A DNA stretch of 64,000 nt from Vulcanimicrobiota bacterium (lineage in GTDB: Bacteria; Vulcanimicrobiota; Vulcanimicrobiia; Vulcanimicrobiales; Vulcanimicrobiaceae): NCBI GenBank assembly GCA_027306785.1, contig DAHUZB010000018.1:1-64000 (forward strand), written 5' to 3'. The translations under genes were made by a program, and so were the position numbers. Position 1 is the first letter of the stretch. The number at the start of each line of letters is the position of its first letter. Positions 1 to 64,000 of the stretch are shown here, piece after piece. A model generated the notes under the pieces. The model did no database searches. It worked only from the letters and a program-made list of their open reading frames with translations, and was not told the DNA's origin.

Positions 1-20
1 GTACTAATCGCTCGGAAATT
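1..20 (+). rRNA. 23S rRNA, 3' end (partial)
   Basis: The window opens with GTACTAATCGCTCG, which matches the conserved 3'-terminal strand of bacterial 23S rRNA (usually GACTAATAGGTCGAGG or similar). A 5S gene follows about 110 bases later in the same orientation, as in a standard 16S-23S-5S operon. The exact 3' end is a guess. Bases 21-128 are the 23S-5S spacer, and I see no tRNA in it. Confidence 0.7.
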
Positions 21-128
21 TTAAACAACGCCATCGCTCGTTTGGCACTTGGAGGTTCTTCTCTGTACAGCTTTCTCGACCGCGGTCGACTCGAGCTCAG
101 GCTCGTCATCGCGGGCGAGGATCAAGTT

Positions 129-245
129 TCTGGCGTCCATATCGGCGGGGTCCCACCCGTTCCCATCCCGAACACGGCAGTTAAGCCCGCCTGCGCCAAT
201 GATAGTCGGACCGCAGGGTCCCTCGAAAGTAGGTCGGCGCCAGAT
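129..245 (+). rRNA. rrf: 5S rRNA
   Basis: About 117 nt containing the 5S core CCCGTTCCCATCCCGAACAC (151-170) and the GTTAAG and AGTAGGTCGGCGCC signatures. TCTGGCG at the 5' end pairs with CGCCAGA at 238-244 to close helix I. It lies downstream of the 23S tail and before a strong terminator, so it is the last gene of the rRNA operon. Confidence 0.93.
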
Positions 246-259
246 TATAGACCACGGTT

Positions 260-297
260 GAGCCCGTTGCAGCACTGCAGCGGGCTCTCGTGTTTTC
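260..297 (+). terminator. Rho-independent terminator of the rRNA operon
   Basis: GAGCCCGT (260-267) pairs with GCGGGCTC (280-287); TGCA/TGCA continues the stem inside. The hairpin is followed by TCGTGTTTT. It sits 15 bases after 5S, the expected place for the operon terminator. Confidence 0.8.
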
Positions 298-321
298 CGT
301 CGCTATGAGCCAGGACGCGTC

Positions 322-618
322 ATGCGCGTCCGAAACGTTTCGCATATGAAGATGGATCGACCGCACGATCTCGGGGGACAAGAGGGTTACGGTGCGATCG
401 AGATCGATACCGACGCCGAGCCGTTTCGTCACGAGTGGGAGGCGCGCGTGTTCGCGATCAATCGCTTGCTGCTCGCCCGCGGGCTCTACACGCTCGACGC
501 CTTTCGATACGAGATCGAGCGTCTCGATGCCGATCGCTACCGCGAAATGTCCTATTACGAGCGCTGGCTGTTCGCGATCGAGCGTCTGTGCGAATCTCGA
601 AGCGAGGATCACGCGTGA
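322..618 (+). CDS. Nitrile hydratase beta-like subunit, N-terminal half (split beta / SCNase beta-like)
   Basis: 98 aa. The segment HDLGGQEGYGAI, then EWEARVFAINRLLLARGLYTLD, MSYYERWLFAIERL, follows the N-terminal domain of nitrile hydratase beta subunits (and the related NHase accessory protein), which packs against the metal-binding alpha subunit. The reading frame stops before the SH3-like C-terminal domain, which is encoded separately by the next gene in another frame. AGGA (312-315) lies six bases before ATG 322; the Met codons at 346 and 352 are alternatives without a Shine-Dalgarno. The stop overlaps the next start (GTGA). Order here (beta N-half, beta C-half, alpha) equals scnB-scnA-scnC of thiocyanate hydrolase, but both halves are shorter than the SCNase subunits. 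Substrate, nitrile or thiocyanate, cannot be read from sequence. Confidence 0.8.
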   Translation: MRVRNVSHMKMDRPHDLGGQEGYGAIEIDTDAEPFRHEWEARVFAINRLLLARGLYTLDAFRYEIERLDADRYREMSYYERWLFAIERLCESRSEDHA

Positions 619-872
619 ACGCGCGCTTTGCTCCGGGCGATCGCGTGCGGATGCGAGCGCTGCATCCGGGCGGGCATACGCGACTGCCGGGGTATCTCGC
701 CGGTCGTAGCGGCGAAATTCTTCGCATCTCGGGATACTTTCCGGTCGCCGATGAGCGTGCGCTCGGTTTGCGCGATGCGCGAATCGAGGCGGTGTATGCC
801 GTCCGCTTCGCGTTCGCCGAGCATGAGGTCGTCGCCGATCTTTGGGAGCGCTATATGGAGGCGGAGGCATGA
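615..872 (+). CDS. Nitrile hydratase beta-like subunit, C-terminal half (SCNase alpha-like)
   Basis: 85 aa from GTG 615, which overlaps the upstream stop by four bases (GTGA). RFAPGDRVRMRALHPGGHTR, then LPGYLAGRSGEI and YAVRF...DLWERYME, is the SH3-like C-terminal domain of NHase beta, normally fused to the domain encoded by 322-618. Together the two ORFs give about 183 residues, slightly shorter than a single NHase beta chain. The next gene again starts inside the stop (ATGA), so the three subunits are translationally coupled and probably made in equal amounts. GTG is preferred over upstream Met codons because these would run far into the previous gene. Confidence 0.8.
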   Translation: MNARFAPGDRVRMRALHPGGHTRLPGYLAGRSGEILRISGYFPVADERALGLRDARIEAVYAVRFAFAEHEVVADLWERYMEAEA

Positions 873-1465
873 ACGTCGATCACGATCACGTGGATAGTGC
901 CGTGCTGACGCGTCGCGTCGATGCGCTCGCGGCCGAGCTTGCGCGACGCGGCCTGCTCGACGAATCCGCGATTGTGGAGACGCTCGATCTGTTCTTGACG
1001 CACGCGCGACCGAGCAACGGGTTTCGCATCGTCGCGCGCGCATGGTGCGATCCGGCGTTCAAATCGCGCTTGCTCGACGATGCCTCAGCGGCGATCGCGG
1101 AGCTCGGCATGGATATGCGGCATTGGAGCCCGGTGCAGCTGCGCGTGGTGGAGAACACCGCGGCGGCGCACAACCTGATCGTCTGCACGCTTTGCTCCTG
1201 CTATCCGATCGGACTCCTCGGACCGTCGCCGAGCTGGTATAAGAGTCCGGAGTATCGTGCGCGCGCCGTGAGCGAACCACGCGCCGTGCTCGCGGAGTTC
1301 GGCGTGCGACTGCCGCGCGAGACCGCGATCACGGTGTGGGACAGTACCTCGGAGCTTCGCTACATGGTGCTTCCGCGCCGACCCGAGGGAACGCAGGGAC
1401 TCGGCGAAGCGGAGCTCGCGGCGCTCGTCACCCGGAACGGCTTGATCGGGACGGCGCTCGTTTAG
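869..1465 (+). CDS. Nitrile hydratase alpha / thiocyanate hydrolase gamma subunit, cobalt type
   Basis: 198 aa from ATG 869, four-base overlap with the upstream gene. Carries the metal-binding claw CTLCSC; Thr in the second position is typical of low-spin Co(III) enzymes (Ser in Fe enzymes), and the two later Cys are normally oxidised to sulfinate/sulfenate. RAWCDPAFKSRLL, SPSWYKSPEYRARAVSEPRA and LAEFG are family signatures. The subunit binds cobalt and hydrates nitriles to amides, or thiocyanate to carbonyl sulfide and ammonia. No separate cobalt-activator (P14K-like) gene is seen in the window, so maturation may use the short beta-like protein or a distant gene. The 3' end overlaps the convergent gene at 1462 by four bases. 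Confidence 0.88.
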   Translation: MNVDHDHVDSAVLTRRVDALAAELARRGLLDESAIVETLDLFLTHARPSNGFRIVARAWCDPAFKSRLLDDASAAIAELGMDMRHWSPVQLRVVENTAAAHNLIVCTLCSCYPIGLLGPSPSWYKSPEYRARAVSEPRAVLAEFGVRLPRETAITVWDSTSELRYMVLPRRPEGTQGLGEAELAALVTRNGLIGTALV

Positions 1466-2718
1466 CGCGTGTTCGGACGGATGCGATAGATCGCGCCCGC
1501 CGCGTCATCCGCGACGAAGAGACTCCCCTCTCGGCCGACGCTGATGCCGGTCGGACGGCCGATGCGCGTCGCATCGGAGCAGCCGGGCTGGAAGCCCGAG
1601 AGGAACCGCGTCCATTGCGTGCTCGGGTCGCTCCAGTGTACCGGGGTTGCCGGCACATCGCCGCGCATCGGGACGACGACGACGTCGGGCTGCACGTGAC
1701 ACCCGTCGGGAAGCGTATGCCACGATCCATGGTGCGTCGCAAAGAGCGCTCCGGCGTACGCTGCGGGAAACGCATAGCGTCCCGACATCGCGCGCGGATA
1801 GAACGTGATGCCGATGATCGTGGAATACGCGGGGGTCTCGACGAGCGGAACGACGGTCGCGCTGCAATCGGCACCGCCGACGTACGCGACGCGGTTCTCT
1901 TCGCAGTCCGGCCATCCGTAATCGGCGATGCCCACGTGAGCGCTCACGTCGTCGATATACTCATAGGGATGCGGCTGCGGGAGCGCATCCTGGCCCGCGC
2001 CGCCAGCCCAGAGCTCGCCGCTCGCGGAATCGATCGTGAGTCCGATCGCGTTGCGAATGCGCGTCGCTCGCACGCGGAGATTCGTACCGTCGAGATTCAT
2101 CGCGAGGATCCGCGCTCGTGTAGGATCGCTCTCGACGCATGCATCGCACGACGATCCCACGCTTGCATAGATCGTGCCGTCTGCGATCGCGACGCTCGTC
2201 GTTGCGTGCCCGCCCGCAGACCCGGTTCGCACGCGTGCGATCCGCGTCACGGCGCGTGCTTGCCGATCGCCGTCGACGTAGGGAATCGTAGAGACGCCGA
2301 GGTGCGTGCCGACGACGATCGTGCACGAGGCCTCGTCGAAAGCTACGCCCGCCGCCGGTGCATCGCCGAACGACGCGAATACGCGCGGCGCGCCGGCGTT
2401 GGCCGAACCCTCGGCGTTCGGTACGATCATCACCTCGCCGCCGAGCGTGCCGACGAGAAGATCGCCGTTCGGCAATGCGGCGAGCTCGCGCGCGCCGCCG
2501 ATGTGCGCGATTTCTCGAATGCTAAATCCGCTCGGTACGACGAGCGTGGGGGACGTCGGCGTCATGCCGTCGGTCGCACCGGCCTGCAGCGCGCCGCTGC
2601 ACGACGACTGCGGCACCGACGGCGGCGGCGTTCCGGCGACGACCCCGCTGCGCGAACTCGCGGCTCCGCCGCATCCGGCGAGTAGGCAGAGCGCGATCGC
2701 GACGAGTCCCTGTGCCAC
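1462..2718 (-). CDS. PQQ-dependent sugar (glucose/sorbosone) dehydrogenase-like lipoprotein
   Basis: 418 aa. GTG start at 2718; the N-terminus MAQGLVAIALCLLAGCGG is a lipoprotein signal peptide with lipobox LAGC, so the mature protein should be membrane-anchored and face outward. The rest is a beta-propeller of the GSDH/soluble quinoprotein type: FSIREIAHIGGARELAALPNG, GTLGGEVMIVPN, RIRNAIGLTIDSASGELW, YGWPDCEENRVAYVGGADC, and a C-terminal GISVGREGSLFVADDAAGAIYRI repeat. Family members oxidise aldose sugars or related alcohols with PQQ; the real substrate is unknown and some are sugar-binding only. No PQQ synthesis genes are in the window. An AAGG stands upstream of the GTG. It is convergent with the nitrile hydratase operon. 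Confidence 0.8.
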   Translation of the reverse strand: MAQGLVAIALCLLAGCGGAASSRSGVVAGTPPPSVPQSSCSGALQAGATDGMTPTSPTLVVPSGFSIREIAHIGGARELAALPNGDLLVGTLGGEVMIVPNAEGSANAGAPRVFASFGDAPAAGVAFDEASCTIVVGTHLGVSTIPYVDGDRQARAVTRIARVRTGSAGGHATTSVAIADGTIYASVGSSCDACVESDPTRARILAMNLDGTNLRVRATRIRNAIGLTIDSASGELWAGGAGQDALPQPHPYEYIDDVSAHVGIADYGWPDCEENRVAYVGGADCSATVVPLVETPAYSTIIGITFYPRAMSGRYAFPAAYAGALFATHHGSWHTLPDGCHVQPDVVVVPMRGDVPATPVHWSDPSTQWTRFLSGFQPGCSDATRIGRPTGISVGREGSLFVADDAAGAIYRIRPNTR

Positions 2719-2802
2719 GGAGGTACCTTCCGCGCGGGTGTGCCCGATTCCAAGCGAGCGCGCGCCGACGGAACCTGTAGTACGCGGGCTGAAGAAGGGC
2801 TC

Positions 2803-3288
2803 ATGCGCTCCCCGACCAGCTACGATGCCGTCTGCTTCGACCTCTTCGGAACGCTCGTCGATGCCGACGGTGCCGCCTTTCCGGGCGTGCGCGAGGCGCT
2901 CGCCGTGCTCCCGCCCGAGCGGTGGACGATCGTCACCTCGTGCCCGGAGCGTGTCGCGCGTGCCCTTGTGCGGCAGGCGGGATTGACGCAGCCCGGGGCG
3001 CTCGTCACCGCCGATGACGTGGAGCGCACCAAGCCCGCACCCGATCCCTATCGGCTGGCGGTGGAGCGCTTCGGGCTCGCACCGTCACGGGCGCTCGCTG
3101 TCGAGGATAGCCGCGAGGGATTGGCCGCCGCCCGAGCGGCAGAGCTCGATTCGATCGCGGTCCTGCGCGGGCGGGGAAGCGGCTTCGCGCGCGATGCGCT
3201 CTTCTTGGCGGAGCGCTTCGCGGATATCCGCTGGTTCGTGGAAACGAACGGCTCGATCTCGTTCGAGATCGAGCCGTCGGGGCGTTAG
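2803..3288 (+). CDS. HAD-superfamily phosphatase (beta-PGM/phosphoglycolate phosphatase-like)
   Basis: 161 aa from ATG 2803 (GAAGAAGGGC just upstream); an in-frame ATG at 2740 would add a low-complexity leader and is less likely. HAD motif I is FDLFGTLVD (Asp nucleophile, DxxGT), motif II is the Ser/Thr of IVTSCPERV, motif III is KPAPDPY, and motif IV is AVEDSREGL with the acidic ED pair. The cap is short. This is a cytoplasmic phosphomonoesterase of the subfamily that includes sugar-phosphate and phosphoglycolate phosphatases; substrate not predictable. The final codons contain a perfect palindrome (see 3248-3277). It ends overlapping the convergent gene at 3285. Confidence 0.78.
   Translation: MRSPTSYDAVCFDLFGTLVDADGAAFPGVREALAVLPPERWTIVTSCPERVARALVRQAGLTQPGALVTADDVERTKPAPDPYRLAVERFGLAPSRALAVEDSREGLAAARAAELDSIAVLRGRGSGFARDALFLAERFADIRWFVETNGSISFEIEPSGR
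3248..3277. terminator. Bidirectional hairpin inside the 3' end of the HAD gene
   Basis: ACGGCTCGATCTCG (3248-3261), loop TT, then its exact complement (3264-3277): a 14-bp perfect stem. It lies in the last dozen codons of the HAD gene (residues NGSISFEIEPSG) and just beyond the stop of the convergent gene at 3285. On the minus strand the hairpin is followed by TCGTTTCC. Inferred shared terminator for the convergent pair; neither side has a long U tract, so efficiency is uncertain. Confidence 0.5.
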
Positions 3289-3710
3289 GCCGGCGTCGGT
3301 GTCGGATCCGGTGGAAAGACACCGTTCGAGCGGGCGCCGCCGGGAGCGGCACCGCGTCGAGCACGACGCTCGGCGCGCATGCGGGCGAGGTTGGCCCGCA
3401 CGCTCGCACGCTGTGCGGGCGTCAGGACGCCCATGATCTGCTGATGCAGCGCTTTGCGGGCTTGCCGATCGGGCGGGCTGCCCTTCGGGTGCGCGGTGTG
3501 GAACTGCACGAGCGCCGCATGGATTTGGGAGCGCTGGGCGGAGCTCAGACCGACGCCTTGGAACGCGCGCATCATGCCGTGCGGGTGATGCTGCCGCCAG
3601 ACGTGCGGTGCGGGTGACGGAGGCGGCGTCTGTTGGGCCGCCGCGGCCAGGGGAAGAGCCGTCCCGAACGCGAGGATGGCCGCGATCAGGGGGCGTGGGG
3701 TTCGTTTCAT
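3285..3710 (-). CDS. Secreted LTxxQ-motif protein (Spy/CpxP-like)
   Basis: 141 aa with a Sec signal peptide (MKRTPRP then a hydrophobic stretch ending AAAAQQ). Two LTxxQ-type motifs, LSSAQRSQIHAAL and LTPAQRASVRANL, flank helical Arg/Ala-rich sequence, as in Spy/CpxP periplasmic proteins that act as chaperones or envelope-stress sensors. The C-terminus is Arg- and Pro-rich and probably disordered. Start is ATG 3710. It is monocistronic and convergent with the HAD gene. Function by family resemblance only. Confidence 0.65.
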   Translation of the reverse strand: MKRTPRPLIAAILAFGTALPLAAAAQQTPPPSPAPHVWRQHHPHGMMRAFQGVGLSSAQRSQIHAALVQFHTAHPKGSPPDRQARKALHQQIMGVLTPAQRASVRANLARMRAERRARRGAAPGGARSNGVFPPDPTPTPA

Positions 3711-3765
3711 GCGCCCATCCTACGCCCGTCGCTCGCGCGCCGCGTGAACGCGGCGTTAGAGAATA

Positions 3766-4191
3766 TCAGCCTCGCCCGATGAGCTCGAGCTTGGTTCCGG
3801 CCGGGTCTTCGAAAAAGAGCGCCGGGTAACTCTCCATCTCGTCGCTCCATTCGATCTGCTCGCCCCCGATGCGAGCGAGCAGGGCCGCGAATTCGTCCAG
3901 CCGCTCGCGCACGACGCGGAACGCGATGCGCGTATCGTTCTTGCGGTGCAACGGGTCTTCGATGAAGCCGATGAAGCGGCGCGGCTTGGTCGGATGCTCC
4001 GGTTCGTAATACTCAACGACGTTCGCGGTGTCGAACTCGCGGTGCCACGTGCCGTTCGCGTCGACGTAGGCGTAGTGTTTTTCGGTCAATCCGAGCCGCG
4101 GCAGCAACTCGTCATAAAACGGTTCGACTGCCGCGAGCGAGCGCACGCGGCAGTCGATATGGTCGAATCCGAGGAACTCCGGCCCGTTCAT
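3766..4191 (-). CDS. VOC-family (glyoxalase/bleomycin-resistance fold) protein
   Basis: 141 aa. FLGFDHIDCRVRSL at the N-terminus places a His at the usual first metal-ligand site, and FFEDPAGTKLELIGRG at the end has the typical DPxGxxxE pattern with the last acidic ligand. RIAFRVVRERLDEFAALL gives the second beta-alpha-beta half. The single-domain size means it works as a dimer. Substrate unknown; such proteins include lyases, dioxygenases and antibiotic-binding proteins. It lies three bases downstream of the pckA stop on the same strand, so it is probably cotranscribed with pckA. Confidence 0.75.
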   Translation of the reverse strand: MNGPEFLGFDHIDCRVRSLAAVEPFYDELLPRLGLTEKHYAYVDANGTWHREFDTANVVEYYEPEHPTKPRRFIGFIEDPLHRKNDTRIAFRVVRERLDEFAALLARIGGEQIEWSDEMESYPALFFEDPAGTKLELIGRG

Positions 4192-4194
4192 CGC

Positions 4195-5763
4195 TCAGCC
4201 GCGCGGTTTGATCGCGACGGCCTTGACGTTGTCGGATGCGTGCATCTCGAAGCGCTTGAAATTGTCGAAGAAGAGCTGCGAGAGTTTACGCGCCTGTTCG
4301 TCGTAGGCGTTCTTGTCGTTCCACATGTTGCGCGGATCGAGCACCTCGGTGGGCACGTCCGGCACGTGCTTGGGAATCAGCAACCCGAAAAACGGCTCTT
4401 TCTCGAAATCCGCCGCGATGCGGTCTTCGATCGCGGCGTTCACCATCGCCCGCGTGTGCGCGATCGACATGCGTTTGCCGACGCCGTATGCGCCGCCGCT
4501 CCAACCCGTATTCACGAGCCAGCACTGCACGTCGTGCTCCTCGATCTTCTTGCCGAGCAGGCGCGCGTAGACGGTGGGATGATGCACCATGAACGGTGCG
4601 CCGAAGCAGGTCGAAAACGTCGCCTGCGGCTCGGTCACGCCGCGTTCGGTGCCGGCAACCTTCGCCGTGTAGCCGGAGAGGAAGTGGTACATCGCTTGCT
4701 CGCGCGAGAGTTTTGCGATCGGCGGCAGCACGCCGAACGCATCGGCCGTGAGCATGATGATCGTCTTCGGATGCCCGCCTTTGCTGCCCGGCACGATGTT
4801 CGGAATGAATTCGAGCGGATACGCGGAGCGCGTATTTTCGGTTTTTGCGTCGGAATCGACGTCCAGCGCGCGAGTGTGTTCGTCGTAGACCACGTTTTCG
4901 AGCACGGTCGAGAAACGATTGGTCGCCGCCCAGATTTCGGGCTCGGCGCTCGGTGAGAGGCGGATCACCTTCGCATAGCAACCGCCTTCGAAGTTGAAGA
5001 CGCCGTCGCTCGACCAGCCGTGTTCGTCGTCGCCGATCAGCGGACGATGCGGATCCGACGAGAGCGTCGTCTTGCCCGTGCCCGAAAGACCGAAGAAGAT
5101 CGCCACATCGCCGTCCGCGCCGACGTTCGCCGAGCAATGCATGGGCAGCGTCTCGCGCAGCGGCAGCAGGTAGTTCATCACGGTGAAGATCGATTTCTTG
5201 ATCTCACCCGCGTACTTGGTGCCGCCGATCAGAATGATGCGCCGTGCGAAGTTCACGAGAATGAACGTGGAGCTGCGCACGCCGTCGCGCTGCGGATCGG
5301 CCTGAAACAGCGCGGCGTCGACCACGGTGAATTCGGGTGCGAATCCGGGCGTCACGTCGTCGGACGAGATGAAGAGGTGGCGCGCGAAGAGATTGTGCCA
5401 CGCGAACTCGGTGTAGACGCGAATCGGCACGCGATATCGTTCGTCGGCGCCGACGTAGGCGTCGAGCATGTAGACGTCGCGCTCGGCGAGATACGCTTGC
5501 ACGCGGTCGAAGAGCGCATCGAAGATCGCGGCGTCGACCGGCGCGTTGGTGTCGCCCCAATCGATGTGCGCCTCGCTCGAGGGCTCGCGCACGAAGGCTT
5601 TGTCCTTCGGCGAGCGGCCGGTGTGCGGGCGCGTGTCGACGATGAACTGACCATCGCGGCCGAGCACGCCCTCGCGATTACGCAGCGCGTGTTCGATCAG
5701 CTGGGCGGCGGTGAGGTTCTCCCACAGGTTGGCGGCCTGCAGTTTCTCGGGAACGGTAAGAAT
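4195..5763 (-). CDS. pckA: Phosphoenolpyruvate carboxykinase (ATP)
   Basis: 522 aa if read from the ATT at 5763-5761. Converts oxaloacetate and ATP to PEP, CO2 and ADP, the entry to gluconeogenesis; cytoplasmic. [13 protein letters not shown] (oxaloacetate-site Arg), [12 protein letters not shown] (Mn/substrate site), the P-loop [12 protein letters not shown] (about residues 225-236), DDEHGW and ENVVYDE are all intact. The frame stays open upstream with no ATG, GTG or TTG near the expected N-terminus: the first in-frame ATG is at 6033, inside the divergent peptidase gene, giving 90 extra low-complexity residues. The ATT has GAGGA eight bases upstream and gives the family's usual length (about 520-540). 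ATT start is inferred, not proven. Confidence 0.93.
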
Positions 5764-5874
5764 GGTCCTGATCCTCGTGACGGGGCGAAAAATACGATAT
5801 CGGGTGCATTTTTCGTACTGCGGGGCGGTGCCTGCATGCAGGCCCCCCAAGCTCGTGCTCCCAATGCTTCGGGC

Positions 5875-7050
5875 ATGCCCAAGCGCTCGATACTGCTCGC
5901 GATCGCTCTGACGATCGGCGTCTGCTGCGCCCTGCCCCGCGACGCGCGGGCGGTGCTGCCATTCCACTTCGGATTCTTCGCCTCGGGACCGCTCGACGCG
6001 ATCACCGACGTTCCCGGCGTGCGCGTCGGGCAAGTGACTTTAGTCGAAGGCGGCAACGTGCGCACCGGCGCGACCGGCATCTTGCCGAACGGCGACCCGT
6101 GGGACGACAAGGTGGCCGCGGCGACGCTCGCCTTCAACGGTAACGGCGAGATGACGGGCACCCACTGGATCAAGACCGCGGGCTACCTGGAGGTGCCGAT
6201 CGTTCTCACCAACACGCTCAACGTCGGGCGCGTCGACGACGGCGTGGTGCAGTGGATGATCGACAAGTATCCCAACGTCGGCCGCACCGACGATGTGCCG
6301 CTCCCCGTCGTGGCCGAATGCGACGATCAATTGCTCAACGACATCCAACTGCGCAGCGTCACGCAAGCCGACGTCGTGCGGATGCTGGATGACGCCAAAG
6401 GCGGCCAATTCCCGCGCGGCAGCGTGGGCGCGGGCACGGGTATGAAAGCCTTCGGATTCAAGGCCGGCATCGGATCGGCTTCACGCGTCCTCCCCGCGAG
6501 CCTCGGCGGCTATCACGTCGGCGTATTGGTGAACGATAATACCGGCAGTTCGCGCGAAGCGCTGACGATCGTCGGCGTCCCGGTCGGCGAGCGCCTGAAG
6601 AACGAGTACCAAACGGTGTACCCGCGCCATCTGTCGGCGGCGTCGATGCACGGCCGTATGAAGAGCGGATCGATCATCATCGTCGTCGCCACCGACGCGC
6701 CGCTCGACAGCCGCCAACTGCGTGCGATCGCGCTGCGCGCCGGACTCGGCATGGGACGTACGGGGCTCACCTCCGACGTCGGCAGCGGCGATCTGTTCAT
6801 CGCGTTCTCCACGACCGAAGTGTTCAAACGCACGGGCAACTTCAAGATTCAGCCGCCGACGCGGCCGATCGTCGAATCCGACGAGGTGCTCAACGCGCTC
6901 TATCGCGCGACCGCCGAAGCGACCCAGGCCGCGATCTACGACGCGCTCTTCGAAGCCAAGACGATGACGGGGCAGAACGGCGCGACCGTGTACGGCCTGC
7001 CCGACGGGCGCGTGCTCGACATGCTGCGCGCGGCGGGCGCGATTCGGTAG
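5875..7050 (+). CDS. Secreted P1/S58-family aminopeptidase (DmpA/BapA-like)
   Basis: 391 aa from ATG 5875; the N-terminus [20 protein letters not shown]...ARA is a signal peptide. An in-frame ATG at 5836 would put 13 residues before it. The body matches the autoprocessing N-terminal-nucleophile hydrolases of family S58: [36 protein letters not shown], then [19 protein letters not shown], where cleavage between Gly265 and Ser266 would expose the Ser nucleophile, and [20 protein letters not shown]. Members release N-terminal D- or beta-amino acids from peptides. Divergent from pckA. Substrate range is inference. Confidence 0.85.
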
Positions 7051-7056
7051 AATGCG

Positions 7057-7548
7057 ATGGCGTTCGTCGAAACCGAGCGCTTACTGCTGCGCACGTGGAT
7101 GCCGGGCGACCTCGATGCGTGGCATGCAATCGTCTCCCAGGCCGACGTGCGGCGCTTTTTGCCGATCTCGGGCGAGCCGACGCGCGACGACACCGCCGCG
7201 TGGATCGGTCGGCAGATGGAGGAGCAAGAGCGCGAAGGGTTCTCGTGCTGGCCGGTGCTTCGCAAGGACGACGGATCGCTCGTCGGCCGCTGCGGTTTGC
7301 ATCGGCTGCCGGATGGGGACGTAGAGATCGCCTGGGCCTTCGCGCCGCCGGTATGGGGTTGCGGATACGCGACCGAAGCCGCGCGCGCCGTGCTCGCGTT
7401 CGCCGCGGAGCATCTGCGCTTGCCGCGCGTGGTCGCGCTGGTCGATCCGCGTAACGCGGCCTCGATCGCGGTGACGCATCGCGCGGGAATGCGCTTCGAT
7501 CGCGTGGTGCGGGCGTATCGCCGCGATCTCTTGAGGTATCTCGCATGA
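7057..7548 (+). CDS. GNAT-family N-acetyltransferase (RimJ/RimL-like)
   Basis: 163 aa. ETERLLLRTWMPGDLDAW opens the RimJ/RimL-type GNAT fold, PVLRKDDGSLVGRCGLHRL is the central sheet, and VWGCGYATEAARAVLAFA is acetyl-CoA motif A (QxxGxG/A variant with GCGYAT). NAASIAVTHRAGMRFDRVV is the usual C-terminal strand-helix. Acetylates an amine on a small molecule or a protein N-terminus; the acceptor is not predictable. It begins six bases after the peptidase stop and overlaps the following VOC gene by four bases (ATGA). Confidence 0.82.
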   Translation: MAFVETERLLLRTWMPGDLDAWHAIVSQADVRRFLPISGEPTRDDTAAWIGRQMEEQEREGFSCWPVLRKDDGSLVGRCGLHRLPDGDVEIAWAFAPPVWGCGYATEAARAVLAFAAEHLRLPRVVALVDPRNAASIAVTHRAGMRFDRVVRAYRRDLLRYLA

Positions 7549-7934
7549 CGATTCACCTGGGGACGGTAGGGCATTTCGGGCTCGCGGTGCGCGATCCGCG
7601 CGCGAGCGCCGCGTGGTGGTCGCGACACTTCGATCTGCGCGAGCTCTTCGCGGGCGACGACTACGTCGGCTTGACGAATGACGACATCACGATCGTGCTG
7701 CAGCGCGGGAAACCGTCGCCGCAAACCATCGATCACGTCTCGTTTCACCTTCCCGATATGCGCGCGCTGCGCGATGCGCTCGCGCGCTTACGCGCCGCGG
7801 GCGTGGATCTCGAAGATCCGGGCGATGAGATCGGGCCCGAGGCGCCGGGTTCGCCGAACCTCGGCCTGTGGTTTCGCGATCCCGACGGTTACCGCTTCGA
7901 ACTCTCCGTCCTCGGCGGCGCGCGCGGTACCTGA
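7545..7934 (+). CDS. VOC-family protein
   Basis: 129 aa, starting in the stop of the GNAT gene (ATGA). GTVGHFGLAVRDPRASAAWW has the first His ligand; IDHVSFHLPDM begins the second module with a second His; FRDPDGYRFELSVLGG closes with the Glu ligand. This is a complete single-chain VOC unit, possibly a lyase, dioxygenase or resistance protein. Coupling to the acetyltransferase suggests both act on the same or related small molecules, but this is inference. Confidence 0.78.
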   Translation: MTIHLGTVGHFGLAVRDPRASAAWWSRHFDLRELFAGDDYVGLTNDDITIVLQRGKPSPQTIDHVSFHLPDMRALRDALARLRAAGVDLEDPGDEIGPEAPGSPNLGLWFRDPDGYRFELSVLGGARGT

Positions 7935-7947
7935 TTCGCTCGAATGC

Positions 7948-8011
7948 TTGACCGTTGTCGGTCGTTTTTCGTATGATCTAAGTGTCCTAGTGTATTAATA
8001 CACAAAGACAC
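7948..8011 (+). promoter_or_regulatory. Sigma70-type promoter and long palindromic operator of the GntR gene
   Basis: TTGACC (7948-7953), 18-bp spacer, TATGAT (7972-7977). Starting at about +5 is a perfect inverted repeat GTGTATTAATACAC (7990-8003), nested in a larger one: GTGTC (7982-7986) pairs with GACAC (8007-8011) around the same centre, with unmatched CTA/AAA between. A 30-bp two-tier dyad at the transcription start of a GntR/YtrA gene is the classical autorepression layout. Promoter and dyad are seen directly; binding by the downstream regulator is inferred. Confidence 0.8.
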
Positions 8012-8022
8012 CGTGAAAACGC

Positions 8023-8421
8023 ATGAATCTGACCGCCATTTTTCTCGACGACGGGTCCGCGCTACCGGTCTACGTGCAGTTGCAGGAGCAGCTGCTCGCG
8101 GCGATCGCTCGCGGAGACGTGGCGCGCGGCGAACGTTTGCCGAGCGTACGCGATGTCGCCGCGGCGCTCGGGGTCAACCCGAACACCGTCAACCGCGCGT
8201 ATGCGGAGCTCGAGCGTGACGGCGTCCTCGCCACACGGCGCGGGCGCGGCACCTTCGTCGCGCAGCGCCGCAAGCGGACGCTCGACATCGGGCGGCTGCG
8301 CGAGATCGCCCTGCGCTTCGTCGCGCATGCGCGTTCGCTCGGCTACGACGGCGATCAGATCGTGGGTTCGGTACGCGATGAAGTGCGGCGCGGCTCGACC
8401 GCGCAAAGGAGTTCTCGATGA
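8023..8421 (+). CDS. GntR-family transcriptional regulator, YtrA subfamily
   Basis: 132 aa. An N-terminal winged helix of the GntR type (PVYVQLQEQLLAAIARGDVA, LPSVRDVAAALGVNPNTVNR, AYAELERDGVLATRRGRGTF) is followed by only about 55 residues, the short helical dimerisation tail of the YtrA subfamily, too small to hold an effector domain. YtrA proteins usually repress their own operon with ABC or other membrane genes. Here the operon holds one tiny membrane protein gene that overlaps by four bases. A palindromic operator lies at the promoter (7982-8011). Start ATG 8023 fits the domain; no clear Shine-Dalgarno. Confidence 0.88.
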   Translation: MNLTAIFLDDGSALPVYVQLQEQLLAAIARGDVARGERLPSVRDVAAALGVNPNTVNRAYAELERDGVLATRRGRGTFVAQRRKRTLDIGRLREIALRFVAHARSLGYDGDQIVGSVRDEVRRGSTAQRSSR

Positions 8422-8558
8422 ACGCGTTCGTTGTGCTCGGAATGGTGTGGCTCACCCTCCTCGCGGTGCGCCGTTACGAAGCGCGCCCGCGCCGCCGCGA
8501 GCGTCCGGCCGACGACGCGTTCAGCCACGCGTTGCTGCCCTCGCGCGACTGGCGCTAA
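8418..8558 (+). CDS. Small membrane protein cotranscribed with the YtrA-type regulator
   Basis: 46 aa. ATG 8418 overlaps the regulator stop (ATGA) and has AAGGAG seven bases upstream, the best Shine-Dalgarno in the area. One hydrophobic segment (FVVLGMVWLTLLAV) is followed by an Arg-rich tail (RRYEARPRRRERP) and ends LLPSRDWR, giving a single-pass topology with positive residues inside. In other YtrA operons the partner is a membrane transporter; this may be a relic or a small regulator. It overlaps the convergent sulfotransferase by four bases. Confidence 0.65.
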   Translation: MNAFVVLGMVWLTLLAVRRYEARPRRRERPADDAFSHALLPSRDWR

Positions 8559-10189
8559 TCGGTCGGCGCGTACTCGCCGAGCGCGCGACGCAGCGGATCG
8601 AGCAGACCGCCGTACGCACGCGATGCGCGCACGGAGCTTGCGTAGAGCGGGCGAAACACCTGGCTCGAGCTCGCGGTGCGCACGAGGCGTCGCGTCGCGT
8701 GAAACCGCAGGCACGCCGCATCCCACGGTAATTCGCAGTGCGCGACGATCCGTCGCACCTGCGCCTCGAAATCGCCGACGAGCGTTTCGTACTCGACCTC
8801 GAGCATGCGCTCCGCGGGCAACACCGCGCGCCAGTGCGCCATCAGGGTCGCATACGCGCGGTAGTATCGGCCGATCCGCGCGAGGTCGGTTGCCCAAGCG
8901 AGCGCCGGGTCTTCGAAGGCGTTCGAGAAGCACGAGAGGCCCACATCGAGCGGATCGCGCCGGACGTGGATCATGATCGCGCGCGGCATCGTGAGGTGAA
9001 TCAGACCGGCGAAGCGGAAGTTGGCGGGCAGCTTGTCGGTGACGCGTATCTCCGCACTTGGCGCGAGCGCGGCGAGGGCATCGTCGTAGCGCTCGGCCAC
9101 GCGGCGTGAAAACGCGCCCGTACGTGCGATTTCGTCGCTCGCGATCTCGTCGAGCAGCGTGAGTTCACCGCCCGCGTGCACGAGCGGGTGGCTCGCGAGA
9201 ATCTGTTCGACGAGCGTCGTCCCCGAGCGCGGCATGCCGAAGATGAAGATCGGGCGCCGCGTGGGGTGAGCGAGGTCGGTTCGCCCCATCAGCGCGGCAT
9301 CGAAATGCCGTGCGATCTCCCGTAGCGGACCGAGGGCGGCCTCTTCGTCGTACGGCAGGTACCGCGACGCGTCGCGGTTGGCGGCGACCAGGTGTGCGAA
9401 CGACGCACGCACGTCGCCGCGCGCCGTCTCGATGCGCGCGAGCGCGAAGCGGGCGTCGGCCCGTGTCCCGTCGGGAACGGCATCGTCGCACAGGCGACGC
9501 AGCGCTTCGATATCGGCGGCGCCGAGCAGTCGCGCATCGTGCTCGGCGAGCAGGCGATAGGGCGTGCTTTGCGTCGGGTCGAGCTCGATTGCGCGTCGCA
9601 GGCAGCGCACGGCTTCGTCGTACGCGCCGAGTTCGGTCAGAAGCGCTCCCAGCCCGCTCCAGGCCGCCGCGTCGGTCGGATCGAGCTCGAGCGCCTGCCG
9701 GAGGCACGCCTGTGCCCCGTCGGCGTCGCCGCAGCGCCACCGCGCGATGCCGAGCAGCCGTCGCAGCGCGCCGTGCGACGGATGGCGCTGAACCAGCGGT
9801 TCCAACGCGGCGCGAGCCGGGCCGTAGGCCCGCGAGCGGTGCATCGCTTCGGCGAGGTTGCCGAACGCATCGGCATACTCCGGCACGAGAGCGAGGGCCG
9901 TGGCGAAGCTGCGCAGGGCGCCGTCCTCGTCGCCGAGGAGGCGCTGCACCCCGCCCAGGTTGTTCCACAGTTCGGCCCGGGAAGGGTCGAGCGAGACGGC
10001 GAGCTCGAGCTGAACCCGAGCTTCGAGCGGGCGGTCGGCGAGGGCGAGAATCGCGCCCGCGAGGCCGGCCGCCCCGGCGGAGTGCGGATCGATCGCCAGG
10101 GCTCGGCGCGCCAGAGCGAGCGCCTCGTCGCGGTGTCCCGCGGCGAGCTCCTCCCTGCTCGCGGAGAGCGCGGCCTCGAGCGTATCCAT
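8555..10189 (-). CDS. TPR-containing sulfotransferase
   Basis: 544 aa. Residues 1 to about 240 are tandem tetratricopeptide repeats (repeated LxxALxLxPxxAxAWxxLG patterns, such as ALELDPTDAAAWSGLGALL). The C-terminal half is a sulfotransferase: the PAPS 5'-phosphosulfate loop is FGMPRSGTTLVEQIL and the 3'-phosphate site is HVRRDPLDVGLSCF, with FRHLTMP-like helices between. It moves sulfate from PAPS to a hydroxyl or amine; related TPR-tyrosylprotein sulfotransferases act on proteins. It stands alone, divergent from the flagellin gene 160 bases away, so flagellin or a surface glycan is a possible acceptor (inference). Confidence 0.85.
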   Translation of the reverse strand: MDTLEAALSASREELAAGHRDEALALARRALAIDPHSAGAAGLAGAILALADRPLEARVQLELAVSLDPSRAELWNNLGGVQRLLGDEDGALRSFATALALVPEYADAFGNLAEAMHRSRAYGPARAALEPLVQRHPSHGALRRLLGIARWRCGDADGAQACLRQALELDPTDAAAWSGLGALLTELGAYDEAVRCLRRAIELDPTQSTPYRLLAEHDARLLGAADIEALRRLCDDAVPDGTRADARFALARIETARGDVRASFAHLVAANRDASRYLPYDEEAALGPLREIARHFDAALMGRTDLAHPTRRPIFIFGMPRSGTTLVEQILASHPLVHAGGELTLLDEIASDEIARTGAFSRRVAERYDDALAALAPSAEIRVTDKLPANFRFAGLIHLTMPRAIMIHVRRDPLDVGLSCFSNAFEDPALAWATDLARIGRYYRAYATLMAHWRAVLPAERMLEVEYETLVGDFEAQVRRIVAHCELPWDAACLRFHATRRLVRTASSSQVFRPLYASSVRASRAYGGLLDPLRRALGEYAPTD

Positions 10190-10235
10190 CCTCCCGTTGT
10201 CGGCACGGGCAGGCCCGCTGCTTACCGGCGAGGAG

Positions 10236-10263
10236 TGAAGTACGCGGCGGGAAGCGCCGATGA
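10236..10263 (+). promoter_or_regulatory. Possible sigma28 (FliA)-type promoter of flagellin
   Basis: TGAAGTAC (10236-10243), 12-base gap, GCCGATGA (10256-10263), 86 bases before the flagellin start. The consensus is TAAAGTTT-N11-GCCGATAA; the -10 matches 7 of 8, the -35 matches 5 of 8, and the gap is one base long. Candidate only. Confidence 0.35.
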
Positions 10264-10348
10264 CTCAAGTGAATAAGAAGAGTCGACCGGAAGGATGGAC
10301 CCTCCGGTTCACGGATACCCGCTTCGGCGGTTCATGGAGGATTCACGG

Positions 10349-11677
10349 ATGGGACAAGGTTTGAGCATTGCCAACAATCTGTTGGCGAATAACGTCTCGC
10401 TCAACCTCAACAAGAATCAGGAAGCGCTCAAGAATACGGTCACGCAGCTCTCGTCGGGCTTGCGGATCAATACGGCGGCGGACGATCCTTCCGGTCTTGC
10501 GATCGCGACCAACTTGCAAACGCAGGTTGACGGCTTCAATCAGGCCGTGCAGAACGTGCAGAACGCGAACAACGCCGCGCAGGTGGCGGAAGGCGCGCTG
10601 CAGACGACGACCGATATTCTCCAGCGCATCCGTTCGCTCGCGGTCGAAGCGGCCTCCGACGTCAACTCGAATAGCGATCGACAGAATCTGCAGACCGAAG
10701 TTTCGCAGCTACTGCTCGAGGTCAATCGGATCTCGCAGAACACGAACTTCAACGGGCAAGCGCTCCTGGACGGCTCGCACGCGGGATTTCAAAGCGAGCA
10801 AAACGCGTCCCTGACGGTCACCGCGAACTCCGCGCTTGCGACGAACGGCAACTTCGCGCAGGTCAACGGAATCAATTACGGCTTCCTCGTCGCAAGCGCC
10901 GTCGGCGTCAACAACTACTTCAACTCGACGAGCATCTCCGGCGGCGGCGTTCAGGGCATCGGCAGCGGCCAAGCGACCGTCGACGGCACGCTCGAACTGC
11001 AGGTGATCAACACCGGCGTTTCGATCGCCGTGCAAGAGACGTTCATCCAGAGCGCGACCGGCTATGTGTGCGTCTCGACGACGCTCTTCGGCCCCGGCGC
11101 CGCGGCCACGAGCCAGAAGAACATCACCGCGAATCACGTTGGCTCGTCGGCCTACGGCTTCGATAACGTCGCGATCACGCTCGGGGCGATCACGACGGCC
11201 GATGTCGGCACCACCGCGTACATCAAGGTCAGTCAGAACGTCGCGGCGCTGACGAATCCTTCGAACCCGGCGTTCAATTTCCAATCGGCCGCCGACGAAG
11301 GCGACGTCATCCAGGTCGGCATCGAAGCGACCAACACCGCGACGCTCCGTATCTCGAACATCAACCTCGCGATCTCGGCGGCGAACAATCCGTCGATCGG
11401 TGCGGAAGACGCGATCGGGCAGATAGACAACGCGCTCGAACGTCTGCTCAACCAGCGCGCGCAACTCGGCTCGGTCATCGTGCGCTTGAACGAGGACGCG
11501 TCGAACGACAACGTCGCGGCGGTCAATCTGCAGGCCTCGGAGTCCTCGATCCGCGATCTCAACGTCGGCCAAGCGACGACGGAATTTACCAAGCTGCAGA
11601 TCCTGGTGCAGGTCGGCACCTCGGTGCTCGCGCAATCGAACTCGAACGCGCAGTCGGTACTCAGTCTCTTCCGCTAA
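10349..11677 (+). CDS. fliC: Flagellin
   Basis: 442 aa from ATG 10349, chosen for GGAGG at 10336-10340 (eight bases upstream) and for the typical start MGQGLSIANNLLANNVS. The N-terminal D0/D1 region (SLNLNKNQEALKNTVTQLSS, GLRINTAADDPSGLAIATNL, ILQRIRSLAVEAASDVNSNS, NRISQNTNFNGQALLDG) and the C-terminal helix (AEDAIGQIDNALERLLNQRA, LGSVIVRL, NVGQATTEFTKLQILVQVGT, QSVLSLFR) are conserved. About 210 residues between them form a variable outer domain rich in Ser, Thr, Asn and Gly. It polymerises outside the cell into the filament. The only flagellar structural gene here; a terminator follows at 11701. Confidence 0.95.
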   Translation: MGQGLSIANNLLANNVSLNLNKNQEALKNTVTQLSSGLRINTAADDPSGLAIATNLQTQVDGFNQAVQNVQNANNAAQVAEGALQTTTDILQRIRSLAVEAASDVNSNSDRQNLQTEVSQLLLEVNRISQNTNFNGQALLDGSHAGFQSEQNASLTVTANSALATNGNFAQVNGINYGFLVASAVGVNNYFNSTSISGGGVQGIGSGQATVDGTLELQVINTGVSIAVQETFIQSATGYVCVSTTLFGPGAAATSQKNITANHVGSSAYGFDNVAITLGAITTADVGTTAYIKVSQNVAALTNPSNPAFNFQSAADEGDVIQVGIEATNTATLRISNINLAISAANNPSIGAEDAIGQIDNALERLLNQRAQLGSVIVRLNEDASNDNVAAVNLQASESSIRDLNVGQATTEFTKLQILVQVGTSVLAQSNSNAQSVLSLFR

Positions 11678-11700
11678 CCGCTCCGCACCGCCGGAACCCA

Positions 11701-11736
11701 CGAAGGGCGTCGCGGTCGCGACGCCCTTCGTCATTG
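11701..11736. terminator. Strong intrinsic terminator after flagellin
   Basis: CGAAGGGCGTCGCG (11701-11714) and its complement (11717-11730) form a 14-bp stem, followed by TCATTG. It lies in the short gap between the convergent flagellin gene and the gene ending at 11738, so it probably serves both. Confidence 0.7.
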
Positions 11737-11737
11737 C

Positions 11738-12376
11738 TTACGGCGCGCGTTGAGGCAGGCGCAGGATCAGACGATCGCGCGGGCCTTCGGCATCGAGCAC
11801 AAAGGTGCACGGATCGTACCAGAGATACGAGGTCTGTTGCTCACCGGGTGCCACGTGCGTGACGATCTCGAGGGCACCGTCGCCGACGGGTACGCCTTCG
11901 GGCGTGGGTACATGAGCCGCGTGAACCTCCATCGCCGTCCACGCAATCGGGTTGACGCGGAGTTGCAGAAAGTGGTCGTGCGGATGCCGGGCAAGCAGCC
12001 AGGGAAGAAGGTCGTAGCCCGCTCCCGCGACGAGCACGGTGTCGGGCGGTGCGGTGTAGCGCCGCAACTGCTCGGTGTAGATGCCCGAAGGTCCGTCCGT
12101 CTCCGAGCGGATCGTATACGAGCCGTCGGCGGCGCGTGCGAGCGAGGACGTCCACCTACCACCGCAACAACTCGCATGCGAGCGGTACGAGAGCAGCGAG
12201 AGCGTGGTTGTATCGTACGTAGCGCTGGAGTTCGTGAACATGCGGTCGCCGACCATGTCGTCAACACGCACGTCCGATCCGCTGTGCTGCACGCTGTACG
12301 TCGGGCGAATCGGTGCCCCGGTAAGATCGAACGTCCACGTGCCGGCGAGCAGCCCGCAGAGCGCGAGCGCGATCAC
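11738..12376 (-). CDS. Hypothetical exported beta-rich protein
   Basis: 212 aa from GTG 12376, which overlaps the aldehyde dehydrogenase stop (GTGA). The N-terminus VIALALCGLLAGTWTFDLTG is a short signal-like or membrane segment. The rest is rich in beta-type sequence (YSVQHSGSDVRVDD, TTLSLLSYRSHASCCGGRWT, SYTIRSETDGPSGIYTEQLR) resembling a lipocalin or calycin barrel, but I recognise no family. A CC pair and a C-terminal DPCTFVLDA are present. Translational coupling to the aldehyde dehydrogenase suggests a shared role. An upstream extension of this frame runs through the dehydrogenase and is not real. Confidence 0.6.
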   Translation of the reverse strand: MIALALCGLLAGTWTFDLTGAPIRPTYSVQHSGSDVRVDDMVGDRMFTNSSATYDTTTLSLLSYRSHASCCGGRWTSSLARAADGSYTIRSETDGPSGIYTEQLRRYTAPPDTVLVAGAGYDLLPWLLARHPHDHFLQLRVNPIAWTAMEVHAAHVPTPEGVPVGDGALEIVTHVAPGEQQTSYLWYDPCTFVLDAEGPRDRLILRLPQRAP

Positions 12377-14091
12377 CCTTGCATCGCGAGCAGCGCGATG
12401 CGCATCGCGCGGCCGAGCGAGGGGCGCATCTCGAACTCGATCAGCGCCTGCGCGGTGCGATCCGCGGTCTTGTTCGTCACGAACCACGGCGGCTTCGGCA
12501 AGAGCGTGGCGCCGTAGCCGAAGAGGCTGCGCGGAAAGGGCGCGAACGGCGCGTACACCACGCTCTTTTGCGCGCGGTCGAAGAAGAAGCGATTGTGCAC
12601 GACGCCGATGCCGGAGCGCACGTCGTCGAGCGTGTGCCCCGGGAAGGCGCCCCATGTCGCCTCGGTGAGCAGGAAGCCGACGCCGGTCCACGCGTTGACC
12701 GCCACGCAGCCGAAGCGCATCGCCTCGATCGCCGCATCGAGCTCGCGAGCGTACGCGCGCATCGTCGCGGGATGCACCACCACGTTGCCGCCGAGCGTGC
12801 CCCACAGACGGTCGTTGGCAAACGCGACGGCGTCGCGCAGATAGGTCGAGGTGTCGCCGGGAATCGTCGTCGCGGTGAGCAGACTCGCGAAGGCTTCGAT
12901 CTCGAAATTCGGCGAGGCACTCTCGGCATCGACGACGACGAGCGTGCGCGGCGTGTAGCCGTCGCCATTCGCGCCGAATCGTTTGATCTCGACGCCCTCT
13001 TCGGCCAGACGCGCGCAGCGCTGCGCCGCCCCCGGATAGTAGGCCGGGCGATCGCGCAGCTCGGCGAGGACGGCCTCGATCTGCGCCAGCAGCCGCGGCG
13101 TGCCGTCCCAATCGCGCGGCAGGATCAGCACTTGCGATGCGATGCAGTTGAAGCCGCCGTTGTGCATCTTCTGCGTGACGATCTGCTCGGCTTGAAAGCG
13201 GAAGTCCGCATCGCTCCACGGGCCGGGAACGACGATCGTCGGGCTCACGTTGCCGAGCTCCGACGTGATCGGTTTCTTCAGCACGGGATCGTTGCGCTGC
13301 TTGCGCTCTTCCATCTCGGGGCCGTCGCCGAAGACGATGCGGTCGTGGGTCTTGTCGCTGCCGGTGATGTGGATCTGATCGACCAGCGGGTGCGCGCAGA
13401 GCGCCTTACCCACCTCGGGGCCGCCGTACGCGAAGCGCAGGAAGCCTGCTTCGACGAGCGGCGCAAGCGCGCGCTCGAAGATCGGCCCGAGGTACTCGTT
13501 GACCGGATTCATCTTGAGGATGCAGACCGCGCCTTTGGCGAGCAGTTCGTAGAGCACGTCGAGCGGCGGAATCGAAGCGATGTTGCCCGCGCCGAGCACG
13601 AGGGCCACGCGCGGCTGCGGATTCGGTTCGCGGTACCAGACGGCCATCGTCTCGCGCAGTGTGGCGGGCGTGACACCGGGCTGCATCCAGACCTCGGCGC
13701 GCACCCCGTTGAGCAGCAGTCGGTCGTAGACGCCGTCCGGAAAGACGTCGACGACCGTCTGGCCGCTCGGCCGCGTGCGCACGCGATTCGGAGCGATCGC
13801 GGGCACGCCGTCGCGCGCGATCTCGCGCAGCGAACGGATATAGCGATTGAGGGCATAGAGCAGCGCCCAAGGGCCGCTGATCCACTCTTCGCCCGCGAGC
13901 GGTGTTCCGGTCACCCCTTTGGCCTCGGCGGCGGCTGCGGCCCAGGCAGGGGCCTCGGCGTACGTGCTCTCGCGCAGCCGCTCCAACAGGTCGGCTTTGG
14001 CGGAGGCGGTGAGCGTCAGCCAGCGCTTCGCACCGTCGTGGAGCTCGGCGAGGGAACGGTCGATTTCGGTCGGCGTAGCAACGGCGATCAT
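12373..14091 (-). CDS. Aldehyde dehydrogenase family protein
   Basis: 572 aa from ATG 14091, longer than the usual 480-500. NAD(P)-binding fold with VALVLGAGNIASIPPLDVLY, ALHVLKMNP-like KGAVCILKMNP, and QIHITGSDKTHDRIVFG. The catalytic base region is KPITSELGNVSP (ELGN for the usual ELGG) and the nucleophile is the Cys of NGGFNCIASQVLI. FANDRLWGTLGGNVVVHP and the C-terminus differ from common ALDHs, and an N-terminal helical region of about 130 residues is added. It should oxidise an aldehyde to an acid, substrate unknown. Coupled to the exported protein downstream; divergent from the small gene at 14176. Confidence 0.82.
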   Translation of the reverse strand: MIAVATPTEIDRSLAELHDGAKRWLTLTASAKADLLERLRESTYAEAPAWAAAAAEAKGVTGTPLAGEEWISGPWALLYALNRYIRSLREIARDGVPAIAPNRVRTRPSGQTVVDVFPDGVYDRLLLNGVRAEVWMQPGVTPATLRETMAVWYREPNPQPRVALVLGAGNIASIPPLDVLYELLAKGAVCILKMNPVNEYLGPIFERALAPLVEAGFLRFAYGGPEVGKALCAHPLVDQIHITGSDKTHDRIVFGDGPEMEERKQRNDPVLKKPITSELGNVSPTIVVPGPWSDADFRFQAEQIVTQKMHNGGFNCIASQVLILPRDWDGTPRLLAQIEAVLAELRDRPAYYPGAAQRCARLAEEGVEIKRFGANGDGYTPRTLVVVDAESASPNFEIEAFASLLTATTIPGDTSTYLRDAVAFANDRLWGTLGGNVVVHPATMRAYARELDAAIEAMRFGCVAVNAWTGVGFLLTEATWGAFPGHTLDDVRSGIGVVHNRFFFDRAQKSVVYAPFAPFPRSLFGYGATLLPKPPWFVTNKTADRTAQALIEFEMRPSLGRAMRIALLAMQG

Positions 14092-14151
14092 CTTACGTGC
14101 TTCGACCAAAGTCGCCGTCCTCCGGTTGCAACTCGGCGCCCGCCTTTGTGG

Positions 14152-14169
14152 TAGAATCCCTGCGGAGGT
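14152..14169 (+). promoter_or_regulatory. -10 element and strong Shine-Dalgarno of the small basic protein gene
   Basis: TAGAAT (14152-14157) preceded by TGTGG (extended -10-like), and GGAGGT (14164-14169) six bases before ATG 14176. The nearest -35-like hexamer TTGCAA (14126-14131) is 20 bases away, too far for an ideal promoter. The very short leader suggests near-leaderless transcription. Confidence 0.45.
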
Positions 14170-14175
14170 GCCACC

Positions 14176-14358
14176 ATGGCCAAACGACGACGCAAACCCG
14201 GCGTCGTGCTCGTGCCGCGCCTCGGTCCGCCGCAGAATCTGCGACCGGCCGGAGCTCACGAGACACGCACGCGCTACGACCGCAAGAAAGAAAAAGCCGC
14301 TCTCCGGCGGGATGCCGAGAGCGGCTTTCCATTTTGCGCCGATGCGCGACGCGGCTAG
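14176..14358 (+). CDS. Small highly basic protein
   Basis: 60 aa: MAKRRRKPGVVLVPRLGPPQ, then NLRPAGAHETRTRYDRKKEK and a variable tail. Supported by GGAGGT at ideal spacing and a -10 element upstream, in a clean divergent gap. About one third Lys/Arg, with no hydrophobic segment, so probably nucleic-acid or ribosome associated. No family recognised. The last 20 codons run through the terminator hairpin of the convergent sdh operon and the stop overlaps that operon's last stop, so the tail may not be conserved. Confidence 0.55.
   Translation: MAKRRRKPGVVLVPRLGPPQNLRPAGAHETRTRYDRKKEKAALRRDAESGFPFCADARRG
14286..14328 (-). terminator. Terminator of the succinate dehydrogenase operon
   Basis: AAAGCCGCTCTC (14293-14304) pairs with GAGAGCGGCTTT (14317-14328). 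Read on the minus strand the stem is followed by TTTTTCTTTCTT (14295 down to about 14284), a good U tract, about 27 bases beyond the operon's last stop. It lies inside the 3' codons of the small + strand ORF. Confidence 0.8.
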
Positions 14359-15305
14359 CTGATCAGTTCGCGCTGCACCATGATCTCACGCGGGTCGACC
14401 AGGTGCTTGTTGAGGCCGAGCTTCTCCGCCGGCACGCCGAGTGCGTACGCGACGAGTTGCGGCAGGTGGAAGGTCGGCAGATCGGTGCGGCCCCAGCGGG
14501 CGCCTGCATCCTGCTGATAGCCGTCGAGCGCGAGGTGGCAGAGCGGGCAGGGCGTGATCACGGCTTCGGCGCCGTTATCTTTCGCCATGCGCATATTCTG
14601 GCCGACCATGTCGGTCGCGATGCCGTCTTTTTCGAGCTGCACGTGGAAGCCGCAGCAGCGCGTCTTGCCGGCGTAATCGACCGCTTCGCCGCCGAGGGCT
14701 TCGATCAGATCCTCGAGCGAGTGCGGATTGCGCGCCGACTCCCAGCCGTTCACGTTCTCCGGACGGATGATGTGGCAGCCGTAGAACGGCGCCACCTTCA
14801 GGCCGTTGAGCGGACGCACGACCATCTTGCGGAGGTTATCGAGACCGATGTCGTCGATGAGCATCCACAGGAGATGGCGCACCATCACGCCGCCGTTGTA
14901 CTTGGCGCCGAATTTGCCGAGGATGGCGTTGGCCTGATCCATGCGCTCTTCGCTCTCGAGCAATTCCTTGTTCGCCGCGCGCATGTGACCGGTGCAGGTA
15001 GAGCAGATCGTGATCACGTCGTCGAGGCCGAGCGCTTCGGCCTGCGCGTAAGTGCGGGCGTTGAGAACGCGCGCGACGTCGCGGTTGACGTCGTTCACGA
15101 CCGACGCGCCGCAGCACGACGCCGCCGTCAGTTCGATGAGCTCGACGCCGAGTTTGTCGGCGAGCAGCATCGTCGAATTGAAGAGTTCTTTGCAGGACTC
15201 TTTGGCGACGCAGCCCGGGAAGAAGCCGTACCGTTTGGTTTCACGCGAGCGCGACGCGCGATGCGAGTCGAGCGCGCGATCTTCGGGAAGAAGCGTTGCA
15301 GACAT
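14355..15305 (-). CDS. HdrB-like CCG-domain subunit of succinate dehydrogenase (class E anchor)
   Basis: 316 aa. Two cysteine-rich CCG domains: the first has YGFFPGCVAK, ELTAASCCGASV and TICSTCTGHM; the second has PFYGCHIIRP, KTRCCGFHVQL and ITPCPLCHLAL. This CX(n)CCGX(n)CXXC pattern is found in HdrB of heterodisulfide reductase and in the SdhE subunit of archaeal and some bacterial succinate:quinone reductases, where it replaces classical heme-bearing SdhC/SdhD. It has no transmembrane helices, so the complex docks peripherally and passes electrons from the FeS subunit to quinone. Its ATG overlaps the sdhB stop (TAATG). It is the last gene of the operon. Confidence 0.85.
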   Translation of the reverse strand: MSATLLPEDRALDSHRASRSRETKRYGFFPGCVAKESCKELFNSTMLLADKLGVELIELTAASCCGASVVNDVNRDVARVLNARTYAQAEALGLDDVITICSTCTGHMRAANKELLESEERMDQANAILGKFGAKYNGGVMVRHLLWMLIDDIGLDNLRKMVVRPLNGLKVAPFYGCHIIRPENVNGWESARNPHSLEDLIEALGGEAVDYAGKTRCCGFHVQLEKDGIATDMVGQNMRMAKDNGAEAVITPCPLCHLALDGYQQDAGARWGRTDLPTFHLPQLVAYALGVPAEKLGLNKHLVDPREIMVQRELIS

Positions 15306-16267
15306 TAGCTGACCGGGACCTCCAGGGCTTCGAAAATAGTGCGGACTTCATCGACCTTCGGAATCGGTTTCACGAACACCGGAGGCTGCTTGCCGCGCAG
15401 CGCCATGCGCGGACCGAGCGGAGCGAGCGCTTTGACGAGCCCGATCACGTTGAACCGGCCGATCGTGCCGAGGATGACCTCGGTCTCGGCGAGCATGCCG
15501 GTCTGCTTGATCGTCTTCGAGACGACGAGCGCGTGACGCGGACCGCGTTCGTTCATCATCACGCGATCCTTGATGGCGGCGCGCTTGACGTCGACGATGC
15601 GGTTGTTCGGCTCGACGTGCTTCGGACAGTACGAGCACGCGTAGCAGTGCGCGCAGAGCCACAGATAATCTTCCGAAATCTGGGCGATGCGCTCGTCGCG
15701 CTTGGCGTCGCGCACGTCTTCGATGAAGCGGTACGCGTACGCGATCGCGGCGGGACCGGCGAAGGCCGGATCGACGCTGACCACCGGGCAGAGCGCGTAG
15801 CAGGTCGCGCACATGATGCAGTTCGCGACGTCGACGAGCTTCTTCATGTCGTCGGGCGAGACGCGGCGCTCGGTCTCGTGATCCGAGTCCTTGTCCTTGG
15901 CCTGCAGATAGGGCTTCAGGCGTGCATACTTGTCCCAGAACGGGTCCATGTGCACGACCATGTCCTTCATCGGCTGGAAGTTCGGCATCGGATCGACGGC
16001 GATCGTGCCGTCGTCCTTGATGACGTCCTTGCAGTTGGTCTTGCAGGCGAGCGAGGTCACGCCGTTTACGTTCATCGAGCACGATCCGCAGATGGCCGAA
16101 CGGCACGAGCGGCGGAACGAAATCGAGCCGTCGACCTCGGCCTTGGCCGTTTCGAGCGCGTCGAGGACCGTGATGGTCTCCGGCGCGTCGATCTCGACGA
16201 GGTCGCGGTGGGGAACCGTGTCGACCGCTTCGTCGAAACGGAAGATATCGAGTTTGATCTTTGCCAT
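15305..16267 (-). CDS. sdhB: Succinate dehydrogenase/fumarate reductase iron-sulfur subunit
   Basis: 320 aa. N-terminal plant-type ferredoxin domain with SCRSAICGSCSMNVNG and LACKTNC for the 2Fe-2S cluster; C-terminal dicluster domain with CIMCATCYALCPV and CAHCYACSYCPKHVEP for 4Fe-4S and the further cluster. The second motif has extra cysteines (HCYACSYCP) compared with mitochondrial SdhB, as seen in class E enzymes. The chain is about 80 residues longer than E. coli SdhB, with a C-terminal extension (GTIGRFNVIGLVKALAPL) that may contact the HdrB-like subunit. It sits between sdhA (2-base gap) and the CCG subunit gene (1-base overlap). Confidence 0.93.
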   Translation of the reverse strand: MAKIKLDIFRFDEAVDTVPHRDLVEIDAPETITVLDALETAKAEVDGSISFRRSCRSAICGSCSMNVNGVTSLACKTNCKDVIKDDGTIAVDPMPNFQPMKDMVVHMDPFWDKYARLKPYLQAKDKDSDHETERRVSPDDMKKLVDVANCIMCATCYALCPVVSVDPAFAGPAAIAYAYRFIEDVRDAKRDERIAQISEDYLWLCAHCYACSYCPKHVEPNNRIVDVKRAAIKDRVMMNERGPRHALVVSKTIKQTGMLAETEVILGTIGRFNVIGLVKALAPLGPRMALRGKQPPVFVKPIPKVDEVRTIFEALEVPVS

Positions 16268-16269
16268 CG

Positions 16270-17955
16270 TTAGTACGTTCTCACCTGCGGTTCAAACTTG
16301 GTGATCGTCACCTTGCGCGAGTAGTCGAGGCGCGGCGTGCCGTCCGCTTCGCGGAACGCGAGCGTGTGTTTGAGCCAGTTGGCGTCATCGCGATCCGGGA
16401 AGTCGGTGCGCGACTGCGCGCCGCGCGATTCGCGGCGCTCGAGCGCGCTCTTGGCGAGTGCGTAGGCCGCGTCGATCAGGAAGTCCGTCTCGAACGTCGA
16501 GACCAGATCGGTGTTGAACGTCGAGGACTTGTCCATCACGTAGACGTTCGCGTCGAACTCCTTGCGCACGCGATCCATCTCGGCGACGGCTTCGGAGAGG
16601 CCCTGCTCGTCGCGGAAGATGTACGTGTTCTTGCTCATCGTCTCGTTCATCGCGGCGCGCAGTTTCGGCGCGCGGGTACCGCCGGTACGGGCGAGCAGCT
16701 CCTTGACGCGATCCTTCTCGGCCTGCAGGGTGCGCTCCGAGGGCCGAACGTCGCCGACCGTCTTGATGTAATCGACCGCGTGACGCGCGGCACGCGCGCC
16801 GAAGACGATCGTTTCGAGCAGCGAGTTGCCGCCCAGACGATTCGCGCCGTGGACGCTGACGCAGGCGCACTCGCCCGCGGCGTAGACGCCGGGAACGCGC
16901 GTCGCGCCCCATTTGTCGGTCTCGATACCGCCCATCGTGTAGTGTGCGCCGGGCAGAATCGGAATCGGCTCGTGAATCGCGTCCTTACCGGTCGCGTCGA
17001 GCGCGAGCTCGCGAATCTGCGGCAGACGCTCGAGGATCTTTTCGCGGCCGAGGTGACGCAGGTCGAGCAGCACGCAGCCGTCGACGCCGCGGCCTTCGAG
17101 AATTTCGGTCCATTCCGCACGCGAGACGACGTCGCGCGAGGCGAGTTCGCCCTTGTTCGGCGCGTACTTGAACATGAAGCGTTCGCCCGCCGCGTTGAGC
17201 AGATAGCCGCCCTCGCCGCGCGCGCCTTCGGTCATGAGCACGCCGTTCTCTTTGAGCGTGGTCGGGTGGAACTGCATGAACTCCATGTCCATGAGCGGGA
17301 TGCCCGCCTTGTAGGCGATCGCCATGCCGTCGGCCGTCGAAGCGTAGCCGTTGGTCGTCTTGGCGTACATGCGGCCCGCGCCGCCCGTCGCGAAGATCGT
17401 CGCCTTCGCGGTGATCAACTCGAGTTCGCCGTTGCGCATGTTATACGCCACGACGCCGGTGCCGATGCCGTCTTCGACGGCGAGCGCGGTGCAGAAGTAC
17501 TCTTCGTACACCTTCACGCCGAAGCGTTCGAGCTGCTCCCACAGCGTGTGCAGGATGACGAGGCCGGTGACGTCGGCGGAGTAGCACGTACGCGGGGCGC
17601 CGGCGCCGCCGAAGGGGCGCTGCGCGATTCGGCCGTCCGGCATGCGGGAGAAGATACAGCCGCGATGCTCGAGCCAGATGATTTGTTTGGGCGCATCTTC
17701 GCACATCGCTTCGGCAGCGTCTTGGTCGCCGAGATAATCGGAGCCCTTGACGGTATCGTAGGTGTGCGATTCGGGGCTGTCCTCTTCGCGGTTGCCGAGT
17801 GCGGCATTGATGCCGCCTTGCGCCGCGCCTGAGTGGCTGCGCACCGGATGCATCTTGGAGACGATGGCGACGTCGGCACCGAGTTCCGCGGCTTCAACCG
17901 CGGCGCGCATGCCGGCGAGACCGCCACCGATAACGACTACGTCGTGCTTGATCAC
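16270..17955 (-). CDS. sdhA: Succinate dehydrogenase/fumarate reductase flavoprotein subunit
   Basis: 561 aa. FAD-binding [15 protein letters not shown] at the N-terminus, [15 protein letters not shown] (covalent-FAD His motif region, [10 protein letters not shown]), [29 protein letters not shown] (substrate-binding and catalytic Arg region) and [16 protein letters not shown]. It oxidises succinate to fumarate, or the reverse, and passes electrons to SdhB. First gene of a three-gene minus-strand operon (sdhA-sdhB-CCG subunit) with no SdhC/D membrane genes. The region upstream (17956-18051) has TAGTATAAAG on the minus strand as a possible -10 but no convincing -35. Confidence 0.95.
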
Positions 17956-18051
17956 GTGAGCCTTTCCCGGGACGAGTGAGAAGGACGGTTTGCTTCTTTA
18001 TACTATCCGGTGGAGAGGGCTCCCCACGACAATTATCGGGCGACGCTCGCT

Positions 18052-19197
18052 TCAGGCGGTCGCGTCCCGTGTTCCGGCAGGGGCCTCCCCCCCGCTTTTG
18101 GCGCCGCGGGAGAAGAACCGGTACTGATTTTTCCCGGCTTGCTTCGCTTGATAGAGCGCTTCGTCGGCCGAGAAGAAGAGCGTCTGACCGTCGGTCCCGT
18201 CATTCGGAAACATCGCCACGCCGATCGAGCTCGCGAGGCCGTTGCGCCGCAGGGCGGACATGATGCGCTCCACGCCGCGCGTCGCCTGCTCGCGGTCGCT
18301 CTGCGCCATGATGAGCACGAATTCGTCGCCCGCGTAGCGCGCCACGATGTCGCCTTTGCGCGCGTTCTTTTTCAACACCTGGGCGAAGCGCTTGAGCGCG
18401 AGATCGCCGAGGCTGTGTCCGCCGGAATCGTTGATCTTTTTGAGATCGTCGAGATCGAGGATCAAGAAGGCGAAGGGCGTGTCGTAGCGTTCGGAGGTGT
18501 GCAGTTCGCGATCGAGCATCTCCGAGAGCGCCCGTCGATTGAAGATGCCGGTGAGCGCGTCGGTGTTCGCCATGCGCTGCGTCTCTTCGAGCAAGCGGCG
18601 CGTCTCTTCGTACAGGCGCGCGTTTTCGACCGCGATCGCGGCCTGCGATGCGAAATCGAGCAGCACGCGCAGCTGATTCTCGGTGATTTCGGCGCCCGGC
18701 GGATCGTCGGCGTAGAGCATGCCGCGCACCACGTCACGCGCGACCAGCGGCGCCGCGCAGTAGGAACCGCGCGCGTCTTCGAGCGGGGCGTCGGGATCGT
18801 CCCCGTTGCCGTAGGCGAGCTGCAGATCGCCGTGCGCGACGTCGACGAGCGTCGAACCTTCGCGGTAATCGCGCGGGTCGAGCGCGTGGATCACCGCCCC
18901 GTTCGCGTCGCATTCGAGCCGGCGCACGATGGTAGAATCTTCGAGCACGTCGAAGAGAACCACGCGTTTGAACTTCAGGGCTTCGACCACGCCGCGCAGC
19001 ACCATCGAGAGGATGTCGTTGATGTCGAGGGTCGAGTTGATGGTGGAGAATACTTGCTGCAGTACGAAGAGTTCCGCGTTCTGCTGCGCGTATTCGTCCC
19101 GTTCGGCCTCGAGCAGGGTGATGCGACGGCGAAGCCGCTCGATCTCTTCTAAGAGATCGGCTTCTCGGGTCGGCCCGTCGGACAGGTTGGCGCCCAT
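18052..19197 (-). CDS. GAF-GGDEF diguanylate cyclase
   Basis: 381 aa. A short N-terminal coiled coil (EADLLEEIERLRRRITLLEA) leads to a GAF domain (about residues 45-205: LQQVFSTINSTLDINDIL, APLVARDVVRGMLYAD, AAIAVENARLYEE) and a GGDEF domain. The active-site loop is ARYAGDEF, an AGDEF variant used by many active cyclases, with DLDDLKKINDSGGHSLGD for GTP and metal. RKGD five residues before the loop is an inhibitory I-site, so c-di-GMP feedback is expected. Cytoplasmic, no membrane segment. It makes c-di-GMP, plausibly for motility or surface control. Divergent from dnaE with a 50-base gap. Confidence 0.9.
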   Translation of the reverse strand: MGANLSDGPTREADLLEEIERLRRRITLLEAERDEYAQQNAELFVLQQVFSTINSTLDINDILSMVLRGVVEALKFKRVVLFDVLEDSTIVRRLECDANGAVIHALDPRDYREGSTLVDVAHGDLQLAYGNGDDPDAPLEDARGSYCAAPLVARDVVRGMLYADDPPGAEITENQLRVLLDFASQAAIAVENARLYEETRRLLEETQRMANTDALTGIFNRRALSEMLDRELHTSERYDTPFAFLILDLDDLKKINDSGGHSLGDLALKRFAQVLKKNARKGDIVARYAGDEFVLIMAQSDREQATRGVERIMSALRRNGLASSIGVAMFPNDGTDGQTLFFSADEALYQAKQAGKNQYRFFSRGAKSGGEAPAGTRDATA

Positions 19198-19247
19198 CTT
19201 TTAATGTAACGTCTCGCTTGCGAGTTTTCTTTAGGTCGGGTCGGTAG

Positions 19248-22200
19248 TTGAAGCAGTTTGTCCATCTCCACGTTCACTCGGAATACTCCCTCCTCGACGG
19301 GGCCTGCCGCGTCGATCGGCTCTGCCGCCGGGCCGCCGAGGACGGCGCCCCGGCCGTCGCGCTGACCGACCACGGGGTCATGTACGGGGCGATGGAGTTC
19401 TACTACGCGGCCCGGGACACAAAGTTAACCCCGATCATCGGATGCGAGGCCTACATCGCCCCGCGGGGCCGTTTCGACCGGACCGTCCGCGACGAGGCGC
19501 ACGTGACGCTGCTGGCCGCCGACCTGGTCGGGTATCGTAACCTGACGGCGCTGATCTCGAAAGGATTCCTGGAAGGCTACTACTACAAGCCCCGGATCGA
19601 CCTTGACTTGCTCGCCGAGCATAACGACGGGCTGATCGTCCTCTCGGGCTGTATGTCGGGCATGGTGGCGGCTCCGCTGCTCAAGAATGACTACGAGACC
19701 TCGGTCAAAAACGCCAAGACCTTCACCGACATTTTCGGCGACCGGTTCTATATCGAGGTCATGCGCCACGGCATGCCCGAGGAGGACGTCATCAACGACG
19801 GCCTCGTGAAGGTGGCGCGCCAATTGAACATCCCGATCGTCGCGACCAACGATTCGCACTACCTCGAACAGCGCGACGCTCCCGCGCACGACGTGCTGCT
19901 CTGCATCGGCACCGGCAAGACCGTCTCGGACACGAGCCGGATGAAGTTCTACTCCGACCAGTTCTACGTAAAATCGCCCGAAGAGATGTACGAGCTCTGG
20001 CGCGATCTCCCCGAAGCGTGCGAGAACACGGTGAAGATCGCCGATCGGATCGACATCAAGATTCCGGAGAAGATCTTCCATCTGCCGCAGTATCCGGTGC
20101 CGCAACCGCCCGCGGAGCGCGACGACGAGCTCACCGCCGAGCAGTATTTGCGCGATATCTGCGAAGCGGGACTCGCGGAGCGCTACGGCGCGGAGCGCGC
20201 GATGCACGATACGGCCCTACGCGAGCGGCTCGACTACGAGCTCAACGTGATCAACACGATGGGGTTCGCGTCGTACTTCTTGATCGTCTGGGATTTCATC
20301 AAGTACGCGCGCGATCACGAGATTCCGGTCGGTCCGGGGCGCGGTTCGGCGGTCGGTTCGCTCGTCGCATACTGCCTGAAGATCACCGATCTCGATCCTC
20401 TCAAATTCAATCTCTTCTTCGAGCGCTTCCTGAATCCGGATCGCATCTCGATGCCCGATATCGATACGGATTTCTGCGTGGAACGACGCGACGAAGTGAT
20501 CGCGTACGTGACCGAAAAGTACGGCAAAGAGCGCGTTGCGCAAATCGTGACCTTCGGTACGATGGCCGCGCGCGCCGCGGTGCGCGACGCCGGGCGCGCG
20601 CTCGGCGTTCCGCTGCCCGAGGTCGATAAGGTCGCGAAGATGATTCCTTCGGGGCCGGGCGGACTCTCGATCGCGCAGGCGCTCGATCAGATCCCCGAAC
20701 TCAAACTCGCCTACGCGGGCTCGCCTCAGATCCGCAAACTGCTCGATACCGCGCGCGATATCGAAGGGCTCGCGCGTAACGCGGGCACGCACGCGGCGGG
20801 CGTCGTGATCTCGGCCGGTCCGCTGATCGACTACGCTCCGCTCGTGAAGTTCTCCGACGGCGGCGTCAATACGCAGTTCGACATGGTATGGGTCGAAAAG
20901 ATCGGCCTGCTCAAGATGGACTTCTTGGGCCTGCGCAACTTGACCGTGATGAACGACGCGGTGCGCGAGATTCGCCGCACCGTCGATGCGGATTTCGATC
21001 TGATGCGCATTCCCGACGACGACGAGAAGACGTTCGCCATGCTCGGACGCGGCGAGACGATGGGCGTGTTTCAGCTCGAATCCGACGGCATGAAGCGCGT
21101 CTGCATCGAGCTCAAACCCTCGCGCTTCGAGGATATCATCGCGCTCGTCGCGCTCTATCGTCCGGGTCCGATGGACTGGATTCCCCAGTACATCAGCAAC
21201 AAACACGGCCGCACGAAGGCGCACTACCTGCATCCGAAACTCGAGCCGATTCTCGCGGAAACCTACGGCGTCGCCTGCCTGAAGCACGACGCTCAGGTGT
21301 GGATGGCCGACGGCAGCCGCAAGCCGATCGAACGCGTGCAGCCGGGCGACCTCGTCCTGACCTCGCGCGACGGGGTCACCAAACCCGCGCGCGCGGCAAA
21401 AGTTTGGCCCTCGGGCAGCAAGCGCGTGCTGCGGATCACCCTCTCTACGGGAACGACGATCGAGTGCTCTGAGGATCATCGCTTTCCGACCCCCCTCGGC
21501 GATATGCCGGCGCGCGATCTTCGCGTCAATCGTGCCGCCGATCGGAAACGCTACTCGTGCGCCGATCCGACGTCGGTCCTCTTCGAAGCGTGGACGCCGT
21601 CGAGAAACGAAGGCGCCCGGGATGTCGACCCGCAGCGTGCATACCTCCTCGGGCTGCTGATCGGCGACGGTAGCCTAAAAACGCACGGGTCCGTTACGAT
21701 CACCTGCGGCAGTGAAGCGGCCGCATCGTGGGTTGCGGACGCGGCAACGGCCTCCTTCGGAGCACGCTGCACGGTCTACCGGAACACGCGCGCATGGTAC
21801 GTTCGGCTCGCCTTCGATACGACGCCGCGCCCCACGCCGCTCACCCTGTGGCTCGACGGCATCTACGGCGATCGCTCGTGGAAGCAGCACTGCGCGCAGA
21901 AGTTCCTCCCCGACGACAGCATCGACTGGCGCGAGGAATATCGTATCGCCCTGCTACGCGGACTCTGGGACAGCGACGGCTGCTATCTGGCGAGAGCACC
22001 TTATTTCCGCTCGACGTCGACGCGGTTGATCGCGCAGGTGGGACGCCTGCTTTCGTCGCTCAAAGTCGCATACTACGTCCGCGAGAACGCCGTTCACGTT
22101 CAGGACATCGCGCGCTTCCTGAACCTGATCGGCGGCTCGTGGATGCCGGGCAAACGCGGCAGCGAGCGGCGCCCGCGGACCGTGCTGCCCGTCCCCGGTT

Positions 22201-23951
22201 CGCGGCTGCGCGAACGTGCGGCCGGCGCCGTGCGCGCCGCCGATTCGCGCGATCGAAAAGTCTTCGTGCGATCGACCGCCGCGGTGATGGTGCGTCCGAA
22301 CGTCTATGCGGGGTACGGCGATCGCGCGCTCGGCTTACGCGAAGCCTACGAGTCGACGTACGGCGACACATATCTCGGCGATACGCGTCCGGTCTACATC
22401 GACGCGATCGAGGCGATCGGGGATCACGCGTGCTTCGATCTGCAGATGGAGGATCAGTCGAGCCCGTATTTTATTGCGAACGGCGTCGTAACCCATAACT
22501 GCTACCAAGAACAGGTCATGCAGATGGCGCGCGATATTTCCGGGTTTACGATGGGCCAAGCGGACGAACTTCGCAAGGTCATGGGAAAGAAGCAAAAGGA
22601 CAAAATTCCCGTCTATCGCGAGAAGTTCATCGACGGCGCGCTCGCGACGTCGGGGATCGAACGCGAACTCGCCGAGCAGATCTTCGCCTTTATCGAGCCG
22701 TTTGCGGGATACGGCTTCAATAAATCGCACGCCGCGGCGTACGCGTGGATCTCGTACCAGACCGCGTTTCTCAAAGCGAATCATCCGCTGCAGTATCTCT
22801 CCGCGCTGATGACCTCGGTGAAAGACAAGACCGACAAGCTCGTCGAGTACATCGACGAAGCGAAGAAGATCGGCATCACGGTGCTCCCGCCCGACGTCAA
22901 CGAATCGCTGATCGATTTCGCCGTGGTCGGCGATCGCATTCGCTTCGGCCTCGCCGCGATCAAAGGCGTCGGCGAAGGCGCCGTGCGCAGCATCATCGAG
23001 GCGCGCGACGCGGGCGGGAAATTCACCGATCTCTTCGATCTCGCCAAGCGCGTCGATGCCAAACAGGTCAATCGCCGCGTCTTCGAGGCGTTGATCAAGT
23101 GCGGCGCGCTCGACACGCTGCCCGGCAATCGCGCGCAGAAGCTCGCGGCACTCGAAGCGGCGATGGATCTCGCCGCGCATGCCACGCGCGAGGCGGAGAC
23201 CGGACAGTTCTCGCTCTTCGGCGACGCGGCCGAACACGCGCCCGCACTCGTGCCGACGCTTCCGATCGTACCGGCACCGGGTAATCGCGAGCAGCTCGCG
23301 TGGGAGAAGGAGACGCTCGGCATCTTCGTCTCGGGGCATCCGCTCTCGGAGTACGCGGAATTGCTGGTGCGCCAAGGCGCGACCCCGATCAAGGATCTGC
23401 GCACCGTCGACGACGACGCCGCGGTCACGATCGCGGGGATGGTGACGAGCGTGCGCCGGACGTTGACCAAGAGCGGAGCGCAGATGCTGATCGCGCAGCT
23501 CGAAGACACGACGGGCACGAGCGACGTGGTCGTATTCTCGAAGCTCTATCCGGTCGTGCAGCAGCTCTTTACCGACGATGCGATTCTCGTCGTCAAGGGC
23601 CGCCTGCGCCTGCGCGAACGACCCGGCGCGGTGCCGGGCGAGGAGACGCCGCTCGAGCTCTCGGTGAGCGCGAACGATGTCACGATCTTCGAACCGCCCG
23701 CACGCGGAGCGCTCCCGCTCGCGCCCGCGCGCGGATGGCACGTCGACGTATCGTCGCGCGAGCAGATCGATCGCCTCGCGGCGCTCGTCGATGAGTGGCC
23801 GGGCGAGGTGCCGCTCGTGATGCACGCACGCGGGCGTGCTCGGCCGCTCGCGCGCACCGTCGCCGCCGATCGCCGCCTGCAGGGCGAGCTCGAGCGCATC
23901 TTCGGTCGCGGCAACGTGCGCGAGGGCGTCGCGGAAAGCGAACGCGCCTGA
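19248..23951 (+). CDS. dnaE: DNA polymerase III alpha subunit with an in-frame intein
   Basis: 1567 aa precursor, 1159 aa after intein removal, the usual DnaE1 length. Start is TTG 19248 (MKQFVHLHVHSEYSLLDG), which opens the PHP domain directly; no ATG is nearby and the Shine-Dalgarno is weak. The palm carries PDIDTD (catalytic D404 and D406) and LLKMDFLGLRNL (third Asp, about D558); then come HhH and OB-fold regions (VTIAGMVTSVRRTLTKSGAQ). It is the replicative polymerase catalytic subunit, binding the clamp and tau. The intein (21276-22499) interrupts YGVA^CYQEQVMQ, a highly conserved site. First gene of an overlapping run with the HisD-like gene (TGATG), HAD and ftsQ. Confidence 0.97.
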   Translation: MKQFVHLHVHSEYSLLDGACRVDRLCRRAAEDGAPAVALTDHGVMYGAMEFYYAARDTKLTPIIGCEAYIAPRGRFDRTVRDEAHVTLLAADLVGYRNLTALISKGFLEGYYYKPRIDLDLLAEHNDGLIVLSGCMSGMVAAPLLKNDYETSVKNAKTFTDIFGDRFYIEVMRHGMPEEDVINDGLVKVARQLNIPIVATNDSHYLEQRDAPAHDVLLCIGTGKTVSDTSRMKFYSDQFYVKSPEEMYELWRDLPEACENTVKIADRIDIKIPEKIFHLPQYPVPQPPAERDDELTAEQYLRDICEAGLAERYGAERAMHDTALRERLDYELNVINTMGFASYFLIVWDFIKYARDHEIPVGPGRGSAVGSLVAYCLKITDLDPLKFNLFFERFLNPDRISMPDIDTDFCVERRDEVIAYVTEKYGKERVAQIVTFGTMAARAAVRDAGRALGVPLPEVDKVAKMIPSGPGGLSIAQALDQIPELKLAYAGSPQIRKLLDTARDIEGLARNAGTHAAGVVISAGPLIDYAPLVKFSDGGVNTQFDMVWVEKIGLLKMDFLGLRNLTVMNDAVREIRRTVDADFDLMRIPDDDEKTFAMLGRGETMGVFQLESDGMKRVCIELKPSRFEDIIALVALYRPGPMDWIPQYISNKHGRTKAHYLHPKLEPILAETYGVACLKHDAQVWMADGSRKPIERVQPGDLVLTSRDGVTKPARAAKVWPSGSKRVLRITLSTGTTIECSEDHRFPTPLGDMPARDLRVNRAADRKRYSCADPTSVLFEAWTPSRNEGARDVDPQRAYLLGLLIGDGSLKTHGSVTITCGSEAAASWVADAATASFGARCTVYRNTRAWYVRLAFDTTPRPTPLTLWLDGIYGDRSWKQHCAQKFLPDDSIDWREEYRIALLRGLWDSDGCYLARAPYFRSTSTRLIAQVGRLLSSLKVAYYVRENAVHVQDIARFLNLIGGSWMPGKRGSERRPRTVLPVPGSRLRERAAGAVRAADSRDRKVFVRSTAAVMVRPNVYAGYGDRALGLREAYESTYGDTYLGDTRPVYIDAIEAIGDHACFDLQMEDQSSPYFIANGVVTHNCYQEQVMQMARDISGFTMGQADELRKVMGKKQKDKIPVYREKFIDGALATSGIERELAEQIFAFIEPFAGYGFNKSHAAAYAWISYQTAFLKANHPLQYLSALMTSVKDKTDKLVEYIDEAKKIGITVLPPDVNESLIDFAVVGDRIRFGLAAIKGVGEGAVRSIIEARDAGGKFTDLFDLAKRVDAKQVNRRVFEALIKCGALDTLPGNRAQKLAALEAAMDLAAHATREAETGQFSLFGDAAEHAPALVPTLPIVPAPGNREQLAWEKETLGIFVSGHPLSEYAELLVRQGATPIKDLRTVDDDAAVTIAGMVTSVRRTLTKSGAQMLIAQLEDTTGTSDVVVFSKLYPVVQQLFTDDAILVVKGRLRLRERPGAVPGEETPLELSVSANDVTIFEPPARGALPLAPARGWHVDVSSREQIDRLAALVDEWPGEVPLVMHARGRARPLARTVAADRRLQGELERIFGRGNVREGVAESERA
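21276..22499 (+). mobile_element. DnaE intein with LAGLIDADG homing endonuclease
   Basis: 408 aa. It starts with Cys (CLKHDAQVWMADG, block A) and ends VVTHN before extein Cys (CYQEQV). Block B is GTTIECSEDHRF with the conserved Asp-His. Two dodecapeptides, YLLGLLIGDGS and LLRGLWDSDGC, both keep the acidic metal ligand, so the homing endonuclease looks intact. Block F is ACFDLQMEDQSSPYFIANG. Splicing leaves Cys in the extein where other DnaE proteins have a hydrophobic residue before YQEQVM. It is a selfish element that copies itself into intein-free dnaE alleles. GC and codon style resemble the host gene, so it is not recently acquired (inference). Confidence 0.95.
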
Positions 23952-25165
23952 TGCTGCGCGTCGCGGAGGCGCGCGAGCGGACCTGGGCTGCCGCCTGCGC
24001 CCGCGCGTTCGCGCCGACGCCCGAGGTGATGCGCGGCGTCGCCGAGATCGTGGCCGACGTGCGCGTGCGCGGCGACGACGCGCTCGTCGCGTGGACGCGC
24101 CGTTTCGACGATCCGCGCTTCGACCTCGCGAAGATGCGGGTGCCGATCCCGATGCACGACCAAGCGCGCGGATTGGTCTCCGACGATGTCGCGCGCGCGC
24201 TGCGCGAGATGCGCGCGCGCATGAAGCGGCTCGCGGGCACGCTCTCGAGCGCGATTGACGTCGGGGACGACGGCTCGGAGGCGGCGCTGCTCTTCGAGCC
24301 GTACGAGAGTATCGCGGTCTACGTGCCGGGCGGTGCGCATCCCCATCCGTCGGCGCTGCTCGCGGCGATCGTTCCCGCGCGCGCGGCGGGCGTTTCACGC
24401 ACGGTCGTCATGACGCCGCCCGCGGCCGACGGTACGGTGCATCCGTCGATGCTGCACGCCTGCAGCCTCTGCGAGGTCGACGAGCTCTACGCCGTAGGCG
24501 GTGCGCAAGCGATCGCGGCCGCGGCGCTCGGCACCGGCGCCGTGACGCCGGTGCGGAAAATCGTCGGCGGGCGCAGCCCCTGGGTGCTCGAGGCCAAGCG
24601 CCTGCTCAACGGCAATTGCGAGGTCGACCCGATCGCCGCCCCGCCGTCGGCGCTGCTGCTTGCCGACGAAGAGGCGAGCAGCGAATGCATTGCCGCCGAT
24701 GTGCTCGCGCTCGCGGAGCGCGGGCCGGACGCGTGCGTGCTCGTGCTCTCGGAGTCGCGTCCGCTGCTCGAGGCGATCGCGCAACTGCTCGATACCTTCG
24801 GCGCCGCGCGACTCGAACGCGTCTGTTTCTTGGTGCGCGTCGCGGGGCGGCGCGAAGCGCTCGCCATCGCGGCGGCCGCGGCGCCGGATTGCGCCGTACT
24901 GCACCTGCGCGATGCACACGCGTATGCGGAGCACCTGCGCGGCGTGCGCACGCTTCTGTTCGGGTCGGGGGAGTGCGCGCTCGCGGGCGGTGCGTTCGTG
25001 CTGCCGGGCGCGTACGTCGCGGCGGATTTCGTGCGCCCGCGTATCGCGAGTCGGCAGCCCGCCGAACGTGCGCTCGTCGATAGTCGGGCGACGGCCGCGC
25101 TCGCCGAGTTGGAAGGCCTCTCCGCGCACGCGCAGAGTCTGCGGCTTCGCGGAGAGATCGCGTAG
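23951..25165 (+). CDS. HisD-family (histidinol dehydrogenase-like) protein, metal site degenerate
   Basis: 404 aa; ATG 23951 overlaps the dnaE stop (TGATG). The overall HisD fold is clear: VYVPGGAHPHPSALLAAIVPARAAGV, GGAQAIAAAALGT, SALLLADEEASSECIAADVL, EHLRGVRTLLFG and EGLSAHAQSLRLRGEIA. But the NAD/histidinol signature GPGN is GGRS, the SQAEHD segment holding zinc ligands Gln and His is ALAERG (L254, R257), and the third-ligand region DYxxGxNHVLPT is ALAGGAFVLPG. Only the C-terminal His of LSAHAQS and the Glu-His of AEHL remain. It is unlikely to oxidise histidinol normally; a changed activity or a structural role is possible. No other his gene is in the window, and its partners are dnaE and ftsQ. 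Confidence 0.8.
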   Translation: MLRVAEARERTWAAACARAFAPTPEVMRGVAEIVADVRVRGDDALVAWTRRFDDPRFDLAKMRVPIPMHDQARGLVSDDVARALREMRARMKRLAGTLSSAIDVGDDGSEAALLFEPYESIAVYVPGGAHPHPSALLAAIVPARAAGVSRTVVMTPPAADGTVHPSMLHACSLCEVDELYAVGGAQAIAAAALGTGAVTPVRKIVGGRSPWVLEAKRLLNGNCEVDPIAAPPSALLLADEEASSECIAADVLALAERGPDACVLVLSESRPLLEAIAQLLDTFGAARLERVCFLVRVAGRREALAIAAAAAPDCAVLHLRDAHAYAEHLRGVRTLLFGSGECALAGGAFVLPGAYVAADFVRPRIASRQPAERALVDSRATAALAELEGLSAHAQSLRLRGEIA

Positions 25166-25966
25166 ATGACGGTGCGTCTCGTCGCCTTCGATTTGGACGG
25201 CACGCTCGTCGGGCGCGATCTGGTCGTCCGCCCGCGCGTCGAGGCCGCGATTGCACGCATGCGCGAAACGGGCGTACGCGGGTGCATCGTGACCGGACGC
25301 ATGTATCGCGCGGCGATCCCGTTTGCGCGGCGGCTCGGGCTCGACGCGCCGCTCGTCTGCTATCAGGGCGCCGCGATCGTGGACCCGCGCACCGACGCGA
25401 TCCTGCGCGACGTTCCGCTCGACGCCGAGACGGTGCGCACGATCGTCGATGTGGTCGAACGCGATCGGCGGCACCTGCAGCTCTATCGCAACGACGAGTA
25501 CTATTGCGAAGCGCGCAATCGCTTTTCGGAGCTCTACGCGCGGCTCTCCGACGTGCAGCCGGTGATCGTGCCGTCGCTGCGCGAGAGCTTCGCATTCAGC
25601 CCGGCGACGAAAGCCGTCGTGATCGACGATCCCGATGCGGCGGCCGATTACGCGGAACGCCTGCGCGCCGCCCTCGGGGAACGCGCGTACGTCACGCGCA
25701 GCTATCCCGAGTTCGTCGAGATGCTCAATCCCGCGGTCGACAAGGGCGACGCGCTCCGATTCGTGGCGGCGCATCTCGGAATCGAGACGAGCGAGATCGT
25801 GGCGATCGGAGATTCGTGGAACGACACACCGCTGCTCGAGGCGGCGGGGTGCGGCATCGCGATGGGATCGGCCCCGCCCGAACTTCGCGCCGTCGCACGA
25901 GCCGTGGTGTCCGGCGTCGAAGAAGACGGCGTGGCAGAAGCTCTCGAACGGTACGTCCTCGCGTGA
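25166..25966 (+). CDS. Cof-type HAD phosphatase
   Basis: 266 aa, starting immediately after the HisD-like stop. Motif I FDLDGTLV (two Asp), motif II VTGRMYRAA, motif III KGDALRFVAAHLGI (Lys), motif IV AIGDSWNDTPLLEAAG. The type IIB cap lies between motifs II and III (residues about 85-185), as in Cof/YbjI-type phosphatases of sugar phosphates, FMN or PLP. Cytoplasmic. It ends overlapping ftsQ by four bases (GTGA). Its place between a HisD-like gene and ftsQ gives no clear functional clue. Confidence 0.88.
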   Translation: MTVRLVAFDLDGTLVGRDLVVRPRVEAAIARMRETGVRGCIVTGRMYRAAIPFARRLGLDAPLVCYQGAAIVDPRTDAILRDVPLDAETVRTIVDVVERDRRHLQLYRNDEYYCEARNRFSELYARLSDVQPVIVPSLRESFAFSPATKAVVIDDPDAAADYAERLRAALGERAYVTRSYPEFVEMLNPAVDKGDALRFVAAHLGIETSEIVAIGDSWNDTPLLEAAGCGIAMGSAPPELRAVARAVVSGVEEDGVAEALERYVLA

Positions 25967-26721
25967 CGCCGCGTAAACCCCGGCGCCGCCGTCGCGCCTC
26001 GCCCGGGACGCGTATGCGGCCGTTTTGGCTCTTGATTCTGCTGCTCGCGGCGCTCGCGGCGGGCGGCGGCTATGCGCTCGCCTCGTGGCCCGCGCTGCGC
26101 CCGCATACGATCCTCGTCGAAGGCAACCGCGTCGTCACCAAAGACGACGTGCTCGCGCACGCGGCGGTCTCGCTCGATCGGAATCTCTGGCTTCAGAATA
26201 CGGCGGCGATGCGCAAGCGGATCGAGTCGATCCCGTATGTCGACCGCGTCGATATCTCGCGCCGTCTGCCCGCGACGCTGATCCTGCGCGTTACCGAGCG
26301 CACGCCGTTCGCGGTCGTCCGCAGCGGCGACGAGGCGGTCGTGGTCGACGAGCATCTGCGCGTGCTCGCGCCGGCCGATGCGCGCGCCGCGCGCACGTTA
26401 CCGATCTTCGCGGTGAGTGCCGCGCCGACGCTCGGCGCCGGTACGTTCATCACCGATGCGCCGATCGTCGCGTTGCGCGACGACGAAGACGCGTTGCTCG
26501 CCGCGCACATCGCCCCGGCGATGCTCGCGCACGACAAGTACGGCGATCTCGTCGCAACACTGCGCAGCGGGGTGCGCATCCTGCTCGGCGACGAGAGCGA
26601 GCTCGCGACGAAGATCCCGTTGATCGATCCGATCCTCACGCAAGTGGGTCGTGCCGGTCGGCCGATTGCGGCGGTCGATCTACGCGCGGAACACGCGCCG
26701 GTGGTCGTGTACAAACACTAA
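25963..26721 (+). CDS. ftsQ: Cell division protein FtsQ/DivIB
   Basis: 252 aa from GTG 25963, overlapping the HAD stop (GTGA). A basic cytoplasmic stretch (TPRKPRRRRRASPGTRM) leads to one membrane helix (LLILLLAALAAGGGYALAS), then a POTRA domain (PHTILVEGNRVVTKDDVLAH, IESIPYVDRVDISRRLPATL, ILRVTERTPFAVV) and a beta domain (PIFAVSAAP, AVDLRAEHAPVVVYKH). It is a bitopic divisome protein that links FtsK/FtsB/FtsL with FtsA. ATG 26014 is an alternative but would remove the basic tail. ftsA and ftsZ lie 2.7 kb downstream, separated by two genes on the other strand. Confidence 0.9.
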   Translation: MTPRKPRRRRRASPGTRMRPFWLLILLLAALAAGGGYALASWPALRPHTILVEGNRVVTKDDVLAHAAVSLDRNLWLQNTAAMRKRIESIPYVDRVDISRRLPATLILRVTERTPFAVVRSGDEAVVVDEHLRVLAPADARAARTLPIFAVSAAPTLGAGTFITDAPIVALRDDEDALLAAHIAPAMLAHDKYGDLVATLRSGVRILLGDESELATKIPLIDPILTQVGRAGRPIAAVDLRAEHAPVVVYKH

Positions 26722-26750
26722 AAAGAGAGCGGTTCGTGCGAACCGCCCTC
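26720..26750. terminator. Terminator between ftsQ and the convergent small gene
   Basis: GCGGTTCG (26729-26736) and CGAACCGC (26739-26746). On the minus strand it is followed by CTCTCTTTTTAG, a good U tract, so it mainly ends the transcript of the gene at 26780-27073; it may also slow + strand transcription after ftsQ. Confidence 0.6.
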
Positions 26751-26779
26751 CGATCGTCGGCCGTTTCCGGCGTCGCCGT

Positions 26780-27073
26780 CTAGTGACCGGAGAGGTCGAG
26801 ATAGACGAGCACTTCGCCCTTCGAGAGCGAGAGCTTCACCTGATCGCCGACCTTCACTTTGGTGAAGTCGACGGTCGGGCGGCCCGCTTCGAGCGTCGTC
26901 TCCGCGCCGTTGTCCATCGTCACCTGAATGTGCTTGCTGTCGAGAACCTTCTCGACTTTGACGGTGTAGGTGCCGTCGGGGATCAGGCTGGCATCGATGC
27001 TGTTGGCTGCGAGCGCGGCGATCGGGGCTGCGAGCGCGGCGGCGAGTGCGATGAGGGTCAACGGTTTGTACAC
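26780..27073 (-). CDS. Small secreted beta-rich protein
   Basis: 97 aa. A signal peptide (MYKPLTLIALAAALAAPIAA, LA|ANS) leads to a 75-residue domain with alternating strand pattern: YTVKVEKVLDSKHIQVTMD, GAETTLEAGRPTVDFTKVKV, GDQVKLSLSKGEVLVYLDL. The GDQVKLSL segment is OB-fold-like, as in small periplasmic proteins, but I recognise no family. Monocistronic, downstream of the MCP with a 45-base gap, so readthrough from neither side is obvious. Start ATG 27073 fits the signal peptide. Confidence 0.65.
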   Translation of the reverse strand: MYKPLTLIALAAALAAPIAALAANSIDASLIPDGTYTVKVEKVLDSKHIQVTMDNGAETTLEAGRPTVDFTKVKVGDQVKLSLSKGEVLVYLDLSGH

Positions 27074-27118
27074 GGTGTCTCCAACAAGTAGAACGGGGGA
27101 GCCTAGAGTAGCTGCAAA

Positions 27119-29233
27119 CTACGATGATAGCGCAAGTGCGCCGGGGTCTTCTAGTGCCTGCGGCTCGGTTTTTTTGCCGTCGCCGAAGGCGGTTTGGCCG
27201 GTCTGGAACTGCCCGACCAGGTCGCGCAGCGAGTTGGCCTGCGAGCGGACCTCGTCCGCGCTCGTCGCCATCCCGGCGACCGCGTCGGAGTTCTGCCGCC
27301 CGAGATCGGCCGACTGCTGGATGCGCGTGCCGAGCGCCTCGACCGAGGATTGCTGCTCGGTAGAAGCGCGCGCCACTTGCGCGGTACGGTTTTCGATTTC
27401 GGAAACGCTTTCCAGGATCTGATTCGAGGTGATCGCCTGTTCGCGCATCGTGGCGGCCGCCTCGTGGGTCATCGCGCCCATCTGTTCGCTTGCCTTGGCA
27501 AGTTCTTCGGAGGCGCGCGCCTGTTCGGTGGTCGCGACGCTGATCTCGCTCACGAGCTGAGCGACCTCGGTGACGCGGGTGCTGATCGTCTCGATCATCG
27601 AGGTAACGTTACGGGCGCTCTCGGCGTTGCTCTGCACGAGCGAATTCGCGCGCGCGGTGCGTTCGAGCACGGCCGAGGTCCGGCGTTGAATGTCGGCCAC
27701 GAGCGAGCCGATCTGCTTGGTCGAGCTGGCCGAGTTCTCCGCGAGCTTACGAACCTCGTCGGCGACGACGGCGAAGCCGCGGCCGTGCTCGCCCGCGCGG
27801 GCCGCTTCGATCGCGGCGTTGAGCGCGAGCAGATTCGTCTGATCGGCGATCTCTTCGATGAGACCGAGAATCTCGCCGATCTGGCGCGAGGCGCCGTCGA
27901 GGCTCTGCATCTCGGTCACGACGTCCGAGACCGTATCGCTGATCGAGCCCATGCCCTTCGAGAGCGCGAGCACTTCGTTGCGGCCCTCGCGCACTTGCTG
28001 ATCGGTCACGTTCGATTCGGAGCGCACGCGGTCGGCGTTACCCGCGACCTGCACGATCGACGCGGACATCTCTTGCGTGTTCGCAACGGCCTGCTCCACC
28101 ACGGTCGCGAGGTTGAGCAGGTTTTGATCCATCTCTTGGATCGATGCGGTCATCTGCGCGACCGCGCTCGAGATATCGGAGACGCGGCGGGCGACCGCTT
28201 CGGCGTTATCGGCAACGGTGCCGGAGGTGGTCGCGAGATCGTGGGAATACGAGAGTGCCTGCGAGAGCGCGGCGAGTTCTTCTTTCACGCGGTCGTCGAC
28301 CTGCAGCGCGATGGCGCTGGACTGCTCGGATGCGCCCTGAACGGTGAGCGACGCGTGCTGAATCTGTCCGATCATGCCCGAGATGCGATCGGCGAACTCG
28401 TCGATCGACTGTCCGAGCCGCCCCATCAAATCGCGGCCGTGCCAGTGAATGCGCTGGGAGAGATCGCCCATCCCCATCGCCTCGAAGACTTCGACGCAGC
28501 GCCCGACGCTGCGCAGCATGACCGAGCGCAGCCACGTCGCCGAGAGAAACGCGAGGATCACCGCGACGATCATGCCGCCGAAGAGGCCGATCAGACCGAG
28601 CATCCGCGCCTGCATCAGCCGGTTGAAACGATCGTCGGCGAGCTTGTTGAGGGCGTTGAGCATCGATTGGCCGTCGGTGCTCTGCTTCTCGTAGGCGGTG
28701 CTCGAGGGTCCGTTGATCTGCGCGAGCGCCTCGGCGCGTTTTCCCTGCTGAAGCAGGCTCACGGCGGAGAGCGCTTGGAAATCGTAGGCGCTCGCGCTCG
28801 TGCCGAAGGTGTCGACCAGCGGCCCGATCTGCATCGCGATCGCGTCGGGGTTCTTCGAACACTGCGTCGCGCTCAGATCGGTCTGGGCGCTTTTCGCGAT
28901 GAGGTTCGGCGGGCAGAAGATGTCGGTCATCTTGCGCGCGTCGTCGGGGAACTGCTTGACGAGCGTCTTGGCGAGGGCCAGCTGCGTAGCCGCGGCCGCG
29001 GGATCGCTCGCGGTTGCCGCCTCGAGCGTCGCGGCTCGGAGGCTGTCTGCGTCGCCCGCGACCTTGGCGTAGGCCAGCTGACCCGCGATGACGCGGTGGT
29101 CGAGGACTTCGGCTTGCGTGGTGATGCCGTTCATGGCCCAGAGCATGACGGGAACCATCAGGATCATAACGAGGATCACGAGGCCAAAAGCCAGCGTGAG
29201 ACCGCGTTCGAGACTCGTGCGGCGCGCTTCCAT
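27119..29233 (-). CDS. Methyl-accepting chemotaxis protein
   Basis: 704 aa from ATG 29233 (GGAAA eight bases upstream); upstream Met codons add an unrelated leader. First membrane helix (about residues 12-34, [20 protein letters not shown]), a periplasmic ligand domain of about 180 residues with one Cys pair (IFCPPN...TQCSKN), second helix ([20 protein letters not shown]), a HAMP region, then a long cytoplasmic coiled coil. The signalling tip is [39 protein letters not shown]. It sends attractant or repellent signals to CheA/CheW; no che genes are in the window. It presumably works with the flagellin encoded at 10349. Divergent from ftsA. Confidence 0.93.
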
Positions 29234-29455
29234 ATCAGTGTTTCCATCGGCCGTTCGGGTGCGCCAGTTTAAGCGGGCGTTATGCTTGGCTCGAAATCGG
29301 GGCCGGGTTGTGCACAGGCTGTCCTCAAGGAGTCGCGGCGGCCCCGCCAAACCCTCCGTGAAAGTTTGGGTATGGGCCCACAACTTGTAGGGTTTCCCGG
29401 CTTGCGCCACAATATATAGCGGTTAAAGCCCCTTCTGGAGTAACAGGAAGAACGG

Positions 29456-30679
29456 ATGAAGCACGAGACCGTCTGCGGCCTCGATATCGGCACGACCAAG
29501 ACCTGCGCGGTCGTTGCCGTGGATGGCCCGAACGGGCTCGAGATCGTCGGGGTCGGCGAGGCGCCGTCGCTCGGGATGCGCAAGGGGGTCGTGGTCGATC
29601 TCGATGAGACGATCAAGTCGATCGAGGCCGCGACCGAACGAGCCGAGCGCATGGCGGGCGTGCACGTCGGCGACGTCTACGTCGGCATCACCGGCGATCA
29701 TATCCGCTCCACCAACAACCGCGCCGTGGTGGCGACGACGAGCGAGGACCGCGAGGTCTCGGCAACCGACGTTCGCCGCGTCATCGACGCGAGCAAGATC
29801 ATCAACCTGCCCGCCGATCGTCAGATCATTCACGCGCTGCCGCGCTACTTCACCGTCGACGGTCAGGAAGGCGTGGAGGATCCGATCGGCATGGCGGGCG
29901 GTCGGCTCGAAGTCGACACGCACATCATCACGGGCGGCACGACCTTCATCACCAACGTGCTCAAATGCGTGCACCGCGCGGGACTCGAGGCGGCGGGACT
30001 GGTCTTCGAACCGTTGGCGAGTTCGCACGCCGTGCTCTTCACCGAGGAAAAACAGGTCGGCGCGGTGCTGCTCGATATCGGCGGCGGCACGACCGACATC
30101 GCCGTCTATTCGCTCGGCAGCGCGATCTACACCGCGACCGTTCCGGTCGGCGGCAACATTCTCACGAGCGACATCTCGCTCGGGCTGAAAACTTCGCTTG
30201 CGGAAGCGGAAGAGGTGAAGAAGCAATTCGGCGCGGGCATCGGCGATAACGGCGAGCAGACGTTCAGCGTGCGCGGCCTCGACGGGCGCACCACGAAGGA
30301 CGTGACCACGCCGCAACTGCGCGCGATCGTCGTTCCGCGCGTGCTCGAGACGCTGCGCATGGCGAAGGCGAAGATCGTGGAGAACGTGCCGCGCGATCTC
30401 GTGCTCGGCGAGGTCGTGATCACCGGCGGCGGCGCGAATCTTCCCGGCCTGCTGCCGATCGCCGAAGAAGTCTTCGGGCTGCCGACGCGCGTGGGCGTGC
30501 CGAGCGCGATCGGCGGACTGACCGATGCGATGAATCAGCCGCAGTACGCGACCGCGATCGGTCTCGTGCTCTTCGGCGCACACGGCGAAACCGAGGTCGG
30601 CGAAGGCCCGCGGCGCGGCGCGGGCGGTGCGGCGATCCTCACGCGAATCAAGAAGTGGTTCGCGGACCTTTGGAATTGA
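29456..30679 (+). CDS. ftsA: Cell division protein FtsA
   Basis: 407 aa; AGGAAG five bases before ATG 29456. Actin fold with phosphate-1 loop GLDIGTTKTCAVVA, the SHS2/1C insertion (VGDVYVGITGDHIRSTNNRA), phosphate-2 VLLDIGGGTTDIAVY, and adenosine motif VITGGGANLPGLLPIAEE. The C-terminus AILTRIKKWFADLW is an amphipathic helix that anchors FtsA to the membrane. It tethers FtsZ and recruits the divisome. ftsZ follows after 56 bases. About 220 bases upstream, shared with the divergent MCP, contain AATATATAG near 29411 as a possible -10 without a good -35. Confidence 0.96.
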   Translation: MKHETVCGLDIGTTKTCAVVAVDGPNGLEIVGVGEAPSLGMRKGVVVDLDETIKSIEAATERAERMAGVHVGDVYVGITGDHIRSTNNRAVVATTSEDREVSATDVRRVIDASKIINLPADRQIIHALPRYFTVDGQEGVEDPIGMAGGRLEVDTHIITGGTTFITNVLKCVHRAGLEAAGLVFEPLASSHAVLFTEEKQVGAVLLDIGGGTTDIAVYSLGSAIYTATVPVGGNILTSDISLGLKTSLAEAEEVKKQFGAGIGDNGEQTFSVRGLDGRTTKDVTTPQLRAIVVPRVLETLRMAKAKIVENVPRDLVLGEVVITGGGANLPGLLPIAEEVFGLPTRVGVPSAIGGLTDAMNQPQYATAIGLVLFGAHGETEVGEGPRRGAGGAAILTRIKKWFADLWN

Positions 30680-30735
30680 GACCGGAGCGCGGTCAACACC
30701 CCATTCAACTCTCGTTCATCGAGGAGCACACGAAC

Positions 30736-31809
30736 ATGGCAGACGCACGACGCTTTCAACCCGAGCATTCCGCCGCGATCAAGGTGATCGGCGTGGGCGG
30801 AGGCGGCTGCAACGCCGTCAATCGCATGATCCAAGCCGGTCTCTCCGGGGTCGATTTCTTCTCGGTCAATTCCGATGTGCAGGCGCTGCGTAACGCGCTC
30901 ACCGAGAATACCGTGCACATCGGCAACGGCATGACGCGCGGTCTCGGCGCGGGCGCGAATCCGTCGCTCGGTCGCGAAGCCGCCGAAGAGTCGCGTGAAG
31001 ATCTCTCGATGATCCTCGACGGCGCCGATTTGGTCTTCATCACGGCGGGTATGGGCGGCGGCACCGGCAGCGGTGCGGCGCCGGTGATCGCCGAACTCGC
31101 GCGCGAATCGGGCGCGCTCACGATCGCGGTCGTCACCAAACCCTTCGCCTTCGAAGGCAAGAAGCGCATGCAGACCGCCGAGCACGCGATCGCGGAGCTC
31201 GAGACCAAGGTCGACACGCTGATCACGATTCCGAACGAGCGCATCCTCCAGGTGATCGAGAAGCGCACGCCGCTCAACGAGGCGTTTTCGTACGCCGACG
31301 ACGTGCTGCGTCAAGGCATTCAGGGCATCAGCGATCTGATCACGCAGCCCGGCTTGATCAACCTCGACTTCGCCGACGTCAAGACGATCATGACCGACGC
31401 GGGCTCCGCGATGATGGGCATCGGCGAAGGCTCGGGCGAGCATCGCGCCGCCGATGCCGCGCAGAAGGCGATCGCATCGCCGCTGCTCGAGACCACGATC
31501 GAAGGCGCGCGCGGCGTGATCTTCAACATCACCGGCGGTCCCGATATGGCGATGTACGAAGTGAACGAAGCCGCCGAGATGATCAGCCGTGCGGTCGACA
31601 ACGACGCGCAGATCATCTTCGGTGCGTCGATCGACCCGAATATGACCGGCAAGGTGCGCGTGACCGTGCTTGCCGCGGGCTTCGGCGCGGCGCGCACCTA
31701 TCGCCCGTCGCTCGGCGCGACCACGTTCGATACGGGCAAGCTCGATGCGGTGACGCCCGTGAACATGGACGACATCGAAGTTCCGGCGTTCCTTCGTTAC
31801 CGCGGCTAG
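30736..31809 (+). CDS. ftsZ: Cell division protein FtsZ
   Basis: 357 aa from ATG 30736 (GAGGAG nine bases upstream); the frame is open further upstream through the end of ftsA but without a ribosome site. GTP-binding KVIGVGGGGCNAVNRMI, tubulin signature GGGTGSG (about residues 108-114), NERILQVIEKRTPLNEAF, and T7 loop NLDFADVKTIM with the catalytic acidic residue. The C-terminal peptide is DDIEVPAFLRYRG, which binds FtsA. It forms the cytokinetic ring. The linker between core and peptide is very short (about 25 residues). Confidence 0.97.
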   Translation: MADARRFQPEHSAAIKVIGVGGGGCNAVNRMIQAGLSGVDFFSVNSDVQALRNALTENTVHIGNGMTRGLGAGANPSLGREAAEESREDLSMILDGADLVFITAGMGGGTGSGAAPVIAELARESGALTIAVVTKPFAFEGKKRMQTAEHAIAELETKVDTLITIPNERILQVIEKRTPLNEAFSYADDVLRQGIQGISDLITQPGLINLDFADVKTIMTDAGSAMMGIGEGSGEHRAADAAQKAIASPLLETTIEGARGVIFNITGGPDMAMYEVNEAAEMISRAVDNDAQIIFGASIDPNMTGKVRVTVLAAGFGAARTYRPSLGATTFDTGKLDAVTPVNMDDIEVPAFLRYRG

Positions 31810-31814
31810 TAGAC

Positions 31815-32636
31815 GTGGAGAACGGTTTCAGCGCGCGGGTGCTCACCGATTCGGTGAGCCCCGCGGGCATTCGTTTGACGACGCTGGAAGTGCGCTTCCC
31901 GCGCTTTGTCCTGAGCGAATTTAACACGCACAGAACGTTTTCTCGAAATTCGAGTTCATCTCGTGCCGTGCCAACCAAGAAAATGATCGAACGCGTGCTG
32001 CAGAATCCCGCCATGCCGGTGGAATGGGGCGTCAACAAACCGGGAATGTCGGCGAGCGAGGCGCTTAGCGATGCGCAAGCGCAAGAAGCAAAAGCTGAAT
32101 GGCTGCGTGCCCGCGACAGCGCCGTGCAGCACGTGCGAAACATGCAGCAATTCAACGTTCACAAACAAGTCGTCAATCGCATGCTCGAACCGTTCATGTG
32201 GCATACCGTGATCGTGACCGCCACCGAATGGGGGAATTTCTTCGCGCTTCGTTGCGCGCCGAATGCGCAGCCCGAGATTCGCGTTGCGGCGGAGCTGATG
32301 CGCGACGCAATGGCGGCGTCGGCGCCGCGTTCCGTCGCGATCGACGAGTGGCATCTGCCGCTCGTGCAAGACGACGAGCGCGATTTTCCGATCGAGGATC
32401 TCAAAAAAATCAGCGCCGCGCGCTGCGCGCGCGTTTCGTACCTCACGCACGACGGCAATCGCGACGTCGATAAGGATATCGAACTCTGCGAGCGTCTGCG
32501 CGCGGATCGTCACCTGAGTCCGTTCGAGCATGTCGCGACGCCGAGCGGCGACGATGGCTCCCACGCGAACTTCCGCGGTTGGGTGCAGATGCGCAAGGAG
32601 ATCGAAGGCGAGCTTCGCTCGATCTCCAGTCTCTAG
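31815..32636 (+). CDS. thyX: FAD-dependent thymidylate synthase ThyX
   Basis: 273 aa from GTG 31815, five bases after the ftsZ stop. Makes dTMP from dUMP with methylene-THF, FAD and NADPH. The ThyX signature RHRxxSxNxxSxR appears as THRTFSRNSSSSRA (first Arg is Thr), as in a divergent ThyX branch; ERVLQNPAMPVEWGVNKPGM and RMLEPFMWHTVIVTATEWGNFFALR also fit that branch. The C-terminal part (ISAARCARVSYLTHDGN, HLSPFEHVATPSG, NFRGWVQMRKEIEG) holds conserved dUMP-binding elements. That 3' part is repeated in degenerate form at 33156-33401. No Shine-Dalgarno; probably translated by coupling to ftsZ. Confidence 0.9.
   Translation: MENGFSARVLTDSVSPAGIRLTTLEVRFPRFVLSEFNTHRTFSRNSSSSRAVPTKKMIERVLQNPAMPVEWGVNKPGMSASEALSDAQAQEAKAEWLRARDSAVQHVRNMQQFNVHKQVVNRMLEPFMWHTVIVTATEWGNFFALRCAPNAQPEIRVAAELMRDAMAASAPRSVAIDEWHLPLVQDDERDFPIEDLKKISAARCARVSYLTHDGNRDVDKDIELCERLRADRHLSPFEHVATPSGDDGSHANFRGWVQMRKEIEGELRSISSL
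32391..32610 (+). repeat. thyX 3' repeat, copy 1 (within thyX)
   Basis: Direct repeat of about 220 bp shared with 33162-33381. By eye the two copies are roughly 85% identical, and most differences are at third codon positions. Copy 1 is the functional 3' end of thyX. Confidence 0.85.
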
Positions 32637-32705
32637 TCGAGTGAAGCCGGTCCGCCTTGGAATAGGGAAAGGGAACTAGCTCACGCTCGGTAACGTTATG
32701 CGCTC

Positions 32706-33119
32706 ATGAAGATCACGAGCTACAGCACCGCACTTGCCGTCACCCTCGCCCTCGTGGCCATCAGCGGCCGGTGGGCGGCCGCGAATCCCGACCGGAATCT
32801 CGTCGTGGTGACAAATAACGCCGACGTCTGCGTCAAAATCGATGCAATTGGTGTCGCAGCTCCGCCGGACGGGAACTTCAGTCGCCCGAACCATGACTGG
32901 GCGCAGGTTGGCCGGTACGAGGAACGCGATGCGGCACCCGGCCAAACGGTCCGTTTCGAGGCGCTCGATGGAGTCCGCGCTCAAGTGTGGGCGAGCCTCC
33001 GTCCTTCCGCCGATTGCCACTCGAAGACCATCGGCGGATCCGGCCCCTATGTGACGCAGGCTCCCCGCGTGCACCTCATTTTCGCGCACCACAGATTCAC
33101 GCAAGTTGCGCTTCTTTAA
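32706..33119 (+). CDS. Hypothetical secreted protein between the two thyX 3' ends
   Basis: 137 aa with a signal peptide (MKITSYSTALAVTLALVAIS, ending AAA) and a mature domain of about 110 residues: NLVVVTNNADVCVKIDAIGV, GQTVRFEALDGVRAQVWASL, DCHSKTIGGSGPYVTQAP, HLIFAHHRF. Two Cys could form a disulfide; beta-rich pattern. No family recognised. It is the only gene between thyX and the second thyX 3' fragment, so it may have arrived with the event that duplicated that end. Start ATG 32706; Shine-Dalgarno not clear. Confidence 0.55.
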   Translation: MKITSYSTALAVTLALVAISGRWAAANPDRNLVVVTNNADVCVKIDAIGVAAPPDGNFSRPNHDWAQVGRYEERDAAPGQTVRFEALDGVRAQVWASLRPSADCHSKTIGGSGPYVTQAPRVHLIFAHHRFTQVALL

Positions 33120-33155
33120 CGCCCGCTAACAACAACCGCGTCACCCCCGCCCGGC

Positions 33156-33401
33156 ATGCCCATCGAGGACTTGAAAAAGATCAGCGCGGCACGTTGCGCG
33201 CGCGTCTCGTACCTCACGCACGACGGCAATCGCGACATCGCAAAAGACGTCGAGCTTTGCGAACGTCTGCGCGCGGATCGACATCTGAGCCCGTTCGAAC
33301 ACGTCGCGACGCCGAGCGGCGACGATGCCTTCCACGCGAACTTCCGCGGCTGGGTGCAGATGCGCAAATCGATCGAACGCGCATTGATCGAGCGACCCTG
33401 A
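33156..33401 (+). pseudogene. thyX 3'-terminal fragment (copy 2)
   Basis: 81 codons from MPIEDLKKISAARCARVSYL to RKSIERALIERP, colinear with the last quarter of ThyX (from FPIEDLKKIS). It lacks the FAD and ThyX-motif regions and so cannot be an enzyme. Its reading frame is open and changes are mostly synonymous (for example GCC/GCG, CGC/CGT, GAG/GAA), so it diverged as part of a working gene rather than by decay in place. Best explained as the displaced 3' end of another thyX allele left by recombination or integration. The gap 33402-33611 after it holds no feature I can support. Confidence 0.85.
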
Positions 33402-33611
33402 AGAAGGTCGTCCAGCGCTTGCTTCGGGTTCGCAAGGAGGACTTGGACCGGGGGCCGAGGCGTAGTCGCAACAAGGGAAGCCCCAGCCAAAGCGATAGCT
33501 GTGATTTAGGGCGCTATTTTCAGAGTTGGATCACGAGGATTTTCGCACGGAGGCAGTCCGGCGTCGTCGCTTATCGTTGCCGAATCGTTTCCCCCCGAGC
33601 ACCGTCGGTCT

Positions 33612-34418
33612 TCATAGAATGTGCTCGGTAAAGTAGCTACGATCCCGGCGACGACGCTCCGCGGCTGGCGTCCAGGCTAGGTATATGCTGTTCCGATAGT
33701 CATCAAGGCTCGCGCAGCGTTTGAGCGATGTCTCGTAGCGCAAGAGCATGGAGGGCTTCATCCCGAGCAAAACCGCGGCGACCGCAGCCACCAACGACGC
33801 CGGAACATGTGAGAGGCTCAGGTTGGCGCTCCAGCCCGCCGCGTCGCGGTGGATTGCCGCGGTCAGCGTGACAGCCGATGAAATACCCTGCCCAACGGCC
33901 GCGATGACGGTAGCAAAACGCCCAGCGCGGACGAGCGCGAAGACCGGCTTCGCTCTTGTCGCGGAATGGCCGATCGGCAAGACGCGGAGCGCGAAGCCGA
34001 GCACGCCTCCGAGGATAGTCGCGAGCGCAAGGCTGATGCGAAGGGTGGAAATGTGCGAAGGCCCCGACGTGGCGGTGCAGGCGAGGAAAAGCCCCGCAGC
34101 GATTGTGGCGAGGTCGACGAGCGTCTCCAGATGATCGCTCGCCTGCTTGCGCTGAATTTCACGACGGGTGGCGTCGGCAAGATATTTTGGCGACACCATA
34201 TTTTCGACGATGCGTTTCTCATTTTGCCACCTGCGCGATTTCTCGTCGACGAAGTCACGACCGAGCGGATGCGGCGCGTATGCATCTTTCTCGTCAACTG
34301 CATCGCGAATGAACTCGCGGATCTCTTCGACGCGTTCGTCGATCAGATCGTCGGGATAACCGCGCAGATAAAAGCGATATTTCGAGAGGTATGCTTCTGC
34401 ATAGCTGACGTGCGGCAT
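33612..34418 (-). CDS. Membrane protein with N-terminal HAAS/DUF1700-like helical domain
   Basis: 268 aa. The N-terminus (YAEAYLSKYRFYLRGYPDDL, IDERVEEIREFIRDAVDEK) resembles the helical HAAS/DUF1700 domain usually encoded just after a PadR regulator, which is the case here (3-base gap). About five hydrophobic segments follow (LVDLATIAAGLFLACT, ISLALATILGGVLGFALRV, FATVIAAVGQGISSAVTL, VPASLVAAVAAVLLGM). Such proteins are thought to sense or process a membrane signal for the PadR partner. GC is lower than in the core genes. It is on the left side of the accessory region. Family assignment is by resemblance. Confidence 0.65.
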   Translation of the reverse strand: MPHVSYAEAYLSKYRFYLRGYPDDLIDERVEEIREFIRDAVDEKDAYAPHPLGRDFVDEKSRRWQNEKRIVENMVSPKYLADATRREIQRKQASDHLETLVDLATIAAGLFLACTATSGPSHISTLRISLALATILGGVLGFALRVLPIGHSATRAKPVFALVRAGRFATVIAAVGQGISSAVTLTAAIHRDAAGWSANLSLSHVPASLVAAVAAVLLGMKPSMLLRYETSLKRCASLDDYRNSIYLAWTPAAERRRRDRSYFTEHIL

Positions 34419-34421
34419 TAA

Positions 34422-34736
34422 CTATGCCTGCCCTCCAAGAAGGGCTTCCATTGAACTGCGAAATTGCGGCCATGCGGATCGCGCGCGGCCGAGGTGCTTG
34501 CGCCCCTTATCGGTTAGGGCCCAAGTCTTCCGCTTTCGCCCTCCATCGAGCGACCAGGTGCCTTCGATTTTACCGCTTGCTTCAAGGCGCGCGAGGGTCG
34601 GATAGAGGGTTCCGTCCGAGAGATCTTGACCAGTCACGTCTCTTACCCGAAGCATCAGACGATAACCGTGATCCGGCCGGCGATCGAGGAGAGCCAGGAT
34701 GGTAAATTCGAGGCTATCGCGGTGGAGCGGCCCCAT
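34422..34736 (-). CDS. PadR-family transcriptional regulator
   Basis: 104 aa. Winged helix typical of PadR: LEFTILALLDRRPDHGYRLM, LSDGTLYPTLARLEASGKIE, GGRKRKTWALTDKGRKHL, with a short C-terminal helix for dimerisation (small PadR subfamily 2). ATG 34736 has GGAGGT just upstream. A good sigma70 promoter on the minus strand lies at 34769-34797. PadR proteins generally repress their own operon, here with the HAAS-type membrane protein, until a ligand or signal releases them. Confidence 0.88.
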   Translation of the reverse strand: MGPLHRDSLEFTILALLDRRPDHGYRLMLRVRDVTGQDLSDGTLYPTLARLEASGKIEGTWSLDGGRKRKTWALTDKGRKHLGRARSAWPQFRSSMEALLGGQA

Positions 34737-34740
34737 GTGA

Positions 34741-34797
34741 TACCTCCGATTTTAGGTACATGCCTCGAAGTATAGGGGTCGATGGCGCTCTCGTCAA
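34741..34797 (-). promoter_or_regulatory. Sigma70 promoter and possible PadR operator
   Basis: On the minus strand: TTGACG (34797-34792), 17-bp spacer, TATACT (34774-34769), near consensus. Downstream, TACCT (34757-34753) and AGGTA (34745-34741) form inverted arms around AAAATCGG, which would overlap the start of transcription and the ribosome site. Operator role is inferred from self-regulation common in PadR systems. Confidence 0.6.
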
Positions 34798-34892
34798 GCG
34801 CGGCATCAGCGCGATTCGAATGGTGCGTGCATCGAGCGATAGAATGGGCTGGGAGCACTTAATTACGAGACGCGCATTTGCGAGGAATAACC

Positions 34893-35252
34893 ATGCAGCA
34901 GGTTGCACTCATGGAGCTCGCGGTCACCAGCGATCTTTTGCCAGCGCTTTCAATGGCGCTGGAACCGTAGGCAGGCGATCGCGCGGTAGTCATCGATCTC
35001 CTAGGTCGTCCATGTGTCGGATTCGCGGTGACACGAATGTTGCGGCGCTTTGCGAGCCTGGGGGCGGGGCGCGGTTCCGCGCTACGGTCCGCTTCATCGC
35101 TTTACGGTGCCTTGGCGCACTTGTGCCGTCGCTCGAATTTCGAGGGTTCAAGAGCATGCTTCTTGATGCCAACCTACCGGATCGAACTCCGTGCGAGCGG
35201 GGCCTTTTCGCGGTGCTTCGTCATCGTGCCGCTCGAGCAAGAAACGATATAA
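34893..35252 (+). pseudogene. Possible broken hypothetical gene with in-frame stop
   Basis: GAGGA lies seven bases before ATG 34893. The frame reads MQQVALMELAVTSDLLPALS, MALEP, then TAG (34968-34970), then AGDRAVVIDLLGRPCVGFAV, TRMLRRF and stays open to 35252. The sequence on both sides of the stop looks protein-like at first but becomes Arg/Ser-rich after about 35050. No family recognised. It could be a decayed gene, a 25-aa peptide, or chance. The remaining stretch 34798-35287 shows nothing else I can support. Confidence 0.25.
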
Positions 35253-35287
35253 AACGTGCATAGGCTGAGACTGCGCTGCGTGTTCAA

Positions 35288-35968
35288 ATGAAAAAGTCGC
35301 CTGGGCGACGCGTGACCCTTGCCGAGCTACAGCTGCGCGTCCGAAACGCGGGGGATTATCTCGGTAAGATGCTTTATTACGAAAAGGCCGCGATTGAAGC
35401 CACGACAGGGATGGGGTACCATCCGGACGAGTATGCGGAGGCATACCGGTGCTATTGCCGCGATCTTGCGAGCTTTGTTGCGCACGCACGCACCGCATGG
35501 AACTATATGCTGCAATCGGTTCCGGACGGAGACGCTCGGCGGTGGCTCGATAGGCGCCTCTTCGAGGACCCGCTCGCGGTTTTTCATCGCGCGCTAGCAA
35601 ACGAAGATCTCCACGATCATGGAATTATTATCGCGGTCGAGCAGCAAGTGAAAGTCGAAGGCGAGGTGACCGTTCCGATCCTTCCTGGCAATCATTCATT
35701 CTCGATGCCGTTACGCGTGTCAGGGTTTGCAGGCGTGACTTTTTACTACAACCTTGAAACTCTCGAGCTAGAGGCTAAAGAGGCGTACGAACGCCTTATC
35801 CCGGTCCTAGGGAAGCAGTCGGTAACCCACCTAGCGTTGAGGTTCTTTGATCTACTAAGTTCCACAGCGAAGAGTGGCATGCGTCGGGGACGATTTACCG
35901 CTGGCTCTGCTAGAGGCGATTCAACCGCATCGGAGTCGGTTCACAACGCGAACCAGACTATTGAGTGA
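35288..35968 (+). CDS. Hypothetical protein of the accessory region
   Basis: 226 aa. Helical N-terminal half (VTLAELQLRVRNAGDYLGKM, LYYEKAAIEATTGMGYHPDE, SFVAHARTAWNYMLQSVPDG), then a more beta-like centre (IIIAVEQQVKVEGEVTVPIL, GVTFYYNLETLELEAKEAYE) and a low-complexity Ser/Arg tail. No signal peptide or membrane segment, no family recognised. Lower GC and different codon use from the core genes. ATG 35288 has no good Shine-Dalgarno. It is on the same strand as the double-GGDEF gene 0.6 kb downstream, but a link is not shown. Confidence 0.55.
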   Translation: MKKSPGRRVTLAELQLRVRNAGDYLGKMLYYEKAAIEATTGMGYHPDEYAEAYRCYCRDLASFVAHARTAWNYMLQSVPDGDARRWLDRRLFEDPLAVFHRALANEDLHDHGIIIAVEQQVKVEGEVTVPILPGNHSFSMPLRVSGFAGVTFYYNLETLELEAKEAYERLIPVLGKQSVTHLALRFFDLLSSTAKSGMRRGRFTAGSARGDSTASESVHNANQTIE

Positions 35969-36117
35969 TTCGGCATATTCCAGTTGGTTGCATCAAACCG
36001 TCGATGTTGGGACCGAGCCAACGGCACGAGCTGCTCTCGTTTCGCCATTAGAAGGCTTTGGATGCAGCGCCCAACTTCATTCAAATCGGTTATAAACTCT
36101 GGCTAGATGGGCGGCCT

Positions 36118-36517
36118 CTAATAGCCGGGATATGGGCCAAGCGACCCCGCCCCGCCATGGTCGGTCTTCCGGGCCCCGATTTCGCGCTTGACATCCAGGG
36201 TCGCACCGCCGACGGCAGCAAAGCCTTCGATTGGCAACCTTTGGGTCGGTGAATGCAAGGCCACGAGGTTGGCTCCGCGCCGGAAATGTGCACCGAATTC
36301 GATCGTAGCGCGATCGGTGCGATGCGCCAACGCCTCGAGAGTCCCAACGAGTCGAGAGCCCTGGATACTTGAGCACCAGGGGCAGCGCGGCGGCAGCTGT
36401 GAAGGTTATAGGATTCGGTCTCAAGCGGGCCTTCAGGACGTCGATCAACCTCCCGAGCATGTTGGCATTCGAGCTGTCGACTATGTCGGTCCAGTCAATT
36501 TTGGCCGCAATAAACAC
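36118..36517 (-). pseudogene. Possible frameshifted hypothetical gene
   Basis: Two minus-strand frames join into one protein-like reading if one base is lost or gained near 36350: MFIAAKIDWTDIVDSSNANM, LGRLIDVLKARLRPNPITFT, AAAALPLVLKYPG in the first frame (start GTG 36517), then SRLVGTLEALAHRTDRATIE, FGAHFRRGANLVALHSPTQR, LPIEGFAAVGGATLDVKREI in the second, ending at 36118. About 133 residues, no family recognised. Could be decay, sequencing error, or coincidence. The rest of 35969-36602 holds no feature I can support. Confidence 0.3.
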
Positions 36518-36602
36518 CGATCGGCATTGCTGGGATAGGAAAAAATACCCATGTAGGCCGTCTTGAATACTTGATTCGACAGGTCGATTTATTGATTAGC
36601 CT

Positions 36603-38873
36603 ATGAAAGCCACAAGATTTGAAATTTTTGCGCAGCGAGCGTCGAAAGAGATTGTAGATCGGCGCGTCTCCTCTGTGATGGTATTTCGGTATCACAACTC
36701 GTCGTGGTATACCTCAAATTCCGCGCCTGCACCACCAGGTTTAGTGGCTGAACTGGATGTGACTCGGAAGCGCGGGGCGAGTTGGCGGCACCCGAACTCG
36801 CGCCGCGCATTCTTCCCCGTAGCAGACCTCGACGCGGTACTTGTTGGTGACTTCCATGATTCACCATCTGCCGCGACGCGCAAGACAGTCGAGGCTCTTG
36901 TTGGCAAATGCCTAGAATCAAGCAAGAATAAATACGCCGCCGATTATAGACCTTTAACGGGCCTACTTAACCGAGAAGCATTCGATGAAATGCTAAGAAC
37001 ACGGATCGCGGCCCAGTCAAAATCGACATCTAGCGGAGAAATTGGCGTTGACCGTTTATCAGCGCTTGCTCTGGTCGCGTTTGATATCGACCATTTTAAA
37101 CAGAAAAATGATACGTTTGGCCATCAATTCGGAGACATTATTTTACGATCCCTTTCTATCCGCTGCGACGAAATTGCATCGAAGTCTTCCGACCTCGCGC
37201 AAGAAATTGTGTTCGCACACCCCGGAGGCGAGGAGTTCTTGGTCCTAGTTTCCGGTTATGACAGCGACGATGCACCTTACAAATTTGCCGAGCGCTTGCG
37301 AGTCGCCGTTTGCGACGCGGATCTTCCATCTGACACCGATTTAGCACGGATGGAACTGTCTACGGTCGACAGAGACTCAGTACCAAGGGACCCAAATGCC
37401 CGACGCGTGAGGATATCATGTGGTGTGGCGTCTCTGGCGCAGGTGACGCAGTCCGAGGACCCGGCTAACATCGTTGCTCTTCTTAAGCGCCGTAGCGACC
37501 GCGCGCTTTACCAAGCAAAACGGAGCGGTAGGAATCGGACTGTCGAATTCTCCAAAATAATTGAGTCGCACGGACGTGTCCTGGAGCATTGCAAGGAGGT
37601 CAATACTGTTGCTATCGACATAGGTACTGAGGTTGGAGTCCAAAATGGGCAAGAATTCTTGATCTACCATCCGCAATACGATGGCGAACAGGAAATGCGA
37701 ATGTCCGATGGTCGTTCGGAGGTCGTCCTCGGCAAATATCCGCGGCGGGTCATGGGGCGTTTAGTCGTCTTTGATCCGCAATCTGATATTGCGTTCTGCG
37801 AGGTGCCTAGCGAAAATGGGTCCGGTATTGAGATTCCCGCTGGGGCCCGATTAGCAAATGTCCCTCTCGGAGCAATCGGCCACTTGATACCGGCATCTGG
37901 CGCGCCGATGACGAAAATTATTGCACTAGCTGGGCGCGTAAAATTAATTCAAGAGCTCAACGCGAAACGTAGTGCAGGTAGCGCCACCGTTGTTGCATCG
38001 ATAGGCGTCGACAAGCTTAACGATTTGACTATAATGCGCGGCGTCGCGCACGTGAACGCGATACTTGCAGGCTTGTACGAAGAAATTGTTCGTGCGGTCG
38101 GAAGACAATTTGCGTTCCAGCTTTCGCCGGTCGAACTAGCGTTTATCGTCGCGCCTGGGCATGATTTTGACACCCTAGTCGATGGGCTTCGCAGATCAGC
38201 GACCGAACTTGGCATCTCCGTAGCCGTCGGTTACTCGAAGCCACCGTGGTCTTTCTTAGGAGCGGAAGCGGTTGACGCTGACGCTCAGGTCGAGCAGGCG
38301 CGATATGCCTTAGCAATGGCATTGAGCGATGAGGGCGGGAGCATCCATGAATTTTCTGAGGATACGATGTGGCACACGCTCTTGGCTGCGAGACGGAAAG
38401 GAGATTATAGAGGCGGTGCCGTCGATTATGAACGATTCCTTTCGTGGGGAGCGAAAGATCCGAAGTTCGATAACCAGGCCGCGTTGTTGCTTATCCGGAT
38501 TGACCGGAGAGATGAGGCACTTGCATGCATCTCTAGAGCTGTGATTGCCGAACGCGACGCGGTAAAGGCAGGCGCCGATACCGGGATGCTCGCGGTGTTC
38601 CTTGCTAACGAAATGATCCTTAACGCAAATAGAAATCTTGAAAAGGCTCTCTCGAGCTTTTTGGAGGCGCTAAGACTGGATTTTGATTTTAAGGAGCCGT
38701 ATGCTACTGCGGCTGTCGAAATTCTTTCGTCAGCATCCTACGCAAAGCTGCCTTTGTATGAAGCGATTGGTAGCGGTGAGCTTATCGGAAAATTCGATGC
38801 GGTTAACCGTGCGGAGCTTTCGGCTGGAGCGGCCGCGTGGCTTGAGGCCCTCGACTCAGGTGGATCGGCATAG
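36603..38873 (+). CDS. Large GGDEF protein with second degenerate GGDEF-like domain and C-terminal helical repeats
   Basis: 756 aa, the largest accessory gene. Residues about 110-300 are a GGDEF domain: DIDHFKQKNDTFGHQFGD (GTP and metal site) and HPGGEEFLVLVSG (active GGEEF loop), interrupted by an insertion (residues 240-265) before RRVRISCGVASL; ALYQAKRSGRNR ends it. Residues about 310-430 are beta-rich (EVGVQNGQEFLIYHPQYDGE, GRLVVFDPQSDIAFCEVPS, IPAGARLANVPLG). Residues about 440-575 repeat the GGDEF outline (ATVVASIGVDKLNDLTIMRG, ELAFIVAPGHD, GISVAVGYSKPPW, QVEQARYALAMA) without the signature loop. The end is TPR-like (DNQAALLLIRIDRRDEALAC, FLEALRLDFDFKEPYATAAV). No membrane segment. Makes c-di-GMP or another cyclic dinucleotide by inference. 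AT-richer than its surroundings. Confidence 0.8.
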   Translation: MKATRFEIFAQRASKEIVDRRVSSVMVFRYHNSSWYTSNSAPAPPGLVAELDVTRKRGASWRHPNSRRAFFPVADLDAVLVGDFHDSPSAATRKTVEALVGKCLESSKNKYAADYRPLTGLLNREAFDEMLRTRIAAQSKSTSSGEIGVDRLSALALVAFDIDHFKQKNDTFGHQFGDIILRSLSIRCDEIASKSSDLAQEIVFAHPGGEEFLVLVSGYDSDDAPYKFAERLRVAVCDADLPSDTDLARMELSTVDRDSVPRDPNARRVRISCGVASLAQVTQSEDPANIVALLKRRSDRALYQAKRSGRNRTVEFSKIIESHGRVLEHCKEVNTVAIDIGTEVGVQNGQEFLIYHPQYDGEQEMRMSDGRSEVVLGKYPRRVMGRLVVFDPQSDIAFCEVPSENGSGIEIPAGARLANVPLGAIGHLIPASGAPMTKIIALAGRVKLIQELNAKRSAGSATVVASIGVDKLNDLTIMRGVAHVNAILAGLYEEIVRAVGRQFAFQLSPVELAFIVAPGHDFDTLVDGLRRSATELGISVAVGYSKPPWSFLGAEAVDADAQVEQARYALAMALSDEGGSIHEFSEDTMWHTLLAARRKGDYRGGAVDYERFLSWGAKDPKFDNQAALLLIRIDRRDEALACISRAVIAERDAVKAGADTGMLAVFLANEMILNANRNLEKALSSFLEALRLDFDFKEPYATAAVEILSSASYAKLPLYEAIGSGELIGKFDAVNRAELSAGAAAWLEALDSGGSA

Positions 38874-38904
38874 CTGCCCAGCTGGCCGCTCCTTCGCGCC
38901 GGCA

Positions 38905-39239
38905 GCGCGCCAGGGCGTGGTGACCGCCGATCTCCACCCCGAATACAGCGAATTGCTCGGCCTCACGAGCGGGGCTATCCGATCATCGCCAACCGCACGA
39001 TCGACTCCGTGCTGCGGGTCGACGACGCGCACACGATCGTGCTCGGCGGGCTGATGCGCGATTTCAGCAGCGAGACGATTTCACGGATTCCGGGGCTCTC
39101 GAGCATCCCGGTACTCGGCGCGTTCTTCAAGAACAAGCAGCGTCACCACGAGCGCGACGAGATCGTCTTTTTCATCACGCCGCACGTGATCCGGCCGACT
39201 CCGATCCGCGCTACCCGCTCTGGCGCCGCGTTACCGTGA
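38905..39239 (+). pseudogene. Secretin (GspD/PilQ-type) C-terminal remnant, truncated and frameshifted
   Basis: First frame: ARQGVVTADLHPEYSELLGL, TS (38905 to about 38970). After an indel at AGCGGGGCTATCC the next frame continues YPIIANRTIDSVLRVDDAHT, IVLGGLMRDFSSETISRIPG, LSSIPVLGAFFKNKQRHHER, DEIVFFITPHVI. This is the conserved C-terminal beta-barrel of type II/IV secretins. The N0-N3 domains and most of the barrel are missing, replaced by the accessory region that ends at 38873. A remnant of a once intact outer-membrane secretin gene, cut by insertion or deletion. The 3' end overlaps the convergent gene at 39211. Confidence 0.85.
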
Positions 39240-39738
39240 CTTCGGTACGCACGACCGATCCTTGCGGTACGGTCATATTCTCTTTGCTGTTCGTCGCGAG
39301 CAAATAGCCCGCGCTTGCACCGATGAATCCGCCGGTACCGCCGTGCCCGCCGAAGACCTTGTAGATCGCGTTGCCTGCGAGCAGGCCGCCGACCGCTCCG
39401 AGGATCTCTTTGGCCGTATTCGGCTTGGTGTTGGCCTGCATACCGGTCACGGTGCCGTCGATCGCGTAGCTTGCGCCGCTCGCGAGCGTCAGTTTGGTGA
39501 AGCGGATTGCGAGTTCGGCGCGCGTGCCCTGTCCGGCGCGCACCACGTGCGTGACCGTGCCGAACATGCGGGCGCCGGTGACGGTTTTATCTTCCGAGAC
39601 GACGTTGTCGAGTTCGACCGGGTCGCCTACCTGCGCGGTGGCGGTTCCGATCTCGCGCGTGATGTAGCCCGCGTATTGCGCCTGCGTGGGCGGCGCCGCC
39701 GCGAGAAGAAGGCTGATGACGAGCGATGCGTAGAGCAT
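39211..39738 (-). CDS. Secreted glycine-zipper protein
   Basis: 175 aa from ATG 39738; signal peptide MLYASLVISLLLAAAPPTQA. The mature part has GYITREIGTATAQVGDPVEL, GARMFGTVTHVVRAGQGTRA, ELAIRFTKLTLASGASYAID, then a glycine zipper (LGAVGGLLAGNAIYKVFGGH, GGTGGFIGASAGYLLATNS) able to insert in or associate with membranes, and a C-terminal strand (GSVVRTEVTVTRRQSG). It resembles small outer-surface proteins that modulate secretion or adhesion. An ATG at 39762 would extend it by eight residues. The longer upstream frame is not supported. Confidence 0.7.
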   Translation of the reverse strand: MLYASLVISLLLAAAPPTQAQYAGYITREIGTATAQVGDPVELDNVVSEDKTVTGARMFGTVTHVVRAGQGTRAELAIRFTKLTLASGASYAIDGTVTGMQANTKPNTAKEILGAVGGLLAGNAIYKVFGGHGGTGGFIGASAGYLLATNSKENMTVPQGSVVRTEVTVTRRQSG

Positions 39739-39824
39739 GCGCGTATGCTCGCAGATCGCCATGAAGGCGTTGGGAAGAACGCAAGCGCGCATACGATCCC
39801 CCGGCTGCATCCGACGGTTTTCGC

Positions 39825-40136
39825 GTGCTGGTCGATCGCATCCGGCCGCGGGGCGTGAGCAAGGCCGACGCCCGCATCGACCTGTGGGCCAAGGAGATCG
39901 CTCCGAGCACGGCGCTGCGCACGTGGTTCGGTCACGATCCAGAGCGTTGGCACGAATTCGCCGCGCGTTACGAGGCCGAATTACGCGAGCCGGAAGCACG
40001 CGCGCGCCTGCGGGAGGTGCTGCACGCCGCGGGTCGGGCGCGTACGCTGACACCGGTTTTCGGCGCGAAAGACCGCGAGCACAATCAGGCCGCGGTGCTG
40101 CAACGCCTCTTTTCGCGCTCGGCGGCGGAAAAATAG
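39825..40136 (+). CDS. DUF488 family protein (YeaO-like)
   Basis: 103 aa from GTG 39825: VLVDRIRPRGVSKADARIDL, WAKEIAPSTALRTWFGHDPE, RWHEFAARYEAEL and VFGAKDREHNQAAVLQRLF are the DUF488 core. The family normally begins about 15 residues earlier with KRxYDPPxxxDGFR, and that sequence (RKRAYDPPAADGFR) is indeed encoded in frame from 39780, but no ATG, GTG or TTG precedes it before the stop at 39762. So the gene either uses a non-canonical start, lost its start, or is read from the internal GTG as a shortened protein. Function of the family unknown. Divergent from the glycine-zipper gene. Confidence 0.7.
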   Translation: MLVDRIRPRGVSKADARIDLWAKEIAPSTALRTWFGHDPERWHEFAARYEAELREPEARARLREVLHAAGRARTLTPVFGAKDREHNQAAVLQRLFSRSAAEK

Positions 40137-40232
40137 CCGAAATTCCTCGAAATCCGGCGGTTTTCACAAGGAACTAGGGGCGTTTTTGCGTATCCGTTCC
40201 GGCAATTAGCTGCCCCCGTTCGAAAGGACAGT

Positions 40233-40697
40233 ATGACCAAGAACGAGTTAGCTCGTGAGCTCGCCGAAGAGCTCGAACTGCCGCGCAAACAGGTCGTCGA
40301 GCTCATCGACGCCATCCTCGAAAAGATGATGGACGTCCTGAAGTCCGGTGACAAGGTGCAACTCACCCCGTTCGGCCAGTTCAAAGTTCGCGATCGCGCC
40401 GCTCGCATTGCGCGCAATCCGAAGACGGGCGAGCCGATCAAAGTTCCCGCGAAGCGCGTGCTGAAGTTCATCGCCGGCCGCGTCCTCAAGGAAGCCGTCG
40501 GCACCGCCAAGCGCGGCGCCGCCAAGCCCGCCGCCAAGAAGGCCGCTCCGGCCAAGAAAGCCGCGGCGAAGAAGGCTCCGGCTCGCAAGGCTGCTCCGGC
40601 CAAGAAAGCCGCAGCGAAGAAGGCTCCGGCTCGCAAAGCCGCTCCCGCGAAGAAGACCGCCGCGAAGAAAACCGCCGGCCGCAAAAAAGGCCGGTAA
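40233..40697 (+). CDS. hup: HU-family DNA-binding protein with Lys/Ala/Pro-rich C-terminal tail
   Basis: 154 aa. Residues 1-88 are HU: MTKNELARELAEELELPRKQ, LIDAILEKMMDVLKSGDKVQ, LTPFGQFKVRDRAARIARNP, KTGEPIKVPAKRVLKFIAGR. The Pro in the RNP segment is the DNA-intercalating tip. Residues 95-154 are a disordered histone-H1-like tail of KKAAPAKKAAAKKAPARKAA type, as in mycobacterial HupB and some Deinococcus proteins. It bends and compacts the chromosome; the tail adds non-specific DNA or RNA binding. AGGA lies upstream of ATG 40233. The tail is encoded by a 48-bp tandem repeat (40551-40646). An intrinsic terminator follows. Confidence 0.95.
   Translation: MTKNELARELAEELELPRKQVVELIDAILEKMMDVLKSGDKVQLTPFGQFKVRDRAARIARNPKTGEPIKVPAKRVLKFIAGRVLKEAVGTAKRGAAKPAAKKAAPAKKAAAKKAPARKAAPAKKAAAKKAPARKAAPAKKTAAKKTAGRKKGR
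40551..40646 (+). repeat. 48-bp tandem repeat coding the HU tail
   Basis: Two units, 40551-40598 and 40599-40646, each encoding AKKAAAKKAPARKAAP, with only a few third-position differences. A shorter related motif continues on each side. Such repeats can change copy number by slippage, so tail length may vary between strains. Confidence 0.85.
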
Positions 40698-40723
40698 TTC
40701 GCCGCTCCGCGTGAGACGATGAG

Positions 40724-40757
40724 ACGAGCCGCCGTAACAGGCGGCTCGTTTTCGTTG
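40724..40757 (+). terminator. Intrinsic terminator after hup
   Basis: ACGAGCCGCC (40724-40733), loop GTAACA, GGCGGCTCGT (40740-40749), followed by TTTTCGTT. It lies 27 bases after the hup stop and 17 bases before the serine dehydratase start. Confidence 0.85.
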
Positions 40758-40773
40758 TGCGAACACACGCGCC

Positions 40774-42132
<1,359 letters not shown>

Positions 42133-42174
42133 CGCAAGCAGGCCACGCGCGTACGCATAGGTAAGCAGATTATC

Positions 42175-43344
42175 GTGTTTCGATACCTCACGGCGGGCGA
42201 GTCGCACGGCCCGGCGCTGGTCGGCATCCTCGACGGTCTGCCCGCGCATCTCCATCTCGACGTCGAACGGATCAACGAAACGCTCGCGCGCCGTCAGGGC
42301 GGCTACGGCCGCGGCGGTCGCATGAAGATCGAACGCGACGAGATCGAGTTTCTCGCGGGCGTACGCGGCGGCCGCACGCTCGGATCGCCGATCGCGGTGA
42401 TGATTCGCAATCGCGATTTCGAGACGCCGAGCGTCCGAGCGCTGATGGATCCGCTCACCGGCGCGGGAAAGCCGCTCACCAATCCGCGTCCGGGCCACGC
42501 CGACTACGCGGGCGCGCTGAAGTACCGACACGAGGATCTGCGCAACGTGCTCGAACGCGCGAGCGCGCGCGAAACCGCGATGCGCGTCGCACTCGGCGCG
42601 ATCTGCGCGCAGTTTCTCGAAGCCCTCGGCATCCGCACGCGCAGCTACGTACAGCGCATCGGCGACGTGGCGGCGCCGGAGCTGTCGGATTGGTCGCAAG
42701 ACGACGTGGAGACGAGCGACGTACGCTGCCCGGATCCCGCCGCGGCCGAGCGCATGATCGCGGCGATCGACGCGGCGAAGGCCGCGGGCGATACGCTGGG
42801 CGGCACCTTCGTGGTGCAGGTCGACGGCATGCCGGTCGGGATCGGTAGCAATCGTCAGCCCGACACGCGCCTCGACGGCGTGCTCGCGGGCGCGCTGATG
42901 GGGATGCAGACGGTCAAGGCCGTGGAGGTCGGGCTCGGCGCCGAGGTCGCCTCGCGCGCGGGCTCGCAGGCCCACGATACCTTTGCGCTACGCGGCGATG
43001 ACGTGGTGCGCGGCAGCAATCGCGCGGGCGGCATCGAGGGCGGCATGAGCAACGGACAGCCGATCGTGCTGCGCGTCTCGGTGAAACCGATCCCGACGCT
43101 GATGAAAGCACTTCCGTCGGTCAATCTGCACGAGAAGAGCGACGCACCCGCGACGATCGTACGCAGCGACGTCTGCGTGGTGCCCGCCGCGGGCATCGTG
43201 GGCGAAGCGATGGTGCGCCTCGCGCTGGTGGGCCCCGTCATCGACAAATACGGCGGCGACTCGATCGAGGAGACGCGCGAGAATCTCGCGCGCGCGAACG
43301 CCGCCGCCGCCGCACTCTTCGAATCCGCAAAGGAGGGCGTATGA
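42175..43344 (+). CDS. aroC: Chorismate synthase
   Basis: 389 aa from GTG 42175. MFRYLTAGESHGPALVGILD, RRQGGYGRGGRMKIERDEIE, GPGHADYAGALKYRHEDLRN (NPRPGHAD), SARETAMRVALGA, VDGMPVGIGSNRQPDTRLDG and GGIEGGMSNGQPIVLR are all family signatures. Converts 5-enolpyruvylshikimate-3-phosphate to chorismate with reduced FMN. First of the block aroC-aroK-aroB-priA; overlaps aroK by four bases (ATGA). The DxRLDG variant is normal for bifurcating long forms. Confidence 0.96.
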   Translation: MFRYLTAGESHGPALVGILDGLPAHLHLDVERINETLARRQGGYGRGGRMKIERDEIEFLAGVRGGRTLGSPIAVMIRNRDFETPSVRALMDPLTGAGKPLTNPRPGHADYAGALKYRHEDLRNVLERASARETAMRVALGAICAQFLEALGIRTRSYVQRIGDVAAPELSDWSQDDVETSDVRCPDPAAAERMIAAIDAAKAAGDTLGGTFVVQVDGMPVGIGSNRQPDTRLDGVLAGALMGMQTVKAVEVGLGAEVASRAGSQAHDTFALRGDDVVRGSNRAGGIEGGMSNGQPIVLRVSVKPIPTLMKALPSVNLHEKSDAPATIVRSDVCVVPAAGIVGEAMVRLALVGPVIDKYGGDSIEETRENLARANAAAAALFESAKEGV

Positions 43345-43865
43345 AACATCACGTGGCGCTCGTCGGCTTCATGGCCGCGGGCAAATCGACCATCGGAAAA
43401 AGACTCGCGCGCAAATTGAAGTGTGCGTTCTTCGATACCGACGATCTGATCGTCAAAGATCACGGACAGATCTCGGATATCTTTTACGAAGAGGGCGAGA
43501 AAGCGTTTCGCGAGTACGAACACGCCGCGATCGCGCACGTCGTCGACGAAGGCGAGCCCGGGATCATGGCGCTCGGCGGCGGCGCGCTCACCTACGAGCC
43601 CACGCAGAAGCTGCTGAAAAAGCGCACCTATCGCGTCTTCATCAAGGTGACGCCGGAACAGGTACTCGAACGCCTGCGCAACAGCCGTCGCGTGCGTCCG
43701 CTGCTCGGCCCCACACCCGCGCTCTCGCGCATCAAGGATCTCTACCACAAGCGGATGCCGCAGTATGCGCACGCCGATTTGGTGATCGAGGCCGACGGCA
43801 TGTCGACCACGCAGATCGTCGAGGCGATCGTGGAGTGGATGCACAAGAAGAGGATCGAGTTCTGA
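43341..43865 (+). CDS. aroK: Shikimate kinase
   Basis: 174 aa starting in the aroC stop (ATGA). P-loop GFMAAGKSTIGKRLA (about residues 9-23), DTDDLIVKDHG (Asp for shikimate and Mg), EKAFREYE (Arg), GGGALTYE, and the lid NSRRVRPLL. Phosphorylates shikimate at O3 with ATP. Cytoplasmic. The 3' end overlaps aroB by four bases if aroB starts at CTG 43862. Confidence 0.94.
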   Translation: MKHHVALVGFMAAGKSTIGKRLARKLKCAFFDTDDLIVKDHGQISDIFYEEGEKAFREYEHAAIAHVVDEGEPGIMALGGGALTYEPTQKLLKKRTYRVFIKVTPEQVLERLRNSRRVRPLLGPTPALSRIKDLYHKRMPQYAHADLVIEADGMSTTQIVEAIVEWMHKKRIEF

Positions 43866-44953
43866 TCGACGACGGCGACGACGAAACGACCGTCGTCAAT
43901 ACCGATCTCGCCTATCCGGTGACGATCGCCGAAGACGCACGGCCGCACGTGCTCGCCATGCTACGCGAGCGCGCGCAGCCGTTCGTCGTGCTGGCCGATG
44001 CGCAGAGCGACGTAGCCGCGCTCGCGGTGCAGTTCGCGCGCGTCGAGGGCTGCCTCGGGGTGCGCGCGGTGCGCCTGGGTGAGGCGCGCAAGCGGCTCGC
44101 GACGGTGGAGCGCGTGCACGAGCTGCTGCTCGCGGCGGGTGCCGATCGGGGCACGCTCGTGCTCGGCGTGGGTGGCGGGGTCGCAAGCGATCTCTTCGGC
44201 TTTGCCGCCGCCACCTACATGCGCGGCGTGCCGTACGCGCACGTGGCCACCTCGCTCGTCGCGATGGTCGATGCGGCGATCGGCGGCAAAACCGGCGTGG
44301 ATCTGCGCGTCGGCAAGAACTTGGCGGGACTCTTCGTCGATCCGGTCGCGGTCTTCGCGCACGTGGGCGCGTTGCAGACGCTGCCCTTTCGGCACCTTCG
44401 CGAAGGCTTGGCCGAGGTCGTGAAAGCCTCGGTGATCGAAGGTGAGGAGCTTTTCGAGGCGATCGAGTCGCTCTCGCCGCATCCGTTTTGGCGCTGGCCG
44501 TGGACCGCGATCGTGGCGGCGGCGGTGAAGGTGAAGACGATGATCGTGCTCGACGATCGCACCGAGCACGGCATGCGCGAGCTGCTGAATCTCGGCCATA
44601 CCTTCGCGCACGCGCTGGAGTCGGCGAGCGGCTATCGCGTCTCGCACGGCGTCGGCGTCGCGATCGGTCTACGCGGCGCGGGGCTGCTCGCGATGCGCAC
44701 CAATCGCTTTTCCGAGCGCGAGCATCTGCGGGTGCTTGCGACGATGGCGCTTCTCGGGATGCCGCTGCAGACCCGCGTCGATCCCGCGGCCGCCTTCGCG
44801 GCGATGCAGAGCGATAAGAAACGTCGCAACGGCAGATTACGCTTCGTGCTGCCGCGTGCGATCGGTGACGTGGAGTACGGCGTCGAGGTGCCCGAACGTA
44901 CCGTGCGCGCCGTGCTCGCGCACCTGCACGAGTCGCCGGAGTCCGTTGGCTAG
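43862..44953 (+). CDS. aroB: 3-dehydroquinate synthase
   Basis: 363 aa if started at CTG 43862. LVLGVGGGVASDLFGFAAAT, YMRGVPYAHVATSLVAMVDA, AIGGKTGVDLRVGKNLAGLF, REGLAEVVKASVIEGEELFE and LLNLGHTFAHALESASGYRV are the NAD- and Zn-site motifs (Glu, two His). Converts DAHP to 3-dehydroquinate. No ATG, GTG or TTG occurs at the expected N-terminus. CTG overlaps the aroK stop as CTGA, mirroring the ATGA/GTGA overlaps elsewhere, and has AGAGGA seven bases upstream. The canonical alternative is GTG 43835 (27 bases earlier, adding nine residues, weaker ribosome site). The enzyme identity is certain; the start is not. Confidence 0.93.
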   Translation: MIDDGDDETTVVNTDLAYPVTIAEDARPHVLAMLRERAQPFVVLADAQSDVAALAVQFARVEGCLGVRAVRLGEARKRLATVERVHELLLAAGADRGTLVLGVGGGVASDLFGFAAATYMRGVPYAHVATSLVAMVDAAIGGKTGVDLRVGKNLAGLFVDPVAVFAHVGALQTLPFRHLREGLAEVVKASVIEGEELFEAIESLSPHPFWRWPWTAIVAAAVKVKTMIVLDDRTEHGMRELLNLGHTFAHALESASGYRVSHGVGVAIGLRGAGLLAMRTNRFSEREHLRVLATMALLGMPLQTRVDPAAAFAAMQSDKKRRNGRLRFVLPRAIGDVEYGVEVPERTVRAVLAHLHESPESVG

Positions 44954-44954
44954 C

Positions 44955-47339
44955 ATGCGCGCGATCGACGCGCTCGCGGCGATCCGCTCCACGCGCTTCG
45001 ATCTTCCGCTCACCTACGCATCGGGCGAGCTTCATCTACGGGTCGGGGATGTGGTGCGCGTGCCGCTCGGCAATCGCGACGTGGTCGCGTTCGTCGTGAC
45101 GGCGCCGCGCGAGGTGGAGGCGAGCGATCGCATCAAGCCGGTATCGGAGCGTCTCGAGGTGCCGCGCGCGTTCGACGAGATGGGGCTGCACCTCGCGCGC
45201 TTCGTGAGCGAGTACTACGTATGCACGCTCGGTGAGGCGCTCTCGGCGGTCGTGCTCTCGGGAGCGGTGCCGCGGATCGTCGATACCTTCGTGCACGCGG
45301 TCGCGCAGCCGAATCCGCCGCGCTATCCGTCGGTTCCGCCCCGCCTGGTGCGCACGATCTGGGAAGAGTTTCCCGACGGCTTCGCGCTCGAGACGCTGCT
45401 GCGTCATCCCGATGCGCGCCGTGCGGGCGATCGCGCCGCGTTGCTGCGGCACGTGCAGAGCATCGTACGCAGCGGCGAGCTGCGTCGCGAACGCCGTTTC
45501 ACGGCGCCGAAAACTCAGGCCTATCGCGTGCGTGTCCTCGAACCCGGTGAGGCGTCGATCAAGGGGAAGAAGGCGGAGGCGTTGCTCGCGTACGTTCGCG
45601 AGCAGCCGGGCGTGCCGCGCGCCGACGCGGTCCTCGCGGGCTTCTCGGCCGCGGTGATCGCGCGCGCCGTGAAGAGCGGCGCGCTCGTCGAGCGTGAGAT
45701 CGAACCGCAGCGCACGCGTGCGCGCGCGCCGATTCCGCCGCCGCCGTTCGAGGCAACGCCCGAGCAGGGCGCCGCGCTCGCGCGTATCGATGCGTGGCTC
45801 GACGCCGGAACCTTTCGCGAAGCGCTGATTCACGGCGTCACCGGCAGCGGCAAGACCTTCGTCTACGTCGAGGCGATCAAGCGCGTCGTGCGTGAGGGCG
45901 GACGCGCGATCGTGCTCGTCCCGGAGATCTCGCTCACCCCGCAAACCGCGCGACGCTTCGAATCGGCGTTCGGCGAACGGGTGGCGGTCCTGCATTCGGC
46001 GCTCTCGGAACGCGAGCGCTTCGATGCGTGGCAGGCATGTATGCGCGGCGAGATCGACGTGGTGGTCGGCGCACGCAGCGCGGTCTTCGCGCCGCTCGAA
46101 CGCGTGCGGCTGCTCGTCATCGATGAGGCCCACGAGAGCTCGTACAAACAGGACACCTCACCGCGCTATCACGCCGTGACGGTGGCGCGCGAACGCATGC
46201 GTCGCGAGGGCGGCGTGTTGCTGCTCGGGAGCGCCACGCCCGCGCTCGAAGCCTTCGAAGCGGCACGGCGCGGAACGATCGAGCTGATCGCGCTGCACGA
46301 ACGCGCGACCGCCCTGCCGATGCCGAGCGTGCGTGTCGTCGATCTCGGCCGCGAGTTCGAGGCGGGGAACAAGCGAATCTTTTCGACCGCGCTCGCGCAG
46401 GCGCTCGAAGCCTGTTTGGCCCGCGGCGAGAAGAGCGTGCTCTTCGTCAATCGTCGCGGGAGCGGCAGCTTCGTGCTCTGCCGCGCGTGCGGCTTCGTTC
46501 CCGCGTGCACGCGCTGCGACGTCTCCCTCGTCGCGCATCGCAGCGACGGCGTGTTGCGCTGTCATTACTGCGATCTCCAGATGCCGCTGCCCGCGATCTG
46601 CCCGACGTGCGCGAGCCCGACGATTCGCGAGTTCGGCATCGGCACCGAGCGGGTTGCCGACGAGGTTGCGCGGCTCTTTCCGCAGGCGCGCGTGCTGCGC
46701 ATGGATTCCGACACCACGACGCGCGTGGGCGACCACGCGCGCATCCTCGGTGCGTTCGAAGCCGAGGGCGACATCCTGGTCGGCACGCAGATGGTCGCGA
46801 AGGGACTCGACTTTCCCACCGTCACGCTGGTCGGCGTGGTTGCCGCCGACGTCGGGCTCCATATCCCGGAATTTCGCGCCGCCGAGCGCAGCTTTGCGTT
46901 GATCGCGCAGGTCTGCGGGCGCAGTGGACGCGCGCGTCCGGGCGAGGCGATCGTGCAGACCTACGCGCCGACGCATCCCGCGATCGTGCACGCGGCCGCG
47001 CACGACTACGAGGCATTCGCGCAGGAAGAGCTGGCGGAGCGCCGTGCGCTGCAGTATCCGCCCTTCGTGCGGCTCGTCTATCTCGGGGTGATCGGCCGAA
47101 GCCGCTCGCACGCGTGGGATGCCGCGGCGCGCTACGCCGAGGTGCTGCGGGGCGCCGATATCGGCGAGATCCTCGGACCGGCGGCCTATCCGATCGCGCG
47201 GTTGAACGACGAATGGCGCGTTCGCATCGCGATCAAGACGCGCACGCCGCGTCCGATGCGAGCGGTGCTGCGGGAGCGAATTCTGCCGCTCGCGCATGCC
47301 GATCGCGAGACGCGTCTCGCGATCAACGTCGATCCCTAG
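44955..47339 (+). CDS. priA: Primosomal protein N' (PriA helicase)
   Basis: 794 aa from ATG 44955, one base after the aroB stop. N-terminal 3'-DNA-binding domain (FDLPLTYASGELHLRVGDVV, RVPLGNRDVVAFVV), winged helix, then Walker A GVTGSGKTFVYVEAI, DEAH box VIDEAHESSYKQ, GSATPALEAFEAA, zinc-binding CRACGFVPACTRCDVSLVAH, CHYCDLQMPLPAICPTCASP, and C-terminal helicase GTERVADEVARLFP, GTQMVAKGLDFPTVTLVGVV, QVCGRSGRARPGEAIVQT. Restarts collapsed replication forks. All eight zinc Cys are present. Co-located with aroB as in other genomes; convergent with the ThrE gene. Confidence 0.96.
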   Translation: MRAIDALAAIRSTRFDLPLTYASGELHLRVGDVVRVPLGNRDVVAFVVTAPREVEASDRIKPVSERLEVPRAFDEMGLHLARFVSEYYVCTLGEALSAVVLSGAVPRIVDTFVHAVAQPNPPRYPSVPPRLVRTIWEEFPDGFALETLLRHPDARRAGDRAALLRHVQSIVRSGELRRERRFTAPKTQAYRVRVLEPGEASIKGKKAEALLAYVREQPGVPRADAVLAGFSAAVIARAVKSGALVEREIEPQRTRARAPIPPPPFEATPEQGAALARIDAWLDAGTFREALIHGVTGSGKTFVYVEAIKRVVREGGRAIVLVPEISLTPQTARRFESAFGERVAVLHSALSERERFDAWQACMRGEIDVVVGARSAVFAPLERVRLLVIDEAHESSYKQDTSPRYHAVTVARERMRREGGVLLLGSATPALEAFEAARRGTIELIALHERATALPMPSVRVVDLGREFEAGNKRIFSTALAQALEACLARGEKSVLFVNRRGSGSFVLCRACGFVPACTRCDVSLVAHRSDGVLRCHYCDLQMPLPAICPTCASPTIREFGIGTERVADEVARLFPQARVLRMDSDTTTRVGDHARILGAFEAEGDILVGTQMVAKGLDFPTVTLVGVVAADVGLHIPEFRAAERSFALIAQVCGRSGRARPGEAIVQTYAPTHPAIVHAAAHDYEAFAQEELAERRALQYPPFVRLVYLGVIGRSRSHAWDAAARYAEVLRGADIGEILGPAAYPIARLNDEWRVRIAIKTRTPRPMRAVLRERILPLAHADRETRLAINVDP

Positions 47340-48610
47340 CGAAAACGTCCGCTACCGACGGTGACGTGCAGCGCGCGCGTGGGGAAGAGCAGTTGCGAGA
47401 GCAGCAGGCCGGCCACGAGTTGTACCGCCGCGAACGCGGCGTTGATGCCGAAGGTCGTGGCGCTCGAGATGTTCTGCTGAAAGGCGAAGAGGACGCTCTC
47501 GTAACTCAAGCTGCCCGGAACGAGCACCAGCAGCGCGGGCACGAGCATCACGGCCTGCGGGATGCGCAAAAAGCGCGCGCCCATGTTCGCGACGATGCCG
47601 CAGATGAACGCCGAGGCGAAGGCCGAGACCTGATGCACCGAGGTCGCGCCGACCACATGCGAGATCAAAAGGGCGACGAAGCACGAGGCGAAGACCCAGA
47701 TGAAATCGCGCAGGCGCGCGTCGAGATCGACGCAGAAGCCGATCGCCATCAGGATCGAGGCGAACATCCACAGATGCGCGGGAACCGGATTGGTGTGCAC
47801 GTCGCCCGTCTGCAAGAGCGTCGGACCGAGCAGTGCGAAGCCGAGCAACGCGCCGCAACTGAGCGCGAGCAGCACGGAGAGCACCTTTCCCAAGCGCGCC
47901 ACGCCCGCGACGAGATCGCCGTTGGCAAGCTCGTGCAGCGCGAGGGTGAGCGAGTAGCCGGGCAAGAGCACGACGACGCCCGCGACGATCGAGACGTAAA
48001 TGTTCGTCGGACCGACCAGCTTCGTGAAGAGCGCGACGATCAGCGTGCCGACGAATGCCGCGATGACTTCGAAGAGACGCGCGACCGTATTGTTCTTGGT
48101 CGCGACCGCCGAGATGATGCCGGTAGCAAGGCCGATGCAGCCCGAGACGAGCAGCTCGCGCGGCCCCGCGCCGAGCAGGATGCCGACTCCCACCGCGACG
48201 ATCGCGAGCGCCGGAATCTGCCAGAGCGGGTTGAGGCCGGGCCAGCGGCGATCGATGTTCGCGACGAGCACGCTCGCTTCGCGGAAATCGATCTTGCCGG
48301 CACGCAGCTCGTCGTAGATCATGTTGAGCAGTGAGATCTTGCGCAGGTTCACGCGCCCGGGATCGAGCCGCATCAGGACGAGCTTTTGATTCCAGCGCGG
48401 GCCGATGGCGATCGTGATGCTGGTCGGAAGGGCGAGGATCTGCATGGTGAGCCCGATCGCGCTTGCGATATCGCTCAGCGTCATCTCGAGGGCGTCGGTC
48501 GCAAGACCCGCCAGGTGCAGTTCGCGCGCCATCGTCGCCACGAAGACCGCTTTGGGATCGTCGGCGATGGCGGAGATTTCGTCGCTCTGGCGCTCGCTCA
48601 CGCTCGCCAT
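47336..48610 (-). CDS. Threonine/serine exporter, ThrE family (fused two-domain)
   Basis: 424 aa. N-terminal ThrE domain: ATMARELHLAGLATDALEMT, IASAIGLTMQILALPTSITI, NMIYDELRAGKIDFREASVL. About ten membrane helices follow, in two sets (IPALAIVAVGVGILLGAG, ISAVATKNNTVARLFEVIAA, VSIVAGVVVLLPGYSLTLAL, then VHQVSAFASAFICGIVANMG, MLVPALLVLVPGSLSYESVL). The VLLPGYSLT and VLVPGSLSYES repeats are typical of ThrE and YjjP/YjjB. Exports threonine, serine or related small molecules using the proton gradient. Monocistronic; convergent with priA by a four-base overlap. Confidence 0.88.
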   Translation of the reverse strand: MASVSERQSDEISAIADDPKAVFVATMARELHLAGLATDALEMTLSDIASAIGLTMQILALPTSITIAIGPRWNQKLVLMRLDPGRVNLRKISLLNMIYDELRAGKIDFREASVLVANIDRRWPGLNPLWQIPALAIVAVGVGILLGAGPRELLVSGCIGLATGIISAVATKNNTVARLFEVIAAFVGTLIVALFTKLVGPTNIYVSIVAGVVVLLPGYSLTLALHELANGDLVAGVARLGKVLSVLLALSCGALLGFALLGPTLLQTGDVHTNPVPAHLWMFASILMAIGFCVDLDARLRDFIWVFASCFVALLISHVVGATSVHQVSAFASAFICGIVANMGARFLRIPQAVMLVPALLVLVPGSLSYESVLFAFQQNISSATTFGINAAFAAVQLVAGLLLSQLLFPTRALHVTVGSGRFR

Positions 48611-48617
48611 ATACGCG

Positions 48618-48654
48618 CAAAAACGAAACCCGCCTCGTCAACGAGGCGGGTTTC
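48618..48654 (-). terminator. Intrinsic terminator of rpsT
   Basis: A 14-bp perfect stem, GAAACCCGCCTCGT (48625-48638) with its complement (48641-48654). On the minus strand it is followed by GTTTTTGCG, 24 bases beyond the rpsT stop. Confidence 0.9.
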
Positions 48655-48677
48655 GGAAACGAACGGCGCGAGGCGCG

Positions 48678-48986
48678 TTACTTCTTGGCGCGGGCCTTCG
48701 AGCTCGAGCCCGACTTCTTCGCGGTCGCCTTGGGCGCGGGCGCTTCGGCGGCGCGCTTCATGGCCTTCGCGAGGCGCGACTTCTTACGAGCCGCCTTGTT
48801 CGGGTGGATGATGCCCTTCTGCGCGGCTTTGTCGAACTCGGACTCGACGCCCTTGGCGAACTCGGCGTCCTGCGTCGTGACGGCCTTCTTGTAGACGGTC
48901 TTCAGGCGGGTCTTCGCATCTTTGTTGCGGACCGTTCGCTTGTCGGTCTGACGCGCCCACTTCTCGGCGGCCTTGATGTTCGGCAA
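48678..48986 (-). CDS. rpsT: 30S ribosomal protein S20
   Basis: 102 aa. MPNIKAAEKWARQTDKRTVR and NKDAKTRLKTVYKKAVTTQD, then GIIHPNKAARKKSRLAKAMK, are S20 signatures; it binds 16S rRNA. A basic Ala/Lys/Ser tail (PAPKATAKKSGSSSKARAKK) extends beyond the usual 88 residues, echoing the tail of the HU protein. ATG 48986 has AAGGAGT eight bases upstream. Own terminator downstream. Confidence 0.96.
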   Translation of the reverse strand: MPNIKAAEKWARQTDKRTVRNKDAKTRLKTVYKKAVTTQDAEFAKGVESEFDKAAQKGIIHPNKAARKKSRLAKAMKRAAEAPAPKATAKKSGSSSKARAKK

Positions 48987-49065
48987 AGAAAAACTCCTTA
49001 GGATGGCAACGCGCCGTAGTATACCAGAGGCCCTCCTCCGAATGCAAGCCGCCCCGGGCGCTCCA

Positions 49066-49947
49066 CTAGGTCGGCTCGAGCAGAATCTTGCGGAAGCTCT
49101 GGTACCGGCTCTCGGCGATCCGCCCGGCCGCCACCGCCGCCTGGACCCCGCAATCGGGCTCCCGCAGGTGTGTGCAATCGGTAAAGCGGCAGTCGCGGGC
49201 GGGCTCCGGGAACTCGCGAAAGCCGTGGAGCAGCTCGACCGGCTCGATCTTCCCGAGGCCGAACTCGTTGACCCCCGGGCTATCTATAAGGAAGCCCTCT
49301 CCGAGCCGGTAGAGGCGGGCCGTGGTGGTCGTTTGGCGGCCCAGGCCATGGCGCGAGACCTCGCCCACGCTCGCTTCGCCGCCGAGCGCTCGGAAGATCG
49401 AGGATTTGCCGACACCGGAGACGCCGGCGAGCAGCGCGTGGCGTCCGGCGATCGCGTCGCGGAGCGCGTCGACATTGGAGCCCGCTCGCGGATTGACGAC
49501 GAGCGCGCGATAGCCCAGCCGTTCGTACAGCTCGACCAAGCGCGCGCGCAGCGCCGGGTCGGCGAGGTCGGGCTTGGTGAAGACGACGAGTGCGTCGAGC
49601 GATTCGAGCTCCGCAAACGCGAGCAGCTGGTCGAGCGTCACCGGGCGCGGCGGTGGATCGGCGAGGGCCGTGACCGTTACGAGCAGATCGACGTTGGCCG
49701 CGAGCGTCTTCGAGCGGCCGTCCGCGGTGCGCCGTTCCAGCGCCGCGGCGCGCGGTTCGATGCGGTCGATCACGGTCTTGTCGTCTTCGAGCACGCGAAC
49801 GTGCACGATGTCGCCGGGAACCGGCATGAAGCGCTTGCCGGTCTGACGGCGTAACTGCGCGACGCGCGGGAGCGTTTCACCGTCGAGTGAAACCCACGCG
49901 GCGTTCTTCCCGGTAGAGACGACGAGGGCGCGACGCAGTTCGTTCAT
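49066..49947 (-). CDS. rsgA: Ribosome small-subunit GTPase RsgA
   Basis: 293 aa from ATG 49947; the longer frame to 50073 would overlap the divergent gene's start. N-terminal OB fold (ALVVSTGKNAAWVSLDG, MPVPGDIVHVRVLED), then a circularly permuted GTPase with G4 VFTKPDL, G5, G1 GVSGVGKSSIFRAL, switch RQTTTTARLYRL and G3 DSPGVNEFGL, and a C-terminal zinc finger (CRFTDCTHLREPDCGV: Cys, Cys, His, Cys). Helps late maturation of the 30S subunit and checks the decoding centre. Divergent from the hypothetical gene before cdaA. It stands apart from rpsT by 80 bases. Confidence 0.94.
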   Translation of the reverse strand: MNELRRALVVSTGKNAAWVSLDGETLPRVAQLRRQTGKRFMPVPGDIVHVRVLEDDKTVIDRIEPRAAALERRTADGRSKTLAANVDLLVTVTALADPPPRPVTLDQLLAFAELESLDALVVFTKPDLADPALRARLVELYERLGYRALVVNPRAGSNVDALRDAIAGRHALLAGVSGVGKSSIFRALGGEASVGEVSRHGLGRQTTTTARLYRLGEGFLIDSPGVNEFGLGKIEPVELLHGFREFPEPARDCRFTDCTHLREPDCGVQAAVAAGRIAESRYQSFRKILLEPT

Positions 49948-49992
49948 GCGAATGATTGCGGACGCGTCGCGGCTAACGTTTGGAGGAGAAAC

Positions 49993-50532
49993 GTGATTGC
50001 CTTCACCCTGCGCTACCCAGCCGTCCCCGACGATGCCGAGATCGGCAGCGTCGAGATGCTGGCGCGCGGGCACGACGCGCGCGTGACGTGGCGGCGCAAC
50101 GACGCGGCACCGACGTATGCGCTCGTTGAGGGCGCCGATTCCGGCTTGCTCGACCGCCTGCGCGAGCGTTCGGCCGCCGCGGTGTGGGATTTCCCGATCA
50201 TCGCTCTTGCAGTTTTCCCCGGCCGTCCCGAAGCCTTGTCGCCGCTACGCGATGCGCTCGGCGGCGCGGGGCGCCCGGCGGGTGTGGTGGGTTGCGAACC
50301 GCTCGGCGACGGCGTGCTCGTCGAATGGAATCCCGAGCGCTCGAGCCCCGAGCTCGTGCTCGACCTCATCGACGTGGAGCTCGCCCGCTTCGGCGCCGGT
50401 CGCCGCACGGAGCTGCTCGCCCCGCTCACGCTCGCGCGCTGGACGCAGATCGCCGCAAGCGGCCTGCGCGCCCCCGAGATCGCGCCGGATCGCGTGCTCG
50501 AAGCCTTGATCGAGGCTGCCCCATGTCGCTGA
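49993..50532 (+). CDS. Hypothetical protein upstream of cdaA
   Basis: 179 aa from GTG 49993, with GGAGGAG seven bases upstream, the strongest ribosome site of this operon. No signal or membrane segment. The sequence alternates beta and alpha (FTLRYPAVPDDAEIGSVEML, AAAVWDFPIIALAVFPGRPE, VVGCEPLGDGVLVEWNPERS, SPELVLDLIDVELARFG); it looks like a small alpha/beta domain, but I recognise no family. The cdaA ATG is inside its last codons (10-base overlap), so it is probably translated together with cdaA and may modulate c-di-AMP production. Confidence 0.65.
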   Translation: MIAFTLRYPAVPDDAEIGSVEMLARGHDARVTWRRNDAAPTYALVEGADSGLLDRLRERSAAAVWDFPIIALAVFPGRPEALSPLRDALGGAGRPAGVVGCEPLGDGVLVEWNPERSSPELVLDLIDVELARFGAGRRTELLAPLTLARWTQIAASGLRAPEIAPDRVLEALIEAAPCR

Positions 50533-51419
50533 TTAACACGATCGCGGGCTACCTCGGCTACACCGATCTGCTCGACATTCTCGCCACGAGCGTGCTGATC
50601 TACTACGTGCTGCTGCTCATTCGCGGCACGCGGGCGGTGCAGATCCTTACCGGGGTGCTCGTGCTCGTCGGTCTGCTCGGTCTTGCGAACCTGCTGCGCC
50701 TCTACCTGCTCGGCACGATCCTGCAGTGGCTCGTCGTCGGCGCGGCGGTCTCGCTGCCGATCGTCTTTCAGCCGGAGCTGCGCCGCGCACTCGAACAGAT
50801 CGGCCGCGGCGGCCTGCTGCACATCGGCGAAGAGGCGGGCGAGTGGACGCGCCCGGAAGATAAGAGCGTGCTCACGCTCGCGCGCGCGGCGTTTCTGCTC
50901 TCCCGCAATCGACTCGGAGCGCTGATCGTGCTCGAACAGCAGAGCGGCCTCAAAGAGTTCGTCGAGAGCGGAACCGTGCTCAACGCGGAGCTTTCCGCCG
51001 AGCTGCTGCTCGCGATCTTCATGCCGCGCTCACCGCTGCACGACGGCGCGGTGATCGTGCGCGAAAACATCGTCGAAGCCGCCGGTTGTTTTTTGCCGCT
51101 GGCCGAACAGTCGCTCGCGGAGCGACGCGTCGGCACGCGCCATCGTGCCGCGATCGGGCTCACCGAACAGACCGACGCGGTGGTGGTCGTCGTCTCCGAA
51201 GAGAGCGGCGCGATCTCGATCGCGCGTCAGGGTAAACTCTCGCGCCCGGTCGAGGAGGAGCAGCGTCTGGTGAAGATGCTGCTCGCGATCACGCGGCCGC
51301 CGCGCGATCATCGCCGTTTCGTCGGGAACGACGTCGTCTCGCAGCTGCGCGCGCGCATCACCGCGCAGCGCGACAAAGGACAAGTCCGTGCAGATCATCC
51401 GAAAGAACTTCGGACTTAA
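50523..51419 (+). CDS. cdaA: Diadenylate cyclase CdaA (c-di-AMP synthase)
   Basis: 298 aa from ATG 50523. Three membrane helices (LLDILATSVLIYYVLLLIRG, TRAVQILTGVLVLVGLLGLA, YLLGTILQWLVVGAAVSLPI) lead to a cytoplasmic DAC domain. Catalytic motifs are DGAVIV (about residue 173) and GTRHRAAIGLTEQTDAVVVV (RHR about residue 206). Condenses two ATP to c-di-AMP, which controls osmotic balance and cell-wall turnover. First of the conserved block cdaA-cdaR-glmM. The C-terminus overlaps cdaR by 32 bases. Confidence 0.95.
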   Translation: MSLINTIAGYLGYTDLLDILATSVLIYYVLLLIRGTRAVQILTGVLVLVGLLGLANLLRLYLLGTILQWLVVGAAVSLPIVFQPELRRALEQIGRGGLLHIGEEAGEWTRPEDKSVLTLARAAFLLSRNRLGALIVLEQQSGLKEFVESGTVLNAELSAELLLAIFMPRSPLHDGAVIVRENIVEAAGCFLPLAEQSLAERRVGTRHRAAIGLTEQTDAVVVVVSEESGAISIARQGKLSRPVEEEQRLVKMLLAITRPPRDHRRFVGNDVVSQLRARITAQRDKGQVRADHPKELRT

Positions 51420-52053
51420 AGTCCTCTCGCTCGCACTCGCGATTACCGGCTGGGCGTACTTTCGTTTTGCCGCCAATCCCGTGATCGCGGCGCGCTTCGA
51501 CCAGCAGATCTCGGTGCCGATCGTCGCGGCGAATCTGCCGGTCGGCTACATCGCGCACTTCACCGACAAAGAGGCCGTGGTGACGATCGCGAGCAGACGC
51601 AATCAGCCGCCGATCAAACCCGACGAAGTCAAAGCGGTGCTCGATCTCTCGAATAAGACCGCGGGCGTCTACAACGTGCCGATTCAGCTCGTCGCGCCCG
51701 CCGTCGCGGTGCAGAGCCTGAGCCCAGCCTCGGTGAGCCTCACGATCGAGCATATCGACGAACGTTCCTATCCGCTCGCGCTGCACTATACCGGCGCCGA
51801 GCAGAAGCAGATCGTGGTGAACTCGGCGCGCGTCGATCCGGCGGGCGTGACCGTACACGGGCCGACGAGCCTGCTCTCCGAAGTGGCGGCGGTGCGGGTG
51901 GACGTGCCGATCCCCACGGTCCCGACCGCCTTCGATTCGATGGTCCGTCCGGTCCCGGTCGATTCGCTCGGGCAGGAGATCATGGGGCTCGAGGTCGCAC
52001 CGGATCTGGTGCGCGTCCAAGCGCATTTCGTTCAGAGCACGGGAGCAAAATAA
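51388..52053 (+). CDS. cdaR: CdaA regulatory protein CdaR (YbbR-domain)
   Basis: 221 aa from GTG 51388. One N-terminal membrane helix (FGLKVLSLALAITGWAYFRF), then two YbbR-type beta domains outside the membrane: QQISVPIVAANLPVGYIAHF, KAVLDLSNKTAGVYNVPIQL, SPASVSLTIEHI; then ARVDPAGVTVHGPTSLLSEV, AAVRVDVPI. Most Gram-positive CdaR have four repeats, so this is a short form. Binds CdaA and tunes its activity. Located between cdaA and glmM as usual. Confidence 0.9.
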   Translation: MQIIRKNFGLKVLSLALAITGWAYFRFAANPVIAARFDQQISVPIVAANLPVGYIAHFTDKEAVVTIASRRNQPPIKPDEVKAVLDLSNKTAGVYNVPIQLVAPAVAVQSLSPASVSLTIEHIDERSYPLALHYTGAEQKQIVVNSARVDPAGVTVHGPTSLLSEVAAVRVDVPIPTVPTAFDSMVRPVPVDSLGQEIMGLEVAPDLVRVQAHFVQSTGAK

Positions 52054-52058
52054 CGACA

Positions 52059-53411
52059 GTGGGCCGATTCTTTGGAACCGACGGCGTGCGCGGCGTCGCC
52101 AACGCCGATCTGACGCCGGAACTCGCCTTCGCCATCGGCCGCGCGGGGGCGACCGTTCTCGCGCATTCGAGCGATCGTCATCTCCCGGTGATCGTCGGGC
52201 GCGACACGCGCCTCTCCGGTACCATGCTCGAAGCGGCGATCGTGGCCGGGATCACCTCGGTCGGACGCGACGTGATCGCGATCGGGATCGTTCCGACGCC
52301 CGCCGTCGCGCGCGTCACCGTCGCGGAGGGAGCGGCGGCGGGCGTGATGATCAGTGCGTCGCACAATCCCATCGCGGATAACGGCATCAAATTTTTCGGC
52401 CCCGACGGATTCAAGCTCTCCGACACGGTCGAGACGGAGATCGAGTCGTTGATCGGCAGCGATGCGCTACCGCGGCCGGTCGGCACCGAGATCGGCGTCG
52501 CGCGTCTCGCGCAAAATCTCGGCAAGCACTACTACGACGAGCTCTACGGGACCGGCGTCGATCTGCGCGGACTGCACATCGTGGTCGACGGCGCGTTCGG
52601 CGCCGCGTACGCGATGGCGCCGTATGCGCTGCGCAAGCTCGGCGCGGCCGTGACCGAGATCAACTGCGAAAACGACGGCGCGCGGATCAACGTCTCGTGC
52701 GGTGCGACGCATCTCGAGCCGCTGCAGGCGAAGGTGCGCGAACTCGCCGCCGCGGGCGACGATCACGTGGTCGGCGTGGCGTTCGACGGTGACGCGGATC
52801 GCGCGCTCTTCGTCGACGAAACCGGCGCCGTCGTCTCGGGCGATCACGTGATGTTCGCGATCGGGCGCGCACTGCACGAACGCGGCGAATTGCACGGCGA
52901 TACGATCGTCGGAACGGTGATGAGCAATATCGGCTTCGAGCGCGCGCTCGAACGACACGGCATTCGGCTCTTGCGTGCCGCGGTCGGCGATCGCTACGTG
53001 CTCGAGCGGATGCGCGAGAGCGGCTTCACGCTCGGCGGCGAGCAGTCCGGACACATCATCGATCTGCGCCGCAACACCACGGGCGACGGGCCGATGACGG
53101 CGGTGACGCTCTTCGGCATCGTGCGCGCGAGCGGCATGCGCTTGCACGATCTCGTGCGCGAGGTGGTCGTCGCGCCGCAGGTGCTGGTGAACGTGCGAAC
53201 GCCGCACAAGCAGGTTCTCGACGATGCGGGCATCCGCGGCGCGATCGCGCTCGCCGAGGAACGGCTACGCGGCGCGGGCCGCCTGCTGATCCGACCCTCG
53301 GGCACGGAGCCGCTGATTCGCGTGATGGCCGAGGGCGACGACCGGGCCGTCATCGAGGCGGTTGCGGCCGATCTTGCCAAGCAGATCGAGCAGACAGCCG
53401 CCCGTTTGTAA
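52059..53411 (+). CDS. glmM: Phosphoglucosamine mutase
   Basis: 450 aa from GTG 52059, five bases after cdaR. RFFGTDGVRGVAN, IVGRDTRLSGTMLEAAI, phosphoserine loop MISASHNPIADNGIKFFG (active Ser101), metal loop AFDGDADRALFVDE (three Asp), GGEQSGHII (sugar), and IRPSGTEPLIRVMAEG (phosphate). Interconverts glucosamine-6-P and glucosamine-1-P for peptidoglycan and LPS precursors; in other bacteria it also binds and inhibits CdaA, coupling wall supply with c-di-AMP. No terminator is seen before the riboswitch. Confidence 0.97.
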   Translation: MGRFFGTDGVRGVANADLTPELAFAIGRAGATVLAHSSDRHLPVIVGRDTRLSGTMLEAAIVAGITSVGRDVIAIGIVPTPAVARVTVAEGAAAGVMISASHNPIADNGIKFFGPDGFKLSDTVETEIESLIGSDALPRPVGTEIGVARLAQNLGKHYYDELYGTGVDLRGLHIVVDGAFGAAYAMAPYALRKLGAAVTEINCENDGARINVSCGATHLEPLQAKVRELAAAGDDHVVGVAFDGDADRALFVDETGAVVSGDHVMFAIGRALHERGELHGDTIVGTVMSNIGFERALERHGIRLLRAAVGDRYVLERMRESGFTLGGEQSGHIIDLRRNTTGDGPMTAVTLFGIVRASGMRLHDLVREVVVAPQVLVNVRTPHKQVLDDAGIRGAIALAEERLRGAGRLLIRPSGTEPLIRVMAEGDDRAVIEAVAADLAKQIEQTAARL

Positions 53412-53423
53412 CGGAAAAGATAA

Positions 53424-53622
53424 GCCGAGGGAGGAGACCAACCTCGGCAGGCTAAACCTAAAGTCCCAGTCGCGAGACCCAGATCTCGCGGCACGTACGC
53501 CTGCACAAGAGCACTGAATCCGGCTTGGCCGCCGGAGCGGGGGACTCCACGGTAGGGGTGAATGGGCCGGTCCGGTCCTAGGGCGATCTTTCCCGTCCGA
53601 ACCCGTCAACTAACCTCGCAAG
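53424..53622 (+). ncRNA. c-di-AMP riboswitch (ydaO/yuaA type)
   Basis: The conserved core is present in order: ACTGAATCC (53512-53520), GCGGGGGAC (53537-53545), AGGGGTGAATG (53554-53564), CTAGGGCGATCTTTCCC (53578-53594), then GTCCGAACCCGTCAACTAAC (53595-53614). These are the hallmark segments of the ydaO motif. Upstream hairpins GCCGAGG/CCTCGGC (53424-53448) and CGCGAGA/TCTCGCG (53471-53490) may form part of P1 or a leader; the 5' boundary is uncertain. The gene controlled is the NlpC/P60 hydrolase at 53645, a known type of ydaO target; in this class c-di-AMP usually turns expression off. The Shine-Dalgarno lies 10 bases after the aptamer, so control could be translational. Confidence 0.9.
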
Positions 53623-53644
53623 TGTTGTGAAAGAGGAGTTTTTC

Positions 53645-54241
53645 TTGCGTCAAGCGTTAGCTGCCGGGGCGTTTGCCCTGATGCTTGCCGGATCGTTTGC
53701 CGGCGCGGATGCTGCGCCGTCCGCCGCCCACTCATCCGTCGCCGCGACCCGCGCGGCCGCTCAAAGTCCCGATGTCGCCGAATGGACGGCGCATCTGATC
53801 GTCACCTCGAATCATGCGGAGAAGAACGGCCAGATTCGTTCCTTCGCGGGTGGGGTGCTCGCCCGGACCTCCAAGATCGCCCAAGAGCTCACCAAGAGCG
53901 CCCTGAAGTTTCTCGGCGTTCCCTACGTTTTCGGCGGCACGTCGCCGAGCGGTTTCGATTGCTCGGGCTACGTTCAGCACGTCTTCGCCATGCTCGGCAT
54001 CAACATTCCGCGCACCGCTGATGCCCAGTACTACTACGGCAAGAAGATTCTCGGCGGTATGCGGCCCGGCGATCTCGTCTTTTTCCAGACGTACGAGCCC
54101 GGACCGTCGCACGTCGGCATCTATCTCGGTCACGGTCGCTTCGTTCACGCGTCGAGCCACGGCGTGATGATCTCGAGCCTCTCGAACTCGTACTGGGCGG
54201 CTCGGTACATCGGCGCCAAACGGCTGATCGCAACGCGATAG
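53645..54241 (+). CDS. Secreted NlpC/P60 cell-wall endopeptidase
   Basis: 198 aa from TTG 53645, chosen because AGAGGAG (53632-53638) lies six bases upstream and the protein then begins directly with a signal peptide (RQALAAGAFALMLAGSFAGA); GTG 53627 would place the ribosome site inside the gene. C-terminal NlpC/P60 domain: FLGVPYVFGGTSPSGFDCSG (Cys106 nucleophile), NIPRTADAQYYYGKKI, MRPGDLVFF, PSHVGIYLGHGRFVHASSHG (catalytic His). Cuts the peptide stem of peptidoglycan. Expression is expected to respond to c-di-AMP through the leader riboswitch. Confidence 0.93.
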   Translation: MRQALAAGAFALMLAGSFAGADAAPSAAHSSVAATRAAAQSPDVAEWTAHLIVTSNHAEKNGQIRSFAGGVLARTSKIAQELTKSALKFLGVPYVFGGTSPSGFDCSGYVQHVFAMLGINIPRTADAQYYYGKKILGGMRPGDLVFFQTYEPGPSHVGIYLGHGRFVHASSHGVMISSLSNSYWAARYIGAKRLIATR

Positions 54242-54297
54242 CTACTCCGCCCGAACGGGTCGCTGAAGAGACGCGACTCGTCTCCCTCGCGTACATC

Positions 54298-54627
54298 GTG
54301 TGGATCGTCGCGATCTACGACCGCATCGCGGCTCGCGACGAAGCCTCCGCATGGTACCGATTCCATATGCGGCAAGCCCTCTGGTTCGGTGCGCTGAGCG
54401 CGCTGATCGGGCTTGTCGCTTTGTTATGGCCGCTCGTCTCGAGCATCGGTATCGGGAGTATCCGCGTGACGCTCTGGATCTACGGATTCGCGAGCCTGCT
54501 CGACCTTGCGCTCTTCGTCTTATGGGTCGTGCTCGCGCTGCGGTATAGTCAGCGAGCGAGCCGAGGCGAGCTCTTCGACGTCCCGTGGGTTGCGCGCATC
54601 ACGCGTCGCTGGAGCGCCCCGCACTAA
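54298..54627 (+). CDS. Small membrane protein downstream of the NlpC/P60 gene
   Basis: 109 aa from GTG 54298, the first canonical start. At least two membrane helices (LWFGALSALIGLVALLWPLV, LLDLALFVLWVVLALRYSQR) and a C-terminal cytoplasmic tail; resembles small DUF4870-type proteins. The frame is open back to 54238, and the residues before the GTG (PPERVAEETRLVSLAYI) complete the first helix, so the true start is probably earlier. The only candidate at the usual overlap is ATA 54238, sharing bases with the nlpC stop (ATAG). That start is speculative. Confidence 0.6.
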   Translation: MWIVAIYDRIAARDEASAWYRFHMRQALWFGALSALIGLVALLWPLVSSIGIGSIRVTLWIYGFASLLDLALFVLWVVLALRYSQRASRGELFDVPWVARITRRWSAPH

Positions 54628-54687
54628 AAGGGACCGCAGAAGAAGCGCCGTAATCTCGCCCGTCGCGTTTCCCGCGCGAAACCGCGA

Positions 54688-54762
54688 TGGGGTGTAGCCA
54701 AGCGGTAAGGCAGCGGACTTTGACTCCGCCATGCGTTGGTTCGAATCCAGCCACCCCAGCCA
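54688..54762 (+). tRNA. tRNA-Gln (UUG), CCA encoded
   Basis: 75 nt. Acceptor TGGGGTG/CACCCCA, D-arm with AGCCAAGCGGTAAGGCA, anticodon stem GCGGA/TCCGC with loop CTTTGAC and anticodon TTG at 54720-54722, T-arm GGTTCGAATCC, and CCA at 54760-54762. Glutamine identity follows from the anticodon and the weak U-rich loop. A hairpin terminator begins directly at its end. Partial direct and inverted copies follow. Confidence 0.96.
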
Positions 54763-54799
54763 AAAGCAACCGGCCTCCCGATGGAGGCCGTTTGCTTTT
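54762..54799 (+). terminator. Terminator after tRNA-Gln (copy 1)
   Basis: AAAAGCAACCGGCCTCC (54762-54778), loop CGAT, GGAGGCCGTTTGCTTTT (54783-54799), one mismatch. A second copy of the same hairpin occurs at 54990-55028 after the partial tRNA. Confidence 0.8.
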
Positions 54800-54833
54800 G
54801 GCTCCGCGGCCAGGCGGTGCTTCGCTTCGCACG

Positions 54834-54872
54834 CGCATGGCGGAGTCGAAGTTCGCTGCCTTACCGCAGTGG
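54834..54872 (-). repeat. Inverted copy of the tRNA-Gln D/anticodon region (copy 1)
   Basis: The reverse complement (CGGTAAGGCAGCGAACTTCG then ACTCCGCCATGCG) matches tRNA-Gln 54702-54736 with a few changes. It could pair with the real tRNA sequence to give a hairpin of about 35 bp if the terminator is read through. Confidence 0.8.
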
Positions 54873-54934
54873 AGGCGCGCAGCGCCGGAACGGAATCTCA
54901 AGCGGGGGGCCCCGGCGCGCGAGAGCGCGCTGGG

Positions 54935-54990
54935 AAAAGCAGCGGATTTGACTCCGCCATGCGTTGGTTCGAATCCAGCCACCCCAGCCA
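54935..54990 (+). pseudogene. Partial tRNA-Gln copy
   Basis: AAGCAGCGGATTTGACTCCG then CCATGCGTTGGTTCGAATCC and AGCCACCCCAGCCA match the 3' part of tRNA-Gln (anticodon arm to CCA). The anticodon region has one base less (GGATTTGAC versus GGACTTTGAC), and the 5' acceptor strand and D-arm are missing, so it cannot fold as a tRNA. Confidence 0.88.
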
Positions 54991-55028
54991 AAAGCAACCG
55001 GCCTCCCGATGGGAGGCCGTTTGCTTTT
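54990..55028 (+). terminator. Terminator copy 2 after the partial tRNA
   Basis: Near-identical to 54762-54799 with one extra G in the stem (CCTCCCGATGGGAGG), giving a 9-bp central stem. Offset from copy 1 is about 228 bp. Confidence 0.8.
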
Positions 55029-55059
55029 GGCCGCGACTGACTGTGCTTCGCCACCTACT

Positions 55060-55119
55060 CGCATGGCGGAGTCAACGTCCGCTGCCTTACCGTAGTGGAG
55101 GCGCGCAGCGCCGGAACGG
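55060..55119 (-). repeat. Inverted tRNA-Gln fragment (copy 2) with shared GC-rich tail
   Basis: CGCATGGCGGAGTCAACGTC then CGCTGCCTTACCGTAGTGG is the reverse complement of the tRNA D/anticodon region, and the next 21 bases, AGGCGCGCAGCGCCGGAACG G, repeat those following inverted copy 1 (from 54873). It belongs to the same 226-228 bp duplicated unit. Confidence 0.8.
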
Positions 55120-55170
55120 ATCACAGAAAAGAAAGCGAGTAAAGCAAAGAAACAAAGTTGACTAAATACA

Positions 55171-55542
55171 GTGAGTAAAGTACTGTTGGTTTATATGCTT
55201 CCTTCCGGATCGTTGAGTGAGAGGGATCGGCTGCTGCTCGAATTGGGTGCGGCTCGCGAGCGCGTCACGGCTCTGGAGCGTCGCATCGCCGAGCTGGGAG
55301 ATCTCCCCGGCGGGGATGTCGGCGCGGCCTCGGACGAGGTGCCGGGGAGATTGCGTGCCGTGCTCGAGGCCTTCGATGGCGCGTCCGGACCGCGGACCCT
55401 CGACGAGGTGTTTCAGTTCGTCAAGAAGGCCGAGCGTCGTGCGATCACGCGCGCGGGGGTTCGCAATCGAATCATCAAGCTCGTGGAGCTCGGGTACGTG
55501 CGTCAAGTCGATCGCGGGCTGTTCGAGCGCGTACCCGCCTGA
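55171..55542 (+). CDS. Small coiled-coil/winged-helix-like protein
   Basis: 123 aa from GTG 55171 (ATG 55195 is an alternative, removing eight hydrophobic residues). A coiled coil (LSERDRLLLELGAARERVTA, LERRIAEL), an acidic linker, then a helical domain with a winged-helix look: PRTLDEVFQFVKKAERRAIT, RAGVRNRIIKLVELGYVRQV, DRGLFERV. This may be a DNA-binding or dimerisation module. No family recognised. It follows the tRNA repeat region and precedes the tricorn protease gene by 60 bases. Confidence 0.6.
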   Translation: MSKVLLVYMLPSGSLSERDRLLLELGAARERVTALERRIAELGDLPGGDVGAASDEVPGRLRAVLEAFDGASGPRTLDEVFQFVKKAERRAITRAGVRNRIIKLVELGYVRQVDRGLFERVPA

Positions 55543-55603
55543 TCGGCGGGCTCGAAACGACATATCCGGCAGGGACGCTCGCTTCCTCGCCAAACGGGGA
55601 TGC

Positions 55604-58600
55604 ATGTCGTTTCTGCGCTCGTTCGTCATCGCAGCCGCGCTTGCGTGTGCTTGTATCGCGTCGGCCTCGGCCGCGTCGCCGTTGATTCTCCAATCGCCCA
55701 CGATCAGCCGATCTCGGATCGCGTTCGTGTACGCAGGCGATATTTGGACGGTTCCGCGGTCGGGCGGCGACGCGCGCCGCCTGGTGACCGGCTACGGGCT
55801 CGCAAGCGCTCCGTACTTTTCACCCGACGGATCGACGCTCGCGTTCAGCGCGAATTACGACGGAAACATCGACGTCTACACGGTCTCGGCGCTCGGCGGC
55901 GAACCGCATCGCGTCACCTATCATCCGGCGCCCGATATCGTGATCGGATGGACGCCCGACGGCAAGCACATCCTGTTCCGCTCCGGGCGCAACAGCCCGA
56001 CCGATGCGATGCAGGTCTACGAGATCTCGCCGCGCGGCGGCGATGCGTCGATGCTGCCGCTGCCCGACGCGAACGCGGGCTCGTTCTCGGCCGACGGATC
56101 GCACTTCGCCTACGTGCCGAACGGGCAGTGGGAGCCGTTCTGGCAGGGCTATCGCGGCGGGCAGACGACGCCGATCTGGATTGCGAACATGGCCGATTCG
56201 TCGGTCGTCGCGATTCCGCGCAACAACTCGAACGATCGCTTTCCGATGTGGATCGGTTCGACGATCTACTTCGTCTCCGATCGCAACGGCAACTACACGC
56301 TCTTCGCGTACGACACGCACACCCACGCGGTGAAGCAGCTGGTCGCCAATCACCATAATTTCGATATCGTCTCGGCCTCGGCCAACGACGACGAGATCGT
56401 CTACTCGCAGTTCGATTCGATCCACGTCTACGATCCGCGCACGCGGCGCGAGCGTGCCGTGCCGATCTCGATCCGTGCCGATCTGCCCGAGGTGAGACCG
56501 CACTGGGAATCGGTCGGTGGCGAGATTCAGAACGCGAACATCTCGCCGACCGGCGTGCGCGCGGTCTTCGAAGCGCACGGCGATATTCTCACCGTGCCCG
56601 CCGGCGCGGGCGATATTCGCGACATCACCAAGACGCCGGGCGTAGAGGAGCGCGATCCGGCGTGGTCGCCCGACGGCAAGTGGATTGCCTATTTCTCCGA
56701 TGCGGGCGGCGAATATTCGCTGCACCTGCGCGATCAGCGCGCGCTGCATCCGGAGAAGGTGTACGCGCTCGAACCGCACCCGTCGTTCTACTACTCGCCG
56801 ATTTGGTCGCCCGACAGCAAGAAGATCGCGTACAGCGACAAGCATCTGGGCGTCTACTACATCGACGTGAGCGCGGCACATCCGCGGGCGGTGAAGATCG
56901 CGTCGCAGCCGTTCGAATCGTTCAGCGCCAATCGTCTCGACGGCGTGTGGTCGCCGGATAGCCGCTACTTCGCGTTCACGCAACAACTCACCAATTTCGA
57001 GCACGCGATCGTCGTGTACGACACGCGCACGCACGAGACGCATCAGGTGACCGACGGCATGAGCGACGCCACGACGCCTGCCTTCGATCGCAGCGGAAAA
57101 TACCTGTACTTCCTCGCGAGTACGAACACGGCGCTCGCCGCCTACGGACTCGATATGGAGAGCGACAATCGCCCGGTGACGAGCGCCGTCTACGCGGCGG
57201 TCTTACATTCGCAGGACGCCTCGCCGGTGGCGCCCGTGAGCGACGAGGAGCATGTGACGAGCGACGAGCCCGAAGCCGCACCGGCGAAGGCCGCGACGCC
57301 GCATCCGAAAGCCGCACATACGAAACCGTCGGATGCACCAATCGACTTCGCGGGCATCGGGCAGCGGATCGTATCGCTTCCGATTCCGGTGGGCAACTAC
57401 ACCGGGCTCGCCGCGGCCGCTCCGGGCACGCTCTTTCTCTCCGAAGCGCCGCCCGTGGCGGTCGACGGAGCACCGACGACGCAGACGCTGCTACGCTTCG
57501 ATCTCACCTCGCGCAAGGTGCTGCCGTGGACCGGCGGGATCGAAGGCTTCGCGGTGAGCGCCGACGGGAAAAAACTGCTGATCGATCGCGCCGGGCCCGC
57601 GGGCGGCTCGTGGGCGATCGTCTCGGCCGCCGCGGCGCCCAAGGCGAACGAAGGCACGCTTGCGACCGGCGCGATGGAAGTGTACGTCGATCCGCGCGCG
57701 CAGTGGAAGCAGATGTACCGCGAGACGTGGCGCATCGAGCGCGATTTCTTCTACGATCCGCACCACCACGGATTGAACATCGCCGCCGCGGAGAAGCGCT
57801 TCGCCGTCTTTCTCCCCGGTCTCGCATCGCGCGACGACTTCACCTATCTCACGCACGAGATGATCAGCTATCTCTCGGTCGGCCATCTGTGGGTTTACGG
57901 CGGCTCGACGCCGCTCATGCGCCACGTGAACGTGGGATTGCTCGGCGCCGATTATACGGTCGCGAACGGTCACTACCGCTTCGCCAAGATCTACAGCGGC
58001 GAGAATTGGAATCCGCAGCTTCACGCGCCGCTCACGCAGCCGGGTGTGAACGTGAAGGCGGGCGAGTACCTCTTCGACGTGAACGGCCGCCCGGTCACGA
58101 CCGATCGCGAGGTCTACGCCTTCTTCGAAGAGACGGCCGGGAAGCAGACGATCATCCGGGTCGGCCCGCACGCCGACGGCAGCGGCGCGCGCGACGTCAC
58201 GGTGGTGCCGCTCGCGAGCGAGGCGAATCTGCGTAAGCTCGCGTGGATCGAACACAATCGGCGTGAAGTCAACCGCTTGAGCGGCGGCAAGCTCGCCTAC
58301 GTGTATATGCCCGACACCGAGTTCGGCGGGTTCACCGATTTCAATCGCTACTTTTTCTCGCAGGTGAATCGCGAGGGCGTGATCCTCGACGAGCGCTACA
58401 ATCACGGCGGACAGATCGCCGACTACGTGATCGATCTGCTCAGCCGCAAGCCCGATGCCATTCTCAAGGGCCGCGACGGCGATACCTATCTCGATCCGCC
58501 GCTCGCGATCTACGGGCCCAAAGTGATGTTGATCAACCAGTATGCGGGATCGGGCGGCGACGCGATGCCGTGGCTCTTTAAGAAAGCGCACTTGGGCAAG

Positions 58601-58906
58601 CTCGTCGGCGTGCGTACCTGGGGCGGACTCGTCGGCATCGGCGGGTATCCGACGCTGATGGACGGCGGTGCGGTCATGGCGCCGCGCGTTGCGATCGGCG
58701 GCCTGCACGGACATTGGGAGGTGGAAGGGCACGGCGTGACGCCCGACGTGACCGTCCTCCAGGATCCCAAGCTCGTGCGCGAAGGTCACGACCCGCAGCT
58801 CGAGGCCGCGGTTCGAACGGCGATGGCGGAGCTGCGCGCGCATCCGTTGCCGCACTACACGCCGCCGCCGTTCCCCGATCATCACCCGGTGCTGCCGCCG
58901 AACTAA
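55604..58906 (+). CDS. Secreted tricorn-type protease (S41)
   Basis: 1100 aa from ATG 55604 with a signal peptide (SFLRSFVIAAALACACIASA, SAA). Residues about 30-320 and 350-720 are two beta-propellers of TolB/WD-like repeats (APYFSPDGSTLAFSANYDGN, DPAWSPDGKWIAYFSDAGGE, SPIWSPDSKKIAYSDKHLGV). Then come a helical domain (MYRETWRIERDFFYDPHHHG), the His motif SYLSVGHLWVYGG, a PDZ-like domain (GVNVKAGEYLFDVNGRPV), and the catalytic C-terminal domain with nucleophile Ser983 in QYAGSGGDAMPW and the Glu-containing GVRTWGGLVGI. Tricorn proteins degrade peptides as large oligomers. The signal peptide places this homologue outside the cytoplasm. Confidence 0.9.
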   Translation: MSFLRSFVIAAALACACIASASAASPLILQSPTISRSRIAFVYAGDIWTVPRSGGDARRLVTGYGLASAPYFSPDGSTLAFSANYDGNIDVYTVSALGGEPHRVTYHPAPDIVIGWTPDGKHILFRSGRNSPTDAMQVYEISPRGGDASMLPLPDANAGSFSADGSHFAYVPNGQWEPFWQGYRGGQTTPIWIANMADSSVVAIPRNNSNDRFPMWIGSTIYFVSDRNGNYTLFAYDTHTHAVKQLVANHHNFDIVSASANDDEIVYSQFDSIHVYDPRTRRERAVPISIRADLPEVRPHWESVGGEIQNANISPTGVRAVFEAHGDILTVPAGAGDIRDITKTPGVEERDPAWSPDGKWIAYFSDAGGEYSLHLRDQRALHPEKVYALEPHPSFYYSPIWSPDSKKIAYSDKHLGVYYIDVSAAHPRAVKIASQPFESFSANRLDGVWSPDSRYFAFTQQLTNFEHAIVVYDTRTHETHQVTDGMSDATTPAFDRSGKYLYFLASTNTALAAYGLDMESDNRPVTSAVYAAVLHSQDASPVAPVSDEEHVTSDEPEAAPAKAATPHPKAAHTKPSDAPIDFAGIGQRIVSLPIPVGNYTGLAAAAPGTLFLSEAPPVAVDGAPTTQTLLRFDLTSRKVLPWTGGIEGFAVSADGKKLLIDRAGPAGGSWAIVSAAAAPKANEGTLATGAMEVYVDPRAQWKQMYRETWRIERDFFYDPHHHGLNIAAAEKRFAVFLPGLASRDDFTYLTHEMISYLSVGHLWVYGGSTPLMRHVNVGLLGADYTVANGHYRFAKIYSGENWNPQLHAPLTQPGVNVKAGEYLFDVNGRPVTTDREVYAFFEETAGKQTIIRVGPHADGSGARDVTVVPLASEANLRKLAWIEHNRREVNRLSGGKLAYVYMPDTEFGGFTDFNRYFFSQVNREGVILDERYNHGGQIADYVIDLLSRKPDAILKGRDGDTYLDPPLAIYGPKVMLINQYAGSGGDAMPWLFKKAHLGKLVGVRTWGGLVGIGGYPTLMDGGAVMAPRVAIGGLHGHWEVEGHGVTPDVTVLQDPKLVREGHDPQLEAAVRTAMAELRAHPLPHYTPPPFPDHHPVLPPN

Positions 58907-58919
58907 GGCGGCGGCACCT

Positions 58920-59672
58920 CTACCCCATCTTGCGGATCGTCCAGAGGTCGAACGCGAGCTTGGTGTTCGTCAGGTAGTCGTAGGGCATCGTGAAGAAGCC
59001 GTCGAGGCCCCACGTCGCCCCTTCGGAGTTGAGCGCGATGACGCTCTGCGTGTCGTCGTCGTACCCGACCACCATCACCGCATGGCCGGCGATCTTGGTA
59101 TCGTCGGCCGCGGGCATCGTCATGTGCCCGGTCGCGGTCGCCGCGAGACACGGTCCTTCGAAGACCTCGATCCCGCAGACGAACGGATAGCCCTCGGCGA
59201 GGCACGCTTTCGCATGCGAGAGATCGTGTTGCGAGAGACGGAAATACTGCAGCGCGTGCATGGTCGCGTTCGCGTAGCATACCTGCGGCGGCGCTTCGGT
59301 TACGTTCGACGCGAGGTACGGCCAGAGCGTCTCGTTACAGACGCCGACGGCGGCGAGCGCCTTGATCGCGTTGCGGAGCGTCGCGCCCGAATCGGAGCCT
59401 TGATCGTGCGTGAGCGCGCGCGTGTTGTAGTAGAGAAAGAGTCGCGACGGCAGCACCAGCGGCCGCCCCGCCTTTTTTTCAAGAAAGGTCAGCGACGACG
59501 CGAGCGCGTGCGCGCTGCAGCTTTTGAGCGCGCCTTGCGTGTAGACCGGGCCGCAGCCGGCGCGTAGATCGACGCGCGCGGGAAGCGCGGCGGCGGTCGG
59601 AACGTATGCGGCGTCGCGCGGGTCGTCTTGGTCGCGCCCGGTGCCGTAGTGGGCGAAGGTTCGATCGAGCAT
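58920..59672 (-). CDS. Papain-like (C1A) cysteine peptidase
   Basis: 250 aa from ATG 59672 (an in-frame ATG at 59741 is possible). Begins RTFAHYGTGRDQDDPRDAAY, then ARVDLRAGCGPVYTQGALKS; the oxyanion Gln is in TQGALKS and the nucleophile Cys in KSCSAHALASSL (QGxCGSCWAFA family, changed). The His is in KIAGHAVMVVGYDDD and the Asn in ALNSEGATWGLDGFF. No signal peptide is clear. A complete catalytic set suggests an active thiol protease; target unknown. On the opposite strand to the DUF1835 gene, 89 bases apart. Confidence 0.85.
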   Translation of the reverse strand: MLDRTFAHYGTGRDQDDPRDAAYVPTAAALPARVDLRAGCGPVYTQGALKSCSAHALASSLTFLEKKAGRPLVLPSRLFLYYNTRALTHDQGSDSGATLRNAIKALAAVGVCNETLWPYLASNVTEAPPQVCYANATMHALQYFRLSQHDLSHAKACLAEGYPFVCGIEVFEGPCLAATATGHMTMPAADDTKIAGHAVMVVGYDDDTQSVIALNSEGATWGLDGFFTMPYDYLTNTKLAFDLWTIRKMG

Positions 59673-59761
59673 GTCCTCGGGATTAGCGAGGCGCTTCCTT
59701 GCTCCCGCCGCGAACCCGCTGCATGATCGCCGCTCCCGCATCGCGTATGAACGCCGCAGCG

Positions 59762-60709
59762 ATGAGCGCGACTACGCTGCATATCACGAACGGCGACTCC
59801 GTTGCGTACCTGGTGAAGAAGGCCGGGCTCTTGGGCACGCACCTGCCGTGGACCGACGCGCTCTACGAAGGCCCGGTGCCGGGTGATCTGACGCTCGAGG
59901 GGCTGAGCGCGCTACGGGCGGATTACGCCGCCGCACGCGGGTACGGCAGCGCGATCGCGCTGCGCCGCGACGTGCGCAAGCGCGACGCGACGGTGCTGCG
60001 CGCCGCGGAGTTCGACGAGGTCGTGATCTGGATGGAGCACGATCTTTTCGATCAGCTGCAGCTCGTGCAGATCCTCGCGATTCTGCATGCGCTCGATCTC
60101 GAACCGGGGCGCGTCGCGCTCGTGCAGACCGACAGCTATCTCGGGATGATGACGCCCGCCGAGATCGAGCCGCTCTTTCCGAAGCGCCGCACGGTGACCG
60201 TTGCCGCCTTCGCGCAGGCGCAGCGCGCATGGAGCGCGTTTACGAGCGGCGATCCGCACCGGTTGCTTGCGGTCGCGCGCGAAGAGACGCGCGTGCTGCC
60301 GCACCTGCGCGCGGCGTTTCTGCGGCTGTGCGAGGAGTTTCCGTGGACGCTCGACGGCCTCTCGCGCTCGCAGCGCTCCGCGCTCCAGGCGATCGCATAC
60401 GGTCCGGGTCGCACCGACGAGCTCTTTCGCCGCGCGCAGGCGCGCGAGGAAGCCCCGTTTCTCTCCGATGCGCACTTTACCGCGATCCTCGGCGATCTGC
60501 GCGCCGGAGCGGCGCCGCTCGTCGAAGGAGAAGAGGGTGCGCTCGTGCCCACCGCGCTCGGCCGCCGCGCCCTCGCGGGCGATGCGGATTGGATCGCAGA
60601 CGCGCCGATCGATCGATGGATCGGCGGCGTGCATCTCGTCGGATCGACGCCGCCGCGCTGGGACGACACGACGCAGAGGTTTGACATCGCGGAAACGGTG
60701 GGAGAGTAG
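59762..60709 (+). CDS. DUF1835 domain protein
   Basis: 315 aa from ATG 59762; upstream Met codons give a low-complexity leader. N-terminal domain DUF1835 (TTLHITNGDSVAYLVKKAGL, WTDALYEGPVPGDLTLEGLS, VVIWMEHDLFDQLQLVQILA) and a C-terminal DUF3658-like region (PWTLDGLSRSQRSALQAIAY, FLSDAHFTAILGDLRAGAAP). Widespread but uncharacterised; some members lie beside DNA-damage or stress genes. One base before the next gene, so cotranscribed with the NTF2-like protein. Confidence 0.75.
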   Translation: MSATTLHITNGDSVAYLVKKAGLLGTHLPWTDALYEGPVPGDLTLEGLSALRADYAAARGYGSAIALRRDVRKRDATVLRAAEFDEVVIWMEHDLFDQLQLVQILAILHALDLEPGRVALVQTDSYLGMMTPAEIEPLFPKRRTVTVAAFAQAQRAWSAFTSGDPHRLLAVAREETRVLPHLRAAFLRLCEEFPWTLDGLSRSQRSALQAIAYGPGRTDELFRRAQAREEAPFLSDAHFTAILGDLRAGAAPLVEGEEGALVPTALGRRALAGDADWIADAPIDRWIGGVHLVGSTPPRWDDTTQRFDIAETVGE

Positions 60710-61051
60710 ATGACGCTGCGCGCCCTCATCGACGAGCTCGTTGCCGCGTGGCAAAGCGGCGATGCGCTACGCGCGAGCGCGTTCTTCGCCGCCGACGGGC
60801 GCTACCACGAAGCGGGACGCGCGGCGATCGAGGGCCGCGAGGCCATCCTCGCGCATTTTCAACGCTTTTTTCGCGACGGGCCGCCGTGGAAGTTCGCGGT
60901 CGACGCGTGCATCGTCGAGGACGAGCGCGCGGCGGTCGCGTATCGTTTCTCGATCCGGATCGCCGACGGAACGTGGCGCGGGAGCGAAGGGTGCGCGCTC
61001 GTGCGGCGTGAAGGCGGGCTGATCGCCGAGTGGCGCGAGTATCAGGGCTGA
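60710..61051 (+). CDS. SnoaL/NTF2-like protein
   Basis: 113 aa, starting right after the DUF1835 stop. LRALIDELVAAWQSGDALRA, SAFFAADGRYHEAGRAAIEG, REAILAHFQRFFRDGPPWKF, AYRFSIRIADGTWRGSEGCA, LVRREGGLIAEWREYQ shows the alpha+beta barrel of the SnoaL/NTF2 family, usually a dimeric small-molecule binding or isomerase fold. Substrate unknown. Confidence 0.75.
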   Translation: MTLRALIDELVAAWQSGDALRASAFFAADGRYHEAGRAAIEGREAILAHFQRFFRDGPPWKFAVDACIVEDERAAVAYRFSIRIADGTWRGSEGCALVRREGGLIAEWREYQG

Positions 61052-61066
61052 AGGAGAACCTCAGGC

Positions 61067-61441
61067 ATGTCGCACGATGAATTGAGCATCGATATCAAGA
61101 CCGAGAACCACGGCGAGACACTCGTCTACAAGCTGCGCGGCAGTCTGGATCTCGCCACCTCGCCCTCGGTGCGCGCGGCGCTGCTCGATGCGGCAAGCCA
61201 GGGCAACCATCACATGATCGTCGATCTGACCAAGCTCGAGTTTCTCGATTCGACGGGTCTGGGCGCGCTGATCGGCGCGCATCGTCGTGCCCTCGAAAAC
61301 GGCGGTCAGGTGCGTTTGGTGGTGCACGACGGACCGATCGCGCGTCTGCTCAATATCACCGGCCTCATGCGCGTCTTCCCCGTCTACGGCACGCTCGCCG
61401 ACGCGATGGGCGATCAGGCCCGCCTGACCGTCGCGCCGTAA
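61067..61441 (+). CDS. STAS-domain anti-sigma factor antagonist
   Basis: 124 aa; AAGGAG about nine bases before ATG 61067. Single STAS domain of the SpoIIAA/RsbV type: ETLVYKLRGSLDLATSPSVR, HHMIVDLTKLEFLDSTGLGA, LIGAHRRALENGGQVRLVVH, RLLNITGLMRVFPVYGTLAD. The Ser of LDSTGLGA is the usual phosphorylation site. It would bind an anti-sigma kinase when unphosphorylated and free a sigma factor; neither partner is in the window. The last 28 bases overlap the convergent glcF. Confidence 0.9.
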   Translation: MSHDELSIDIKTENHGETLVYKLRGSLDLATSPSVRAALLDAASQGNHHMIVDLTKLEFLDSTGLGALIGAHRRALENGGQVRLVVHDGPIARLLNITGLMRVFPVYGTLADAMGDQARLTVAP

Positions 61442-62679
61442 GCCGCGTAGGCGTCGTCGAGCAGTTCGACGACGTGCGCCACCCGCGCCGGGGAGCCCGC
61501 CGCGCGCAATCCGGCGGCAACCTGCAGCGCGCAGCCCGGATTCGCGGTCGCGACGATCGCCGCACCGGTCGCGCCGATGTTCTCGGTCTTGCGTCGTTGG
61601 AGCCGCGCCGCCATCTCGGGCTCGGTGAGGTTGTAAATACCCGCGCTGCCGCAGCAGACCGCGCTCTCGTTCATCTCGATCAGGCGCAGCCCGGGGATCT
61701 TGGCGAGCAGCCGGCGCGGCGCGGCGCTGACGCGCTGCGCGTGCGCGAGGTGGCAAGGCTCTTGATAGGTCACCGTGCTCTCGATCGAGCCGATCTTCGG
61801 GTCGAGTTCCATCGCGTCGAGCACCTCGGTGATATCGCGAACGCGTGCGGCGAAGCGCGCCGCGTGTTCGCTCCAGTCGGCATCCTCGGAAAAGAGGCGA
61901 TCCGCCTCTTTGAGCGCGGCGCCGCAGCCCGCCGCATTCACCACGTACACGTCGGCACCGCTCGCTTCGAATGCGGCGATATTGCGTTTGGCGAGCTCGC
62001 GCGCGAACGACGGATCGCCCGCGTGCACGGCGATCGCACCGCAGCAGCCCTGTTCCTTCGGCACGACGACGTTGAGGCGCGCGCGGTTGAGCATGCGAAT
62101 CGAGGCCTCGTGCACGCGCGCGAACGCAACCGGCATCACGCATCCCGCATGAAGAAATGCGGTCCCGGCGGCGCCGCGCACCTCGTAGCGGCGGCCGTCG
62201 GCCACGAAGAAGCGATCCGGAATCTCCGGTGCGAGCGCCGCCGCGTCGCGCAGGCCGAAGAGCGATGCGCCCAGGCGCTGCAGGCCGGTTCGCTGGGCGA
62301 AGCGCAGCAGCGTGGCGGCCGCGCGCATCGCGCGCCCCGATGCGAAGAGGCGATGCAGCAGCAGGTCGCGTAGGCGGCGCTGCGCGGGCGGACGGTTCGG
62401 CGCGACCGCGGTTTCGATGCGCGCGCGCATCTCTTCGACCAGCACGCCGTACTCGACACCGGAGGGGCAGACCGCTTCGCAGGCGCGGCAATCGAGGCAC
62501 TGCGACATCTGTTCGACGAAGCCCGGGCTCAGCAGGTCGATCCGGCCTTGATCGACCGCGGCGATCAGGCCGATACGGCCGCGCGGTCCCGACGTTTCCG
62601 TCAGGGTTTCGAGATAGGTCGGGCAGGTGGGCAGGCAGAGCCCGCACCGGACGCACGCGTTATAGACCTCCTCGATCAT
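61414..62679 (-). CDS. glcF: Glycolate oxidase iron-sulfur subunit
   Basis: 421 aa. Two 4Fe-4S motifs at the N-terminus (CVRCGLCLPTCPTYLET and CLDCRACEAVCPSGVEYG), then two CCG-type domains (LHAGCVMPVAFARVHEASIR, KEQGCCGAIAVHAGD; YQEPCHLAHAQRVSAAPRRL, ESAVCCGSAGIYN). With GlcD and GlcE it passes electrons from glycolate (or lactate) to the quinone pool. GlcD/E are absent from the window, so the partner is elsewhere or lies past a different gene. Shares a 28-base tail overlap with the STAS gene. Confidence 0.9.
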   Translation of the reverse strand: MIEEVYNACVRCGLCLPTCPTYLETLTETSGPRGRIGLIAAVDQGRIDLLSPGFVEQMSQCLDCRACEAVCPSGVEYGVLVEEMRARIETAVAPNRPPAQRRLRDLLLHRLFASGRAMRAAATLLRFAQRTGLQRLGASLFGLRDAAALAPEIPDRFFVADGRRYEVRGAAGTAFLHAGCVMPVAFARVHEASIRMLNRARLNVVVPKEQGCCGAIAVHAGDPSFARELAKRNIAAFEASGADVYVVNAAGCGAALKEADRLFSEDADWSEHAARFAARVRDITEVLDAMELDPKIGSIESTVTYQEPCHLAHAQRVSAAPRRLLAKIPGLRLIEMNESAVCCGSAGIYNLTEPEMAARLQRRKTENIGATGAAIVATANPGCALQVAAGLRAAGSPARVAHVVELLDDAYAAYGATVRRA

Positions 62680-62735
62680 GCGGCCGAGCTTTCGCCCTGC
62701 ATGAGCGGAACTTCTCCCGCTCGAATCAGAGAAGC

Positions 62736-63197
62736 ATGCACCCGCAGGGGGAAGTCCCCGATCTCGACCAGGTCCATGTCAACGTCGCATCGCCCGCCGG
62801 CGCCTATACGGTCGGCAACGCGTCGTTCTTTCGCTATATCCTGCGCCTGGGAGAGCTCGAACTTCCGCTCGCGCGCGGCGACCGCGAAGCGCTCGATATC
62901 CTCTCGGCGGTGCCGCACGCCTTCGATGCGGGCGACGAGTTGCCGACGCTCTCGGGCGCGGGGTGGCGCATCGTGCTGCCCCAGAGCGAGCTCGACTGGC
63001 CGGTGCTCGAAGCGACGCCGCAGCGACTGCGTAGCGCCTTCGAGCGCGCGCGTGCGCTGCTTTGGACGAACGCGGCTCGCGTGCGCGTGAGCGCGACCGA
63101 GATCAGCGCGATCGAGGACGAGCTCGACGCCGTTTACGGCGTGCTGATGCGCGCGGAAGCCGCCGGTTTCGCGGTCAACGTCTCGTACGTGGCGTGA
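62736..63197 (+). CDS. Hypothetical protein coupled to a DNA glycosylase gene
   Basis: 153 aa from ATG 62736 (GAGAAG five bases upstream). VHVNVASPAGAYTVGNASFF, RYILRLGELELPLARGDREA, LDILSAVPHAFDAGDELPTL, SALERARALLWTNAA-like helix, and VRVSATEISAIEDELDAVYG. Mixed alpha/beta, no signal peptide, no family recognised. The next gene starts in its stop (GTGA), so it is made with the glycosylase and may assist DNA repair (inference). Confidence 0.55.
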   Translation: MHPQGEVPDLDQVHVNVASPAGAYTVGNASFFRYILRLGELELPLARGDREALDILSAVPHAFDAGDELPTLSGAGWRIVLPQSELDWPVLEATPQRLRSAFERARALLWTNAARVRVSATEISAIEDELDAVYGVLMRAEAAGFAVNVSYVA

Positions 63198-64000
63198 GCG
63201 CTGCGATCGTCGTTCCGCTGCGCGGCGCGGGCGGCGAACCGATCGATTTCGCGCGGACGATCCATTCGCACGGCTTGCCGGCGCTTGCGCCCGGGCGCAT
63301 CGACGGCAGCGCGTACGAACTGCGCGCGCGCGTCGGCGGTCGCGTGCGTACGCTGCGCTTCGAAGCCGCCGGCGACGAGCTGCGCGTGCGCGCCCTCGGA
63401 GCCGCGCTGCGCGGCGGCGAGCGCGAAGAAGCCCGCGCCATCGTGACGCGGATGTTTCGCTTGGGCGACGATCTCGCGCCGTTCTACGCGATGATCGAGA
63501 ACGACGCGTCGCTTGCGTGGGCGGCGAGCGGCGCGGGCCGCCTGCTCGCGAGCGCGAGCATTTTCGAAGACGTCATCAAGACGATCTGCACGACGAACTG
63601 CGCGTGGTCGGCGACGATCCGCATGATCGATGCGCTCGTCGACGCGGGTGAGGGAGCGTTTCCCGACGCGGAGCGACTCGCGCGCACGTCTGAGCGCTGG
63701 TACGCGGAGCGCGCCCGCATGGGTTATCGCGGCCCCTACGTGCGGGCGATCGCGCGCGACGCGGCCTCCGGGGCCCTCGATCTCGACGCGCTCGCGCCCG
63801 CGCGCGGCCTGGACGACGACGAGGTCGAGCGACGGCTGCTCGCGCTTCCGGGCGTGGGTCCGTATGCGGCCGCGCACGTGATGCAACTGCTCGGGCGCCA
63901 TCACCGCCTGGTGCTCGACTCGTGGACGCGCCCGACCTACTTGCGGATCGCGGGCAAGAAACAGGCGAAGGATTCCACGATTCGGCGGGCCTTCGCGCGG
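63194..64000 (+). CDS. HhH-GPD DNA glycosylase (AlkA/OGG-like), 5' part
   Basis: At least 269 codons from GTG 63194 (GTGA overlap); the window ends inside the gene. The N-terminal part is beta-rich (SAYELRARVGGRVRTLRFEA). The HhH-GPD domain follows: SASIFEDVIKTICTTNCAWS, then the hairpin LLALPGVGPYAAAHVMQLLG and the catalytic Asp in RLVLDSWTRPTYLRI. KTICTTNCAWS resembles the archaeal and Eremiobacterota-type 8-oxoguanine/3-methyladenine glycosylases. It removes damaged bases in base-excision repair; the damage type cannot be fixed from the visible part. Confidence 0.85.
   Translation, partial: MSAAIVVPLRGAGGEPIDFARTIHSHGLPALAPGRIDGSAYELRARVGGRVRTLRFEAAGDELRVRALGAALRGGEREEARAIVTRMFRLGDDLAPFYAMIENDASLAWAASGAGRLLASASIFEDVIKTICTTNCAWSATIRMIDALVDAGEGAFPDAERLARTSERWYAERARMGYRGPYVRAIARDAASGALDLDALAPARGLDDDEVERRLLALPGVGPYAAAHVMQLLGRHHRLVLDSWTRPTYLRIAGKKQAKDSTIRRAFAR

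Follow-up and report, generated by a model that had tools for sequence, protein, structure and literature searches.

The 756-aa protein encoded at positions 36,603–38,873 of the forward strand is probably, as far as its sequence can tell, a soluble diguanylate cyclase that contains an internal and probably regulatory pseudo-GGDEF domain and is carried as single-gene horizontal cargo. It is rare, mobile and apparently undescribed, although signalling proteins of its general type are familiar. The gene lies in the window analysed here, a stretch of 64,000 nucleotides from a Vulcanimicrobiota bacterium, on which an earlier note had been made from the sequence alone.

Results

Analysis of the window sequence confirmed that the 756-aa open reading frame is a real gene, and since both of its full-length homologues open with the same M-K/R N-terminus, its start is also supported. 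The family as considered here has three members, the window copy and one copy each from an Acidobacteriota genome (G223) and a Pseudomonadota genome (G767), whose total lengths in ascending order are 752, 756 (the window copy) and 761 aa. Its parts, all on the forward strand, run from an N-terminal domain through a GGDEF domain (GGDEF1), a beta-rich domain and a degenerate GGDEF domain to a TPR-like end. Outside GGDEF1 the window protein has no above-threshold Pfam match, and a PADLOC scan of the protein gave zero matches. The N-terminal domain (residues 1–112; 36,603–36,938) comprises about 110 residues that are 21–28% conserved across the three members, with no Pfam or PDB match. The beta-rich domain (residues 316–430; 37,548–37,892) is the best-conserved part outside GGDEF1, at 40–45% identity among members; its likeness to FlgT_C (PF16538) is faint, covering only the first 26 residues at 12.6–14.2 bits against a cut-off of 27 (E 0.06–0.19), and PDB profile searches with this domain and the N-terminal one returned nothing convincing. 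The C-terminal region (residues 596–756; 38,388–38,870) matches TPR_2 in two of the three members (best E 1.5e-5) and is helical in a poor single-sequence model; the full-length single-sequence AlphaFold model had a pLDDT of 35.5, too poor for use. We recognised no membrane segment, the maximum 19-residue hydropathy being 1.2 in the window protein and at most 1.4 in the two homologues. These results support a soluble protein with an active and a degenerate GGDEF domain in one chain. They agree with the beta-rich linker and TPR-like end that the earlier note had described, and of its statement that no sensory or membrane domain is present the membrane part holds, whereas the sensory part is too strong given the conserved residues 1–110.

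GGDEF1 (residues 109–316; 36,927–37,550) is matched by PF00990 (4.5e-21, 75.7 bits against a cut-off of 23.8), by TIGR00254 (7.1e-24, 84.4 bits against a cut-off of 37.4) and by GGDEF structures in the PDB. As the earlier note had read from the letters, all of the cyclase motifs are present, among them DIDHFKQKND and GGEEF, and an insertion lies near the end of the domain. GH..GD is present as well, and the insertion, of about 25 aa before the SIGVA strand (approximately residues 238–266; 37,314–37,400), proved to be common to all three members and specific to the family. D161, D163, N169, D170, G173, H174, G177, D178 and the GGEEF active-site loop (residues 208–212; 37,224–37,238) are invariant in the family, so that each member has the GG[D/E]EF loop and the first-strand metal-binding aspartates (D161 and D163) of a diguanylate cyclase. 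The RxxD inhibitory site is common in diguanylate cyclases but not obligatory. It is absent from GGDEF1, where the three members have KSSD, KRLD or KEAK instead, and product inhibition through this motif is therefore doubtful. In the window copy the GGEEF loop is preceded by His206-Pro207 rather than by the usual Arg-aromatic pair (the homologues have R-L), and for this reason it may be a weaker cyclase.

The residues that contact the base point to the product. In the Hypr enzyme GacA the residue that contacts the base is reported to be a serine, where canonical enzymes have aspartate; the combination of serine with GGEEF is reported to be inactive, and that of aspartate with GGEEF to be active solely as a diguanylate cyclase (PMC6456294). 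Asp178 and GGEEF occur together in all three members, which makes c-di-GMP the expected product, and we regard this as a good prediction. A new cyclic nucleotide, which the earlier note had imagined, is disfavoured by the same residue pair and seems unlikely. The host genome has 18 other GGDEF matches, and hence a c-di-GMP network for such an enzyme to plug into.

The second region (residues 445–595; 37,935–38,387) has no GGDEF signature. As a single sequence it was detected neither by Pfam nor by an HMM built from GGDEF sequences, and in a single-sequence profile comparison 27 of 200 shuffles scored equally well. When a profile of all three members was compared with a reference profile of 17 GGDEF sequences collected in this analysis, the global alignment was collinear over 144 columns with a score of 16.7, which none of 300 column shuffles reached (best 11.5). 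In this alignment the family-invariant G480, N485 and L488 fall on G173, D178 and L181 of GGDEF1, and SPVELAFIVAP of the window copy is placed opposite the strand GGEEFAVLLP. AlphaFold, run on the single sequence of the region, gave a low-confidence model (pLDDT 54) in which a leading helix is followed by strands and helices in the order E-H-H-E-E-H-E-H-E, the one reported for GGDEF domains (PMC6456294). When 350,542 PDB chains were searched by Foldseek with this low-confidence model, the 12 best matches were all GGDEF-domain proteins (best E 3.5e-4, TM approximately 0.4–0.5). The model alone would not be convincing, but the three lines of evidence agree and support a degenerate GGDEF-like fold for residues 445–595, bearing out the earlier suggestion that this region keeps the fold outline without the signature.

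The metal-ligand positions of this second domain are not aspartate, the GGEEF loop is replaced (by SPVEL in the window copy), and no RxxD precedes the replacing loop in any of the three members, so that the conserved I-site by which PelD/CdgI-type c-di-GMP receptors are recognised is missing. Lacking the catalytic aspartates, the GGDEF loop and RxxD, the domain is predicted neither to work as a cyclase nor to be an I-site receptor of the standard type; the role of nucleotide sensor that the earlier note had offered for it is a possible one, with these same losses against it.

Full-length relatives of the gene were found in only two other genomes, from two other phyla, and its distribution is very sporadic. 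The Acidobacteriota homologue (P0002) is 31% identical to the window protein (7e-79) and the Pseudomonadota homologue (L164:9184-11439:-) 29% identical (9e-62). When the C-terminal half was used as query, 386 genomes of the phylum of the Acidobacteria record (G223) gave a single full-length homologue, 398 genomes of the phylum of the Alphaproteobacteria record (G767) likewise gave one and 370 genomes of the phylum of a Chloroflexi record gave none, counts which are lower bounds as few candidates per genome were scored. The other 18 genomes of the order of G223 have no homologue, and 378 genomes of the order of G767 gave no further family member. Closer to the window, a search of 117 genomes of the class with the C-terminal 436 residues matched nothing beyond the genome of the window itself, and at E 1e-20 the 149 genomes of the phylum gave no second match to the whole protein. 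In plasmid and phage collections the whole protein matches only in its GGDEF part, and the C-terminal parts tested match nothing. Exact peptide patterns of the family had no match in genome and viral contigs. Viral matches to a two-row alignment were rejected as generic GGDEF domains, and weak matches to the TPR region in other genomes, which look like generic TPR, were not counted. AHPGG[DE]EF also proved wrong as a mark of the family, a scan of genome contigs giving 90 stretches of which the GGDEF-coding ones were generic. The two homologues turned out not to be the ordinary housekeeping cyclases that the earlier note had named as the case against it.

In both same-genus genomes available (L040 and L041) a type IV pilus operon lies between thyX and an HU gene, and encodes two T2SSE-family ATPases, a PilC-type T2SSF protein, a pilin, a prepilin peptidase, PilM and a secretin. 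In the window an island (32,640–38,911) stands in this place. It is followed at 38,911–39,218, some 40 bp downstream of the GGDEF gene, by what remains of a pilQ-like secretin gene, approximately 100 codons from its 3' end, with a frame break and with 84–85% protein-level identity to L041. Two copies of the thyX 3' end are present (32,388–32,610 and 33,159–33,381, 87% identical), a pattern that looks like the footprint of an integration into the terminal part of this gene; the stretch between the copies holds no recognised integrase. Pilus ATPase, PilC, PilM and pilin genes were not found in the 2.36 Mb sampled of the 3.14-Mb genome, in which the gaps were mostly no longer than about 8 kb and sigma-factor and secretin queries did match. 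The lineage therefore seems to have lost its type IV pilus operon.

The composition of the gene differs from that of its surroundings at all three loci. Around the window gene GC, otherwise about 65%, drops to 54%, and at third codon positions the gene has a GC fraction of 0.52 against 0.70–0.86 in most of its neighbours. The two homologues have 52.9% GC in surroundings of 61.1% and 49.9% in surroundings of 65.7%, so that the family genes stand at 50–53% and their surroundings at 61–66%. A search of the neighbourhoods of the homologues, which the earlier note had called for, gave no neighbour common to the three loci. The inspected neighbours of the G767 copy have metabolic or signalling roles. 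PADLOC identified a PDC-S41 gene (L149:4666-6675; 942 bits), which encodes a Schlafen group 3 helicase and is a candidate for defence, at a distance of about 1.6 kb from the G223 copy; an HNH gene lies beyond it. Among the three loci this candidate is the sole link to defence. Low GC, the lack of common neighbours and sporadic occurrence make it well supported that the family gene is single-gene horizontal cargo, and the horizontal acquisition that the earlier note had assumed is upheld by the GC dip, by the absence of relatives in the phylum and by the pilus operon found in the same slot within the genus.

The same-strand gene for a 226-aa orphan protein (35,288–35,968) is itself a candidate gene of the island. 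Two clear homologues of its product are encoded in other genomes of the family-rank group: in G111 the stretch also contains QatC-like and RmrA-like genes, and in G091 a serine recombinase and a HipA-like kinase lie nearby. No homologue of the 756-aa protein was found in the 19 kb read around each of these, and homologues of the 756-aa protein likewise occur without the 226-aa gene. An operon of the two was rejected given the gap of about 635 bp and the unlinked homologues, and the two-gene system proposed in the earlier note is not sustained; the genes look like separate passengers.

Discussion

We consider it probable that this protein is a diguanylate cyclase under the control of its own additional domains. 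GGDEF1 would dimerise and condense two GTP into c-di-GMP, and because a proper RxxD site for product inhibition is missing, control of its activity probably lies with the other domains. A signal from a partner or ligand would be received by the N-terminal domain together with the TPR-like tail, and the dead second GGDEF domain would serve within the chain for docking or regulation, pairing either with GGDEF1 or with a different GGDEF protein. Contacts between one GGDEF domain and another are known for degenerate GGDEF domains (PMC5635695). The regulatory role of the dead domain is proposed by analogy, and the signal input and downstream effect of the cyclase are putative.

The presence of a lone low-GC gene in three phyla, its extremely sporadic occurrence, the PDC-S41 and HNH genes in the neighbourhood of the G223 copy and a slot that differs between congeners are also what might be seen if the gene were a single-gene defence against phages or plasmids, in which the TPR and N-terminal parts would sense invasion and GGDEF1 would pass a nucleotide alarm to host effectors. 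This is unlikely, however, as the gene has no PADLOC match of its own, no effector or nuclease is fused to it or conserved beside it, a scan that was not exhaustive recognised no defence genes beside the window or G767 copies, the predicted product is a housekeeping messenger, and the family is missing from the phage and plasmid collections beyond its GGDEF part. It is rather improbable that the protein is an ordinary accessory cyclase acquired by chance, with the second domain a functionless relic. That domain is the least conserved part of the protein (20–22% identity among the three members), well below the beta-rich domain, but all three distant members, of similar length, have retained this dead domain with its G....N..L core, which argues for selection. 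We think it very unlikely that the gene is a mobile single-gene system of defence or conflict that signals by a nucleotide, in which the active and dead palms form one regulated unit and the dead palm and TPR region sense an invader-linked ligand. Cas10 has one active and one dead palm in a single chain, but a pairing of the two palms within this chain as in Cas10, with a different nucleotide as product, is extremely improbable here, since the order of the two palms is the reverse of that in Cas10, each of the three members has the base-contact residues that are canonical for c-di-GMP, and no Cas or CARF genes were recognised nearby.

A rare family that combines an active GGDEF, a dead GGDEF and a TPR region and passes between phyla as a lone gene would offer a test case for the control of a live GGDEF domain by a dead one in cis. 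It would also allow a test of whether c-di-GMP enzymes can be accessory cargo with a purpose beyond biofilm control.

Among known systems, Panoptes OptS (mCpol) and Cas10 share with this protein the palm fold superfamily and the synthesis of a nucleotide second messenger. The GGDEF and Cas10 palm folds are related, and mCpol is minimal and nearly without a GGDEF motif (PMC12657218). The partner of mCpol is a 2TM-beta effector gene, whereas an mCpol domain with such a gene adjoining it was not recognised at any of the three loci; PADLOC 2023, which may predate Panoptes, gave no match. Hypr enzymes such as GacA have the GGDEF fold in common with the family, but combine serine at the position of Asp178 with GGDEF, whereas all three members have aspartate with GGEEF and hence lack the mark of a cGAMP synthase (PMC6456294). 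With the canonical diguanylate cyclases PleD, WspR, SiaD and DgcB, GGDEF1 shares its fold, its catalytic motifs and the Asp/GGEEF specificity pair. Unlike them, the 756-aa protein has no detected receiver, PAS or GAF domain, has lost the I-site and adds a dead GGDEF, a beta-rich domain, a TPR region and the insertion of about 25 aa. Diguanylate cyclases are for the most part regulators encoded on the chromosome, in which a sensor domain is recognised. E. coli CdgI, CsrD and PdeR, together with FimX and LapD, likewise carry a degenerate GGDEF domain, which in the known cases binds or docks. In those proteins it stands alone or is fused to EAL, whereas in the 756-aa protein a dead GGDEF without an I-site is fused to an active GGDEF domain.
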